This document shows positions 1-49,060 of a stretch of 49,060 nt of DNA, in pieces. The notes beneath the pieces were generated by a model. The model ran no database searches, was not told the origin of the DNA, and saw nothing but the letters and a program-made list of their open reading frames with translations. This DNA is from Halocatena pleomorpha (lineage in GTDB: Archaea; Halobacteriota; Halobacteria; Halobacteriales; Haloarculaceae), in the NCBI RefSeq assembly GCF_003862495.1, contig NZ_RRCH01000016.1, positions 1 to 49,060 on the forward strand, in the 5' to 3' direction. Each line of letters opens with the position of its first letter. Within the stretch, counting starts at the first letter, position 1. Both the position numbers and the translations under genes were made by a program.

Positions 1-36
1 AGCGGTAGCGAAGCTACCCGAGCGGAAAAAAGGTGG
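1..36 (-). repeat. dispersed hairpin element, copy C (cut by window edge)
   Basis: On the minus strand this reads CCACC, a run of six T, CCGCTCG, then the hairpin GGTAGC-TTC-GCTACC. The same frame (CCACC-T6-CCGC followed by a stem with a TTC or GAA loop) recurs near 19355, 23127 and 48975 with different stem sequences. Here it lies downstream of the minus-strand acyltransferase gene, so transcription from that gene would meet the T run and then the hairpin. The left part lies outside the window. Confidence 0.75.
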
Positions 37-278
37 CTGTTCATATTTCTGATACGATTCGACACCGTTACATGTCTCTGTTGCGTTCCCAATCATGGGT
101 TTTCGCTTACGGCTGAGAACCCTGCGTCGGGTGGTACCAGCACCCGGCGCGTTCAACACGAACGCACACGCCCCACGGCGCACGCAAGCGTTCTCATTTA
201 CTGTTCGTTACCCCTTCACACATAAAGGTACTGATGTAATGTATGCTGTTATGTCAGTAAAACAACTTCTGAACGCTG
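37..278. other. intergenic stretch without a recognised gene
   Basis: About 240 bases between the hairpin element and the acyltransferase stop. Positions 95-200 are GC-rich and open in one frame, but the predicted peptide is arginine/proline-rich and basic, unlike the acidic proteins around it. Positions 200-270 are more AT-rich. I see no RNA gene or convincing ORF; decayed mobile DNA is possible but unproven. Confidence 0.4.
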
Positions 279-725
279 CTACTCCCGAGTGCCGCGTAGG
301 ACCGTTCCGGCCGGCACATCCTCGGTGACAGTGACGTTCGCGCCGACCACGGCGTTCTCCCCGATCTGTACGCCTGGCAACACGACCGCGCTGGCACCGA
401 CGAACGCGCCGGGTTCGATCACGATCTCCTTGAACACGTCGTTGCGGTGTTCCATGCCCTCGCCGGTGAGATCGTGGGTAACGCCGACGACCGAGGCGTT
501 CGGGCCGATCTGGACGTGATCACCGACTTGAGCGTTCTCGACGTACGTGTTGGCGTTGATGTCTACAGAGTCACCGATATCGGACTTCTTGATCGAAACG
601 CGCTCGTAAATGCGTGAATCCGAGCCGATAGACGAATCGTGAACCGTGACGTACTCGCGGATCTCGACGGAAGACTCCTGAGCAAGCGTCGTGTGTTCGA
701 GTTCGGCCGTTTCGTGAATGCTCAT
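279..725 (-). CDS. hexapeptide-repeat (left-handed beta-helix) acyltransferase
   Basis: 148 residues built almost wholly of hexapeptide repeats with I/V/A every sixth residue (for example IGDSVDI, VGDHVQIGPNA, IGENAVVGANV). This is the signature of the LbetaH fold used by CoA-dependent acetyl- and succinyltransferases and by gamma-class carbonic anhydrases. The ending EDVPAGTVLRG resembles the closing turn of WbbJ/Maa-type acetyltransferases. No gamma-carbonic anhydrase histidine triad is evident. It starts 39 bases after the beta-oxidation fusion gene stop on the same strand, so cotranscription is likely. The acceptor cannot be deduced; a sugar-nucleotide substrate is one option. Confidence 0.8.
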   Translation of the reverse strand: MSIHETAELEHTTLAQESSVEIREYVTVHDSSIGSDSRIYERVSIKKSDIGDSVDINANTYVENAQVGDHVQIGPNASVVGVTHDLTGEGMEHRNDVFKEIVIEPGAFVGASAVVLPGVQIGENAVVGANVTVTEDVPAGTVLRGTRE

Positions 726-764
726 ACAACAGCGTCGATGGGCAGGTGAGGTAACTCTGTCCGA

Positions 765-2735
765 TTACTTGCCTTCGAATTCGGGTTCACCGTCGCCCAT
801 GAACGCCGTGATGCCCTCCATGAGATCGTCGGTACCGATGAGATGGCCGAACGCTTGGGCTTCGATTTCGAGACCGGCGTCAGTGTCCTCCCAGCCACGC
901 AACATCGCCTTTTTCGTGAACCGCGTCGCAACCGGCGGGCCAGCGGCGAGATCGGCAGCGAGTTCGAACGCCCGATCTTCGAGATCCTCGTTCGAGACGA
1001 CTTCATTCACGAAGCCGTACCCTTCCATCGTTTCGGCTTCGTACTGCTCGGCAGTGAGGATGATCTCTTTGGCCCGTCCCTCACCGACGATGTGCTGGAG
1101 GCGCTGCGTGCCGCCCCAACCCGGCAACAGCCCGAGATCGAGTTCGGGCTGACCGAATTTCGACCGCTCGGAGGCGACGCGCATGTCAGCACACATCGAC
1201 ATCTCCATCCCGCCGCCGAGGCAGTAGCCGTCGATTCCGGCAACGACCGGCAGGGAACTGGATTCAAGTTTGCCATACACTTGTTGGCCCGTCCGCGAGA
1301 GTTCGATCGCTTGGAGCGGTTCGGCGCTCGCGGCCATCGATTGCACGTCTGCACCGGCGGAAAAGGCCTTGTCGCCTTCGCCAGTGATGAGAATCGCGCG
1401 CACATCGTCGTCATCTTCGAACGTTTCGACCGCCTGCTCAAGCTCCTCCAACAGTTCGATGTTGACGGTGTTCATCCGGTGTGGACGGTCGAGCACGATG
1501 TGACCGACCATCTCGCCGGGGTACTCGACGCGGATCATCTCGTAGCTCACGGCGTCGTCGGCTTCCACCTGATCGTAAAAGCCACCCGCATCAGCGTGGC
1601 TTCGCAGGCCATCGGAGACACCGTACCGGTCGGCACCGGTTTCCTCGTGCAGTTCATCAAGCGTGTCAACGAGCGTGTCGAGTCCGGCGTCGTCAGCGAG
1701 CTTCGCGGGACCCTCAGGGTAGCCGGCACCGAGCATTACGGCCTCGTCGATGTCCTCTGCGGGAGCCACGTCGTCACCGACGAGATTGCCGACTTCGTTG
1801 GCCATCACGGCGAGCAAGCGGTGTTCGATCGCCTCGCGTCCGGCGTCGGTGGGAATCTGCGCCCCGTCACCGTCTTCGTACTCATAGAAGCCCACGCCGC
1901 TCTTTTTGCCGTAGCGCTCCTCTTCGACGACCGTCTCCAGCAACGGGGCTGGTTCGTAGGCGTCCCCGAGCACGTCGTGCATGTATTCGAGAACGTGGTA
2001 GGTCACGTCGTTGCCGACCTGATCACCGAGTTCGAACGCACCCATCGGCAGCCCGATGTCGAATTTTACCGTGCTGTCGATTTCGGCTTTGGTTGCAACG
2101 TCTTCGGACACCATCCAGCACGCCTCGTTCATCAGCGGCACGAGAATGCGGTTGACGATGAACCCCGGCGTGTCCTTGCGCACGCGAACAGGCGTTTTGT
2201 CGAAGGAGTCAGCGAGATCCTCGATCACCGAGAGCGTCTCGGTGTCGGTGTGCTCACCGGAGATGACTTCGACCAGCTGCATCCGCACCGGCGGATTGAA
2301 AAAGTGCATCCCACAGAACCGCTCGGGGCGCTCGGTCACCTCCGAGAGATCAGTGATCGAAAGCGATGAGGTGTTGGTCGCAAAGATCGCCTCCTCAGAG
2401 GCGTACTCCTCGACTTCCCCGTACACGTCCTGTTTGATCTCCATCTGCTCGGGCACCGCCTCAATGACGACATCCGCGTCGTCGACGGCCTCCTCGACAT
2501 CAACCAACGGCGTGATCCGGTCGAGTGCGGCGTCTGATTCTTCCTCGCTGATCCGATCGTTTTCAGCGAGTTTGCCGAGACTCCACTCGATCTGCTCGTA
2601 GCCGTTCTGTACGAACTCCTCTTTGATATCCCGAAGCGCTACCGTATACCCCGAAAGCGCGGCGACTTCAGCGATACCGTGGCCCATGTTCCCGGCACCG
2701 AGCACTGCGATCGTCTCGATATCATCTACGTCCAT
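765..2735 (-). CDS. fused 3-hydroxyacyl-CoA dehydrogenase / enoyl-CoA hydratase
   Basis: 656 residues from the chosen ATG, which directly precedes the NAD-binding segment; upstream in-frame ATGs at 2753 and 2792 are possible. The N-terminal part has the Rossmann glycine motif GAGNMG (about residues 13-18), NTSSLSI and the MHFFNPP segment of 3-hydroxyacyl-CoA dehydrogenases. The C-terminal 250 residues are a crotonase fold, with DRP near its start, the oxyanion-hole region AFSAGAD and CLGGG, and the LGLLPGWGGTQRL motif of enoyl-CoA hydratases. The domain order (dehydrogenase first) is the reverse of bacterial FadB and is common in haloarchaea. It should catalyse the hydration and NAD-dependent oxidation steps of fatty-acid beta-oxidation. 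It is divergent from an acyl-CoA dehydrogenase gene, which supports this role. Confidence 0.93.
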   Translation of the reverse strand: MDVDDIETIAVLGAGNMGHGIAEVAALSGYTVALRDIKEEFVQNGYEQIEWSLGKLAENDRISEEESDAALDRITPLVDVEEAVDDADVVIEAVPEQMEIKQDVYGEVEEYASEEAIFATNTSSLSITDLSEVTERPERFCGMHFFNPPVRMQLVEVISGEHTDTETLSVIEDLADSFDKTPVRVRKDTPGFIVNRILVPLMNEACWMVSEDVATKAEIDSTVKFDIGLPMGAFELGDQVGNDVTYHVLEYMHDVLGDAYEPAPLLETVVEEERYGKKSGVGFYEYEDGDGAQIPTDAGREAIEHRLLAVMANEVGNLVGDDVAPAEDIDEAVMLGAGYPEGPAKLADDAGLDTLVDTLDELHEETGADRYGVSDGLRSHADAGGFYDQVEADDAVSYEMIRVEYPGEMVGHIVLDRPHRMNTVNIELLEELEQAVETFEDDDDVRAILITGEGDKAFSAGADVQSMAASAEPLQAIELSRTGQQVYGKLESSSLPVVAGIDGYCLGGGMEMSMCADMRVASERSKFGQPELDLGLLPGWGGTQRLQHIVGEGRAKEIILTAEQYEAETMEGYGFVNEVVSNEDLEDRAFELAADLAAGPPVATRFTKKAMLRGWEDTDAGLEIEAQAFGHLIGTDDLMEGITAFMGDGEPEFEGK

Positions 2736-2792
2736 GACGGTTAATGAGTCCATGGCTGCGGTGTTCAACGTTTCCCATTGGCCGTGTAACAA

Positions 2793-2836
2793 CCGTTTAT
2801 GGGTTTATCACCTGCGCAAAATTGTTATGTTTTAAC
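2793..2836. promoter_or_regulatory. divergent promoter region, beta-oxidation genes
   Basis: The short space between the two divergent beta-oxidation genes has TATA-like sequences on both strands: CATAAAC on the minus strand near 2795, and TTTTAAC near 2830, about 24 bases before the acyl-CoA dehydrogenase ATG. The paired arrangement suggests shared control, but I see no obvious operator palindrome. Confidence 0.5.
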
Positions 2837-2853
2837 CACTGCGAGGGAAGGGC

Positions 2854-4008
2854 ATGGACTTCGAGTTATCCGATGAACAAGAGCAGATCAGAGAGGAAGT
2901 CAGTCGGTTCGCAGAAAACGAGGTCAAACCCGTCGCGCAGGAGTACGACGTAGAAGAGAAGTTCCCCTTCGATGTTCTCGAAGCGGCCACGGAGATGGGT
3001 CTCAACGGTGCGAACATCCCAGTGGAGTACGGTGGTGCTGGCTACAGCGCACTTGATACAGCAATCATCATCGAGGAACTGTTCGCCGCCGATCCCGGAA
3101 TCGCCCTATCGATCACGGCGACGACCTTCGGCAGTGACGCGCTCATCGAATACGGAACTGAAGACCAGAAAGAGCGGTTCCTCGAACCGATCGCTACCGG
3201 GGAAGCCATCATGGGCGCGGCGATCTCCGAACCCGACACTGGTTCGGATGTCTCCTCAGTATCGACCAGTGCGGAAAAGGACGGCGACGAGTGGGTGATC
3301 AACGGGAACAAGATGTGGATCACCAACGGTTCGGTGGGCGATTTCTTCGTCGCCATGTGTGAAACCGATCCGGAGGCGGAGGGCCGGTACAATGGCTTCT
3401 CTCAGATCATCGTCGAATCCGATCGTGACGGCTTCACAAGCGAGAAGATCACCGGCAAGCTCGGGATTCGAGCGAGCGACACGGCCGAACTCATCTTCGA
3501 TGACGTGCGCGTTCCCGAGGAGAACCTCGTCGGAACGCGCGGGATGGGTTTCCTCCAACTCATGCAGTTTTTCGACATCACCCGGACGATGGTCGCTGCT
3601 CAGGGTATCGGTATCGCAAAGGGAGCCTGCGAGCGGGCGCTCGATTACGCACAGGAACGCGAACAGTTCGGGCGTGAGATCGGGGACTTCCAAGCGATCC
3701 AGCACAAACTCGCGGATATCCACACCCGTACCGAAGCTGCCCGACAGCTCACGTACAAGTCCGCCTGGAGCGTCGAGAACTCTGACGAACAGCTCACGAC
3801 GCTCGCGTCGATGGCCAAGGAGTTCGCTTCCCGCGTCGCTGTCGACGCCGCGAACGAAGCCGTCCAGATCCACGGTGGCTCGGGCTACGTCAACGACTTC
3901 GATGTCGAACGCCTCTACCGCGACGCCAAGATCACCCAGATCTACGAGGGCACCTCTGAAATCCAGAAGAACATCATCGCCCGTGAACTGATGGACAAGG
4001 GATTCTGA
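2854..4008 (+). CDS. acyl-CoA dehydrogenase
   Basis: 384 residues, the usual family length. It begins with the N-terminal helical domain (FELSDEQEQIREEVSRFAENEV). The FAD/acyl-CoA segments MGAAISEPDTGSD and WITNGSVGDFF follow. The C-terminal helical domain carries QFGREIGDFQAIQHKLAD and the YEGTSEIQKNIIAREL motif, whose first Glu is at the position of the catalytic base in short/medium-chain enzymes. It should introduce the alpha-beta double bond of acyl-CoA and pass electrons to ETF. The chain-length preference cannot be told. It is divergent from the hydratase/dehydrogenase fusion gene, so the pair covers three of the four beta-oxidation steps. Confidence 0.95.
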   Translation: MDFELSDEQEQIREEVSRFAENEVKPVAQEYDVEEKFPFDVLEAATEMGLNGANIPVEYGGAGYSALDTAIIIEELFAADPGIALSITATTFGSDALIEYGTEDQKERFLEPIATGEAIMGAAISEPDTGSDVSSVSTSAEKDGDEWVINGNKMWITNGSVGDFFVAMCETDPEAEGRYNGFSQIIVESDRDGFTSEKITGKLGIRASDTAELIFDDVRVPEENLVGTRGMGFLQLMQFFDITRTMVAAQGIGIAKGACERALDYAQEREQFGREIGDFQAIQHKLADIHTRTEAARQLTYKSAWSVENSDEQLTTLASMAKEFASRVAVDAANEAVQIHGGSGYVNDFDVERLYRDAKITQIYEGTSEIQKNIIARELMDKGF

Positions 4009-4148
4009 GCCGCCCGATCTGTCGACCATCCCACTACTTGGATCGTCCGGCAATCGCGCCACAACCTTCTTCTCTTGAGGCCGTGTGTGACCGCTCCCGT
4101 GCTGTCCCGATGTGCTGCGTGCGCATAGACCTCTCGACACCGTGATGC

Positions 4149-4160
4149 TTAATATATAAC
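4149..4160 (+). promoter_or_regulatory. TATA box of the MgtC/DUF4010 gene
   Basis: TTAATATATAAC is centred about 24 bases before the ATG at 4178. This fits a leaderless or nearly leaderless haloarchaeal transcript and supports that start. Confidence 0.65.
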
Positions 4161-4177
4161 ACTATGTATGGTATTGT

Positions 4178-5431
4178 ATGGCACCCGGAATGGCGGTCCC
4201 GGATCCGACACTCGTTCGACTGGTGTTAGCGGGTGCACTCGGGTTGTTCCTCGGACTCGAACGGGAGTGGTCTCATCGATCGGCAGGCGTCCGGACGTTT
4301 TCGCTCATTTCGTTGTTGGGAGCGGTGTTCACCGTACTCGATCGATCGTGGTTGTTGGTGCTCGGTGGCGTCTTGATCGTCGTACAAGGCAGCGTGCTCG
4401 CCCTACGAGGATTGCTCAGTGCAGAGGATGGGTTCTCACTCACGACGGCGGTATCGATGCTGGTGGCCTACGGCGTCGGTGTGCTCGTCGGTTCGGGGTT
4501 GCTGTTGGCGGGCGTAACAGTTGCGATCCTCTCATCGCTGTTACTCGTGTTGAAGCGAGAGCTACACGATTTCGCGTGGGGACTCACCAAGGCAGAACTG
4601 CGCTCAGCAGTGGAGTTCGGCGTGTTGGCGTTCGTCGTCTATCCGATCCTGCCAGCAGGGGAAATGACGGTGGATCTCGCCGGATTGGCGATCCAAGTCG
4701 AACCGCGCGTAGTGTGGCTGCTCGTTGTGAGCGTTGCGGCGATCGGTATCGCTAACTACGCAATCGTCAGATCGTACGGCGGACGAGGAATCGTCGTCAC
4801 CGGCTTTTTCGGCGGGTTAGTCTCTTCGACCGCCGTCGTCGGTGCGATGATCGATCACGTTCGCCAACACGAACACGCCGTTTCCTACGCCGTCGCGGCG
4901 ATTCTCTTGGCGAACGCGGCGATGGCGCTGCGAAATCTGGCGATCGTAGTGGTGTTCGCTGACGATCGGTCACCGGTGTTCGGACTCGTCATCCCGTTGG
5001 GTGCTGTCGTTCTCAGCAGCGTCATCATCGCTGGACTCACGGCAGACTGGGCCCAGCGGATCGATCTCGATCTCGACAGCCCGTTTTCACTCCGGAACGC
5101 GCTCGGATTCGGTGCGCTGTTCGCGGTGGTGTTGGTTGGCAGCGCGATCGCCAAAGCACTGTTCGGTGACGCTGGATTCGTGATCGCGGCCCTGCTCGGT
5201 AGTCTCGTATCGAGCGCCGGAGCCACCACATCCGCGGTTGTTCTGTACAACGGCACTGTGATCGGGGCGAACACGGCGATCCTTGCCGTGTTGGGAGCCA
5301 CCCTCGTGAGCATTCTCGTGAAAGCCGCGCTCACGTTTGCCGGTCCGTCTCGGTCGTTTGGCTACCGGGTGGCGGCGTGGAGCACCGCGCTCACGGTGCT
5401 CGGCGTCGGGATCGGTCTCCTGTTCATCTGA
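4178..5431 (+). CDS. MgtC/SapB-DUF4010 family membrane protein
   Basis: 417 residues with about twelve hydrophobic segments. The N-terminal 140 residues have the MgtC/SapB signature LGLFLGLEREW followed by RTFSLISLLGA. The remainder matches the DUF4010 part, including FFGGLVSSTAVVGAM and the related SLVSSAGATTSAVVLYNG segment, which looks like an internal repeat. MgtC-type proteins are linked to magnesium limitation in bacteria; the function of the archaeal DUF4010 fusions is not established. A second ATG five codons in (MAVPDP) is an alternative start, but TATA spacing favours 4178. The gene stands alone. Confidence 0.85.
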   Translation: MAPGMAVPDPTLVRLVLAGALGLFLGLEREWSHRSAGVRTFSLISLLGAVFTVLDRSWLLVLGGVLIVVQGSVLALRGLLSAEDGFSLTTAVSMLVAYGVGVLVGSGLLLAGVTVAILSSLLLVLKRELHDFAWGLTKAELRSAVEFGVLAFVVYPILPAGEMTVDLAGLAIQVEPRVVWLLVVSVAAIGIANYAIVRSYGGRGIVVTGFFGGLVSSTAVVGAMIDHVRQHEHAVSYAVAAILLANAAMALRNLAIVVVFADDRSPVFGLVIPLGAVVLSSVIIAGLTADWAQRIDLDLDSPFSLRNALGFGALFAVVLVGSAIAKALFGDAGFVIAALLGSLVSSAGATTSAVVLYNGTVIGANTAILAVLGATLVSILVKAALTFAGPSRSFGYRVAAWSTALTVLGVGIGLLFI

Positions 5432-5544
5432 GAACCCCGCTTACTGACCATCGACCGATAGCCACGGGAACTGAACGAGAACCTCGTTATGGGTGGTGAT
5501 CACAACCAAGGCACGCTATCGCAAATACTGCACGAAACCCAATC

Positions 5545-5553
5545 CATTATTTA
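5545..5553 (+). promoter_or_regulatory. TATA box of the aminotransferase gene
   Basis: CATTATTTA is centred about 28 bases before the ATG at 5577, which implies a leaderless transcript. This argues against the in-frame upstream start at 5493. Confidence 0.6.
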
Positions 5554-5576
5554 CCCATGGGAAACCAACGCGGAGC

Positions 5577-6920
5577 ATGAACCGAGAGACGGCGACCCCG
5601 ACGGTTCGATCGATGCCGGGCGAGCGGGCACGCGAGTGGGCACAGCGCCATCATCAGCACGCGGCACCGAGCACGTACGTGTATGATTTCGTGTGGGATC
5701 CGGATGCGGCGGCAGTCGGACCGTTCTGTACCGACATCGACGGCAACGTTCTCATGGACTTCACGAGCCACGTCGGTGCGGCACCGCTGGGGTACAACGA
5801 TCCCGAGATCGTTGAACGGCTTCGGGAGTTCGATCTCGTTGATCCACTGACAATCGCGGGACAGGATTTCTACGTCAGCGGTGAGAACGTCGGTGAACGG
5901 GGACTTCCCGGCCCAACCGAGTTGATGGAACGTCTCACGGAACACACCGCTCATTACGGGCTGGATACGGTGTTTCTCTCGAATTCGGGTGCGGAGGCGG
6001 TCGAGAACGCGATCAAGATCTCATACGACCACACGCGAGGCAGATACGGAATCACGTTCGAAGGAGCGTTCCACGGTCGGACGCTCGGGGCGCTGTCGCT
6101 CAACCGCTCGAAAGCCGTTCACCGACGACGCTACCCGGAACTCGCGGGCGTTCACGAGCTGCCGTTCTGTACGGACACCGACGTTGACACCGAACACGGA
6201 TGTGGCTGTGGCTTTTTCACCGATGACGGGTCGAAACTCCGGACGCTCCTCGATCCCGAACGGGGGCACGTCGCCGCTGACGAGGTGGCGTATCTCATCG
6301 TGGAACCCGTGCAGGGTGAAGGTGGCTATCGGATTCCGAACGAGGCGTTCATGTCGGAGATCGAAGCGGTCTGTGCGGAGCACGACCTCCTCCTCGTCGC
6401 TGATGAGATTCAAGCCGGTGTCGGTCGCACCGGCGAGATGTGGGGGTCGGATCACTTCTCGATCGAACCGGACATCATTGCCAGCGCGAAGGCACTCCGA
6501 GTCGGGGCGACGATCTCCCGATCGGAGGTGTTCCCCGACGAGCAAGCCCGTATCTCCTCGACATGGGGCGCGGGGGACATCCTCTCGGCTGCACAGGGCG
6601 TGTTTACGCTCGAAGCGATCGAGGAGCGGAACCTGCTCAGGAACGCGACAGAACGCGGAAGACAAGCCAGAGAACGACTCGAAGACGCCGATATCGACGG
6701 CGTCGTGGACGTGCGAGGGATCGGGCTGATGCTCGCGGTGGAATTCGAGACGAAACAACGCCGCGAAAAGGTCATCGAGGCCGCGCTCAAACGCGGCCTG
6801 CTCACACTCGGCTGTGGGCACAAAACGCTCCGGTTGCTCCCACCACTCAACGTTACCGAACGGGAAATCGATCTCGCGTGTGATCTTCTCGTTAACGCCG
6901 CCTCAAGCGTCCGCGCGTAA
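5577..6920 (+). CDS. class III PLP-dependent aminotransferase
   Basis: 447 residues of the acetylornithine/4-aminobutyrate aminotransferase superfamily. Visible landmarks are SNSGAEAVENAIK, the FHGRTLGALS loop, VEPVQGEGG, the PLP aspartate in VADEIQAGVGRTG and the candidate Schiff-base lysine in IIASAKALRVGATIS. An insertion with HGCGCGFF (about residues 208-215) adds two cysteines to a segment that usually has none. The enzyme should move an amino group from an omega-amine or amino acid to 2-oxoglutarate. The substrate cannot be fixed, because the neighbours are unrelated and no gabD or arg genes are nearby. The start is set by the TATA box at 5545. Confidence 0.88.
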   Translation: MNRETATPTVRSMPGERAREWAQRHHQHAAPSTYVYDFVWDPDAAAVGPFCTDIDGNVLMDFTSHVGAAPLGYNDPEIVERLREFDLVDPLTIAGQDFYVSGENVGERGLPGPTELMERLTEHTAHYGLDTVFLSNSGAEAVENAIKISYDHTRGRYGITFEGAFHGRTLGALSLNRSKAVHRRRYPELAGVHELPFCTDTDVDTEHGCGCGFFTDDGSKLRTLLDPERGHVAADEVAYLIVEPVQGEGGYRIPNEAFMSEIEAVCAEHDLLLVADEIQAGVGRTGEMWGSDHFSIEPDIIASAKALRVGATISRSEVFPDEQARISSTWGAGDILSAAQGVFTLEAIEERNLLRNATERGRQARERLEDADIDGVVDVRGIGLMLAVEFETKQRREKVIEAALKRGLLTLGCGHKTLRLLPPLNVTEREIDLACDLLVNAASSVRA

Positions 6921-6940
6921 GCCACCAACGGTACAGCAGT

Positions 6941-7210
6941 TCATTCACCACCGCCACCGCCACCGCCACCGTCTCCACCACCGCCGAAGCCGCCACCGCC
7001 GAAGCCGCCACCACCGAAGCCGCCACCGCCGTCGCCATCACCGCCGCCGAATAACCCGCCGCCACTATCTCCGCCACTGTCCCCATCATCCTCCCCGTAG
7101 GCCACGTTCGTCCCGGATTTCGATCGACTCCTCGATCCGAGTCTCCCCACCAGTGCTTTGAATACGATGTAGCTAAAGATAACTATGAATGCTATAGTTA
7201 TTAATTCCAT
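6941..7210 (-). CDS. small membrane-anchored glycine-rich protein
   Basis: 89 residues: one N-terminal hydrophobic helix (ELITIAFIVIFSYIVFKALVG), a short basic stretch (RLGSRSRSKSG), an acidic patch, then about 40 residues of almost pure glycine with repeated GGGGF units. The topology suggests a membrane-anchored flexible tail, perhaps surface exposed, but I do not recognise a family. An ATATTA box at about 7232-7240 on this strand sits 26 bases before the ATG. The tail is encoded by nearly perfect triplet and hexamer repeats, so its length may vary between strains. Confidence 0.65.
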   Translation of the reverse strand: MELITIAFIVIFSYIVFKALVGRLGSRSRSKSGTNVAYGEDDGDSGGDSGGGLFGGGDGDGGGGFGGGGFGGGGFGGGGDGGGGGGGGE

Positions 7211-7292
7211 ATAATAACTACATACCTGTCTGTAATATGTCTTGTGGGAGTAGGAATCGAAGGGCTATCAGGATCAGACGCAAGCGTCCTCC

Positions 7293-7613
7293 TCAGAACT
7301 GGTATCGGCGGCCGTCGTTGTCGGGTGGTTGTGGCGCACCTGTCATCTCTTCGAACGTCATTCCCGAGAGATACTCGTCGTAGGTGACATCGTAGCCACG
7401 CCGGAGGTGAAAGTCCATCGAGCCGGTGTCGACAGAGGTTTGAAACAGCATGTGGATCGCCCGCCGAACGAGTTCGTCGGAGTCATCGGGATCGAGAACG
7501 GTTTGCAAAACAGCGAGTTCGTTGCGCGTTTCCCGGTCGAGCGAAACTGAAAGTTCCGAATCGAAATCCGAATACGCGGATTCGATGTCCTCTGAAAGAT
7601 CGTCGAGGCTCAT
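7293..7613 (-). CDS. conserved acidic hypothetical protein
   Basis: 106 residues from the ATG at 7613; an in-frame ATG at 7658 would add 15 basic residues unlike the rest. The protein is acidic with predicted helices (LSEDIESAYSDFDSELSV, RETRNELAVLQTVL, DSDELVRRAIHMLFQ) and a tyrosine-rich C-terminal half (YDVTYDEYLSGMTFEEMTG). The middle resembles small DNA-binding or antitoxin-like helical proteins only in general character. No catalytic motif is visible. It is divergent from the ferredoxin gene. Confidence 0.65.
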   Translation of the reverse strand: MSLDDLSEDIESAYSDFDSELSVSLDRETRNELAVLQTVLDPDDSDELVRRAIHMLFQTSVDTGSMDFHLRRGYDVTYDEYLSGMTFEEMTGAPQPPDNDGRRYQF

Positions 7614-7723
7614 ACTGTGGGACCCACGTCGTCGCTCGGGATACGGCTTACGAGACACAGCGGACCGTCATCCCGGCGAACAGGCTCCGACAACACTTTG
7701 CCGGGCGTCTCCAACTGTGACAC

Positions 7724-7969
7724 ATGAAGATCGAATACGATCGTGACACCTGCATTGGGATGTTTCAGTGTGTCGCGGAGTGGGAAGGGTTCGAGAGGGA
7801 CGAAACGGCGGGGAAAGCCGTTCTCGTTGACGGTGAAGAGGAACAGCCGGACACGTTCGTCCAGACAGTGCCTGAGGACGCCGAACTCGACGCGAAGTTC
7901 GCGGCCCGCGTTTGCCCCGTCGACGCCATCACCGTGTATGACGACGACGGCGAGCAGCTCATTCCGTGA
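7724..7969 (+). CDS. small single-cluster ferredoxin (3Fe-4S/4Fe-4S type)
   Basis: 81 residues. The N-terminal motif DRDTCIGMFQCVAEW supplies two cysteines five residues apart, and RVCPVDAITVYDDDG supplies a third followed by Pro. This C-x5-C...CP pattern is that of 3Fe-4S ferredoxins of the type that serve cytochrome P450s; a fourth ligand is not evident, so a 3Fe-4S cluster is more likely than 4Fe-4S. It is a soluble acidic electron carrier. The partner enzyme is not encoded nearby. The coding sequence begins 110 bases from the divergent hypothetical gene. Confidence 0.85.
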   Translation: MKIEYDRDTCIGMFQCVAEWEGFERDETAGKAVLVDGEEEQPDTFVQTVPEDAELDAKFAARVCPVDAITVYDDDGEQLIP

Positions 7970-8001
7970 GACCAGTCGCAGGGATCAGTCACGACGCCGC
8001 C

Positions 8002-8763
8002 TCACCCCCCGAGCGTTCGAGGCTTCGTGTTCGTTGATTCGTCGGTCGGAGCGTCCGCGCGGAGGAGCACGATCCCGATTCCGACTTTCACGAGGAGATC
8101 GAGAAGGAGATACGCGAGCAACAGCCCCGTTGTCGGAAGGAGATTCAGGACGTGACCCAGTAGCCACACGACTGGATACAGTCCGAAGAGGACGATGACG
8201 AGATTCCGGACCATACTGAACAGCATTGCGACTTCCGTCGACTGCTCGGCAGCAGCGCGCGAGAGCGGACGGACCAGCAGTATGAAAACGCCGAGATAGG
8301 CGAGAACGCTCGCCCCCAACAGCGTGAACCGGAACGTCTCTGCGTTTAGTCCACCCATTCCTCGGTTGGTGAGCGCCGTTGCGAGACCGAGCACCACCAT
8401 CGACGCGTCAAAGCCAACGAGTGCGGCCGCTGTCCGGCGCGTCCCGGCCGCGAGCAACACGAGCGCGAGCAGTATCAGCGGTGTGGTGAGAAGCCAATCA
8501 ACGAAATGGAGCCAATACACTGTGTGTGGTTCGCTGCCGTACCGTACTGTCGTCATGCCGTAGCCGAGCGCCAACAGCAGGTACGCGAGACCACCGATAG
8601 CGGCGACCGCGATGGTGAGCACCGATAGTTTGCGTTTCGTCGTATCCGTTTCCCCCCATCCGGTCTTGAGGAAATAGCCGGTCGTGAGGACCAGTCCGAC
8701 CGTCCCAAGCAGTAACCAGATCCGACCGCTATCGATGGCCTCAGCCTGTAGCAACACTGCCAT
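8002..8763 (-). CDS. divergent bacteriorhodopsin-family retinal protein
   Basis: 253 residues and seven hydrophobic helices. In helix G, Lys226 (DLLVKVGIG) matches the retinal Schiff-base Lys216 of bacteriorhodopsin, and Asp222 matches Asp212. In helix C, YWLHFVDWLLTTP keeps the counterion (Asp89 = D85) and T93 (= T89). His86 replaces the near-universal Arg82, and Ala100 replaces the proton donor Asp96. Leu148/Leu149 replace Trp137/Trp138, Phe193 replaces Trp182, and the loop equivalents of Glu194 and Glu204 are absent. Tyr196, Pro197, Trp200 (YPVVW) and Asp119 (= D115) are kept. It should bind retinal, but a normal proton pump is unlikely. No transducer or retinal-synthesis gene adjoins it. 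The start is the ATG at 8763, set by alignment and by a TATA box 30 bases upstream. Confidence 0.9.
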   Translation of the reverse strand: MAVLLQAEAIDSGRIWLLLGTVGLVLTTGYFLKTGWGETDTTKRKLSVLTIAVAAIGGLAYLLLALGYGMTTVRYGSEPHTVYWLHFVDWLLTTPLILLALVLLAAGTRRTAAALVGFDASMVVLGLATALTNRGMGGLNAETFRFTLLGASVLAYLGVFILLVRPLSRAAAEQSTEVAMLFSMVRNLVIVLFGLYPVVWLLGHVLNLLPTTGLLLAYLLLDLLVKVGIGIVLLRADAPTDESTNTKPRTLGG

Positions 8764-8788
8764 CGAACTGGCTATCGAGAGTGTCTGA

Positions 8789-8797
8789 CTTATATTT
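8789..8797 (-). promoter_or_regulatory. TATA box of the rhodopsin gene
   Basis: On the minus strand AAATATAAG is centred about 30 bases before the ATG at 8763. This implies a very short leader and rules against longer in-frame starts up to 8937. Confidence 0.65.
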
Positions 8798-8952
8798 GAC
8801 TTTTCGACGTTGCTGCGTGTGATATATCTACGTGTGAAATGAACACATGGTGATACAGTCGGTGACCGGAGACGACACTGTTCGTTACTGACGCCGTTAT
8901 CGAGCAGGGGATCGCGCTTCTCGAATCGGAGTAGCACACCGTATAGGGTCCG

Positions 8953-9867
8953 TTAGCGACGGAGTTGGGCGGTCGTCTCGCCGTCGTGCTCGTCTGTCTC
9001 GACGAGACCATCGGCTTCGAGATCTGAAAGCAGCTCTCGGAGCCACTCCCGGCCGTATTCGCCGTCGGGGCTGTAATCGACTCGGACGCGCGGTCCGAGG
9101 CTATCGAGTGGAAGTTCGTCGTACTCTTTGAGAATCGAGATCACGCGGCCCCGCATCTGCCGACGGCTCCCTTCGAAGCTCGGTTGTGTGGGTACGTCGG
9201 GCGCGGTGAAGTCACCGGTCTGATAGGCATGACACCACTCGCGCCACGGACAGCCCGCATCCTCACACCGAGGTTTCTTCTGACACGCGACACTGCCGAG
9301 TTCCATGATGGCGTTGTTCCACACCCGTGATTTGCCATCCGGCATAAGGGCGTTCGCAACGTCTTCGAACGCACTGTCGTCGTCTGCCACGTCGAACGCC
9401 CGATACAGCACACGTTTGACATTCGTGTCGACGACGGCGTCGCCGTCGTTGAACGCGAAGCTGGCGACTGCGTTGGCCGTATAGGGACCGACGCCCTGTA
9501 GCGATTGTAACGCCGTGGGTGAGGCGGGAAACTCGCCGTCGTGCTCATCGAGTATCTGTTGTGCTGCGGTGTGGAGGTATTTCGCTCGGTTGTTGTAGCC
9601 CAACCGGTGGTCAGACCAGAACGCCACTACCGCACCCCGTTCCGCTGTGGCGAGTGCCGACACTGTGGGCCACCGATCGAGAAACGCCGCCCACGCTTTT
9701 TCGACCCGCTCCAGTTGTGTCTGTTGGCTCATCACTTCCGACACGAGGATTTCGTACGGATCAGTGGTTCGTCGCCACGGGAAATCGCGGTGGTCAGACG
9801 CATACCAGTCGATGAGCGCCACGCGAACGCCATCAGTGTCCTCAGGAAGGGCAGCCGCCTCGGTCAT
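8953..9867 (-). CDS. mutY: A/G-specific adenine glycosylase (MutY type)
   Basis: 304 residues. HhH-GPD fold with SEVMSQQTQLERV (the glutamate is at the MutY catalytic position), the helix-hairpin-helix LQSLQGVGPYTANAVASFAF and the catalytic aspartate in VVDTNVKRVL. MutY removes adenine mispaired with 8-oxoguanine. The iron-sulfur loop has four cysteines at spacing C-x5-C-x4-C-x5-C rather than the textbook C-x6-C-x2-C-x5-C. The start at 9867 is set by a minus-strand TATA (CGTTTATG, 9892-9900) 29 bases upstream; an in-frame start at 9909 is unlikely. The C-terminal 60 residues look like a winged-helix segment instead of the bacterial NUDIX-like domain. Confidence 0.92.
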   Translation of the reverse strand: MTEAAALPEDTDGVRVALIDWYASDHRDFPWRRTTDPYEILVSEVMSQQTQLERVEKAWAAFLDRWPTVSALATAERGAVVAFWSDHRLGYNNRAKYLHTAAQQILDEHDGEFPASPTALQSLQGVGPYTANAVASFAFNDGDAVVDTNVKRVLYRAFDVADDDSAFEDVANALMPDGKSRVWNNAIMELGSVACQKKPRCEDAGCPWREWCHAYQTGDFTAPDVPTQPSFEGSRRQMRGRVISILKEYDELPLDSLGPRVRVDYSPDGEYGREWLRELLSDLEADGLVETDEHDGETTAQLRR

Positions 9868-9993
9868 TAGATCCACGTAGAAACTCCAGCCCATAAACGA
9901 TCTCGACACGAAACGGAGCCGCGTTTCGATTCTACGGCGGGCATGTCAGGCCGTTAACGGCCCAGAATGGAGCGTGCAGTGCGTGTCGTAACG

Positions 9994-10002
9994 ATTTATA
10001 CG
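9994..10002 (+). promoter_or_regulatory. TATA box of the TRAM-protein gene
   Basis: ATTTATACG is centred 25 bases before the ATG at 10023, consistent with a leaderless transcript. Confidence 0.6.
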
Positions 10003-10022
10003 CTAGCCCTATTGGTATCCGT

Positions 10023-10490
10023 ATGTCGGATTGTCCACTCGCGGACGAGTGTCCCCATTACACCGAGCGGATCGAGGGTATGGGGTGTCAACACTACAGC
10101 GAGCGCGGAGGGGCGGAGTGGTGTACCCACTACGAACAGCCCATCCGTGAACTCAAGTCCCAGCCAGTCAAACCCGGCGAGGAGATTGTCGTCGACGTAA
10201 CCGATATTCACGAGAGCGGAGCGGGTGTCGGTCGAACGGAAGAGGGATTCATCGTTCTCGTCGACGGCGTGCTGCCCGAGGCGCGGGCACGAGTGCGTAT
10301 CACCACCGTCAGATCGAATCACGCCCGCGCGGAAGAACTCGAGCGGCTTTCGATACCCGACGAGGAGGAGGCCAAAACCGAAGCTGAAGCCGAAGCCGAA
10401 GCCGAAACTGAAACTGAAACCGAGACCGATGACGGGCGGACCCTCGACCGCCAACGGCTCGGGAGTCGGGACAACTTCTGGGGTTCGTAG
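10023..10490 (+). CDS. TRAM-domain protein with cysteine-rich N-terminus and acidic repeat tail
   Basis: 155 residues. The first 35 have five Cys and three His (CPLADECPHY, GCQHYSER, WCTHYEQ), which could bind metal. Residues 47-107 form a TRAM beta-barrel (VKPGEEIVVDVTDIHESGAGVGRTEEGF...ARARVRITTV), a fold that binds RNA in TrmA/MiaB-type enzymes and in stand-alone archaeal TRAM proteins. The tail consists of EA and ET dipeptides coded by tandem GCCGAA/ACTGAA hexamers. It is probably an RNA-binding or chaperone-like protein. The function of the Cys/His segment is unknown. Confidence 0.8.
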   Translation: MSDCPLADECPHYTERIEGMGCQHYSERGGAEWCTHYEQPIRELKSQPVKPGEEIVVDVTDIHESGAGVGRTEEGFIVLVDGVLPEARARVRITTVRSNHARAEELERLSIPDEEEAKTEAEAEAEAETETETETDDGRTLDRQRLGSRDNFWGS

Positions 10491-10550
10491 TCCACTCGTC
10501 CGTGTCGTCTTTACCGATGGCCGGGATCGGAACGACAGGGGACACTCCGC

Positions 10551-11543
10551 TTATCGTTCGCTGCGTTCGTCGACCACGTCACGAACGCGTTGTGTTTCGT
10601 CGGTCGGAACGACGAGAACACGCCCGTCGTAGGCCGCGATGGTGAGCTCAGAAACACCGACAGCGCTGATCTGGCTCTCATCGCCAGCGGCGATAACACA
10701 GTCGTCGGTGTCGATCGTGAGCACATCACCAAGCGCGACGGTTCCGTTTTCATCGGTGTCACACACCCGTCTGAGAGCGTCCCACGACCCGAGATCGTCC
10801 CACGGCACGTCAGCGGTCACCATCCTGAGTCCGTCGGTTGATTCCAACACGGCGTGGTCGATGCTCACTGACTCGACCGCGTCGAATCCCTCCTGTTCGT
10901 TTCCGGACTGCAGTGCCTCGACGAGTGGTCTGAGTTCGGTGTCACGAGCAGCGTCGAGAAGCGCCTCTGGAGTCCAGGAAAACACGCCTGCGTTCCAGTA
11001 GAAGCCGTCGTAAATGTACTGAGACGCCGTTTCTGGATCGGGCTTTTCGTGAAAGCCGTCGACAGTGAAGTGGTCGCCGCGTTTCTCATCAGGATTGATA
11101 TAACCGTACCCCGTGGCCGCTCGCGTCGGTTCGATGCCGAGCGTCACCAGTTCGTTCGTCTCTTGGGCGACGTTCATCGCGCGCTGAGAAATCGACGCGA
11201 ACGAGTGACCGACGTAGTGGTCGCTGGGAACGCACAGCAACACCGGATCGCTTCCCACATCGCGCAGGCGATGAGCGGCATACACGAGTGCCGGGCCGGT
11301 GTCTTTGCCCTGCGGTTCGGTCAGCACCGTCGCGTCGGGGGCGTGCTCGGAAATCCGATCGGCGTATTCGGGCCGGGTGAGGACGTACACCGCGTCGACA
11401 GCGTTTTCGACGCGCTGGACCGTCCGGGACAGCAACGACATCCCGTCCTCACCGAACGAAAGGAACTGTTTCGGACACTCATCCGAACTCGCGGGGTACA
11501 TGCGTGTTCCGACACCCCCAGCCAGTACAACTGCGATCTGCAT
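10551..11543 (-). CDS. mannose-1-phosphate guanylyltransferase-type nucleotidyltransferase
   Basis: 330 residues. The N-terminal motif LAGGVGTRMYPAS followed by CPKQFLSF is the pyrophosphorylase signature of GDP-mannose pyrophosphorylases (ManC/AlgA type). EPQGKDTGPALVYAA, CVPSDHYVG, GYGYIN, FHEKPDPETA, FYWNAGVF, SIDHAVLE and WDDLGSWDAL follow in the expected order. It should make GDP-mannose for glycan or glycolipid synthesis. The start is the ATG at 11543, next to the first beta strand; the upstream in-frame ATG would add nine proline-rich residues. The C-terminal isomerase domain of bimetallic bacterial ManC is absent. Confidence 0.88.
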   Translation of the reverse strand: MQIAVVLAGGVGTRMYPASSDECPKQFLSFGEDGMSLLSRTVQRVENAVDAVYVLTRPEYADRISEHAPDATVLTEPQGKDTGPALVYAAHRLRDVGSDPVLLCVPSDHYVGHSFASISQRAMNVAQETNELVTLGIEPTRAATGYGYINPDEKRGDHFTVDGFHEKPDPETASQYIYDGFYWNAGVFSWTPEALLDAARDTELRPLVEALQSGNEQEGFDAVESVSIDHAVLESTDGLRMVTADVPWDDLGSWDALRRVCDTDENGTVALGDVLTIDTDDCVIAAGDESQISAVGVSELTIAAYDGRVLVVPTDETQRVRDVVDERSER

Positions 11544-11608
11544 GGCGGGCGGTTGTGGGGGGGCGAACAAATCACCTCGGGACCATCACCGCCGCAGCAA
11601 CGACACAG

Positions 11609-11893
11609 TCACCACGTCTCGATCAGTCCGTCCTGAATGTCCTCGACACAGCCCCGACAGTCCTGATGGTCGGGATCGAAACACGGCGGGCGACCCGCTT
11701 CGTCGAGGGGGACCGCCCGTCGCTCGACGTGCCGCCGGCAGACGATGTGTGCGTTCCCCTCATCGTCCGTCGGGAGATCAAACGACGCCGCGTTTTTCGA
11801 AGAGCCATACGCCTGTCTCGCTTTCGCCCACTGGGAACCAGCCGACCGAAACGTCGAGCGTAACAGCAGTTCGAGTCGCTGACGAGAGGACAT
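11609..11893 (-). CDS. small conserved haloarchaeal protein with Cys/His motifs
   Basis: 94 residues. The basic N-terminal helix (RQRLELLLRSTFRSAGSQWAKARQAYG) is followed by FDLPTDDEGNAHIVCRRHVERRAVPLDEAGRPPCFDPDHQDCRGCVEDI. The two CRR/CxxC-like groups (four Cys, three His) suggest a small zinc site. The arrangement resembles a haloarchaeal domain of unknown function (DUF7091 from memory, not checked). It is divergent from rpa, so it may share that promoter region. Confidence 0.7.
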   Translation of the reverse strand: MSSRQRLELLLRSTFRSAGSQWAKARQAYGSSKNAASFDLPTDDEGNAHIVCRRHVERRAVPLDEAGRPPCFDPDHQDCRGCVEDIQDGLIETW

Positions 11894-12000
11894 GTGTGAG
11901 TGTTGGTGCGGCGATCATAAAAACCGTCCCGACCTGTCGGTCGATCAGTCCATCCCCCACTACCCCGTGAGGCGACGTTTCACTTTCACCCTGCTTACGA

Positions 12001-12034
12001 CAGTTTTTATGCTATCGAGAACCAACTATAGTAC
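12001..12034 (+). promoter_or_regulatory. probable rpa promoter and leader
   Basis: TTTTTATG near 12003 and CTATAGTA near 12025 are both possible TATA elements. Unlike most genes here, rpa has a leader and a ribosome-binding sequence (GGAG at 12061), eight bases before the ATG at 12069. Confidence 0.4.
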
Positions 12035-12068
12035 GTCTCCCATCGAAAACACGCGGAGACGGAGCACA

Positions 12069-12995
12069 ATGACGGAACTACGCCAGTTAGCGGAATCAGT
12101 ACACGCGCAGTTTTCCGACCACCTCGACGTGGATGTCGATGAGATCGAAGAACGCCTTGAGACGCTCGTCTCGGAGTATAAGGTGCCACCGGAGGAAGCC
12201 AGACGGAGTCTCGTGAGCAACTACCTCTCAGAGACGGAGATGGACCGAGAGCAGTTGTCCGATGGGTCAAACGACCTGACCCCGGTAGCCGAGATCGACA
12301 CCGACGAGGAATGGATCGACGTTCGGGCGAAGGTTGTTGAACTCTGGGAACCCCGCAACGACGCAATCGCTCAGGTTGGGTTGCTGGGCGATGAGTCCGG
12401 CCGAATCAAGTTCGTCTCCTTTGCGACGAGCGATCTTCCACTGCTTGAAGAAGAGGCGGTCTACCAACTCGGTAACGTCGTCACCGACGAATATAACGGC
12501 CGATTCTCGGTGAAGCTCAACCGGACAACGAGTATCGAACAACTCGACACGGAGATCGAGGTTGGCGACGATACGACCGAAATAGAGGGCGCGCTCGTGG
12601 ACATCCAACGCGGCAGCGGCCTCATCAAGCGGTGTCCACAAGAAGACTGTACGCGGGTGTTACAGAACGGTCGCTGTTCGGAGCACGGCGAGGTCGACGG
12701 CGAGTTCGATCTCCGCATCAAGGGTGTGCTCGACGATGGTTCGACGGTCCAAGAGCTCGTGTTCGACCGAGAAGCGACCGAGGAACTGACCGGCATCACG
12801 CTGGACCGTGCCAAGGATATGGCGATGGACGCATTAGACACGAGCGTCGTGACCGATGAGATGAAAACGACGACGCTCGGTCAGTACTACCGGGTTCGCG
12901 GCCCGATGCTCGGTCGATACTTGCTCGTCAACGAATTCGAGCGGCTCGGAGCGATGGATACGAACCAAGCACTCACTAAAGCGAGGTCGATCTGA
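12069..12995 (+). CDS. rpa3: replication protein A, single-stranded DNA-binding
   Basis: 308 residues. The N-terminal helical segment (1-65) is followed by an OB fold (about 75-160, WIDVRAKVVELWEP...IKFVSFATSDLP). A second OB-like region contains a zinc finger (C189, C194, C203, H206) and ends with the conserved TLGQYYRVRGPMLGRYLLVNEFE. The length and single zinc finger match the shorter haloarchaeal RPA (Rpa3 type) rather than the three-OB Rpa1; the symbol rests on that. It protects ssDNA during replication and repair. One base separates its stop from the downstream partner gene, so the two are cotranscribed. The GGAG sequence at 12061 fixes the start. Confidence 0.88.
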   Translation: MTELRQLAESVHAQFSDHLDVDVDEIEERLETLVSEYKVPPEEARRSLVSNYLSETEMDREQLSDGSNDLTPVAEIDTDEEWIDVRAKVVELWEPRNDAIAQVGLLGDESGRIKFVSFATSDLPLLEEEAVYQLGNVVTDEYNGRFSVKLNRTTSIEQLDTEIEVGDDTTEIEGALVDIQRGSGLIKRCPQEDCTRVLQNGRCSEHGEVDGEFDLRIKGVLDDGSTVQELVFDREATEELTGITLDRAKDMAMDALDTSVVTDEMKTTTLGQYYRVRGPMLGRYLLVNEFERLGAMDTNQALTKARSI

Positions 12996-12996
12996 A

Positions 12997-13767
12997 ATGA
13001 GCAACGAACAGCCCGACACGGATCAATCGGAGGCATGGTCGCAAACTGACGATGGCGAGATCGACTATCCCGAAGGAGACACCGACACAGACAGCACCGG
13101 GACCACGGACGATGGGTCGGACGCCCAGCAGAACAGCCCCGACACGACGAGCAGCGACGGAAACAGCGACACCAGTGAGCCACGGCGGGAGGTTGCTCGT
13201 CGGGTGTTCGCCACTGAGTTCAACGACGCGACGTACACGTTCAAAGAATCCAGTGAAGATCGTGCGCCCGTCTATGCGCTCCTCCCGACGGGCGAGCGCG
13301 CAAACCGCGTGTTCGTCGCCGGAACGCTCACCGAAACCCAGGATGTCGGTTCGGAAAGCGAATACTGGCAGGGGCGGGTCGTCGATCCGTCAGGAACGTT
13401 CTTCGTGTACGCCGGACAGTACCAACCCGAGGCAGCCACCGTCTTGCGCGAGGCCGAACCGCCCGTGTACGTCTCGATCGTCGGGAAACCCCGGACGTAC
13501 GAGACGGACGACGGCGAGATGAACGTCTCTTTGCGCCCCGAATCGATCTCGATCACCGACGCCGGAACTCGTGACCGCTGGGTCGTCGAAACTGCGCTCC
13601 GAACCGTCGAGCGGGCGTCCGACGCGGAGACGGACCCGACTGAGTACGATCAGATGGCCGCCGAACGATACGAACGATCGCCAGAACAGTATAAGCAGGA
13701 CGCGATCAGTGTTCTCGAAGAACTCGATACCGACGCGGAATCCCAGACGGCCGATCCGACGCCGTAA
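12997..13767 (+). CDS. rpap3: RPA-associated protein (COG3390 family)
   Basis: 256 residues. The first 65 are low-complexity, rich in Asp/Ser/Thr and probably disordered. An OB-fold core follows (about 66-190: REVARRVFATEFNDATYTFKESSEDRAPVYALLPTGERANRVFVAGTLTE...YWQGRVVDPSGTFFVYAGQYQPEA), then a helical tail. Haloarchaeal RPA genes are paired with such associated proteins, which bind RPA and are needed for its function. The gene starts one base after the rpa stop. A T-run 14 bases after its own stop probably ends the operon. Confidence 0.85.
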   Translation: MSNEQPDTDQSEAWSQTDDGEIDYPEGDTDTDSTGTTDDGSDAQQNSPDTTSSDGNSDTSEPRREVARRVFATEFNDATYTFKESSEDRAPVYALLPTGERANRVFVAGTLTETQDVGSESEYWQGRVVDPSGTFFVYAGQYQPEAATVLREAEPPVYVSIVGKPRTYETDDGEMNVSLRPESISITDAGTRDRWVVETALRTVERASDAETDPTEYDQMAAERYERSPEQYKQDAISVLEELDTDAESQTADPTP

Positions 13768-13778
13768 CGGCGCTCGAA

Positions 13779-13788
13779 CCTTTTTGCT
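13779..13788 (+). terminator. T-run after the rpa operon
   Basis: CCTTTTTGC lies 13 bases after the rpap stop with no strong hairpin. Poly-T alone can end archaeal transcription, and the next gene has its own upstream TATA-like sequence near 13828. Confidence 0.35.
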
Positions 13789-13859
13789 CGCGTGGACGTA
13801 CTATTTCATCACAGTGTCTGACGAACGGTTAAGTGGATGGAGAGTGTATATGGTCAACG

Positions 13860-14267
13860 ATGGGCAACAAGAATAAGACGATCTCGTTCCGTGTCAACGA
13901 AGACGTATTCGAGGTGTTACGCGACATCGCTGAGGAACGAGGCATCTCCTTATCAGCTGTGTTCCGCGATTACGTGGATCAACTCGTTGCCCACGACGGA
14001 CAGGTTCGGATCGTTCCCGAACACGAGGTCAGTGACGACACGCCAGAGCAGGAGACGTTCCCGCCGAAAGTAGAAGTCCCCAAAAGCTTCGTCCGCGAGC
14101 ACGAGCGGCTCGAACTCGAAGCCGAACATCTCCGCGAGCAACTCGATGAGTACAAACGGTACGTGACCGAACTGACCCAACAACTGGATGAGTACAACGA
14201 CGAAGATATCATCGTTCTCGACGATCTTGAGGACTCCGACGGCGACGACACCTATCGGCTTGGATAG
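13860..14267 (+). CDS. ribbon-helix-helix-like protein with coiled coil
   Basis: 135 residues from the ATG at 13860; the in-frame upstream start adds nine unrelated residues. The N-terminus GNKNKTISFRVNEDVFEVLRDIAEERGISLSAVFRDYVDQL matches a beta-strand followed by two helices, the ribbon-helix-helix pattern of CopG/MetJ-type DNA-binding proteins. Residues 75-115 form a heptad-like coiled coil (REHERLELEAEHLREQLDEYKRYVTELTQQLDEY), and the tail is acidic. It could be a dimeric or tetrameric transcription factor or nucleoid protein. No partner toxin gene is adjacent. Confidence 0.75.
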   Translation: MGNKNKTISFRVNEDVFEVLRDIAEERGISLSAVFRDYVDQLVAHDGQVRIVPEHEVSDDTPEQETFPPKVEVPKSFVREHERLELEAEHLREQLDEYKRYVTELTQQLDEYNDEDIIVLDDLEDSDGDDTYRLG

Positions 14268-14305
14268 GTGGACCACCACCTGATTGTTTATCGCGTCCGA
14301 CCGGT

Positions 14306-14758
14306 TTAGGTAAGATCGTCGATACGGTTACTGACGCGGGTTGCGTGAGCGTCGTTGTTCTCGACGCGCGCGAGATCCTCGACCGCTTCGAGGGTGCGCA
14401 CGGAGTCATCGAGAAACGAAAGCACGTCTCCGGGATACGCGTACACCATGTAATCATCGCCCATCACGTCGACGATCGCGTCGGGACCGAGACCTTGTTC
14501 GCGCAACGAGAGGAGATACCGGATGAACTGCCGTTCAGGGTAGCCAGTGTACAGTTCGGCCTCGGTTTCGCAGTCGAGAAAGTCAGTAGCAAAATCGAGT
14601 AGCCTGTCTCGGGTCGCCGTGTCGAGGTTTGACAGCCCTGCTCCGGAGTAGAGCACGTCCATCGTCGCGCCTGCGAACACGCTTTTCGGGAGAGACGTAT
14701 CGAGTTGTGAGACGATCTGGCGGTGGTTTTTCAGATAGATCTTGTCCGTGATGGCCAC
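14306..14758 (-). CDS. conserved haloarchaeal hypothetical protein
   Basis: 150 residues from a GTG at 14758. The minus-strand TATA (CATTTATC, about 14783-14790) lies 27 bases upstream, which implies a leaderless GTG start. Without this the frame stays open to 15157 but codes for arginine/proline-rich antisense sequence of the XPB gene. The protein is helical with HRQIVSQLDTSLPKSVFAGATMDVLYSG, a DCETEAELYTGYPERQF region and a C-terminal VLSFLDDSVRTLEAVEDLARV. No known domain is recognised. It is divergent from the XPB-Bax1 operon, which suggests shared control. Confidence 0.75.
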   Translation of the reverse strand: MAITDKIYLKNHRQIVSQLDTSLPKSVFAGATMDVLYSGAGLSNLDTATRDRLLDFATDFLDCETEAELYTGYPERQFIRYLLSLREQGLGPDAIVDVMGDDYMVYAYPGDVLSFLDDSVRTLEAVEDLARVENNDAHATRVSNRIDDLT

Positions 14759-14842
14759 ACCGTATTGAGACCACACGGAAAGATAAATGGAGTGACTCGG
14801 GCGCTGAGCGGTCGCTCCGCGCCGGATCGGCTCCGAAGGGAG

Positions 14843-14851
14843 GAGTTTTAG
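14843..14851 (+). promoter_or_regulatory. promoter of the XPB-Bax1 operon
   Basis: GAGTTTTAG is centred about 28 bases before the GTG at 14875, so translation most likely begins at this leaderless GTG. Confidence 0.5.
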
Positions 14852-14874
14852 CCGGCGAGCACCCACGGCTGGCT

Positions 14875-16203
14875 GTGGCGGTGCTTTCGTTCGAGGACGG
14901 AACGATTCGGATTGAGGGTGTCGATTCGGAGTTGCCGGGCGTCGAGTACGACCCGCGATCTCAGACCCACCGGGGACCAGCGTATCGATACCGACAGCTC
15001 CGTGAGACGCTTTCTGAGCGCGGTATCGACTACGAGGATCGGGTGCTCGACGTACCGTCGGTGGCGTTCGACTCGGCGTACGAGCTCCGGTCCTACCAGC
15101 AAGTGGCGCTCGAAGCGTGGCACGACAACAGCAAGCGGGGCGTGGTCGAGCTACCAACCGGGAGCGGCAAGACGGTCATCGGGATTAAAGCGATCGAGGC
15201 GTGTTCGTCGCCTACGCTCGTCGTCGTCCCCACGATCGATCTCCTCGAACAGTGGCACCGAGAACTGCGAACGGAGTTTTCGACGCCAGTCGGCCGACTC
15301 GGGGGTGGAACACAGGAGATCGAGCAGCTCACCGTTTCGACGTACGACTCAGCGTATCTCAGGGCGGACGAACTCGGTGACCGATTCGGGCTAGCGGTGT
15401 TCGATGAAGTTCACCACCTCGGCGGAGAGGGATACCGGGACATCGCCAGACTGCTCGCCGCACCAGCGCGGCTGGGTCTCACGGCCACGTTCGAGCGCCC
15501 TGATGGAGAACACGAGACGATCGCAGCGTTGATCGGCGGCCGCGTTCACCAGCTCGACGCGGCCGATCTCGCTGGGGAACACCTCGCATCCTACGACATC
15601 AAGCGTTTGCGCGTTGCACTCACGCCTGACGAACGTGACCGGTATGAAGAGGCACAGGGGACGTTCACCGACTATCTCCAGCATTCGAACCTCACTCTTC
15701 GGCAGGGAAGCGATTACCAGAAGTTGGTGCTGCGTTCAGGCACTGACCCACAGGCACGGGAAGCGCTACTCGCTAAACAGCGCGCTCGTGACATCATGTT
15801 GCACGCCGAGCAGAAAGTCACGACGCTCGAACGCCTCCTCGATCGGCATCGTGACGATCGCGTCATCGTGTTCGCCGTTGCGACCGATTTCGTTTACCGG
15901 CTATCCGAGCGATTTCTCATCCCGGCGATCACACACCACACCCCTGCGAGCGAGCGCCGCGAGATCTTAGACCGGTTCCGGGACGGGCACTACTCACGGA
16001 TCGTCACCGCAAACGTGCTCGATGAAGGCGTCGATGTCCCCGACGCGACCGTCGGCGTCGTACTCGCCGGTAGCGGGAGCGAACGGGAGTTCACCCAACG
16101 GCTCGGTCGACTCCTCAGACCCGGCGAGAGCGAGCGCGCACTGTTGTACGAAGTCGTGACTGAGAACACCACGGAAACAAATATCGCCCAACGGCGTCGA
16201 TAA
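14875..16203 (+). CDS. XPB/Rad25-type DNA repair helicase
   Basis: 442 residues of SF2 helicase. An N-terminal damage-recognition-like domain (1-70) precedes ELRSYQQVALEAW (Q-motif-like), Walker A PTGSGKT (94-100), DEVHH (177-181), the GLTATFERPDG motif III region, VIVFAVATDFVYRLSE and the motif VI FTQRLGRLLRPG. It is a 3'-5' DNA helicase or translocase related to eukaryotic TFIIH XPB, expected in nucleotide excision repair. The next gene, 3 bases downstream, encodes the nuclease partner Bax1, the conserved archaeal pairing. The start codon is GTG and leaderless by TATA spacing. Confidence 0.93.
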   Translation: MAVLSFEDGTIRIEGVDSELPGVEYDPRSQTHRGPAYRYRQLRETLSERGIDYEDRVLDVPSVAFDSAYELRSYQQVALEAWHDNSKRGVVELPTGSGKTVIGIKAIEACSSPTLVVVPTIDLLEQWHRELRTEFSTPVGRLGGGTQEIEQLTVSTYDSAYLRADELGDRFGLAVFDEVHHLGGEGYRDIARLLAAPARLGLTATFERPDGEHETIAALIGGRVHQLDAADLAGEHLASYDIKRLRVALTPDERDRYEEAQGTFTDYLQHSNLTLRQGSDYQKLVLRSGTDPQAREALLAKQRARDIMLHAEQKVTTLERLLDRHRDDRVIVFAVATDFVYRLSERFLIPAITHHTPASERREILDRFRDGHYSRIVTANVLDEGVDVPDATVGVVLAGSGSEREFTQRLGRLLRPGESERALLYEVVTENTTETNIAQRRR

Positions 16204-16206
16204 TCC

Positions 16207-17730
16207 ATGCTTACGAAGGATCTCCTGCGAGTGTCTCGAGCCGGAGGTGGCTATCATCCCCAGTTCGTACGCGAAGCGGATGCGGAGGGGTATCGCGCGC
16301 TTGCAGCCCGTCTCATCGGCACCTACCAAGGACACACAGACGAGCCGCGAGAACGGCTCACGGAGGCACTCACCGGCATCGAACGCAAGTCGGAGTTCGA
16401 TTTCAAGCTGGTTCGAGGACTGGCGAAGCTGCTCGATCGAGACGCAACGTTTGAAACCGAAGCTCCAGTCGAACCACAGCGTGCCCGTCGGACGGTGTTC
16501 GACACTGCCGAGTCGATCGGCGTCGTCACTGAAGCCGAACGCACTACCGCGCTCGAACGGGCCGCAGACCACCTGTCGATCTCGGTCGACCGACTCCGTG
16601 CCATCCTGTACAACGATCTCGAATCACGGCAGATCATGACTGAGTTCGACGCCCGGTGGTCTCCAGAGGAGTTGCTCATCCAGTATGACTTGTCGCTCGC
16701 CCAAACGGCGCTGTTCGACGCGACTGCGGTCAGTGTTCGGAGTTCGGATCCCAAAACCCTCGTGTCGGCGGTCAAACGGCTGGGTCTGCTCTATGAGATT
16801 CGAGCCACGCCAGCGGGTCGAACCGTCGAAATCACCGGTCCCGACGCGCTGTTTCGCCGTTCGCGCCGGTACGGAACGCGCTTTGCGCGCCTCCTGCGAA
16901 CGGTAGCGAGGACGGCCAAGTGGCACCTCGAAGCGACGATTGATGACGATGGCACCGAGCGCACCCTTGCCCTCACGCATGAGGACATCGCGGTCCCTGG
17001 AACCGAGCCCGTCACCGAGATGACCTTCGACAGCGGCGTCGAGGCCGACTTCGCCACGCGGTTTCACGGGGTAGAGCTGGATTGGACGCTCGTTCGGGAG
17101 CCGGAGCCACTGGCAGCGGGCGAACACGTCGTGATCCCGGATTTCGCATTCGACTGGCACCCTAACAGCGTCGACCGCCGGGTGTTCTTCGAGATCATGG
17201 GCTTTTGGACGCCCGAGTACGTCGAGAAAAAGCTCTCCCGACTCGCTGCCCTCGAAGATGTCGAGTTGCTGGTCGCCGTCGACGAATCGCTCGGTGTCGG
17301 TGAACAAATTGAATCGCTCGATCACCGTGTGATCACCTACACCGGCTCCGTCCGCGTGAAAGACGTTCGGGACGCGCTCAGACGGTACGAAACCGAACTC
17401 CTGCAACAGAGCGCTGCCGCGCTGCCCGAGCAACTCACGCCACAGGAAGACGCGGTGACGATTGCCGACCTTGCTGCCAACCACGGCGTCAGCGAAGCGG
17501 TAATTGAAGACAAATCGTTCCCGGCCCACGACCGCGTCGGTCGAACGTTCGTCCGGCCCGCTGTTCTCGAACAAATCAGTGAGCGGATCGAATCCGGCCA
17601 ATCGCTCGCTACTGTCGAATCCGTGCTCGAAACGAACGGCATCGACGACACCAGTGCCGTCCTCTCACACCTCGGCTACCGGGTGGCGTGGGAGGGACTG
17701 AGCGGTGGGACGATCACATCCAAACGATGA
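16207..17730 (+). CDS. Bax1-type nuclease (DUF790), XPB partner
   Basis: 507 residues. It begins MLTKDLLRVSRAGGGYHPQF, typical of DUF790 proteins. A helical region (90-150), a middle domain, and a nuclease core with VIPDFAF and FFEIMGFWTPEYVEKKL (about 313-350) follow. The D...ExxG-x...K pattern is a restriction-endonuclease-like active site. Archaeal Bax1 binds XPB and cuts DNA at bubble junctions, so the pair would open and incise damaged DNA. The spacing of 3 bases from the helicase gene shows an operon. The C-terminal 80 residues look like a helix-turn-helix segment (IADLAANHGVSEAVIED). Confidence 0.9.
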   Translation: MLTKDLLRVSRAGGGYHPQFVREADAEGYRALAARLIGTYQGHTDEPRERLTEALTGIERKSEFDFKLVRGLAKLLDRDATFETEAPVEPQRARRTVFDTAESIGVVTEAERTTALERAADHLSISVDRLRAILYNDLESRQIMTEFDARWSPEELLIQYDLSLAQTALFDATAVSVRSSDPKTLVSAVKRLGLLYEIRATPAGRTVEITGPDALFRRSRRYGTRFARLLRTVARTAKWHLEATIDDDGTERTLALTHEDIAVPGTEPVTEMTFDSGVEADFATRFHGVELDWTLVREPEPLAAGEHVVIPDFAFDWHPNSVDRRVFFEIMGFWTPEYVEKKLSRLAALEDVELLVAVDESLGVGEQIESLDHRVITYTGSVRVKDVRDALRRYETELLQQSAAALPEQLTPQEDAVTIADLAANHGVSEAVIEDKSFPAHDRVGRTFVRPAVLEQISERIESGQSLATVESVLETNGIDDTSAVLSHLGYRVAWEGLSGGTITSKR

Positions 17731-17902
17731 CGGACATCGAGATGATGCCGGTCCAGCGGCGGCGCGAACCGGACGACGCTCTCCGGCTCACCGTGTCGAC
17801 GACCGACGCAGTCTTTCAATCCTCTCGAACGTCGTTCGAGACGACGATCCACCACTCCGAGCGGTATCCCTCGACACTCGATGTTTCAGTGAGCAACGAA
17901 CG

Positions 17903-18412
17903 CTACTCGTCGATCTCCCGGCGACGACCCTTGGGGATCTGTGACCTGAGCTCGCCGTGCAGATACAGTCCGACGCCAAGGGGTTCGGTGTCGCCTGCGA
18001 TGGAGCGGCTGACGATCAGATAGCCCCAGTCGCCGTCCCACGCCAACTGTTGGTCCTCGCCAGCGATGAAGGTGCGCGCTTCCGAATCTGAGAGTTCAAT
18101 GACGTTTTTCGTTGCGTGTTGTCCGAAGCGCTGGACGGCGTCGGTTGTGGGTTTCCAGTGCTCCTGCCGAACACGCAGCGCAGTGAGTCCGACTGCTTCG
18201 ACTGTGATCGGGGTAGGCACATCGCCGGCGAACACCCAGAGCTTTCCCGCGCCTTTCTCCCAGAAGCTGTAGTCCTCGAACACTGCCGGATCGACGCCGA
18301 ACCGCTCGTTCCACCATTCGAGCACCTCCTGCCGACTCGGTCGTTCGGAAACAACGCGGTCCGCCGGTGTTGGGGGCAACCGGTCGAATCTGTGACTGAC
18401 GTTGTCCGCCAT
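17903..18412 (-). CDS. partner protein of the RNA methyltransferase (PUA-like)
   Basis: 169 residues from the ATG at 18412, which shares its A with the TGA of the upstream methyltransferase gene (TGATG), so translation is probably coupled. The sequence runs DRLPPTPADRVVSERPSRQEVLEWWNERFGVDPAVFEDYSFWEKGAGKLWVF then ESVGLTALRV-like and WGYLIVSRSIAGDTEPLGVGLYLHGELRSQIPKGRRREI, with an LRV/GVG arrangement like PUA-type RNA-binding domains found in NOL1/NOP2/Sun proteins. It probably supplies the RNA-binding part of the methyltransferase as a separate chain. Confidence 0.75.
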   Translation of the reverse strand: MADNVSHRFDRLPPTPADRVVSERPSRQEVLEWWNERFGVDPAVFEDYSFWEKGAGKLWVFAGDVPTPITVEAVGLTALRVRQEHWKPTTDAVQRFGQHATKNVIELSDSEARTFIAGEDQQLAWDGDWGYLIVSRSIAGDTEPLGVGLYLHGELRSQIPKGRRREIDE

Positions 18413-19317
18413 CAGGCATCCACCTCCAACTTCGCACAGAAAAACCCGCCTGTGTCGTTCAGATGGGGATAGATCCGCTTTGCGCGCTGAACACTCGGGT
18501 CGTACTGTTCGCCGTTCCACTCGGTGACGCCGGGACGGGTAGTGAGCGGCGCGTCGAACTCGACGAGTCGGCATGGCTCGGTCTCAAGCACGTGGTCGAG
18601 CACCGCCTCGTTCTCCTCGGGAGCGAACGTACACGTCGAGTAAACGACTGTGCCGCCGGCGCGAGTCATCTGGACGGCACGCTCTAAGATCCCGCGCTGG
18701 ACGCCAGCGATGCCGGTGACCCGGTCGAGACTCCACTCATCGAGCGCCGTAGGGTTTTTCCGAATCGTTCCTTCACACGAACAGGGCACGTCGACGAGGG
18801 CGTGATCGAACGGTTCATCGTTGAAGGGATCCAACGAGAACGTCTGGGCGTCCGTTGAGGTGACGACGCAGTTCGTCACACCGCAGCGCTCTGCGTTCGA
18901 TCGCAGCGCGGACAGCCGACCGAGGTTGGCGTCGTTTGCGACGAGCGTTCCTGTATCCTCCATCAGGGCCGCCAGCTGTGTCGTTTTACTGCCGGGAGCA
19001 GCACACGCGTCGAACACACGATCGCCTGGTTTGAGATCGAGTACGAGCGCTGGCAGCGCCGACACCTCCTCCTGTCCGTAGATCCATCCATGAACGTACG
19101 GCCAAGAGTTGCCGGGACGACTGGTTTCCAGTCGGAGGAGTTCGGGATTCCACTCACAGGACTCATAAGCGTAACCACCGGAATCGAGTGCCTCCCGAAC
19201 CCGGTCGACGGTCGCCTTCAGGGTGTTCACCCGGACTACCGACGGCAGCGGCCGCTCACACGCCGCAAGAAACGCTTCGAATTCCTCTATGAGCGGCCGG
19301 TAACGCGACAGAACCAT
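18412..19317 (-). CDS. RNA cytosine-C5 methyltransferase (NOL1/NOP2/Sun, RsmB-like)
   Basis: 301 residues. The N-terminal RNA-binding part (VVRVNTLKATVDRVREAL) is followed by the SAM-binding motif I FDACAAPGSKTTQLAALM. Motif IV DVPCSCEGTIRKN and motif VI YSTCTFAPEENEAVLDHVL carry the two cysteines used by m5C RNA methyltransferases (catalysis and product release). The substrate may be tRNA or rRNA. The start at 19317 is chosen because the frame upstream runs into the hairpin repeat at 19354 and codes for non-conserved sequence. It overlaps the downstream PUA-like gene by one base. Confidence 0.9.
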   Translation of the reverse strand: MVLSRYRPLIEEFEAFLAACERPLPSVVRVNTLKATVDRVREALDSGGYAYESCEWNPELLRLETSRPGNSWPYVHGWIYGQEEVSALPALVLDLKPGDRVFDACAAPGSKTTQLAALMEDTGTLVANDANLGRLSALRSNAERCGVTNCVVTSTDAQTFSLDPFNDEPFDHALVDVPCSCEGTIRKNPTALDEWSLDRVTGIAGVQRGILERAVQMTRAGGTVVYSTCTFAPEENEAVLDHVLETEPCRLVEFDAPLTTRPGVTEWNGEQYDPSVQRAKRIYPHLNDTGGFFCAKLEVDA

Positions 19318-19353
19318 ACGCCGGGTTTGCCCGCAGCGGGTTTGAGTCTTACC

Positions 19354-19600
19354 ACCCACCTTTTTTCCGCGAGGGTGGCCTTCGGCCACCCTCACGCAAA
19401 AAATCTGGACCAAAAAAGCCGCGAGCAAAGCTCGCGGTGACTGCCTTTACGTTACCGCCTCCGCCACCGCGACCACTCAGCCCACCCTCACGCAACAAAG
19501 ATGAACCAAAAAAGCCGCGAGCAAAGCTCGCGGTGACTGCCTTTACGTTACCGCCTCTGCCTCCGCGACCGCCTCCGCTACGTTTGCTCGGTGGTCGTGA
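19354..19600 (+). repeat. dispersed hairpin element, copy A with internal tandem duplication
   Basis: It begins CCACC-T6-CCGC, then has a perfect hairpin GAGGGTGGCC-TTC-GGCCACCCTC (19371-19393), two A6 tracts and a second hairpin GCGAGC-AAA-GCTCGC (19421-19435). The 53 bases at 19409-19461 are repeated exactly at 19505-19557, a 96-base tandem unit. The downstream part is rich in CCGCC/CCACC. It is oriented with its T6 end toward the methyltransferase start. Read on the minus strand, its A6 tracts become T runs, so it could act as a terminator for the small genes upstream. Confidence 0.85.
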
Positions 19601-19621
19601 AAATTCAGGCGGAAACGGATG

Positions 19622-19717
19622 TCACGGCTCCGTTGCGTGACCACAATCTAAACACAAGATAATGTTTCCCTTCCCGCGTTTCGTGTTCGTGCTACCACAT
19701 TCTTCGCATTTGTCCAT
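19622..19717 (-). CDS. 31-residue zinc-ribbon microprotein
   Basis: The ORF encodes MDKCEECGSTNTKRGKGNIILCLDCGHATEP. Two CxxC knuckles (C4/C7 and C22/C25) lie 14 residues apart, the minimal zinc-ribbon layout, with CG following both pairs. Its ATG lies 2 bases after the stop of the 70-residue gene upstream, in a small AT-rich operon. Such tiny zinc ribbons are widespread in haloarchaea but mostly uncharacterised. A nucleic-acid or protein-binding role is likely from the fold alone. It could instead be the surviving tail of a larger gene, but the ATG and spacing look intact. Confidence 0.7.
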   Translation of the reverse strand: MDKCEECGSTNTKRGKGNIILCLDCGHATEP

Positions 19718-19719
19718 GG

Positions 19720-19932
19720 TCACTTTCGCTTATTTGTTCCTGTTCTAACTCGTTTCGGTCCCTCCTGGATTGTTTTCCGAATATTATCAATATCGTTTTC
19801 GTTTACTTCCACCAACGTCGTCATCTTCGGCGCGTCGATGTGGAGATACATTCGTCCATCATCACCCTTCACAAAGTCGACATCTGTGAGAGATTTCTCT
19901 GTCGCTGATTCATTCTCGTCCGTTCCAGGCAT
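19720..19932 (-). CDS. small AT-rich hypothetical protein
   Basis: 70 residues: TDVDFVKGDDGRMYLHIDAPKMTTLVEVNENDIDNIRKTIQEGPKRVRTGTNKRK. It has an acidic N-terminus, a beta-like core and a very basic tail (KRVRTGTNKRK) unusual for a haloarchaeal protein. Codon choice is much more A/T-rich than in the flanking genes, which suggests acquisition. It lies 2 bases upstream of the zinc-ribbon microprotein on the same strand, probably one transcript. I recognise no family. Confidence 0.65.
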   Translation of the reverse strand: MPGTDENESATEKSLTDVDFVKGDDGRMYLHIDAPKMTTLVEVNENDIDNIRKTIQEGPKRVRTGTNKRK

Positions 19933-20037
19933 GTTTGAATGCCACTATAACGTTTGATGTATCAAAAATGTTCCTATAGAAATCCATCAACTGTGGGAAC
20001 CCCTCCGTTTTGAGCCGCATACACTACTGGTGTGTTA

Positions 20038-20511
20038 ATGAATAGCATGGCTTCAGAACATTCACGAGTTGTCCGCGTGTTCGATCCGGCATCGATGACG
20101 ATTCGGGAGTTACAGACGAACGAGGAGTACGAGGAGGCGGTCAGAATCTTGGAGCAGTTGTGGACCGACGCCGAAGACGAGTTCATCCGAAGCTGGGCCG
20201 ATGAAGCGGGCTATCGGCTGTTCGGGCTGTACGAGAACGAAACGCTGCTCGCCGTGGCCAACTGTTCGGTCCAGCGCGTGCTCCACCACCAACGGCACGC
20301 GTGGATCCACGACCTTGTGGTGGATGAGACCCACCGATCGGCGGGCTACGGAACGCGGTTACTCTCCTTCGTGGAGCAGTGGGCGCGAGACCACGACTGT
20401 GCGTACGTCGCGCTGGCCGGCACCCTCGACAACGAGATGGCGCATCAGTTCTACGAATCGAACGGGATGAACCGGTGGGGATACGTCTTCGAACGCGAAA
20501 TAGACACGTAA
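20038..20511 (+). CDS. GNAT family N-acetyltransferase
   Basis: 157 residues from the ATG at 20038; GTG at 20032 and ATGs at 20047 and 20095 are alternatives, and no strong TATA decides. The GNAT core is clear: RLFGLYENETLLAVANCSV (beta 2-3), HAWIHDLVVDETHRSAGYGTRLLSFVEQWARDHDC (beta 4 and the acetyl-CoA pyrophosphate loop, R-x-x-GYG-x-R), then ALAGTLDNEMAHQFYESNGM (motif B). It transfers an acetyl group from acetyl-CoA to an amine; the acceptor is unknown. Upstream lies the AT-rich small-gene cassette. Confidence 0.85.
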   Translation: MNSMASEHSRVVRVFDPASMTIRELQTNEEYEEAVRILEQLWTDAEDEFIRSWADEAGYRLFGLYENETLLAVANCSVQRVLHHQRHAWIHDLVVDETHRSAGYGTRLLSFVEQWARDHDCAYVALAGTLDNEMAHQFYESNGMNRWGYVFEREIDT

Positions 20512-20666
20512 CCGATAATTGCCATGCAGAACTACTACATAAATATTGGATATAATACATAATGCAGTTGTATTTCGTGCTGCCATCCGTCCGTGTCTCC
20601 TTCACTTTCAGGGGAGTCGCTGCGGTGCACGAACCGTCGGAGTCCGACGGCAAGCGACCGTCAAAT

Positions 20667-20675
20667 GTTTTATGA
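20667..20675 (+). promoter_or_regulatory. TATA box of the four-helix membrane protein gene
   Basis: GTTTTATGA is centred 27 bases before the ATG at 20698, which supports that start over in-frame upstream codons. Confidence 0.6.
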
Positions 20676-20697
20676 GACGAGAATTATCAAGAATAAG

Positions 20698-21162
20698 ATG
20701 TCCGATCGATACGCGCCGTCGCAGGCTGCTCGGTTGCTCGGGGGGATCCAGTGGGCCAGCACGGCTCTAGTAATCGGATCGGCGGCGGCGAGCGTGTACA
20801 TCGATTATCGTCTTGGTACCACTCCAGACAGCACTGGTGGGACGATTTCGTTTACCACGGAGATGTATATTGTTTTGTCACTTTCGTTCGCTCTCGGTTA
20901 TCTCTGGGTCCGCTACAGAATGAAAAACAAAATTCAGGAAGCACGAGGGTTCAGACAGCGGATCGACTACGTGTTTCTCCTGTGGCTGGGATGGCCGGTC
21001 GTGTATGCCGTTCTATCGAAGGTTTGTGCGGTTCTTCGCGTCGATCTCACTCCGACACCGTACCTCACTCACATCGTATTCTGCCTTGGTGACATCGTTT
21101 TTTCAGTGATCGTAATCTACTGGTTTCAGGTAGATCTCGCTTCACGTTTCCTCTCGGATTGA
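20698..21162 (+). CDS. small four-helix membrane protein, unknown function
   Basis: 154 residues with four hydrophobic segments: ASTALVIGSAAASVYIDY, MYIVLSLSFALGYLWV, YVFLLWLGWPVVYAVLS and IVFCLGDIVFSVIVIYWF. A basic loop (RYRMKNKIQEARGFRQR) joins helices 2 and 3. No catalytic motif or known family is recognised. The downstream gene on the opposite strand also encodes a short membrane protein, and the two stops are 7 bases apart. Confidence 0.65.
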   Translation: MSDRYAPSQAARLLGGIQWASTALVIGSAAASVYIDYRLGTTPDSTGGTISFTTEMYIVLSLSFALGYLWVRYRMKNKIQEARGFRQRIDYVFLLWLGWPVVYAVLSKVCAVLRVDLTPTPYLTHIVFCLGDIVFSVIVIYWFQVDLASRFLSD

Positions 21163-21169
21163 CACGCGA

Positions 21170-21457
21170 TCAGTGAATGGTGAGAGAATTCGTATCGGGT
21201 GAGAGTTGGCGTTTACACAGTATCCAAACGACCGGCGAACCCAAAAGTCCGATCAAGCTGAACCACAATGATAGCCCGGCACGGTTGATGAGATACGGCG
21301 GTATCGATCCGATAAGCACCGCCACGAGCCGACCAGCATAGTACCGCTGGAGCGGTTCGGTTTGGCCAAATCTGTAGCCGATATCCGCGATCACCGCCCA
21401 CGCAACGCCGCTGATGACCGCGAGCAGGGGAGGGCTCAAAAGGGCTGTTTGACCCAT
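21170..21457 (-). CDS. small membrane protein, unknown function
   Basis: 95 residues with hydrophobic segments PPLLAVISGVAWAVIADIGY, LVAVLIGSIPPYLI and LSLWFSLIGLLGSPVVWIL. An AT-rich promoter on the minus strand (CATAAAAG around 21477) lies 24-26 bases before the ATG. The gene is convergent with the four-helix membrane protein gene. I recognise no family. Confidence 0.6.
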   Translation of the reverse strand: MGQTALLSPPLLAVISGVAWAVIADIGYRFGQTEPLQRYYAGRLVAVLIGSIPPYLINRAGLSLWFSLIGLLGSPVVWILCKRQLSPDTNSLTIH

Positions 21458-21524
21458 TATATCATATTCCCGTTCTTTTATGAAAACGATTGCGACACAA
21501 AATCGCGTTGCGGGACGATCCCGA

Positions 21525-23054
21525 TCAGTCGTTTGCGATCGGTAGCGGCGTGGTGGTTGAGAGCAGTCGATCGAACGCGTCGACCATGGCGACCACGCTG
21601 GCGCGGGTGATATCGGCGTCGCTTGCCGTAACCGTTACCGACCGATCGTTGTGAGAGACCTCAACCTCGACGGTGACGAGCGCGTCGGTCCCACCGGTGA
21701 TCGCGTCCACGTGGTAGGATTCGAGCGTTGCGTCGATGGCAAGCGCATCTCTGACAGCACTCACTGCCGCGTCGACTGGGCCGCTGCCAACACCGCTTGC
21801 GACCCGCTCCTCGCCATCGACAGCGAGACGCGCGCTTGCAGTCGGTGTCGGGCCGCCGCTGGCGGCGGTGAGATCACGCAGTTCGACGCGCCGGTCGGTG
21901 TCGCGTCCCTGCACCTCCTCAGCAATGGTGAGCAGATCCGCGTCGGTGACACGCCTGCCTCGGTCACCGATCGCTTTCACCCGATCGACGATCGTGCCGA
22001 GTTCTTCGTCGGTCACGTCGATGCCGTGTTCTTCGAGTCCTGCTCGGACGCCGGCGCGTCCGGCGTGTTTGCCGAGGACGAGTCGGCGCTCACGACCCAC
22101 CAGTTCGGGGGGGTACGGCTCATACATTGCCTCGTCTTTGAGGGTGCCGTCGGTGTGGATGCCCGACTCGTGGGTGAAGGCGTTTTCGCCCACGACGGCC
22201 TTATTCGGCGCGAGCGGCACGTCTGTCGATCCCGCTACAGTCTGTGCGAGATCGTACAGCGCGGCCGTGTCGATCGTTTCGACATCGTAGCCGTGTTCGA
22301 GCGCGATGGCAACCTCCTCCAACGCAACGTTGCCAGCCCGCTCTCCGATCCCGTTGACGGTGGCGTGAATCAGATCAGCACCCGCGGCGACGCTCACCAG
22401 CGCGTTCGTCACTGCCAGCCCGAGATCATCGTGGGTGTGCGTGCTCATCGGCCCGAGCGCCGCGAGCCGGGAGACGACTGATAGCGTTCGGTCAGGGGTC
22501 GCGTGCCCGACCGTATCGCAGTAACAGCCCCGATCGGCCCCGGCCTCGAACGCGCGTTCCATCAGCTGTTCGAGGAAATCCAGATCCGCCCGTGAGCCGT
22601 CCTCACCGAGCACCTCAACCCAGAGACCGTGGTCGGTCGCGTACTCAGTGAGTTCGACCGTTGTCTCGATCACTGATTCGCGGGTCGTTTCGACTTTGCC
22701 CTCGATGTGGCGGTCGCTCGCCGGTACCACGAGGTTGACGCCGTCGACGCCGCAGTCGAGCGCGAGATCGATGTCGCGTTGGACGCCACGAGCGAAACTC
22801 GTTACCGTCGCGTCGAGACCGAGGCTCGTCACCCGATCGATGGTTTCCCGCTCGCCCGCACCGGTACAAGCGCTGCCGGCCTCGATGACGCTCACGCCAG
22901 CGCCGTCGAGCTTTGTGGCGATCTCTGCCTTCTCCGTCGGCGTGAGTGACACACCAGGTGCCTGTTCGCCGTCCCGCAACGTCGTATCTAGAAACTGTAC
23001 CTCAGAGTCTGAGAGAGTGGTTGTTTCGGGGTGCCCCCCGAATAAATCGGTCAC
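21525..23054 (-). CDS. 2-isopropylmalate / (R)-citramalate synthase family enzyme
   Basis: 509 residues beginning with GTG. The TIM-barrel shows FLDTTLRDGEQAPGVSLTP (catalytic Arg and metal Asp), IEAGSACTGAGERETI, the HTHDDLGLAVTN metal-binding histidines and the NGIGERAGNVALEEV glycine loop. The flexible region has NAFTHESGIHTDG, and the C-terminal 120 residues form the LeuA allosteric dimer domain. These enzymes condense acetyl-CoA with 2-oxoisovalerate (leucine) or pyruvate (isoleucine by the citramalate route); sequence alone does not decide which. A threonine deaminase is also present at 46224. A minus-strand ACTATATACG box at 23088-23097 places transcription about 14 bases before the start. 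Confidence 0.88.
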   Translation of the reverse strand: MTDLFGGHPETTTLSDSEVQFLDTTLRDGEQAPGVSLTPTEKAEIATKLDGAGVSVIEAGSACTGAGERETIDRVTSLGLDATVTSFARGVQRDIDLALDCGVDGVNLVVPASDRHIEGKVETTRESVIETTVELTEYATDHGLWVEVLGEDGSRADLDFLEQLMERAFEAGADRGCYCDTVGHATPDRTLSVVSRLAALGPMSTHTHDDLGLAVTNALVSVAAGADLIHATVNGIGERAGNVALEEVAIALEHGYDVETIDTAALYDLAQTVAGSTDVPLAPNKAVVGENAFTHESGIHTDGTLKDEAMYEPYPPELVGRERRLVLGKHAGRAGVRAGLEEHGIDVTDEELGTIVDRVKAIGDRGRRVTDADLLTIAEEVQGRDTDRRVELRDLTAASGGPTPTASARLAVDGEERVASGVGSGPVDAAVSAVRDALAIDATLESYHVDAITGGTDALVTVEVEVSHNDRSVTVTASDADITRASVVAMVDAFDRLLSTTTPLPIAND

Positions 23055-23087
23055 CGGTCATGCTAACCATCTATGGGTGTGAGGGGG

Positions 23088-23097
23088 ACGTATATAG
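23088..23097 (-). promoter_or_regulatory. promoter of the LeuA/CimA-type gene
   Basis: On the minus strand ACTATATACG lies about 38 bases before the GTG start, between that gene and hairpin element copy B. It gives a short leader of roughly 14 bases. Confidence 0.5.
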
Positions 23098-23123
23098 TTC
23101 GGAGGAGTCCGACAGATATTGCA

Positions 23124-23345
23124 CACCCACCTTTTTTCCGCGAGGGTGGCCGAAGGCCACCCTCGCGCAAAAAATCTGGACCAAAAAAGCCGCGAGCAAA
23201 GCTCGCGGGGAACGTACTCGTGCTACCGCTCCGCCACCGCCACCGCTCTGCACCACTCACGCAACAAAGATGGGGCAAAAAAGCCGCTCGCTACCGCTCG
23301 CGGGGAACATGCTTGCGTTACCGCCTACCGCCACCGCTCCGTGAC
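23124..23345 (+). repeat. dispersed hairpin element, copy B
   Basis: It starts CACCCACC-T6-CCGC and then has the hairpin GAGGGTGGCC-GAA-GGCCACCCTC, with loop GAA where copy A has TTC. AAAAAATCTGGACCAAAAAAGCC and the second hairpin GCGAGC-AAA-GCTCGC follow. A second, decayed half (AAAAAAGCCGCTCGC near 23276) mirrors the tandem half of copy A. It lies between a minus-strand stop (DUF192) and a minus-strand promoter (LeuA-type gene), the same setting as copy A. Confidence 0.85.
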
Positions 23346-23369
23346 TGCTCACACGAATTATCCGCCAGC

Positions 23370-23726
23370 TCAGACCGGGGTCCGTAGCTCGATCCGATCG
23401 TCGGTGGTGACGCCGTTTTCCGCCAGCGTTCCCGCAGGGAATTCGAGCACTGTATCGGCGGCAGCACTCCCATGACCGATCAACGGCCGAAGCGTGGTCG
23501 CCGCCTCAACGATCCCATCACAGATCCAACACACGTCGAGTGACATAAAAATGAAGGGCATACGAACAGTCCGTGGCTGTTGGTCCTCGAACCGAACCGC
23601 CAGCGCGGACGCTTCGGGCATCGAGTGTCGTCCGATCACCGATGGATGCTGTCCGAAGATCGATGTCCGATCAGCGAGTTCGACATCCGTTGCGAGCACC
23701 CGACCCGACTCGTGGACGATTCGCAT
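23370..23726 (-). CDS. DUF192 family protein
   Basis: 118 residues. The family pattern is visible: VLATDVELADR (N-terminal strand and export-limiting motif), HSMPEASALAVRFEDQQPRTVRMPFIFMSLDVCWICDGIVEAATTLRPLIGHGSAAADTVLEFPAGT. The core MxFxFxxLDVxWxxDGxVV and the AxxVLEFPAG signature are typical, apart from an extra Cys pair (CWIC) in the strand. The function of DUF192 is not established. No signal peptide is present. The start is divergent from the HNH remnant, with only 12 bases between the two start codons. Confidence 0.82.
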   Translation of the reverse strand: MRIVHESGRVLATDVELADRTSIFGQHPSVIGRHSMPEASALAVRFEDQQPRTVRMPFIFMSLDVCWICDGIVEAATTLRPLIGHGSAAADTVLEFPAGTLAENGVTTDDRIELRTPV

Positions 23727-23738
23727 GCGGGTTTCTCG

Positions 23739-24002
23739 ATGGGAAAGGTGATAGGTGTTCGGTGCCCGTCATCCGTCGAATCATTCTCGTATGCCGACCG
23801 TGAGGCAGAGGAAAACGCTCAGCCGCCCACCCACGAGATCACCGTCACCCTCTGCCGGTGGTGTCACGCCCGCGTTCACGATTCGTGGGCGCGCGTCGAC
23901 GATGCTGTCTCCCCCTCCAAAGCGGCGATCGCGGCCCGCGAAGCCCGCCGAACGTGCGAACAAGCGGAATTCGAATTCCAATCGGCGGCAGAACGCCAAT
24001 AG
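23739..24002 (+). pseudogene. truncated HNH-type zinc-finger protein
   Basis: 87 residues as now open. The C-terminal part YADREAEENAQPPTHEITVTLCRWCHARVHDSWARVDD is the second half of a treble-clef/HNH site (CxxCH...H) followed by a conserved-looking helix (AAREARRTCEQAEFEFQSAAERQ). The expected first half, another CxxC pair with a histidine before the SYADRE segment, is missing. The upstream frame instead reads MGKVIGVRCPSSVESF and abuts the DUF192 start. I infer a 5' deletion joining the remnant to the DUF192 promoter region. A genuine short protein cannot be excluded. Confidence 0.55.
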
Positions 24003-24036
24003 GAGTGATCGGTACGCCCGGCGCTACGTTTCAGGA

Positions 24037-24046
24037 GGTATATACG
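24037..24046 (+). promoter_or_regulatory. TATA box of guaA glutaminase gene
   Basis: GGTATATACG is centred 27 bases before the ATG at 24069, implying a leaderless transcript. Confidence 0.65.
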
Positions 24047-24068
24047 TGTCGATGAACTACCGCGCCTA

Positions 24069-24617
24069 ATGGTTCGTATCGACGTGGTCGATAACCACGG
24101 ACAGTTCACCCATTTGGAGCATCGGGCGCTCCGTGATCTCGGTGTGGACACCACTCTTCTAGAGAACACGACACCACCGGCAGAGATCGAGGCCGATGGA
24201 CTCGTGCTTTCCGGCGGTCCTGACATGAACGACACCGGAAACTGTGCAGCGTATCTCGATCTCGATATTCCTGTGCTCGGGATCTGTCTTGGAATGCAAC
24301 TGATAGCGAAATCGCTCGGCGGAACAGTCGGGACGGGAGAGTACGGCGGCTACGCGGATGTCACCGTCGAGGTGGTGGATGAAGACGATCCGCTCCTCGG
24401 TTCGCTCGCGCCCGAAACCCGCGTATGGGCCAGTCACGCTGATGAGGTAACCGAGTTGCCACCTAGCTTCTCGCTCGCTGGACGGAGCGACGTGTGTGCC
24501 ATCGAGGCGATGAGCGATCCCCAGCGCGATCTGTACGGCGTACAGTGGCATCCAGAGGTCGCACACACCGAAGCCGGGACCGAGTTGTTCGAGAACTTCC
24601 GCCGTCGTTGTGAGTAG
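24069..24617 (+). CDS. guaA: GMP synthase, glutamine amidotransferase subunit
   Basis: 182 residues of class I glutamine amidotransferase. The nucleophile elbow is LGICLGMQLI (Cys near residue 76), and the other triad members are in VQWHPEVAHTE (His, Glu). VLSGGPDM supplies the oxyanion Gly-Gly. Archaeal GMP synthase is split into two chains. This one releases ammonia from glutamine for the separate ATP-pyrophosphatase subunit, which is not in the window. The next gene starts 17 bases downstream, so cotranscription with the DUF2070 gene is likely. Confidence 0.93.
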   Translation: MVRIDVVDNHGQFTHLEHRALRDLGVDTTLLENTTPPAEIEADGLVLSGGPDMNDTGNCAAYLDLDIPVLGICLGMQLIAKSLGGTVGTGEYGGYADVTVEVVDEDDPLLGSLAPETRVWASHADEVTELPPSFSLAGRSDVCAIEAMSDPQRDLYGVQWHPEVAHTEAGTELFENFRRRCE

Positions 24618-24634
24618 TCCGTGGTGGCTCATGT

Positions 24635-26554
24635 ATGACGAGAACGCAGGGTGACCTCGCTGAACTCTCGCGGTTTATTTTCCGCGCACCGAGTTGGTAC
24701 GCAAGCGTTGCGTTCTCGCTAGTCATCGCTGCGCTCATGGGAATCGCGGCGTTCGACACCCAATATCTCCTTGGCGATGCGTGGCAAGGAATCTTCTTCG
24801 TCGGCGTACCGACCGTGCTTGCGAGTGTTCTCACGCCGTACGTGGACCAGCGCGTCGGCGGACAGCTCACACCCAACCGTGCGTCGCTGCTCGCTCTGTT
24901 CTGTGAACTCGTTGTGGTCGTCATCTTGACGGCTGCGGGTGCGCTGTCGGCGCTCACATCGTTTGATCAGCGGTTCATCTTCGACACGCTCATCGCGTCG
25001 CTCGCAAGCGTGTTTGCGATTCGGCTACTCGTCGTAATGGCGATCTCGCGCAAATCGATGCTCATCGCTGCCATCCCGGCGAGCATTCAGACCGTTGCCG
25101 GCGGGGGACTGCTGTTCATTTACAGCGGGACGCTCACGTACCTCGAAATCGGTGGCCCGATCGTCAGATCGTTCTTGGCCCGGTCGAGCCACGCCCCCGA
25201 AGGGTTTTCGGAGATCGCCCCGGACGATTTCCTCTTACTGGCCGCGATCTGTGTAGTGTATGCCGTCGCAGTGTGGTTGTTCCTCCTCGTGATCGATCGT
25301 CCATGGCAGAACAGTCTCGGCGTGAGCGTCCTCGATTTCATTCGGGGATTCGTCGGCCACATCGCGGAAGGGACCCGCGAGCTTGAGGACTTCTTCGAAC
25401 AGCTTGGAGAGCAAGCAATCGTTCCCGTAACGGTTCTTTCCTTCCGACGGAAGCGCGATCACACCGAAAAGGCTCGGTTCGTGCTGCCGATGATCCACCC
25501 CGGCCCGATGGGAGAGATCGGTGGGGGCAACCTTCCCAAGCGCGTCGCCCAAAGCACGGACGGACTCGGATTTCCGCCACACGCGACCGCCGGTCACGAC
25601 TTCAACCTCGTTACCGAGCGGGAAGTCGACACCGTCATCGACGCCGCAGACCGGGCTTACGAGGGGATCGAGTACGGGTCGAGTGCGTCACCGAGTGTAC
25701 AGACGACGGCGGGCGAAGTGTCGATCGTCGGACAGTCGTTCAGCGGCGGGGCGTTGCTGGTCGGGAGCTATTCGCCGGCGTTCGTAGACGACGTGGCGTA
25801 CGCGGTCGGTCTGTCCGCGGCCGCCCACGCCCAGCGCGACGGGCTCGATTCGATCATGCTCGTTGACGCCCACAACTGCAACAACGGACTGTCTGGTCTC
25901 GATCCCGGCCACGTTACGCCAGGGAGCCGCCGATCGCTCTCGCTGATCGACGCAGCGAACACGGCCGGCGCGAGGCTCGTGGACGCTGGTGAGCAGTCGC
26001 TGTCACTCGGCGTCGCGTGGGATCGCACCGAGTGGCGACCGCAAGACGGGATCGGTCCGCTCGGCGTCCGGGTCGCCGTCGTCGAGGTTGCCGACCAGCG
26101 GACGGCGTACGTCCTCATCGACGGCAACAACATGGATCCTGGACTCCGAGATCGCATCGTGGAAACGATCACCGGGAAGGCCCAGCGCGTCGCGTTCGCT
26201 GCTGATGGTGGCGATGACCGATCCATCGACGTGGCAATCGATGTGGCAGAAATAATGACTACTGATACACACGTCGTCAACACCGTCAAAGCCGAGAATC
26301 AGGTCGGATCGGAGATCCCTCACGAGGCGCTCATGAATCTCATCGTTCGACTGACCGAGGCGGCTGTCGATGATCTCGAACCCGTCGAAGCCGGGATGAA
26401 CACCGAACACGCGACGGTTACAGTGTTCGGCAACGACCGCACCGAAACGCTTGCCAGCCACGCGAACGCCATGACCTCTATGGGCAGCGCGCTCGCCGGC
26501 ACGTTCATCCTCGCTGTGATCGCTGTGAGTGCCTTGATCTTCTTCTTCGCGTGA
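24635..26554 (+). CDS. DUF2070 family membrane protein
   Basis: 639 residues. The N-terminal third has about seven hydrophobic helices (from FSLVIAALMGIAAFDTQYL to AICVVYAVAVWLFLLVIDRP). A large soluble domain follows with MIHPGPMGEIGGGNLPKRV, ATAGHDFNLVTEREVD, VDAHNCNNGLSGLDPG and NNMDPGLRDRIVETI, and it ends with a terminal helix (GSALAGTFILAVIAVSALIFFFA). The repeated HPGP, GHD and DAHN segments suggest a metal or phosphate site. The family is archaeal with no established function. It follows guaA closely. Confidence 0.85.
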   Translation: MTRTQGDLAELSRFIFRAPSWYASVAFSLVIAALMGIAAFDTQYLLGDAWQGIFFVGVPTVLASVLTPYVDQRVGGQLTPNRASLLALFCELVVVVILTAAGALSALTSFDQRFIFDTLIASLASVFAIRLLVVMAISRKSMLIAAIPASIQTVAGGGLLFIYSGTLTYLEIGGPIVRSFLARSSHAPEGFSEIAPDDFLLLAAICVVYAVAVWLFLLVIDRPWQNSLGVSVLDFIRGFVGHIAEGTRELEDFFEQLGEQAIVPVTVLSFRRKRDHTEKARFVLPMIHPGPMGEIGGGNLPKRVAQSTDGLGFPPHATAGHDFNLVTEREVDTVIDAADRAYEGIEYGSSASPSVQTTAGEVSIVGQSFSGGALLVGSYSPAFVDDVAYAVGLSAAAHAQRDGLDSIMLVDAHNCNNGLSGLDPGHVTPGSRRSLSLIDAANTAGARLVDAGEQSLSLGVAWDRTEWRPQDGIGPLGVRVAVVEVADQRTAYVLIDGNNMDPGLRDRIVETITGKAQRVAFAADGGDDRSIDVAIDVAEIMTTDTHVVNTVKAENQVGSEIPHEALMNLIVRLTEAAVDDLEPVEAGMNTEHATVTVFGNDRTETLASHANAMTSMGSALAGTFILAVIAVSALIFFFA

Positions 26555-26587
26555 CGAACGGCGCTTCCGGCGTGCGTCGAACCGTAG

Positions 26588-26832
26588 TTACGCTTCGGAC
26601 GCAAACAGCTCATCAACGGCGGCGTGGGCAGCGGCCACGGCGTCGTTGGTGACCCGCTCGGGATCGACATCGGGATCGTCTGGCGGGTTCAAATAGATGT
26701 CGAGGTCGAGGATCCCGTCTTCGAACGAGACGGTCACGTCGACATCTTTCACCCGCGACTGTTTGTACTCGGAGTAGATCACGCCCTCTGCCGCGTCGGC
26801 GGCGTCCGCACTACCTCCGTGTCTGTTGGCAT
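26588..26832 (-). pseudogene. DUF3194 protein gene with a single-base frameshift near its start
   Basis: From the ATG at 26832 the frame gives MPTDTEVV and then runs out of family sequence, stopping after 17 codons. Shifting by one base near 26812 gives ADAADAAEGVIYSEYKQSRVKDVDVTVSFEDGILDLDIYLNPP and continues to the stop at 26588. Together these read as an intact DUF3194 protein (about 80 residues). A one-base deletion is the simplest explanation. If real, only a GTG at 26782 could start the remaining 64 residues. It follows prefoldin beta by 8 bases, the usual archaeal order. Confidence 0.7.
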
Positions 26833-26840
26833 GCGAAGAT

Positions 26841-27254
26841 TCAGTCGCCGCCCGGACCGCCCATTCCCGGACCGCCGGGACCCTGCGGACCCTGTGGACC
26901 GCCAGCGCCCGTACCGCTCAACAGCTGTTGGAGCTCCTGTTGGAGTTCCTCGAACTTCTCTTCGACGCGACTCTCCTGCTTTTCAAGGGTTTCGACGCGG
27001 ATTTCGAGGCTGTCCTGTTTCTCTTCGAGATCCGTCTCGGCCTCGTCGTACTCCGTTTCGACGAGTAGTTCACCGACTTCTTGGTACATCGCGGTCTCCT
27101 CGTCGATCTCCTCAAGTTGCTCAAGCGCGGTTTCCGTCTCGTTCAGCGTGGTTTCCGCCTGCTGTTTCTGGACGGCAACCTGCTGAGCAGTCTCTTGGAG
27201 GTCCTGTAGCTCCTCGATCTTCTCTTCTGCTTCTGGTGGAAGATTTCCCTGCAT
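26841..27254 (-). CDS. pfdB: prefoldin beta subunit
   Basis: 137 residues from [20 protein letters not shown]; an upstream in-frame ATG adds seven basic residues. Two long coiled-coil helices ([29 protein letters not shown] and [36 protein letters not shown]) flank a short hairpin region ([11 protein letters not shown]), the beta-class prefoldin layout. The subunit joins two alpha subunits in a hexamer that holds unfolded proteins for the thermosome. The tail is a Gly/Pro/Gln-rich extension ([20 protein letters not shown]). It lies within the eL43-RpoP-Pcc1 cluster. Confidence 0.92.
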
Positions 27255-27317
27255 ACGTACCCTGTCGGACCGCAATGCAAAAAGGCACGTGTTCTACTCC
27301 GTTCGATCGGGATCAAT

Positions 27318-27560
27318 TCAGCGCGCCGAACACCGTTCGGCAACATCAAGAAGAGTACACCACGTGTTCAGTCCGGCCCGAAGGGCGACGAGATCATCGG
27401 CTTCGATAGACACCTCGACGGTCGTGTCGTCCCGTTCGATCGTCGTACGACTTCGATCTCCGTTGATCTCACCGACTTCTTGACTGACGCTGCGCTCGAT
27501 GAGCGCCGCGCGTTCCGCGTCAGCGTACTCGAACGCGAGGTGGACGGTCGATGGAAACAC
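27318..27560 (-). CDS. pcc1: KEOPS complex subunit Pcc1
   Basis: 80 residues with a GTG start. The fold reads as beta-alpha-beta with VHLAFEYADAERAALIERSVSQEVGEINGDRSRTTIERDDTTVEVSIEADDLVALRAGLNTWCTLLDVAE. The D-rich first half and the terminal helix LVALRAGLNTW-LLxVAE are Pcc1 hallmarks. Pcc1 dimerises the KEOPS complex, which makes the t6A modification of tRNAs. Another KEOPS subunit, Cgi121, is at 31374. It lies 27 bases after rpoP and 64 bases before prefoldin beta on the same strand. Confidence 0.85.
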   Translation of the reverse strand: MFPSTVHLAFEYADAERAALIERSVSQEVGEINGDRSRTTIERDDTTVEVSIEADDLVALRAGLNTWCTLLDVAERCSAR

Positions 27561-27587
27561 GTGTGAAAGCGATCGTTACGAACGGGG

Positions 27588-27722
27588 TTACTCGACGTTG
27601 ATCTCTTTCACGTCGCGGCTGCGCTCTTTGAGGAGGACGCGGTGCCCGCAGTACGGACAGCGAACCCCCCCATATTCGTCGAGTTCAACGTCTCGTTTAC
27701 ACCGAGAGCACTTGTAACTCAT
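27588..27722 (-). CDS. rpoP: DNA-directed RNA polymerase subunit P (Rpb12)
   Basis: 44 residues with the sequence pattern YKCSRC, then [21 protein letters not shown]. The CxxC...CPYCG zinc ribbon followed by the R-x-L-x-K-x-R motif is diagnostic of RpoP/Rpb12. It binds the Rpb3/Rpb10 platform (D/N subunits) in the polymerase. It sits between eL43 and pcc1, the conserved haloarchaeal order. Confidence 0.95.
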
Positions 27723-27752
27723 ACGTTGATCCAGTGGACAGTGACGTATATG

Positions 27753-28019
27753 CTATTCGTCGTCCTCTGAGAGCGCGGCGCGAATCGACCGCTGAACGGT
27801 TTTTCCGCCGGGGGTCTCGGGCCGGTACGCACCGCCAGCGAACTTCTCGCCGGTCTCTTCGTTCACCCAGATCCCGGTTTCGATGCGCGTGACTGAATCG
27901 CCGTCAACGGTCGCGTTTTCCATTTCGGCTTCGATCTCGTTGACGCGGCGACGGGCAACACGTCCATAGCGCGCGCCGAATCGGCCTGCACTCCCGATTT
28001 GTCCCTGATTGTCGGCCAT
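27753..28019 (-). CDS. rpl37ae: 50S ribosomal protein eL43 (L37Ae), cysteine-free
   Basis: 88 residues from ATG 28019: [22 protein letters not shown], then [36 protein letters not shown]. The flanking sequence and length are those of eL43. The protein normally has a CxxC-x14-CxxC zinc finger between and around the TGIW segment; here all four positions are non-cysteine (TVDG and VNEETGE). The fold is presumably kept without zinc. It lies 30 bases upstream of rpoP, and the gene before it (DUF2103) is 59 bases away. Confidence 0.9.
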
Positions 28020-28078
28020 ACGGTCTCTAATCCGATCACGGGTATAAATCCGTTGAGTTCGAATCGACAGCTGTGTGT

Positions 28079-28798
28079 TCACTCCTGAAGCGTCGCCGCC
28101 TGAAGCGCCTCGTTCAGATCCTCGCGCACCCGTTCGCCAGTGTCGCGGTCGTAGGCCGTCGTGACGATCCGGTTTTCCTGCACGCTCGACCCATCCCGGA
28201 CGAGCAATCGGACGTTGCCGTTGTTATCAGCCCGCGTCGCCTTCGCGCGCACGCCCGAACGAGATCCGCCACCGCTTGCGTCGATCGGGCCGGGAACGAG
28301 CTTTTTCACGTGAGGATGTTCGGCAACCGTCTCGACCGCTTCCCGCCCGGATCGACCGCCGATGAGCGTCGTGTGCGATCCGCCGAGTTTCTCGGAGAGC
28401 GGTGCGGTGACCACATCGAGCGCCGGCTTTCCACGGCGCTCGATGACCGATTCGACGGCGTTCTCGCCCTCAATCCGGTACAACGAGTAGTGAAGCAGCG
28501 TTCTGACAGCCGTCAACACCGATCGGTCACCGGTTGCGTACACCTCCTCGGGACGTTTTCGGCGGACATCATCAGCGATCAAGCTGGCGAAGTTCCGCAG
28601 TTCGACCGTCTCATCCTCGCCCGACTCCGGTGTCGTCGTGATCTCACGAGCGGCTACAATCTCCTCGTCTAACAGCGCCGTCACGCGAGCGCGTTCCCGG
28701 CTGAGTTCGAGTACGACAGTGTCGGCGTTCGGCGTGTGACACACTAAACAGTAATCGCCCGGTCGGTCGAGCGGCGACGCACACTGCCGACACACCAT
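28079..28798 (-). CDS. DUF2103-family zinc-ribbon protein
   Basis: 239 residues. The N-terminal zinc ribbon [24 protein letters not shown] (CxxC...CxxC) is followed by a domain with [79 protein letters not shown]. The HTTLIGG and PGPI segments are the DUF2103 core. No function is established; the ribbon and setting at the head of a translation/transcription operon suggest RNA or ribosome binding. It is the first gene of the minus-strand cluster. Confidence 0.8.
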
Positions 28799-28894
28799 AA
28801 TCGATCGTATCCGTGGCTAACGGATAAACAAGGCGATCGCTCGTGACTGTATCGTCGTCCACGGACCGAGAAAACGGATCGGACCGAAAGAGAA

Positions 28895-28967
28895 TGGGGC
28901 TGCTCGGATTTGAACCGAGGTCAACGGCACCCAAGGCCGCAAGTATACCAGGCTAACCCACAGCCCC
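28895..28967 (-). tRNA. tRNA-Pro (UGG)
   Basis: 73 nt on the minus strand. The acceptor stem GGGGCTG pairs with CAGCCCC, followed by discriminator A; CCA is not encoded. The anticodon stem GCGGC/GCCGT encloses the loop CTTGGGT with anticodon TGG. The T arm is CTCGG-TTCAAAT-CCGAG. There is no intron. It stands alone between the minus-strand ribosomal cluster and hel308, and its 5' end points toward hel308. Confidence 0.93.
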
Positions 28968-29109
28968 GTGGTGGTTCTTTGCGGAGTATCGACGTAACGG
29001 TTTCGTTTTTCGATGAGCTTCCCGTCGGGATCGTGTCTGAAATATATCAATATCGGCACAGCGCCTTGCACCGCAGGGTTAAACCGGAAAACCGAGCTAC
29101 CAGGGAATA

Positions 29110-31374
29110 ATGGATGTCGAATCGGTGCCGGGGGTGCCGTCATGGCTACCCAGGCATCTCCGTGATGGTGGTATCGAGACCCTGTATCCGCCACAGGCCG
29201 ACGCCGTCGAAGCGGGCGTAACGGAGGGCGAGAGCGTGGTTGCGAGCGTGCCGACCGCGAGCGGGAAGACGCTCATCTCAGAACTAGCGATGCTTTCGAG
29301 CGTCGAGCGAGGTGGGAAAGCGTTGTACATCGTCCCATTGCGCGCGCTCGCCAGCGAGAAACACCGGGAGTTCGAGCAGTACGAGGAGTACGGCGTTTCG
29401 GTTGGCGTCTCGACGGGTAACTACGAATCCAGTGGTGAGTGGCTGGCGTCATCAGACATCATCGTGGCCACGAGCGAGAAAGTCGATTCGCTCGTTCGCA
29501 ACGGCGCGCCGTGGATCTCGGAGCTGTCGTGTGTCGTCGCTGATGAGGTGCATCTCGTTGACGATCCGAATCGCGGACCGACGCTCGAAGTGACGCTGGC
29601 GAAACTGCGACGGCGCAACCCAAACGTCCAGACAGTGGCGCTCTCTGCGACTGTTGGCAACGCCCAGGAAGTCGCGGAGTGGCTCGACGCGGCGCTCATC
29701 GATTCCCACTGGCGACCGATCGATCTCCAAACCGGTGTCCACTACGGGCAAGCGCTGCATTTCGATGACGGCTCACGGACGGAGCTATCGGTCAATTCGG
29801 GGGAGAAACCCACGGCCGCAATCGTCCGGGACACGCTCACAGACGGTGGTTCGACACTCGTGTTCGTCAACTCCCGACGAAACGCTGAGGGGGCCACGAA
29901 GCGCCTTGGAAGCGTCACCGATGAGCGACTCACCTCGGAGGAACGCGACCAACTCGCTGCGGTTGCCACGGAGATCCGGGAGGCGAGCGACACAGAAACA
30001 AACACGGAACTGGCTCGCGCCGTTGAGCGCGGTGCGGCGTTTCACCACGCTGGCTTGTCTCGGAAAAGCCGGACGCTCATCGAAGACGCGTTCCGTGACC
30101 GCCTCATCAAGGTCGTAGCGGCAACACCGACGCTCGCTGCCGGCGTCAACACCCCATCGCGGCGCGTGGTCGTCCGGGATTGGCGGCGATACGACGGCTC
30201 TGTCGGAGGGATGGCTCCGTTGTCTGTGCTCGAAGTCCACCAGATGTTCGGACGCGCGGGGCGACCCGGACGCGACCCCTACGGCGAGGCGCTGCTGTTG
30301 GCGAACAGTCACGACGAGTTGGATGAACTGTTTGAAAAATACGTGTGGGCCGATCCCGAGCCGGTCCGTTCGAAGCTCGCTGCCGAACCCGCGTTACGCA
30401 CGCACATCCTCGCAACCGTCGCTTCGGGGGTGGCAAACAGCCGCGAGGGGCTGCTCACCTTCCTCGACCAAACCCTTTATGCCACCCAAACGAGCGACAG
30501 CGATGAGTTGCAACGGGTGACTGACGACTGCATCGACTACCTTCTCGTGAACGAATTCCTTGAATCCGAGCGAGAGGACGGAGCCCAGTCGCTCGACGCG
30601 ACGAGCCTCGGACACACCGTCTCACGGCTGTATCTCGATCCGATGAGCGCGGCCGAGATCATCGACGGGCTTCGCGGGGCGAGCGACGTAACGCCCCTCG
30701 GACTGTACCAACTCGTCTGCCGAACACCGGACATGTACGAGCTGTATCTCCGGTCTGGCGAGGATGAAGAGTACACGACGACGGCCTACGAACGCGAGAC
30801 GGAGTTCCTCGGAGCGATGCCGAGCGAATTCGAGCAAGCCCGCTTCGAGGAGTGGCTGTCGGCGTTGAAAACGGCACGACTGCTCGAAGACTGGGCGGGA
30901 GAAGTCGATGAAGACGAGATCACCGATCGCTACGGCGTCGGACCGGGCGACATCCGTGGGAAGGTCGACACCGCTGAGTGGCTCCTCGGCGCGACCGAAC
31001 GGCTCGCCGGAGAGCTGGAGTTATCGATCGCACCGGCGATCAACACCGCTAGAAAACGCGTCGAACACGGGGTGAGCGAGGATCTCATCGGTCTCACTGA
31101 TGTGCGACACATCGGACGAAAGCGCGCTCGACGGCTGTTCGAAGCGGGCATCGAAACACGAGCTGATCTTCGGAACGCCGACAAAAGCGTCGTGCTCGGC
31201 GCGCTCCGGGGGCGGCGGAAAACCGCCGAGCGCGTCCTCGAACAGGTCGGCCACACCGAGCCAGACATGACGAACGTGAACCCAAGCGAGCGGTCCCGTC
31301 CCGAGACGGAACCGACGGACACCACAGACGCACGAACGACGGACGCCGACCAATCTCAACTCGGTGATTTCTGA
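29110..31374 (+). CDS. hel308: Hel308/Ski2-type DNA helicase
   Basis: 754 residues. Q-motif region [12 protein letters not shown], Walker A VPTASGKT (47-54), PLRALASEK (Ia), STGNY (Ib), [18 protein letters not shown] (II, about 142-160), [16 protein letters not shown] (III), [11 protein letters not shown] (IV), [19 protein letters not shown] (V) and [14 protein letters not shown] (VI). Winged-helix, ratchet and C-terminal helix-hairpin-helix domains ([18 protein letters not shown]) follow. It is a 3'-5' ATP-driven helicase that acts at stalled replication forks. The stop TGA overlaps the next ATG by one base (TGATG), coupling it to cgi121. Confidence 0.95.
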
Positions 31375-31862
31375 TGGAGGTAGTCGAAGGGATCGCCCAC
31401 ATTGAGACGGTTGCGGCGTTCGTCTCGCGCCTGAACGCAATCGGGACCGAATACGAAACCACCGTCCAAGCGTTCGATGCCAGATACGTGGTCGATCGTG
31501 CACACCTCCGACGGGCGCTCTCGCTCGCAGACCGAGCTATTGAACGGGAGGAGAACATCGCTCGGCAGCGATCGGTCGAAACGCTGTTGTACGCGGCGGG
31601 CCGGCGACAGATCGATCAAGCGCTCGAAATCGGCGTCGGAACGGGAGCCACGCCGACCGTTGTGCTCATCGACGGTGGCGAGGAACACGCGGCCGCGAAC
31701 GCGGTTTATGAACTGCTTGACCCTGAATCAACCCTCGGCAACTACGACGAGTCTCGTGTGCGGTCGTATTTCGATATCACGGATCGAGAACTGGCTGCGA
31801 CCGACGTGGGAATCCCCGAACTCGTTCGTGAACGAACGGTGCTACTCACCGTCGAAAAGTAG
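31374..31862 (+). CDS. cgi121: KEOPS complex subunit Cgi121
   Basis: 162 residues. The sequence EVVEGIAHIETVAAFVSRLNAIGTEYETTVQAFDARYVVDRAHLRRALSLADRAIERGENIA-like core, ARQRSVETLLYAAGRRQIDQALEIGVGTG and the terminal DRELAATDVGIPELVRERTVLLTVEK match the archaeal Cgi121 family. It binds Bud32 and delivers the tRNA 3' end to KEOPS for t6A synthesis. The start codon overlaps the hel308 stop by one base. It is convergent with phaJ, 8 bases from that gene's stop. Confidence 0.88.
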   Translation: MEVVEGIAHIETVAAFVSRLNAIGTEYETTVQAFDARYVVDRAHLRRALSLADRAIEREENIARQRSVETLLYAAGRRQIDQALEIGVGTGATPTVVLIDGGEEHAAANAVYELLDPESTLGNYDESRVRSYFDITDRELAATDVGIPELVRERTVLLTVEK

Positions 31863-31870
31863 AAAACCAC

Positions 31871-32470
31871 TCAATCGTTCGAATCATCGATCAGTATCGT
31901 TGCCTCGCCTTCGATGGCGATCTCATCGTCTGCGTCGAGCAACTGCGTCCGAAGCCGGTAGCGGTTTTCCTCAAACGCTTCGACGATCTCGACGGAGGCA
32001 GTGGCACGATCACCCACGGAAACCGGCCGCAAAAACTGTGTCTCCTGTGATAAATAGATTATGTTGCCGGGAAGATGAGCGAGTGCTGCGCTGATCAGCC
32101 CAGACAGCAACGCTCCGTGAACGATACGTCCACCAAATCGCGTCTGTTCGGCCTGTTCTGCGTCGAGGTGGATCGGATTGGTGTCACCGCTGACAGCCGC
32201 AAACTGATCGACATCGTCCGCCGAAAGTGGTTTTGAAAACTGGACGGAGTCACCAACGGAGAGTGATTCATCCTGCTGTAGTGATCGCTCAACGTCCCAC
32301 TCGTCGAGAACGCTGTCGGGTTCGATCTGGTCTTTTTCGGGTGTCGATCCGACGGTCGGAACACCGAGTGTAGCGACAGCGGCCCGGTTCGCCTCGATCA
32401 TACTGTTGAACAACAGAGAAGACGACCGCGTCCACGCACGGAGTATAGACGGGGATGACCCGGAGCTCAT
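31871..32470 (-). CDS. phaJ: (R)-specific enoyl-CoA hydratase, MaoC type
   Basis: 199 residues from the ATG at 32470. An N-terminal extension of about 60 residues precedes the hotdog domain: SVGDSVQFSKPLSADDVDQFAAVSGDTNPIHLDAEQAEQTRFGGRIVHGALLSGLISAALAHLPG. The D-x4-H motif in DTNPIHLD and the GRIVHG segment are the (R)-hydratase active site. It would supply (R)-3-hydroxyacyl-CoA from beta-oxidation intermediates for polyester synthesis. It is divergent from phaR, and the TATA GGTTTTTAACC (32495-32505, minus strand) sits 27-30 bases before the ATG. Confidence 0.88.
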   Translation of the reverse strand: MSSGSSPSILRAWTRSSSLLFNSMIEANRAAVATLGVPTVGSTPEKDQIEPDSVLDEWDVERSLQQDESLSVGDSVQFSKPLSADDVDQFAAVSGDTNPIHLDAEQAEQTRFGGRIVHGALLSGLISAALAHLPGNIIYLSQETQFLRPVSVGDRATASVEIVEAFEENRYRLRTQLLDADDEIAIEGEATILIDDSND

Positions 32471-32484
32471 GAACGGTGGTACTT

Positions 32485-32617
32485 GGCGGTCGGAGGTTAA
32501 AAACCATCGGATCCTCACGCAATATTGACAGATGTTACGGCATTGAATGGTATTAGATGGTAGCGAATGGTTTTCAACGAAGTTCTTAAGGTTTTGGCGG
32601 TGTTTGATGGTATCAGG
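32485..32617. promoter_or_regulatory. divergent phaJ/phaR promoter with phased ATGGT repeats (candidate PhaR operator)
   Basis: ATGGT occurs at 32547, 32557, 32567 and 32607, all on the same 10-bp phase, within GAATGGTatta-GATGGTagc-GAATGGTttt. An inverted copy (ACCATC, 32503-32508) sits by the phaJ TATA. The phaR TATA-like CTTAAGG (32585-32591) is just downstream of the three-copy cluster. Helical phasing and overlap with both promoters fit cooperative binding by a dimeric or oligomeric regulator; PhaR itself, encoded next door, is the natural candidate. Confidence 0.6.
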
Positions 32618-32619
32618 CG

Positions 32620-32943
32620 ATGACAGGCGAGAACGATGGACCCATGTGGCCGCCAGCACTGTTCACGCGGGGCGTGCAGCAGGCCAGCGAGCAGGCGATA
32701 GACAACCAGCAGAAGATGCTCAGTCAGCTCCTTGAGCTGTCCGATCCGTCCGGGCTTAATTTCGGCACCCAGCTGGGGGCGCTGAGCCAGACTGCAACGT
32801 TCAAAACCCGAGTGCAAAGCGGCGGCCGACTCAGTATTCCGGATGCCGAGCGAGAGGCGCTCGACATCGAGGAGGGAGACATCGTTCAGACCATTGTCAT
32901 CCCAGTTAAACGAAACCGAGACACAGGTGAGACCAATGAGTGA
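32620..32943 (+). CDS. phaR: PhaR, AbrB/SpoVT-type regulator of PHA genes
   Basis: 107 residues. The N-terminal half (AIDNQQKMLSQLLELSDPSGLNFGTQLGAL) is helical and probably binds granule or phasin. The C-terminal half FKTRVQSGGRLSIPDAEREALDIEEGDIVQTIVIPVKR is a SpoVT/AbrB swapped-hairpin DNA-binding domain (SGGRLSIP-x8-LDIEEGD). It would repress its own operon when polyester granules are absent. The start lies close to the TATA, and the gene overlaps phaP by 8 bases. Confidence 0.85.
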   Translation: MTGENDGPMWPPALFTRGVQQASEQAIDNQQKMLSQLLELSDPSGLNFGTQLGALSQTATFKTRVQSGGRLSIPDAEREALDIEEGDIVQTIVIPVKRNRDTGETNE

Positions 32944-33550
32944 GTACATGACTCCGATAACCACAGCGTTCGAGCTGCAACGAACCACGTTCGAGCACGG
33001 CAGACAGATGTTCGAGCGGTCGATCAAGCTACACCAGAATATGAACTGGGCGCTCATCGAGAACATCGACAATCAAGAGGAAGCACAGCGCCAAAGCGTC
33101 GAGCTGTCTCGCAAGGCACTGTACACGTATCTCGACACGGTCGAGTCAGCAGTTCCTGGACTGGCTAGTTCAGTCGAAGAGATCCGCACGACTGTCGATG
33201 AACAGTACGACACGCTACTCGAAACCCACGCGGAATCGTTCGAGACCGCACAAGAAGAGATGGAAAACGGTGCAGAAACATACGACAAGGTAATCGAGGA
33301 ATACCTTGAGATGCTCGCTGCCCAGACCGAGATCCTGCTTACGGCTCACGAAGACATTGAAACGCAGACGACCGACGCGTTCGAACAGGTCGGAGGGCAG
33401 ATGGAGGAGTTACAAGCAGAGATGGAAACCCAGACGGAGCAGTTCCAACAGCGCTTCCAAGAACAGGCCGAACAGTTCCACGAGCGCTTTGAAAAACAAG
33501 CAAAGCAGTTCGAATCACTGCAGAGCTCGAACGAATCCGGAGCTGCGTAG
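32936..33550 (+). CDS. phaP: phasin PhaP
   Basis: 204 residues, almost wholly amphipathic helix: TAFELQRTTFEHGRQMFERSIKLHQNMNWALIENIDNQEEAQRQSVELSRKALYTYLDTVESAVP, then Glu/Gln-rich coiled coil (DIETQTTDAFEQVGGQMEELQAEMETQTEQFQQRFQEQAEQFHERFEKQAKQFESLQSS). Phasins coat the polyhydroxyalkanoate granule surface. The C-terminal repeat of EQF/QRF units (33420-33510) is an obvious heptad-like array. It overlaps phaR by 8 bases and lies 10 bases before phaE. Confidence 0.87.
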   Translation: MSEYMTPITTAFELQRTTFEHGRQMFERSIKLHQNMNWALIENIDNQEEAQRQSVELSRKALYTYLDTVESAVPGLASSVEEIRTTVDEQYDTLLETHAESFETAQEEMENGAETYDKVIEEYLEMLAAQTEILLTAHEDIETQTTDAFEQVGGQMEELQAEMETQTEQFQQRFQEQAEQFHERFEKQAKQFESLQSSNESGAA

Positions 33551-33560
33551 TTGAATAGCA

Positions 33561-34112
33561 ATGGCTACGAGCGACGCAGGTGATGACGTACTGGAGCATT
33601 GGAATCAGCTGATCGATCGGCTGAACGGAACGATGGCCCAATCCGTCGAGCAGAACATAGAGGCACAGGCGAAATTCGTCGAATCGTGGGCTGACGCGAT
33701 GGAGCAGTCGATCCCCGAAGAGGAGATGCTGTCGGAAGGGTTCGAGGCGTACAGCCACGCCTACGAGGCGTGGATGGACGCCGCTGATGAGATGTTCGAC
33801 CGAACCGCCGACGCCGCCGAAGGTGAAGAGGTACCGCCGAGTGAGTTCCGTGACATCTGGCTACGGACCGCGAACGAGGCGTTCAAGGAAGTGATGAGCA
33901 CCTCTGCGTTCGCGGCTGGAACGGGAAACGTGGTCGAAACGATGATGGAACTCCAACAGCAGACCGAGGAGATCAGTCAGGAAACGCTGGCCCAGCTCGG
34001 TCTCGTAACACGCGGAGAAGTCGATGAAGTAGCAACCCGGCTAGTTGAACTCGAACGACGCCAGCACAGCGTTGAGCAGAAACTCGACCGGATTCTCGAA
34101 CAACTCGAATAA
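33561..34112 (+). CDS. phaE: PHA synthase subunit PhaE
   Basis: 183 residues, mainly helical. It reads [176 protein letters not shown]. The segment [23 protein letters not shown] is typical of PhaE of class III synthases and of haloarchaeal PhaE. It activates PhaC as a complex. It lies 10 bases after phaP and 4 bases before phaC. Confidence 0.87.
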
Positions 34113-34116
34113 AACG

Positions 34117-35538
34117 ATGGCACCGAACACGAACACGGAAATCAGTTCGTCGCCGATGGATCCGTTTACGCTCGCACTCAGCGCACAGCGTGAACTTCTC
34201 ACGGCGACGACGGAGCCGCTTTCGAAGTTTTCGGTTGCCCCTGAGCGCGCCGACCAGATGGCGTCCGTCGACGTGGGCCAGACGCCGAGTGAGGTGGTGT
34301 ACACCGAAAACAAACTTGAGCTGCTCCATTACGAACCACGGACTGAAACGCAAAGCGACGTTCCGATCCTCGTCGTGTACGCGCTCATCAACAAACCATT
34401 CATCCTCGATCTACAGCCCGATCGGAGCGTCATTCGACGCCTGCTGGAGGCGGGCCACGACGTGTACCTCATCGACTGGAACGAGCCGTCCCGGTTGGAT
34501 TCGGTGCTCACGCTCGACGATTACGTCAATCGATACATCGCAAACTGCGTCGATGAGGTTTGTGAACGCTCCGGACAGGAGTCGATCAACTTACTCGGAT
34601 ACTGCATGGGTGGCACGATGGCCACGATGTACACCGCGATCAATCCTGATTCAGTCAACGCGCTCGGGTTGATGGCGGCCGGGCTCTGTTTCGACAACAC
34701 CGGTGGCGTTCTCGAACAGTGGGGTGATGAGGAGTATTACGATCCGAGCGATGTCACCGAGGCGTACGGAAACGTGCCGGCGGAAATGCTCGATGTCGGA
34801 TTCGCGCTGATGGATCCCGTTTCGAACTTTGTTAGTAAGTATCTCCGACTGTACGACAACATCGAAAACGAGGACTTCGTAGAGAACTTCGCCCGAATGG
34901 AACGGTGGCTGTCCGAAGGGATCGACGTTCCGGGCACGACGTACGTTCAGTTTCTGGAGGATATCTACCAGGACAACAAGCTGTACGAAAACGAACTCGT
35001 TATCGGGGACGAAGCGGTCGATCTCGCAGAAATCGATATGCCGGTGCTGCAGATCATCGGAAAGTACGACCACCTCGTGCCCGCGTCGGCGTCAACACCG
35101 TTCAACGACGTGGTTGCCAGCGAGGACGTCTCCGTCATCGAGTCACCCACCGGCCACATCGGACTATCCGTTTCGGGGAGCGCTCACGAGGCAGTCTGGC
35201 CCGACGTGAGCCAGTGGTTCCACGACAGATCCGATCCTGAACCGACGGACGAAACGGAGGAGACGACGACCGAGACACCAGACCGGGACGACGCCGCTAT
35301 TTCGATCGATGTCGAAGCGGCGGGCGAACACGACGAGGAGACCGATGCCGAGGAGACAGCAGACGAATCGAACGAGCTCCAATCGATCGAGGGGATCGGT
35401 GGAACCTACGCGTCACGCCTTCAGGACGCCGGGATCGAAACGATTGCCGATCTCAAAGCCACGGACGTAGAAACCGCCGCCGAGGCTGCACAGGTCAGTG
35501 CCTCGCGTATCGAGCGCTGGCTCGATACGATCGACTGA
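34117..35538 (+). CDS. phaC: PHA synthase PhaC with C-terminal helix-hairpin-helix extension
   Basis: 473 residues. Alpha/beta-hydrolase fold with the lipase-like box LLGYCMGGT (catalytic Cys about residue 163), the Asp of [14 protein letters not shown] and the His of [10 protein letters not shown], the class III/haloarchaeal synthase arrangement. It polymerises (R)-3-hydroxyacyl-CoA with PhaE. After an acidic, Thr/Glu-rich linker (about 372-422), the last 50 residues ([53 protein letters not shown]) form a helix-hairpin-helix domain, a type of DNA/protein-binding module. The start at 34117 follows phaE by 4 bases; longer in-frame starts run into phaE. Confidence 0.92.
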
Positions 35539-35618
35539 AGGACCCGCCCGTGATGGATCCCTCATCCTCAATAAATATTCCGTGCACCACTATATCATAT
35601 ATAGAATAAGTAGATTGA

Positions 35619-35625
35619 ATTTTAC
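35619..35625 (+). promoter_or_regulatory. TATA box of the reductase gene
   Basis: ATTTTAC is centred 27 bases before the ATG at 35649, giving a leaderless transcript. Further AT-rich sequence at 35568-35612 (ATATCATATATAG) lies upstream. Confidence 0.55.
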
Positions 35626-35648
35626 ATTTTCGGACTGATAGCCCGGAT

Positions 35649-36389
35649 ATGTACACGGACAAGACGTGTGTCGTTACCGGTGCATCGAGGGGAATCGGGC
35701 GTGGAATCGCTGAGGAGTTGGGACGCAACGGGGCGAATGTCGTCGTGAATTACCGGACATCGGAGCGGGCCGCTCACGAAGTTGTCGACACGATTGAGGA
35801 CGCAGGAGCGAACGCAATCGCGTGTCGTGCGAACGTCGGGAAGTACGACGCAGTGGCGTCGATGTGTGATCAGATCCACGACGCGTTCGGAGCTGTCGAC
35901 GTGTTAGTGAACAACGCCGGGATCACGATCGATCGGACGTTCGAGAACATGACGCCGGCAGAATGGAAGTCTGTGGTAGCGGTGAACCTCACCGGCGTGT
36001 TCAACTGCACCCACTGTCTGTTCGAGGATCTCCGTCGGGCAGACAACGGCCGGCTGATCAACATCTCATCAGTGGTTGGACAACAGGGCAACCACGGACA
36101 GGCCAACTACGCCACGACCAAAAGCGGGCTGTTCGGATTCACACGGACGCTCGCTTTAGAGATGGCGCAATCCGGCTCAACGGCCAACTGTGTCGCTCCA
36201 GGATTCGTCAAAACGGATATGCTCAAAACAGTGCCTGATCGCGTCAAAACACACCTCCAAGAACGGATTCCGCTCGACCGCTTTGCGGAGGTCGAGGATG
36301 TCACTGGCATCGTTCGCTTTCTCGCAGGCCCCGAATCGAGCTACATGACCGGGCAGGTTATTGGCGTCAACGGCGGGATGGAGTGGTGA
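35649..36389 (+). CDS. phaB: short-chain dehydrogenase, acetoacetyl-CoA/3-oxoacyl reductase
   Basis: 246 residues. Cofactor motif TGASRGIGRGIAEEL, LVNNAGIT, the catalytic Ser in INISSVVGQQGNHGQANYATTK (Tyr and Lys of YxxxK included), and the C-terminal VNGGMEW. The position just after phaC and the length match the NADPH-dependent acetoacetyl-CoA reductase of PHA synthesis, but FabG-type 3-oxoacyl-ACP reductases are nearly identical in motif; archaea lack ACP-based synthesis, so a PHA role is favoured. It has its own promoter. Confidence 0.82.
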   Translation: MYTDKTCVVTGASRGIGRGIAEELGRNGANVVVNYRTSERAAHEVVDTIEDAGANAIACRANVGKYDAVASMCDQIHDAFGAVDVLVNNAGITIDRTFENMTPAEWKSVVAVNLTGVFNCTHCLFEDLRRADNGRLINISSVVGQQGNHGQANYATTKSGLFGFTRTLALEMAQSGSTANCVAPGFVKTDMLKTVPDRVKTHLQERIPLDRFAEVEDVTGIVRFLAGPESSYMTGQVIGVNGGMEW

Positions 36390-36433
36390 TTCGGGGAAAA
36401 CGACCATGAGAGTGCCAGCAATACGAAGCACCG

Positions 36434-36889
36434 ATGAGAGTCGCTGTAATCGGTGGCGGACGCGTGAAAGATGAGACTGAAGCGTACGCGACTGCCAGAA
36501 CGGTCGGTCGGCTGCTCGCAGAACGCGGGCACACGGTAGTGTGTGGCGGACGGGGCGGCGTAATGGAAGCAGCTTGTCGGGGCAGTGCAGAGCGTGGCGG
36601 GGACAGCATCGCGCTGCTTCCAGGAACTGATCGAACCCAAGCCAACGAATACGCTGAAACGGTGATCGTCACTGGACTTGGTAACGCGCGCAACGTCCTC
36701 GTGGTGGTGAACAGCGACGCGGTGATCGCCGTTGCTGGGAACACGGGAACGCTCTCGGAGATCGGCCACGCGTTGGATATGGGTCGGCCGGTCGCCGGCA
36801 TTGACACGCACGACTGTTCGTCGTTCACAGGATTCGAGGCGATCGAGACGCCGGTAGAGGCTGTCAAATCCGTCGAGCGCCGGGCGTGA
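36434..36889 (+). CDS. LOG-like/TIGR00725 Rossmann protein
   Basis: 151 residues: MRVAVIGGGRVKDETEAYATARTVGRLLAERGHTVVCGGRGGVMEAACRGSAERGGDSIALLPGTDRTQANEYAETVIVTGLGNARNVLVVVNSDAVIAVAGNTGTLSEIGHALDMGRPVAGID. The GGRGGVMEAACRGS and GNTGTLSEI motifs are those of the TIGR00725/lysine-decarboxylase-like (LOG) family, nucleotide-monophosphate binding proteins. The true substrate is unknown. The PGG-x-GTxxE motif of true LOG phosphoribohydrolases is altered to AGNTGTLSE, so cytokinin-type activity should not be assumed. Confidence 0.82.
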   Translation: MRVAVIGGGRVKDETEAYATARTVGRLLAERGHTVVCGGRGGVMEAACRGSAERGGDSIALLPGTDRTQANEYAETVIVTGLGNARNVLVVVNSDAVIAVAGNTGTLSEIGHALDMGRPVAGIDTHDCSSFTGFEAIETPVEAVKSVERRA

Positions 36890-36908
36890 ACGGCGTTGTG
36901 CTGGTCGT

Positions 36909-37445
36909 TCAGCGGGGACTGTACCGCTGAAACCGGTGGACTGCGTTTCGGTACAGCAAGACACCGGTGACGACGCCACCGACCACGAGAACAACGCCAG
37001 CGCTGATCCGGAACTGACCGAGATTGATCGCTTGGAGTTCGGTGCCAAGTCGAGCGAACCAGTTGACAGCTGCCGCGGAGATTCCGGCGTCCGAGAAGGA
37101 ACGACGGCGCGTAGCCCACGACACCGGCGACACCGGTACGCGCAGCGGCGGGAGCGACGACGAGCGCCGCCAACACCCCGCCGGGAAGAACAGTCAGCGC
37201 CGCGTGGACGGCGACCGCGTCTCCTCAGCGGGGTCGTCGGCCGTCGGTTCGAGAAACACGTCTTCGAGAGTCTGTGATCTCTCGGCTCCAGCCGTGAGCA
37301 CCGCCTGGATGTAAGCGACCTTCTGGCGCGTCCTGTTCGAGTACTCCGCGATTCGCGCGCCAGCATCCGCTGTGAGATCGAGATCAGTGAGGACAACGGT
37401 GTCACCGCAGCGTTTGGTGAGGGCAGTGGTGTCGATCGCAGCCAT
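36909..37445 (-). pseudogene. decayed ABC-2 transporter (ATPase and permease fragments)
   Basis: The minus strand first encodes an ABC ATPase start (AAIDTTALTKRCGDTVVLTDLDLTADAGA). It then jumps straight to a post-Walker-B-like region (RIAEYSNRTRQKVAYIQAVL), which is in line with the EYSxGxRQKxxL signature, and ends LEDVFLEPTADD. The Walker A and most of the domain are absent. Next comes a permease remnant with SDAGISAAAVNWFARLGTELQAINLGQFRISAGVVLVVGGVVTGVLLYRNAVHRFQRYSPR and a second piece AALTVLPGGVLAALVVAPAAARTGVAG-like in another frame. The fragments are in order but not in one frame, so both genes are dead. Confidence 0.75.
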
Positions 37446-37547
37446 ATCAAGCGGTCCGACGTTCTACCTGACGATTAAAATAGTTGATTGATGTCGGTCA
37501 TATCTGTCGACGGAACAGCTATCCGACTACGATCCGAGCAGTGACGT

Positions 37548-38306
37548 ATGGAACCACCGGACACGGATGAGGTAAGCGGCAGTGAACGGGTGACACTGTC
37601 AACGGGACAGACCGTAACCCTCCCGTTGTCTACGAGGGCAACGATGACGGGCGTTGTGATCTCGGCCGCACTCGACGGCGTCCGGAAACTGTTGCCGTCT
37701 GGGTTGTCGCCGGTCCGTCTCGGTCCAAGGAGGGCAGCAGTGACGTTTCTCGCCGTCGAGTACCACAGCGTCGACGGCGGAACGGTTGAGCCGTACAACG
37801 AGTTCGGCGTGCTCGTTCCGGCGTTCCGGGACGCCTCGAACAGTGGATTCCGTGGGCGGCTTCCGGGGGGCGTCGGCGGGTACGTCTGGTACTTGCCGGT
37901 GACGACCGAGCCGGCGCGTGCGTTGGGCGTGGAGATCTGGGGGTATCCGAAGGTCACTGGCGAGATCGACATTACGGACAGTGGCTCACGCCGCCAGACC
38001 ACCGTCAGCGTCGACGGGAAGCACCTCCTCACAGTCGAGATCGGTCGCCCGTCCTCACTGCCGGTCGAGCCGTCGGTTCGAACCGAAAGCTACACTGTGC
38101 AGGACGGGACCGTACTCAAAGAACCACTGTCGTTCGAAGGCCAGTTCGGGGTGTGGCCGCTCAGCACGCAACTGTCCTACACGCTCGGCTCACACCCACG
38201 GGCGGACGCGCTCCGGGAACTGTCACTCGGGAATCGAGCACTCGTCCGGTGTCACGGCACGGGAACGTTCGAGATCCACCCCGGAACACCAATCGATAGA
38301 CGGTGA
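37548..38306 (+). CDS. acetoacetate decarboxylase family protein
   Basis: 252 residues. The core shows AVEYHSVDGGTVEPYNEFGVLVPAF, the GVEIWGYPKVTGEIDI segment, where the Lys in GYPK corresponds to the Schiff-base lysine of the family, and LPxE/PVEP. Acetoacetate decarboxylase uses a pair of adjacent lysines; here the second is Val (GYPKV), so classical decarboxylation is uncertain, and the gene may be one of the family members with other roles. Only weak motifs upstream indicate its promoter. Confidence 0.8.
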   Translation: MEPPDTDEVSGSERVTLSTGQTVTLPLSTRATMTGVVISAALDGVRKLLPSGLSPVRLGPRRAAVTFLAVEYHSVDGGTVEPYNEFGVLVPAFRDASNSGFRGRLPGGVGGYVWYLPVTTEPARALGVEIWGYPKVTGEIDITDSGSRRQTTVSVDGKHLLTVEIGRPSSLPVEPSVRTESYTVQDGTVLKEPLSFEGQFGVWPLSTQLSYTLGSHPRADALRELSLGNRALVRCHGTGTFEIHPGTPIDRR

Positions 38307-38312
38307 GAATCC

Positions 38313-38516
38313 TCACGCAGTCAATGACGCCGTTGTTTCTGTGATGTATGCGAGAACACCGGACACACAGCCAACCACGACAGCGACGCCGACCATCACG
38401 AACGATGTGATCCGTTCGGTCGCCAGCAGGTTGTACCCCTGTGCGAGAACGAGAAACGCGAGCGCAGCGATGACGCCCCAGAGGAACGCCCTGTATCGGG
38501 GATCCGTGCGTCTCAT
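38313..38516 (-). CDS. small two-helix membrane protein
   Basis: 67 residues: a basic start (RRTDPRYRAF) followed by two hydrophobic segments, WGVIAALAFLVLAQGYNLLA and FVMVGVAVVVGCVSGVLAYI. It resembles a small haloarchaeal membrane protein family (DUF7981-like, from memory). It is convergent with the acetoacetate decarboxylase-family gene, with 6 bases between the two stops, and lies 54 bases downstream of mobA on the same strand. Confidence 0.65.
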   Translation of the reverse strand: MRRTDPRYRAFLWGVIAALAFLVLAQGYNLLATERITSFVMVGVAVVVGCVSGVLAYITETTASLTA

Positions 38517-38570
38517 AGAGAGTACTGTCCTGTCCAGAGCATAAACCGTATCGCTCCAGGTCGGCCCGGA

Positions 38571-39197
38571 TCACTCAAACCGTTCGGAGACGGCCTGAAG
38601 CGCTGTGGGCGTGTTGACATTTTCGAACGTGGTGGTCGAGCCGTGCGTTCGAAGCTCAGCCGGAGGAACGATCACGGCGTTCAGGGCAGCCACCGCCGCA
38701 CGGATCGATCGCTGGCCGTCGGCCAGTGCAGCCTCACACGCGGCCACCATCTCGGACGATCGGTAGACGGCATGGAGAGGCTGTAGCCGCCCGTCTTCGG
38801 CTTTCGGAATCACCGCACAGTGGCCCTGTCCTCGATTGAACAGGTGGGCGACGACATCGCTGTCGACGAGTGGCATATCACACGCGGTGACGAACGTGTA
38901 TGCGTCGTCTTCGATGGTGCGCAAGCCCGCCTTGATCCCGGCTACCGGACCGGTGTCAGGCGTTCTTTCACAGACGAATCGGACCGGACGGTCGTATCCA
39001 GCCAACACCGACCGGATCGCTGACACTTGCTCAGTCCGACAGTTGACGATGAGACGGTCGATCACCGGAGCGATCCCGTCTGCAACCCGGCGGATCATCG
39101 GAACGCCTGCCAGATTGGCCACCGCCTTATCGCGGTCTCCAAACCGGCGCGACCGTCCGCCCGCAACGATGAGACCGGTGCGTTCATCCTGTGTCAT
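38571..39197 (-). CDS. mobA: molybdenum cofactor guanylyltransferase (MobA)
   Basis: 208 residues. The N-terminal [28 protein letters not shown] carries the nucleotidyltransferase motif and its catalytic Lys. [16 protein letters not shown] and [19 protein letters not shown] give the metal-binding Asp, and [18 protein letters not shown] follows. It adds GMP to molybdopterin to form the guanine dinucleotide cofactor used by haloarchaeal nitrate and DMSO/TMAO reductases. Its start overlaps the truD stop by 4 bases (ATGA), so the two are cotranscribed. Confidence 0.9.
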
Positions 39198-40546
39198 TCC
39201 ATTTCGCTCGGCGGGACCTTCATGTACTCCCGCAGAAGCACCGTCGCGTACGCTCCGTTCGGGAGGGAAAACGAGAACGCAAGCGCCTGCTCATCCGTCT
39301 GTTCCGCTTCGATCGAAAGATCCGTCCGAAGGAGAATCGGCCGTCGCGTCCCGGTAGAATCGAACGCACCGGGCAACTCGAACGCACTGGGTGTAAGATC
39401 CACCGCATCGAGTGCATCGCGCTCGATTTCCCCTTGTTCACCGTCACTCAGTTCCGTGTCGCTGCCGATGAGCGGTGCGGTGACGAACGCCCGACCACGG
39501 TCACAGTGTCGAGCGATCGTCTCGGTCCGGGACGCAGTCACACGTTGACACTGGGCCGGATCAGGGCGTCCTGCGTCGTCGAGGAAACAGACCACATCCC
39601 CCGCGACGGGCCGATCGAACGGCAAGCCACGTTCGAAGCGCTGTGAGAGCATCCGGTTGAACAAGTACGACTGGGCCGCGTGAACGAACAACGTTTGGAG
39701 GTTCGTTGGAACGGCTGTCAGCGCCGCTCGGAAGCGATCCGGGCCGGTCACGTCAGTTTCGATGAGTCGGTGCGCGATCGCCCGCTCGTGACGGAGGTGG
39801 GTCGGAAACCGCTCAATCGCGCCTTCCCAGTCGTGGGTCCGTTCGACGTACTCGCGCGCGGCTTGCGTCTCAGTCGGTTCGTCCTCAGAGGGGTTCCCCA
39901 AATACGTCATCACGGCTTGTTCCCAGTCGCCACGAACGATAGCAAGCCCGACTTCGTGAGTAACCGGGCGTATCGTCCCGAATCGCTGTGGTCCGAAGAA
40001 GTTCGGCACGCCCACCGTCGTCTCGCTTCCGGCGTCCGTTTCCTCACCACCGAACTGCTGGAGGGCTGTCGTGATCGCGGCGGCCCGGTCGGTGGCATCC
40101 GGGTGCACGCCCCGGACGACGATCTCGAAGTCGTTGCCTCGGTGGTCGCCGTACAACACCGGTCGGCCTGTACGACCGACAATCTCGAGCTCCGCACCGG
40201 ACACCGATGGCAGTGTGTTCTGCTCGAAATCGCGTATCGAAAACAGCTGTGTGGTGATCGCGCGCTTGTCTTTCGTTCCCGACCACGTGACTCGCTCGCG
40301 GCTAATGCCCAGCCGACTGGCGAGTTCGTTTACGAACCCGTTCGTGTCCCGGTTTCTGAGCGTTGCACGGAAAACGAGAGCGGGGTACGAACCGGTATCG
40401 GCGTCCACCGACTGGGGATCGATCGCCTCGCGCTCCCGAACCTGGAAATCAGACACTCGGTCACGGAGGCGGCCCCCAATCCCATCCGTGCTGCTCACGT
40501 ACGTCTCGATCCCGGTCAACCGTTCGGCTGGCTGTGACCGATACAT
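39194..40546 (-). CDS. truD: tRNA pseudouridine(13) synthase TruD
   Basis: 450 residues. The TruD catalytic Asp lies in [79 protein letters not shown] and the C-terminal [11 protein letters not shown]...[23 protein letters not shown] fit the family and include the TRUD insertion domain. It forms pseudouridine at position 13 of tRNA. A GTG one codon upstream of the ATG at 40546 is possible. Its 3' end overlaps mobA by 4 bases. Confidence 0.93.
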
Positions 40547-40549
40547 CAC

Positions 40550-40854
40550 GGTCCCACCCGATGTCCGTTCATGGTTCTACCAGAGCCACCACCGGTATCA
40601 GTGTTCCACTCGTGACGCTCGATGCGATCGAATACATAACATTATTGGTTGTAGCTGGATTTTTTTACAGTGGCTGCCCATCTATACCAGTAATGGTCGT
40701 TCCGGTAGATGTTCGTGATTAGTTCCGCAACCGAACGTGTAGAAATCAGTTATCGGGTGAATAATAACGCTTCAGTACAAGTACGAACCAGATCCCGAAG
40801 CTGGTGACGACTGATCGCCGCATCCTTCCGGGACATCCTTTAGACTACCTGGAA
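40550..40854. other. intergenic region upstream of the surface-protein gene
   Basis: About 300 bases with mixed AT content (AATACATAACATTATTGG near 40629-40646, then TAATAACGC near 40762). It presumably contains the promoters for truD (leftward) and the surface-protein gene (rightward). I see no RNA gene or ORF. Confidence 0.4.
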
Positions 40855-41901
40855 ATGAGATACAATCTAACCGAAACCCACATCGCAGGTATCGCGGCTG
40901 CCGTGCTCGCAATCGTCATCATCGTGGTTGCTGTCGGTCTCATGAGCGTTGCTCAACCGTCGGATGGAGGGAATAGCACACTCTCTCCGGCAGTTGGGAG
41001 CGTGACGGAGACAGCGTCACCCGAGACACACACACCGGGATTCACACCGGCACCGACGACAACGTCAGTACAAACGTCAACGTCGACAGCCGAGCCGTCA
41101 TCCACAGAGCCACCGCCGACGAACAACCAAGGGGTGGATCCGAACAAGGTCTCGGTCACACCCATGTGTACCGACGCCAACAGCGGGGAAGCGTGGTATG
41201 AAGTTAGTAACAAGAACTCAGAAACCGCAACCGTCTCCTTCAGCTCGACTGCTGGTGGAGTGAGCGATTCCATCACCGTGCAAGGCGGTGGGGGATCGGC
41301 TGAAATCTCCATTCCGGCGACAAACGGCAACGCGCTCGTTATCGAGTTGCCGGGCACCAACAACGGGCAACATGACGGAACTCGCTATCAGCCGGCGTCG
41401 AAGGCGTGCAGCGGTGGTATCGACGGCGGAACTGGCACTGGCACTGACGACGGAACCAACAACGGCTCCAACGGCGGGACTGACAACAGCACTGACGGCG
41501 GAACCGATAACAGCACCGACGATGGCACCGACGGTAGTACTGGTCCCACTCCGACGGTCTCCCTCTCAGATCAGACTTCCTCGGATGACCAGACGGTCAC
41601 TGTCGATCAAGCGTCATTGCCGAACGGCGGTTTCGTGGTTCTCTCCACGGAAGACAACCCCCGTGTGGCGACATCGCAGAATCTCGGCGCAGGGACTAAA
41701 CAAGACATCCAGATCGGTCTCCCGCAGAAGATAGACGAAGAGAAAACGTTCACGGCAGCGATATACAACGACACCAACGGGAACAGCCAGCTAGATGAAA
41801 ACGATATGCCCTACACGAACAAAGGAAGCGTCGTCTCCGATACGGCCACCGTAACCCCCAGTTCCGATGAGGGTGGCGGTGGACTGTTCGGACTCAATTA
41901 G
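40855..41901 (+). CDS. membrane-anchored surface protein with Ser/Thr and Asn/Asp-Gly repeats
   Basis: 348 residues from ATG 40855. Positive start and N-terminal helix (ETHIAGIAAAVLAIVIIVVAVGLMSVA) anchor it; next come a Ser/Thr/Pro-rich linker (about 35-100), a beta-rich domain (VTPMCTDANSGEAWYEVSNKNSETATVSFSSTAGG) and a repeat block of GTDNSTDGG-type units (about 190-225). The end is a DUF7282-like beta domain (DDQTVTVDQASLPNGGFVVLST...AAIYNDTNGNSQLDENDMPYTN). Two cysteines bracket the beta domain. It is probably cell-surface, with a glycosylated linker. It interrupts the usual pth2-truD pairing. Confidence 0.78.
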   Translation: MRYNLTETHIAGIAAAVLAIVIIVVAVGLMSVAQPSDGGNSTLSPAVGSVTETASPETHTPGFTPAPTTTSVQTSTSTAEPSSTEPPPTNNQGVDPNKVSVTPMCTDANSGEAWYEVSNKNSETATVSFSSTAGGVSDSITVQGGGGSAEISIPATNGNALVIELPGTNNGQHDGTRYQPASKACSGGIDGGTGTGTDDGTNNGSNGGTDNSTDGGTDNSTDDGTDGSTGPTPTVSLSDQTSSDDQTVTVDQASLPNGGFVVLSTEDNPRVATSQNLGAGTKQDIQIGLPQKIDEEKTFTAAIYNDTNGNSQLDENDMPYTNKGSVVSDTATVTPSSDEGGGGLFGLN

Positions 41902-41916
41902 CCCCCGTGGAATCCG

Positions 41917-42255
41917 TCAGTATAACGAAAGATCGCCGGTCACGGCGTCGACGGCTGTTTCACTGGCGGGACCGACGGCGAGCGTTGTAACCGTGTTGGG
42001 ATCGAGTTGTGTGTGGCCGGCGTCTCGGACGATGGCGTGTGGAAGTCCGTTGTGCTTGGCTTCATCAGCGAGGGCGAACAGCGTCCGTTTTCCGTCGGCT
42101 TTGAGAACAACCTTCTTCTGGCCGTCGCCTTTCCACGCGGTCTGGTCCTTTCTGGGCGTCTCTTCGTAGGCCGACAGCGACGCGTGGGCAACCTGTGCGG
42201 CGAGTTTTCCCCGGCTCATGCCGAGATCCGTTCGGGCGACGATCGCTTGTTTCAT
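41917..42255 (-). CDS. pth2: peptidyl-tRNA hydrolase 2
   Basis: 112 residues. [31 protein letters not shown] contains the family motif with the catalytic Asp/Lys region, [64 protein letters not shown] and the C-terminal GDLSLY follow in family order. It releases peptide from stalled peptidyl-tRNAs. In many haloarchaea the truD gene follows directly; here the surface-protein gene lies between on the other strand. Confidence 0.95.
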
Positions 42256-42333
42256 ACCGTGTGCTGGATCGGCGGGCTGAAAGCCCTACCGACCTCCGGA
42301 TGCATGACAGAACACCGATTCGAGTCCGTTCGC

Positions 42334-42340
42334 TTTTATC
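42334..42340 (+). promoter_or_regulatory. TATA box of dcd
   Basis: TTTTATC is centred 26 bases before the ATG at 42363, giving a leaderless transcript and ruling out longer in-frame starts. Confidence 0.6.
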
Positions 42341-42362
42341 CAGCGGGAGCCGCTGTAGATGT

Positions 42363-42950
42363 ATGATACTCTCCGATGTGGACATCCTCGACCGAATCGA
42401 ATCCGGGGATCTCGTTGTCGAGCCGCTCGATGATCTGGACCTTCAGATCCAGCCGGCCAGCGTCGATCTCCGGCTCGGTCGTGAGTTTCTGGAGTTTCAA
42501 CGAACGAATATCTCGTGCATCCACCCCAACAGCGAGCGAGAAGTCGAAGAGTACGTCGAGGAGACCACTGTCGAGGACAACGGTGAATTCATCCTTCATC
42601 CCGGGGATTTCGTGCTCGGAACGACCCACGAACGGGTCGAAATCCCGCCGGATCTCATCGCCCACGTCGAAGGACGGTCCTCACTCGGACGGCTCGCGGT
42701 CGTGGTGCACGCTACTGCCGGCCTCTGCGATCCGGGGTTCCGCGGGAAGATCACGCTCGAACTCTCGAATCTCGGAACCGCGCCGGTCGCGCTCACGCCC
42801 GGCATGCGGATCTCTCAGCTGACGTTCACCGAGTTGACAACCCGAGCAGAACGGCCCTACGGCACCGACCGCGGGTCGAAATATCAGGATCAGGGCGGAC
42901 CACAGGCCTCCCGAATCCAAGGCGATCGGGAGTTCGGGGGTGACCAATGA
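42363..42950 (+). CDS. dcd: dCTP deaminase
   Basis: 195 residues. [46 protein letters not shown], then [89 protein letters not shown]. The EGRSSLGR and GFxGxxTLE segments are the dCTP deaminase/dUTPase signatures; a Gln-rich tail ([14 protein letters not shown]) follows. It makes dUTP for thymidylate synthesis. Its TGA ends one base before the thiR ATG. Confidence 0.92.
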
Positions 42951-42951
42951 G

Positions 42952-43317
42952 ATGCGCTTCATTGAGGAAATCGTCGTCGAGGAGTTTTTGCCGACGTTCC
43001 GGTCGATGCTCGCTGAGGAGCTTCGAGATCGTGGACTCACCCAAAACGAGGTCGCTGCGCTGTTGGGGATCAGCCAGTCGGCGGTCTCGAAATACGCCCA
43101 CGGAGAGATCGAACGCCATGACGCGGTGTTGACGGACACGCGCGTGCTCGATCTGGTTTCCCGCCTCGGGGAGGGACTCGCTGGGGGGGGAAATGAGCCG
43201 CGTTCAGGCGCTCGTGGAAACGGAAGTACTCATACGCCAACTCGAACGCGGCGATCTGCTCGCCACCATGCACGAGGCGTCGATGCCGGAGCTGTCGGCC
43301 TACAACGGCGGATTTGA
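42952..43317 (+). CDS. thiR: ThiR N-terminal part (HTH domain), frame broken downstream
   Basis: MRFIEEIVVEEFLPTFRSMLAEELRDRGLTQNEVAALLGISQSAVSKYAHGEIERHDAVLTDTRVLDLVSRLGEGLAGG contains a Cro/CI-like helix-turn-helix (LTQNEVAALLGISQSAVSKYAHG). The natural continuation is the ThiN-like domain in the next feature, reached by removing one base at the G8 tract (43183-43190). As it stands the frame reads on through unrelated arginine-rich sequence to 43317. In archaea, ThiR (HTH plus ThiN) represses thiamine genes by sensing thiamine phosphate. A start at GTG 42940 is also possible. Confidence 0.8.
   Translation: MRFIEEIVVEEFLPTFRSMLAEELRDRGLTQNEVAALLGISQSAVSKYAHGEIERHDAVLTDTRVLDLVSRLGEGLAGGGNEPRSGARGNGSTHTPTRTRRSARHHARGVDAGAVGLQRRI
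43183..43190 (+). other. G8 homopolymer that breaks thiR
   Basis: Eight consecutive G bases at the HTH/ThiN junction. With seven G the reading is GEGLAGGEMSRVQALVE and a single 300-residue ThiR results; with eight the frame is lost. Such tracts are prone to slippage in replication or transcription, and also to sequencing miscalls. Confidence 0.7.
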
Positions 43318-43867
43318 CATTCACGACGCTGATAGCACGCTCCGAGCCACCGAGCAGACGCTTTCGTCGGTCCGACAGGGGCTGCGCGTTCTCGAACGCA
43401 CCAGCGGCTTCGCAACGCTCATTCCGGCCGTCGGTTCGAACCTCGTGGAGTGTCTGCAGGGCGCGACGGGTATCGACGATGTGGCGGCCGTTCCGGGACG
43501 GATCCTCGACGTGAAAGGCCGGACAACCGTTCCCACGGAGCCGGAATTCGGCGCAAGCGGTCACGTGGCAACCGTGCTTCTCATGGCACGAGACGCCGGT
43601 GTCGACGCCCGTGGGGCGTTGAACATCGCCTACGACCCGGAGATCATTGATCGACTCGAAGCGACGGGCCATCCGACAGCCGCCTTCGATCCGGAAACCG
43701 AGCTGTCCATCGCCGTTACCGAAGCGGTAGACGAACAGATCGACGCGCTCTACCAGACTGGAGGGGTGGGCATCGAGCCGGCCATCTATCTGTTGGGAAC
43801 GGACGCGCCGACCGTCGCAGCGATCGCCCGAGATCTCACCGCTGTCGGATCAAGGACTGAGCCGTGA
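43193..43867 (+). CDS. thiR: ThiN-like domain (C-terminal part of ThiR)
   Basis: 224 residues in the frame one base from the HTH part, with a possible restart ATG at 43193. MSRVQALVETEVLIRQLERGDLLATMHEASMPELSAYNGGFDIHDADSTLRATEQTLSSVRQGLRVLERTSGFATLIPAVGSNLVECLQGATGIDDVAAVPGRILDVKGRTTVPTEPEFGASGHVATVLL and the terminal YQTGGVGIEPAIYLLG are the ThiN family pattern, which binds thiamine phosphate. It could be made alone by internal initiation. The GTG of the next gene overlaps its stop (GTGA). Confidence 0.82.
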   Translation: MSRVQALVETEVLIRQLERGDLLATMHEASMPELSAYNGGFDIHDADSTLRATEQTLSSVRQGLRVLERTSGFATLIPAVGSNLVECLQGATGIDDVAAVPGRILDVKGRTTVPTEPEFGASGHVATVLLMARDAGVDARGALNIAYDPEIIDRLEATGHPTAAFDPETELSIAVTEAVDEQIDALYQTGGVGIEPAIYLLGTDAPTVAAIARDLTAVGSRTEP

Positions 43868-44553
43868 CAACACCGAACAACCGAATCGAATCGTTCTACG
43901 GGCGCTGGGTGGGTGTATACGACATCATCGCAGCGACGATCGCGCCCACCGCGTGGCGGGCGCGGGCAGTCGACGCGCTCGAACTCTCACGCGGCGACAC
44001 GGTCGTGGAGGTGGGCTGTGGAACGGGTGCGAATCTCCCGCTTCTTCGAGAGCGCGTGGGAGCAAGCGGCCGCGTCGTGGGCGTCGATCTGACGCCCGCG
44101 ATGCTGCAACGAGCACGACGGCGCGTCGACCGCGCCGGTTGGGACAACGTCACGCTGCTCCGAGGAGACGCGACCCGACCACCGATCAGCAAAGTGAACG
44201 CAGTGTTGGGCACGTTCGTCGTCGGACTGCTTGCCGATCCGGCTGCGGCAGTCGAAACGTGGTGTGCCCTCGCCACGGATCGCATCGCGCTGCTTGACGG
44301 TGCCACAAGTTCCCATCCGATCGGACGACTCTGCAACCCGCTGTTCGGGGCGTTCGTCGCTGCCGGCACCCCCACTGACTCCGCGTGGCAGACGGTCCGG
44401 CGGATCGCCGCCTCCGCCGACGCCCGACACCGACTCGATACGGCTGTCCATCGTTCTCGGAACGCCCTCCGCGACAACACCACGAACCACCGGACAGAAA
44501 CGTTCGCGGTTGGATTTCTTGGGCTGGTGAGCGGCGCGTCCGCGTGCTCGTGA
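43864..44553 (+). CDS. class I SAM-dependent methyltransferase
   Basis: 229 residues with a GTG start overlapping the thiR stop. RIESFYGRWVGVYDIIAATIAPTAWRARAVDALELSRGDTVVEVGCGTGANLPLLRERVGASGRVVGVDLTPAMLQRARRRVDRAGWDNVTLLRGDATRPP has motif I (VEVGCGTGANL), the acidic Asp of GVDLTPAM and motif III (GDA). It resembles UbiE/MenG-like methyltransferases, but the substrate is unknown. Translation is probably coupled to thiR. Confidence 0.88.
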   Translation: MTTPNNRIESFYGRWVGVYDIIAATIAPTAWRARAVDALELSRGDTVVEVGCGTGANLPLLRERVGASGRVVGVDLTPAMLQRARRRVDRAGWDNVTLLRGDATRPPISKVNAVLGTFVVGLLADPAAAVETWCALATDRIALLDGATSSHPIGRLCNPLFGAFVAAGTPTDSAWQTVRRIAASADARHRLDTAVHRSRNALRDNTTNHRTETFAVGFLGLVSGASACS

Positions 44554-44730
44554 GCGATAGCAACCGATCGATCGGCCGAACCGGAACGTTCCCACGATCA
44601 GAAACGGATAGAATCTGTCGTACACGGACCAGTAGGCGGATAAATCGGCCGAATGGACGGTTTTCGGGGGAGGTTCGGGTATCCTGCACGAAAGATAATC
44701 CTTTTGAGCATAGCTCTGGAATCGAAGAGT

Positions 44731-45867
44731 ATGTCCGAGGAACTGAAAAAGGGTCTAGAGGGTGTGCTCGTTGCTGAGTCCGAGTTGAGTTACATCGATG
44801 GGGAGGCCGGACAACTCGTCTATCGCGGCTATTCGATCGATGATCTGGCTCGTGAGGCTAGCTACGAAGAGGTGTTGTATCTCCTCTGGCATGGACGATT
44901 GCCCAACCGCGACGAACTGCAATCGTTTAGTGACGCGATGGCTGCCGAACGGACCATCGACGGGGATGTTCTCGACAACATCGAAGCGCTTGCTAACGCC
45001 GACGAGGATCCAATGGCTGCGCTTCGAACGATCGTGTCGTCGTTGTCAGCTTCGGACGCCGACACCGACGCCAATCCGACCGAGCGGGACGCCAATTTCA
45101 GAAAAGGACGGCGTATCACCGCCAAGATCCCGACGGCGCTCGCCGCGTTCGTCCGTCTGCGCAACGGAGATGAACCAGTTGCGCCGAGAGAAGATCTCTC
45201 TCACGCCGCGAACTTCCTCTACATGCTCAACAACGAGGAACCGGACGACGTGCTCGCCGAAACGTTCGACATGGCGCTCGTGTTGCACACGGACCACGGG
45301 CTGAACGCCTCGACGTTCGCCGCAACGGTGACGGCGTCAACGCTGGCGGATCTCCACAGCGCCATCACCAGCGCTGTCGGAACGCTCAGCGGATCGCTCC
45401 ACGGCGGCGCAAACCAGAACGTGATGGCGATGTTGAAGGAAGTCGACGACAGCGCAAAGGATCCGACAACGTGGGTGGAGGACGCGCTTGCGGAGGGGCG
45501 TCGTGTTCCTGGGTTCGGCCACCGGGTCTATGAAGTCAAAGACCCCCGTGCGCGCATCCTGAGCGAAAAATCAGAGGAACTCGGGCGCGCTGCCGGAGAC
45601 ACGAAGTGGTACGAATACAGCGCCGCTATCGAGGAGTACATCCAAAACGAGAAAGGATTGGCACCGAACGTCGATTTCTATTCTGCGTCGACCTACTACC
45701 AAATGGGGATCCCAGTCGACACGTACACCCCGATCTTCGCGTTGTCACGCGTGGGTGGTTGGATCGCTCACGTCCTCGAACAGTACGACGACAACCGCCT
45801 CATCCGTCCGCGCGCTCGCTACACAGGCGATTCGGAACGTGAGTTCCCCTCGATCGACGACCGATAA
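44731..45867 (+). CDS. gltA: citrate synthase
   Basis: 378 residues from ATG 44731. ESELSYIDGEAGQLVYRGYSIDDLAREASYEEVLYLLWHGRLPN starts the fold. The active-site His lies in VLHTDHGLNASTFAATVTAS, the substrate loop is SGSLHGGANQNVMAMLKE, a second catalytic His is in VPGFGHRVYEVKDPRARI, and the Asp is in VDFYSASTYYQMGIPVDTYTPIFALSRVGGWIAH. It condenses acetyl-CoA with oxaloacetate, the entry of the TCA cycle. An AATCCTTTTGAG box at about 44697-44708 lies 26-30 bases before the ATG. Confidence 0.95.
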   Translation: MSEELKKGLEGVLVAESELSYIDGEAGQLVYRGYSIDDLAREASYEEVLYLLWHGRLPNRDELQSFSDAMAAERTIDGDVLDNIEALANADEDPMAALRTIVSSLSASDADTDANPTERDANFRKGRRITAKIPTALAAFVRLRNGDEPVAPREDLSHAANFLYMLNNEEPDDVLAETFDMALVLHTDHGLNASTFAATVTASTLADLHSAITSAVGTLSGSLHGGANQNVMAMLKEVDDSAKDPTTWVEDALAEGRRVPGFGHRVYEVKDPRARILSEKSEELGRAAGDTKWYEYSAAIEEYIQNEKGLAPNVDFYSASTYYQMGIPVDTYTPIFALSRVGGWIAHVLEQYDDNRLIRPRARYTGDSEREFPSIDDR

Positions 45868-45984
45868 CGCCCTGTCTGTCTCTCAGTTCTCGTGTTTCGA
45901 CGTGACTGCCTTTCTGGAGGGTCACACCGGTCAAAGCGGAAAACGAACCCTTGTATTTCCAGTTTCACTTTCAGTCCGGTGGGG

Positions 45985-46150
45985 AGACGTTTATAACCGG
46001 GCAGGTCTATGAACAATTGTCACACGCTCAACACTCCTTGTTTTTGAGCGTTACAGTGGCCACGAACAGCCATCAGTTTCATCAGGAGTCATCGGCAGTT
46101 GGCTCGGTCTTTAAACAGCGAGAGAATCCCGCCCTTTAGGGCGGGCGTGA
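45985..46150 (+). mobile_element. remnant of an IS200/IS605-type (tnpB/IS1341-like) element
   Basis: A perfect palindrome, CCCGCCC-TTTA-GGGCGGG (46128-46145), is embedded in GAGAATCCCGCC...GGGCGTGAATCAG, the type of subterminal hairpin seen at the 3' end of haloarchaeal tnpB elements. Upstream is a left-end-like promoter/start TTTATAACCGGGCAGGTCTATGAAC (45989-46013) and then a short decayed coding stretch (S-R-Q-L-A-R-S-L-N-S in one frame). No transposase domain remains. The whole resembles a non-autonomous or deleted element and lies between gltA and ilvA. Confidence 0.6.
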
Positions 46151-46223
46151 ATCAGTGTCTCGTTCCATCTGAGTGGCAAGAAGAGGACGCCAGACGTAAC
46201 CTTGAGCCAGGGCTATCCCATGT

Positions 46224-47435
46224 ATGCTTTCGTTCGACGATGTTTTTGTTGCTCGTGACCGGATCGAAGGAACAGTTCAACAGACACCACTCGAACGGTC
46301 GAACACGTTTTCCCAGCAGACGGGGGCGGACATTCGGCTGAAACTCGAACTATTCCAGCGCACGGGGGCGTTCAAGTTGCGGGGGGCGACAAACCGCATC
46401 AAGACGCTGAGCGAATCGGAGCGTGCTGCCGGCGTCGTCACAGCCAGCGCTGGAAACCACGCCCAAGGGGTGGCGTTGGCCGCAAGCAGGGCCGACGTGG
46501 ATTCGACGATCGTCATGCCCGAACACGCCCCCATCTCGAAAGTTGACGCGACCGAGGGATACGGCGGCACCGTCGTCCTTCACGGACGGGATTACGAGGC
46601 GGCCCAACGCCGTGCACACGCAATCGAACGCGAAGAGGACCGCACCTATCTCCACGCGTTCGACGATCCGGCTGTGATGGCCGGACAGGGAACGATCGGG
46701 CTGGAGATCATGGACGACTGTCCCGAGGTGGACACCGTCGTTGTGCCGATCGGTGGAGGTGGACTGATCGCGGGTGTCGCTACGGCGATAAAGGGGATCG
46801 ATCCCGACGTTCGTGTAATCGGAGTGCAAGCGAAGGGGGCCGCAAGCGCCGCAAAATCGTTCGAGAACGACGAAATCGTTGAACTGAACACCGTCGATAC
46901 GATCGCTGATGGCATCGCTACCCGCCGGATCGGAGAGAAACCGTTCGAAGTCATTCGAGAACGGGTCGATTCGGTTGTGACTGTCTCGGACGCGGAGATT
47001 GCTATGGCGATCTCGCTGTTAGTCGAACGCTCGAAAGTCGTTGTTGAGGGAGCCGGTGCGACCGCGCTCGCTGCCGTGCTTGCTGACGCGATCGAATACG
47101 AATCCGGCGAGACGATCGTCCCGCTGTTGAGCGGTGGCAACATCGACCCGAATGTGCTCACAACTGTCCTCATGCGAGGATTGGTCCAGAGCGGTCGGTA
47201 CGTCAAGCTCAAAACTGTGCTGAAAGATCAACCCGGCGCGCTCATGGACCTCACCCGGATCATTGCCGACAATCGTGCGAACGTGTACGGCATTCAGCAC
47301 GATCGGACGGCACGGGACATCGGGATGGGATCCGCGGAAGTCGTGCTGGATCTCGAAACGCGGGGTCCCGATCACGTCGATCGGCTCATCGATTCGCTCG
47401 AAGAGAACGGCTACCCCGTCGAACCCCTCGTGTAG
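46224..47435 (+). CDS. ilvA: threonine ammonia-lyase (threonine deaminase)
   Basis: 403 residues. PLP-dependent beta family. KLELFQRTGAFKLRGATNRIKTL contains the PLP Lys, SAGNHAQGVALAA and the glycine loop VVVPIGGGGLIAGVATAIK follow, with GAGATALAAVLA. The C-terminal 70 residues (YVKLKTVLKDQPGALMDLTRIIADNRANVYGIQHDRTARDIGMGSAEVVLDLETRG) are an ACT-like regulatory domain. It converts threonine to 2-oxobutyrate for isoleucine, alongside or instead of the citramalate route suggested by the 21525 gene. Confidence 0.92.
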   Translation: MLSFDDVFVARDRIEGTVQQTPLERSNTFSQQTGADIRLKLELFQRTGAFKLRGATNRIKTLSESERAAGVVTASAGNHAQGVALAASRADVDSTIVMPEHAPISKVDATEGYGGTVVLHGRDYEAAQRRAHAIEREEDRTYLHAFDDPAVMAGQGTIGLEIMDDCPEVDTVVVPIGGGGLIAGVATAIKGIDPDVRVIGVQAKGAASAAKSFENDEIVELNTVDTIADGIATRRIGEKPFEVIRERVDSVVTVSDAEIAMAISLLVERSKVVVEGAGATALAAVLADAIEYESGETIVPLLSGGNIDPNVLTTVLMRGLVQSGRYVKLKTVLKDQPGALMDLTRIIADNRANVYGIQHDRTARDIGMGSAEVVLDLETRGPDHVDRLIDSLEENGYPVEPLV

Positions 47436-47502
47436 TTCACACTGGAGAAGTGGGGTGCTCTTCAGTCCCGAGGTTTTTGCGTGTCGTCTCTGAGGAAGTC
47501 GT

Positions 47503-48177
47503 ATGGACTTCGATTCGTTCGTGCTCGCGGCTGCCACAGACGATCTTTACCGGTCTGTTGGGCGAGAGCACGCCGACGCGGTAGAGTTTCGGCTCGATCT
47601 CGCAGACGAGCCGCTGGAACAGCTTTCGGGATACGATGGCGTGTTGCCGATCATTGCGACCAACCGCGTCGAGTGGGAGGGCGGTGCGGCGAGCGACGCG
47701 CCAAATCGGCTTGACGTCCTCCGAACAGCCGTGGAACACCCACGAGTCGAGGCGATCGACGTGGAGCTGTCGACCATTGCGGCGGGCGATGGGTTGGCGG
47801 TGATCGAGGACGCACGGGAGCGGGACGTGTCGGTGATCGTCTCAATTCACGACTTTGAAGAAACGCCCAGCGGGCCGGAGATGCAGCGCCTGCTCTCTCG
47901 GGCCAGCGAGTACGGCGACGTGGGGAAGCTGGCGGTGACTGCTTCGACGCTCGACGACGTGCTCCGGTTGCTTGCTGTCACGCGAGCGCGCACGCAGGCT
48001 GGTCAGCGAGTGGCAACGGTGGCGATGGGAGCCGTGGGTCGCCACTCCCGTGCCGTCGCACCGCTGTATGGCTCCCGGATCGGCTACGCGCCGGTCGATC
48101 TCGATCACGCGATTGCTCCCGGCCAGTACGACCTCGAAACGCTCGGTTGCCTGATCGAGCAACTCGACGCGGAGTGA
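47503..48177 (+). CDS. aroD: type I 3-dehydroquinate dehydratase
   Basis: 224 residues. DAVEFRLDLADEP (substrate-binding E-x-R), AIDVELSTI, VIVSIHDFEETPS (catalytic His region), the Schiff-base Lys in GDVGKLAVTASTLDDVLRLL and VATVAMGAVGRHSRAVAPLYGSRIGYAPVDLDHAIAPGQYDLETL are those of class I AroD. It makes 3-dehydroshikimate in the shikimate pathway. A TTTTTG box near 47475 may be part of its promoter. There is no other aro gene in the window. Confidence 0.92.
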   Translation: MDFDSFVLAAATDDLYRSVGREHADAVEFRLDLADEPLEQLSGYDGVLPIIATNRVEWEGGAASDAPNRLDVLRTAVEHPRVEAIDVELSTIAAGDGLAVIEDARERDVSVIVSIHDFEETPSGPEMQRLLSRASEYGDVGKLAVTASTLDDVLRLLAVTRARTQAGQRVATVAMGAVGRHSRAVAPLYGSRIGYAPVDLDHAIAPGQYDLETLGCLIEQLDAE

Positions 48178-48528
48178 GAAACGGACCGAGTGTCTCCAGA
48201 GTCAGCGACGATATCGAGTGAGAGCGCTTGAACCGCTGTTGGCGGCTGACAGAGGCGTGTCTGTAGTGTGCCACCGAGTCGGACCTGCGGATCGGCTGGG
48301 AACAGGAGGGTGATCGCTCCGGAGGCGACCGCTCCCGGCTCTGCGTCGTGGAGTTGGCAGCGAGACCCCCGATGACTGTGGTTTCGCGCTGCGGCGTGGT
48401 GCTGTCTGCGAACGTTTCAAAACGGAGCCGCCCGTACACTGATTCACGGCAATCGATCCGGCCGCATCAGCTGCGATCGATGCTGGAACGGTCATCGAAG
48501 GGAACGTTATCGGGCCGGATCTACGTGG
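48178..48528. other. 350-base region without a supported gene
   Basis: GC-rich sequence between aroD and the CRISPR leader. Short minus-strand frames are open but Ser/Thr/Arg-rich and show no family pattern. No tRNA, repeat or clear promoter is seen except near the array. It may include remnants of deleted DNA beside the CRISPR locus. Confidence 0.45.
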
Positions 48529-48629
48529 ACCTTTATACCATCTGTGTACAGGGGGGGTCCATGAAGATCGGTGATGCTCTCACTGAATGAGAAATGTTTA
48601 TAGGACCTATCCGCGAATATTCACCCCCT
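48529..48629 (+). promoter_or_regulatory. CRISPR leader with TATA
   Basis: About 100 bases before the first repeat. GTTTATAGG at 48596-48604 is a TATA-like box, placing transcription start near 48626, immediately before repeat 1. CTTTATACC at 48532-48540 is a second, upstream box. The degenerate repeat at the far end also shows that this side is the leader. Confidence 0.6.
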
Positions 48630-48957
48630 GTTGCAGTAGGGCAGAAACCCACTACGGGATTGAAACCAGTGATGACGACTTGCACACACGACGATTGCAC
48701 GAAGTTGCAGTAGGGCAGAAACCCACTACGGGATTGAAACATTTGATACGGTTTTACGTTGCTGATAATCAAACTGTTGCAGTAGGGCAGAAACCCACTA
48801 CGGGATTGAAACTTTGGGGCGCTTCCGGAGGGCTTCGGATCGTGGATCGTTGCAGTAGGGCAGAAACCCACTACGGGATTGAAACCATCGTTGCGAGAAC
48901 TGTGGCCGCGATCTCGCAGGGTTGCAGTAGGGCAGAAACCCACTACGGGATTGGAAC
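48630..48957 (+). CRISPR. CRISPR array, five 37-nt repeats and four spacers
   Basis: Repeats at 48630-48666, 48704-48740, 48776-48812, 48849-48885 and 48921-48957; the first four are identical, starting GTTGCAGTAGGGC and ending CGGGATTGAAAC. The fifth has GGAAC instead of GAAAC at the end, marking the leader-distal side. The repeat holds an inverted pair (GTAGGG/CCCACTAC). The spacers are 37, 35, 36 and 35 nt, unlike each other. No cas gene occurs in the window. The repeat length and ATTGAAAC end suggest I-D or III-type systems, but this is inference. Confidence 0.95.
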
Positions 48958-48974
48958 CCTCCAGATCGAGGTCG

Positions 48975-49060
48975 TCCACCACCTTTTTTCCGCTCGGGTG
49001 CGCTTCGCGCACCACTCACCACGCGAGACGGTCGCTCACTTCGTTCGCGCTGCGACTCGC
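48975..49060 (+). repeat. dispersed hairpin element, copy D (cut by window edge)
   Basis: CCACCACC-T6-CCGCTCG then the perfect hairpin GGTGCGC-TTC-GCGCACC (48997-49013), followed by ACTCACCACGCGAGACGG and a weaker inverted pair (GCGAG...CTCGC). It starts 17 bases after the last CRISPR repeat, so a transcript of the array would meet the T6 run and the hairpin. The stem differs from copies A, B and C while the frame is the same. Confidence 0.8.

Follow-up and report, generated by a model that had tools for sequence, protein, structure and literature searches.

What does a rhodopsin do once its pumping residues are lost and the known genes for retinal supply are no longer found in its host? The question is raised by an opsin gene of Halocatena pleomorpha, located in a 49,060-nucleotide stretch (hereafter the window) of a draft genome that is 96.6% complete (G000). 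The relevant features of the window are as follows.

8002..8763, minus strand: opsin coding sequence with His at position 82, 253 aa, from the ATG at 8763 to the stop
8746..8811, minus strand: conserved 5' block, about -48 to +18, with a TATA-type promoter near the ATG and the first codons
8773-8794, minus strand: core of the 5' block, TATAAGTCAGACACTCTCGATA
8494..8517, minus strand: helix C motif YWLHFVDW, spanning His86 (bacteriorhodopsin position 82)
7724..7969, plus strand: 4Fe-4S ferredoxin (Fer4_15), convergent neighbour and syntenic marker of the ancestral locus
8953..9909, minus strand: MutY-like A/G glycosylase, upstream of the opsin

The reading frame lies where a sequence-only reading of the window had placed it, and its product is a genuine type-1 rhodopsin, matching PF01036 at 140.8 bits in a profile search (cut-off 24.6). 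NCBIfam assigns no subfamily. The AF2 model (pLDDT 85) shows a seven-helix fold with a Foldseek TM of 0.83 to HmBRI; a poor single-sequence model (pLDDT 55.7) was discarded. A plasmid origin was rejected as no plasmid matches were found. The window also encodes a small protein that combines a single hydrophobic N-terminal segment and a long tail rich in glycine (6941-7210, minus strand) and is matched at the corresponding position in G004 (L065 6640-6912), and a Cys-rich protein with a C-terminal tract of alternating Glu-Ala/Glu-Thr repeats (10023-10490, plus strand).

All residue losses listed in the sequence-only reading are borne out by alignment: Arg82 is His86, Asp96 is Ala100, Trp137/138 are Leu/Leu, Trp182 is Phe193, and equivalents of E194/E204 are absent. 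Lys226, Asp222, Asp89, Thr93 and Asp119 are present as claimed. In bacteriorhodopsin (BR) numbering, used from here on, the opsin keeps Y57, D85, W86, T89, D115, Y185, P186, W189, D212 and K216. Among 67 other Lys-bearing haloarchaeal rhodopsins collected for this analysis, R82, Y83 and W182 are each found in 67/67, in line with the high conservation stated earlier for Arg82 and Trp182, and position 138 is only W, F or Y. His82, Phe182 and Leu138 are thus real departures. Losses of D96, W137, E194 and E204 alone are unremarkable because these positions vary normally in halorhodopsins (HR) and sensory rhodopsins (SR). Three further changes, A53G, T142V and A215V, had been missed and are seen in none of the 67. 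The opsin has D85 and T89 rather than the Thr85 and Ser89 expected of a halorhodopsin.

The altered residues are shared throughout the genus. Orthologs with His82 and Ala96 are present in 7/7 genomes of the Halocatena group, the named members being Halocatena marina DFN5 and strain YIM A00010, and represent six distinct sequences, of which five are 90, 83, 63, 50 and 49% identical to the window opsin. H82, A96, L137, V142, D85, T89, D212 and K216 are fixed in 6/6 orthologs. The occurrence of His82, Ala96 and Leu137 in six different orthologs rules out a sequencing artefact. All six lack the residues of a BR-type pump (H82, A96, no E194/E204) and retain the Schiff-base lysine and counterions (K216, D85, D212). 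The earlier expectation of slow or no pumping is supported, with a normal pump made unlikely by the clade-wide absence of donor, release group and helix-C arginine. The H. marina ortholog still carries Trp at 182, a point also overlooked. When 391 Halobacteria genomes from 86 genera were searched for YWxH[YF]xDW, the pattern turned up in this genus alone. In the literature searched, we found no paper describing the opsin of this clade as such, and a 2023 paper on morphogenesis speaks of 'halorhodopsin' only (PMC10067837). Within the genus, contigs G002:C1 and G003:C1 have equal length (3,915,224 bases) and the same match coordinates; G002 (5.3 Mb, 9% contamination) could represent the same organism in a mixed assembly.

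The opsin is under purifying selection. Its dN/dS in close pairs is 0.13 (G000-G004), 0.18 (G000-G005) and 0.26 (G001-G006), and all six lineages have an intact reading frame, even at identities as low as 44%. Conservation extends to the 5' end, where a stretch of about 66 bases (-48 to +18) hardly varies among the six orthologs. From -35 to -1, 27 of 35 bases are invariant, compared with 5-18 for five neighbouring genes (four genomes). Codons 2-6 are identical in 6/6 orthologs, while a single codon is used throughout at only 18 of the 84 invariant residues. No regulon was found for the promoter motif, as matches beyond the opsin promoters did not exceed the reversed-pattern control. Genome and proteomic data indicate that strain YIM 93972 makes a 'halorhodopsin' (PMC10067837). 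We take G001 to be this strain, and its single PF01036 gene is the His82 opsin, so the reported protein is probably this opsin, which is apparently expressed in this relative. Kept by selection and apparently expressed despite lost pump residues and retinal genes, the gene probably does a job other than light-driven pumping.

Both phylogeny and gene order point to a pump as the ancestor. In a maximum-likelihood tree with long branches, the check proposed in the sequence-only reading, the His82 clade groups with BR/HR pumps, apart from sensory rhodopsins and opsin-related proteins (ORPs; support 99/99). Synteny is the stronger evidence of origin. In G052, of the same family and another genus, the gene order is Hel308, ferredoxin, canonical pump, crtY, BCD and malate dehydrogenase. 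The same place in H. marina holds the His82 opsin and crtY without BCD, and in G005, G001 and G006 the opsin lies between the same flanks with neither crtY nor BCD. Only the ferredoxin neighbour of the ancestral locus is kept in G000 and G004, the two genomes where the MutY-like gene adjoins the opsin through a local rearrangement. The ferredoxin adjoins the opsin in 6/6 orthologs (in G005 with one Nudix gene inserted between them) and adjoins the canonical pump in G052; it serves as a locus marker, and we claim no functional link. The shared locus order thus makes the opsin directly orthologous to a pump whose gene formerly stood with those for retinal synthesis. The Hel308+Mdh tree (96/93) agrees with the opsin tree in placing H. 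marina basal, so a single loss of BCD and CrtY suffices. An apparent crtY-BCD fusion in G052 was rejected because the 652-aa ORF reads crtY out of frame; the two are separate genes, with crtY at 7306-8004 of L068 and BCD following it.

Retinal supply genes are restricted within the genus. The retinal-making gene BCD (PF15461) occurs in two of the seven genomes, both H. marina assemblies, and CrtY is likewise confined to H. marina. These assemblies also carry a canonical pump and a halorhodopsin beside BCD and crtY. The two crtY genes of H. marina (L064 8611-9333; L088) are 38-42% alike, one adjoining the His82 opsin and the other lying in the BCD-crtY-BR-HR island. Neither BCD and CrtY nor a second PF01036 opsin were found in the other five genomes, the window's included. 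Carotenoid cleavage dioxygenase (CCD, PF03055) was not found in G000, G004 and G005; G001, G006 and H. marina have it. The CCDs of G001, G006 and G003 (L070, L072, L073) are of the RPE65 type and could give apocarotenals. Lycopene-cyclase-like matches in G000, G004 and G005 were rejected as CrtY, measuring about 95-120 aa compared with 240-251 aa for CrtY. Such half-size proteins occur in G000, G003, G004 and G005, away from any carotenoid cyclase (loci L086 at G000:C23:136398-136652, L085, L087 and L083).

Across the family, BCD is present in 118 of 146 genomes, and only five family genomes outside the genus combine a rhodopsin match with a lack of BCD (G045, G062, G111, G114 and G122). All matches in G122 and two of the three in G111 lack the lysine. 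The remaining three genomes, G045, G062 and G114, are without BCD, yet encode canonical Lys-bearing rhodopsins with intact pockets, so absence of BCD alone is no proof of absent retinal. These three genomes are near-complete and might belong to retinal scavengers (loci L074-L076, L079). Some bacteria without blh are also known to produce or import retinal (PMC7734400).

The retinal pocket itself has evolved unevenly. The Schiff-base cluster is invariant at 8/8 residues, K216 included (p=3e-4 vs other helix sites). The polyene/ring pocket of the five BCD-less species is invariant at only 5/16 sites. In 300 comparison sets, each made up of five canonical pumps matched for mean identity, the number of invariant sites averages 14.2 and never falls below 11. 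The pocket of the BCD-less species thus lacks the conservation expected of a retinal-binding rhodopsin. The remaining helix sites are equally constrained in the two groups (66 vs 62 invariant sites for BCD-less opsins and matched pumps). H. marina, the BCD-bearing species, is alone in retaining W182 and W138. Changes near the chromophore site among orthologs include A215L, T90F and P186G, and no common new pocket has been fixed. The sequence-only reading expected retinal to bind in a loosened pocket. Bulk does not support such loosening: the summed side-chain volume is close to that of BR (3027 vs 3075 A3), hence the pocket is re-packed and not emptied. Retinal binding is not established either, with no BCD, CCD or CrtY detected in the genome and the constraint on the ring pocket gone.

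We suggest, with belief and doubt nearly in balance, that the opsin descends from a pump that was first deprived of its pumping residues and later of its supply of retinal, and that it is now mainly retinal-independent in BCD-less species. The starting point would have been a BR-type proton pump. Alignment and tree place R82H, D96A and the loss of the release glutamates in the genus ancestor, where the Schiff-base lysine and counterions stayed. In one branch, BCD and CrtY would then have been lost and the polyene/ring pocket would have drifted afterwards, an order suggested by the tree and synteny. In the BCD-less species, including that of the window, the opsin might function largely without retinal. 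Its buried K216-D85-D212-H82-Y57-Y185 cluster could form a salt-bridge and proton-relay core that braces the helix bundle, with the protein serving as membrane sensor, scaffold or proton leak independently of retinal. The H. marina opsin should still bind retinal, as a weak or uncoupled pump. The new ion-handling type raised in the sequence-only reading may apply mainly to this species, where BCD and CrtY are still there. Against a retinal-free role, the invariant Schiff-base cluster is what retinal binding would demand, and Lys-less ORPs have lost most of these eight residues. The BR-like total pocket volume and the BCD-less genomes with canonical rhodopsins also speak against it, as do the blh-less bacteria that obtain retinal (PMC7734400) and the draft state of G000.

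Ranked close behind, and plausible though rather less probable, is that the opsin scavenges retinal of neighbours (or another polyene aldehyde) from the brine and acts either as a photoreceptor that is slow or as a proton leak gated by light. R82H would then open the gate against passive proton flow, D96A would remove the donor and W182F would alter the photocycle. The Schiff-base network without any loss of K216, the conserved pocket volume and the similarity of the AF2 model to BR-type structures (TM 0.83) are consistent with scavenging. Laboratory-made mutants provide a precedent, since replacing the equivalent arginine by Gln in CsR and BR (CsR-R83Q, CsR-R83Q-W182F, BR-R82Q) leads to weak pumping and a passive proton current (PMC4657025). 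CsR-R83Q-W182F, which shares both changes in position with the opsin, combines weakened pumping with passive proton passage, and the pKa of D85 in BR rises from 2.5 to 7.2 (PMC4657025). The mutants differ from the opsin in having Gln instead of His and in being supplied with retinal. By their precedent, weak pumping with passive proton passage is the likely outcome if retinal is bound. R. lacicola pumps with exogenous retinal, as cited in PMC7734400. Against scavenging, the polyene/ring pocket of the BCD-less species evolves like other helix positions, with A215L, T90F and P186G near the chromophore site and no shared replacement pocket. We know of no retinal uptake system.

Other explanations are considerably weaker. 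An ordinary working rhodopsin, whether pump or sensor, using retinal from an unidentified endogenous pathway is improbable. A. minutum makes retinal without blh (PMC7734400), and canonical rhodopsins do exist in the BCD-less G045, G062 and G114, but the opsin has neither donor, release group nor Arg82, and CrtY is gone as well. The photosensor suggested in the sequence-only reading is disfavoured because the opsin falls outside the SR clade and, as that reading had itself noted, no transducer gene adjoins it; transducer-coupled phototaxis was rejected on these grounds, and the archaellum has been lost in the related morphogenetic clade (PMC10067837). A decaying relic, still open only through recent loss, would match the lost retinal genes and the drifting pocket. 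This is very unlikely given the intact reading frames, a promoter conserved beyond those of neighbours and the protein reported in YIM 93972 (PMC10067837). The dN/dS values largely refute it. Haloarchaeal opsins reportedly act on bacterioruberin synthesis, which would allow for a role as lycopene-elongase inhibitor. This role is the least credible, as YIM 93972 (G001) has no lycopene elongase and has kept the opsin (PMC10067837).

Returning to the former-pump reading, the closest known system in biology is the ORPs (Becker 2016, PMC4915679). ORPs are likewise probably retinal-free, have lost W178(SRII)/W182 and reside in hosts without crtY and brp; in the genus too, both are absent where no canonical opsin is present. 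Unlike the His82 clade, which is pump-derived, keeps the lysine in all orthologs and does not group with sensory opsins, ORPs have lost K216 together with a large part of the Schiff-base site, and they branch close to sensory rhodopsins (PMC4915679). Haloarchaeal bacteriorhodopsin, cruxrhodopsin and deltarhodopsin pumps share fold (4pxk, TM 0.83, 40% identity), lineage and D85, T89, D212 and K216 with the opsin, itself orthologous by synteny to the canonical pump of G052. The opsin differs from them by R82H, D96A, an altered ring pocket and the lack of E194/E204, and most of its hosts lack retinal genes. KCR channelrhodopsins have also naturally lost the helix-C arginine (Trp102), but are eukaryotic cation channels of another lineage (PMC7615185). 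R. lacicola and A. minutum similarly have a rhodopsin without a known retinal-making gene, but theirs are working proton pumps when given retinal, whereas the pump residues and pocket of the His82 opsin are altered (PMC7734400).

Routes from a light receptor to a light-independent protein are as a rule reconstructed from their end points, for example the Lys-less ORPs. In the Halocatena group and its relatives, intermediates apparently coexist at one locus, as pump with crtY and BCD, as His82 opsin with crtY, and as opsin alone. We propose, somewhat more cautiously than the loss scenario itself, that the clade represents a pump-derived, Lys-bearing, retinal-free opsin intermediate between a rhodopsin and an ORP. 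A still photoactive, natural R82H stage, possibly a light-gated proton channel, would then be seen in H. marina, and the retinal-free stage in its relatives without BCD. The opsin is a natural Arg82-to-His rhodopsin, and engineering shows that replacing this arginine uncouples pumps. If the surviving intermediates are true ones, the order of loss would be testable in cultured strains.
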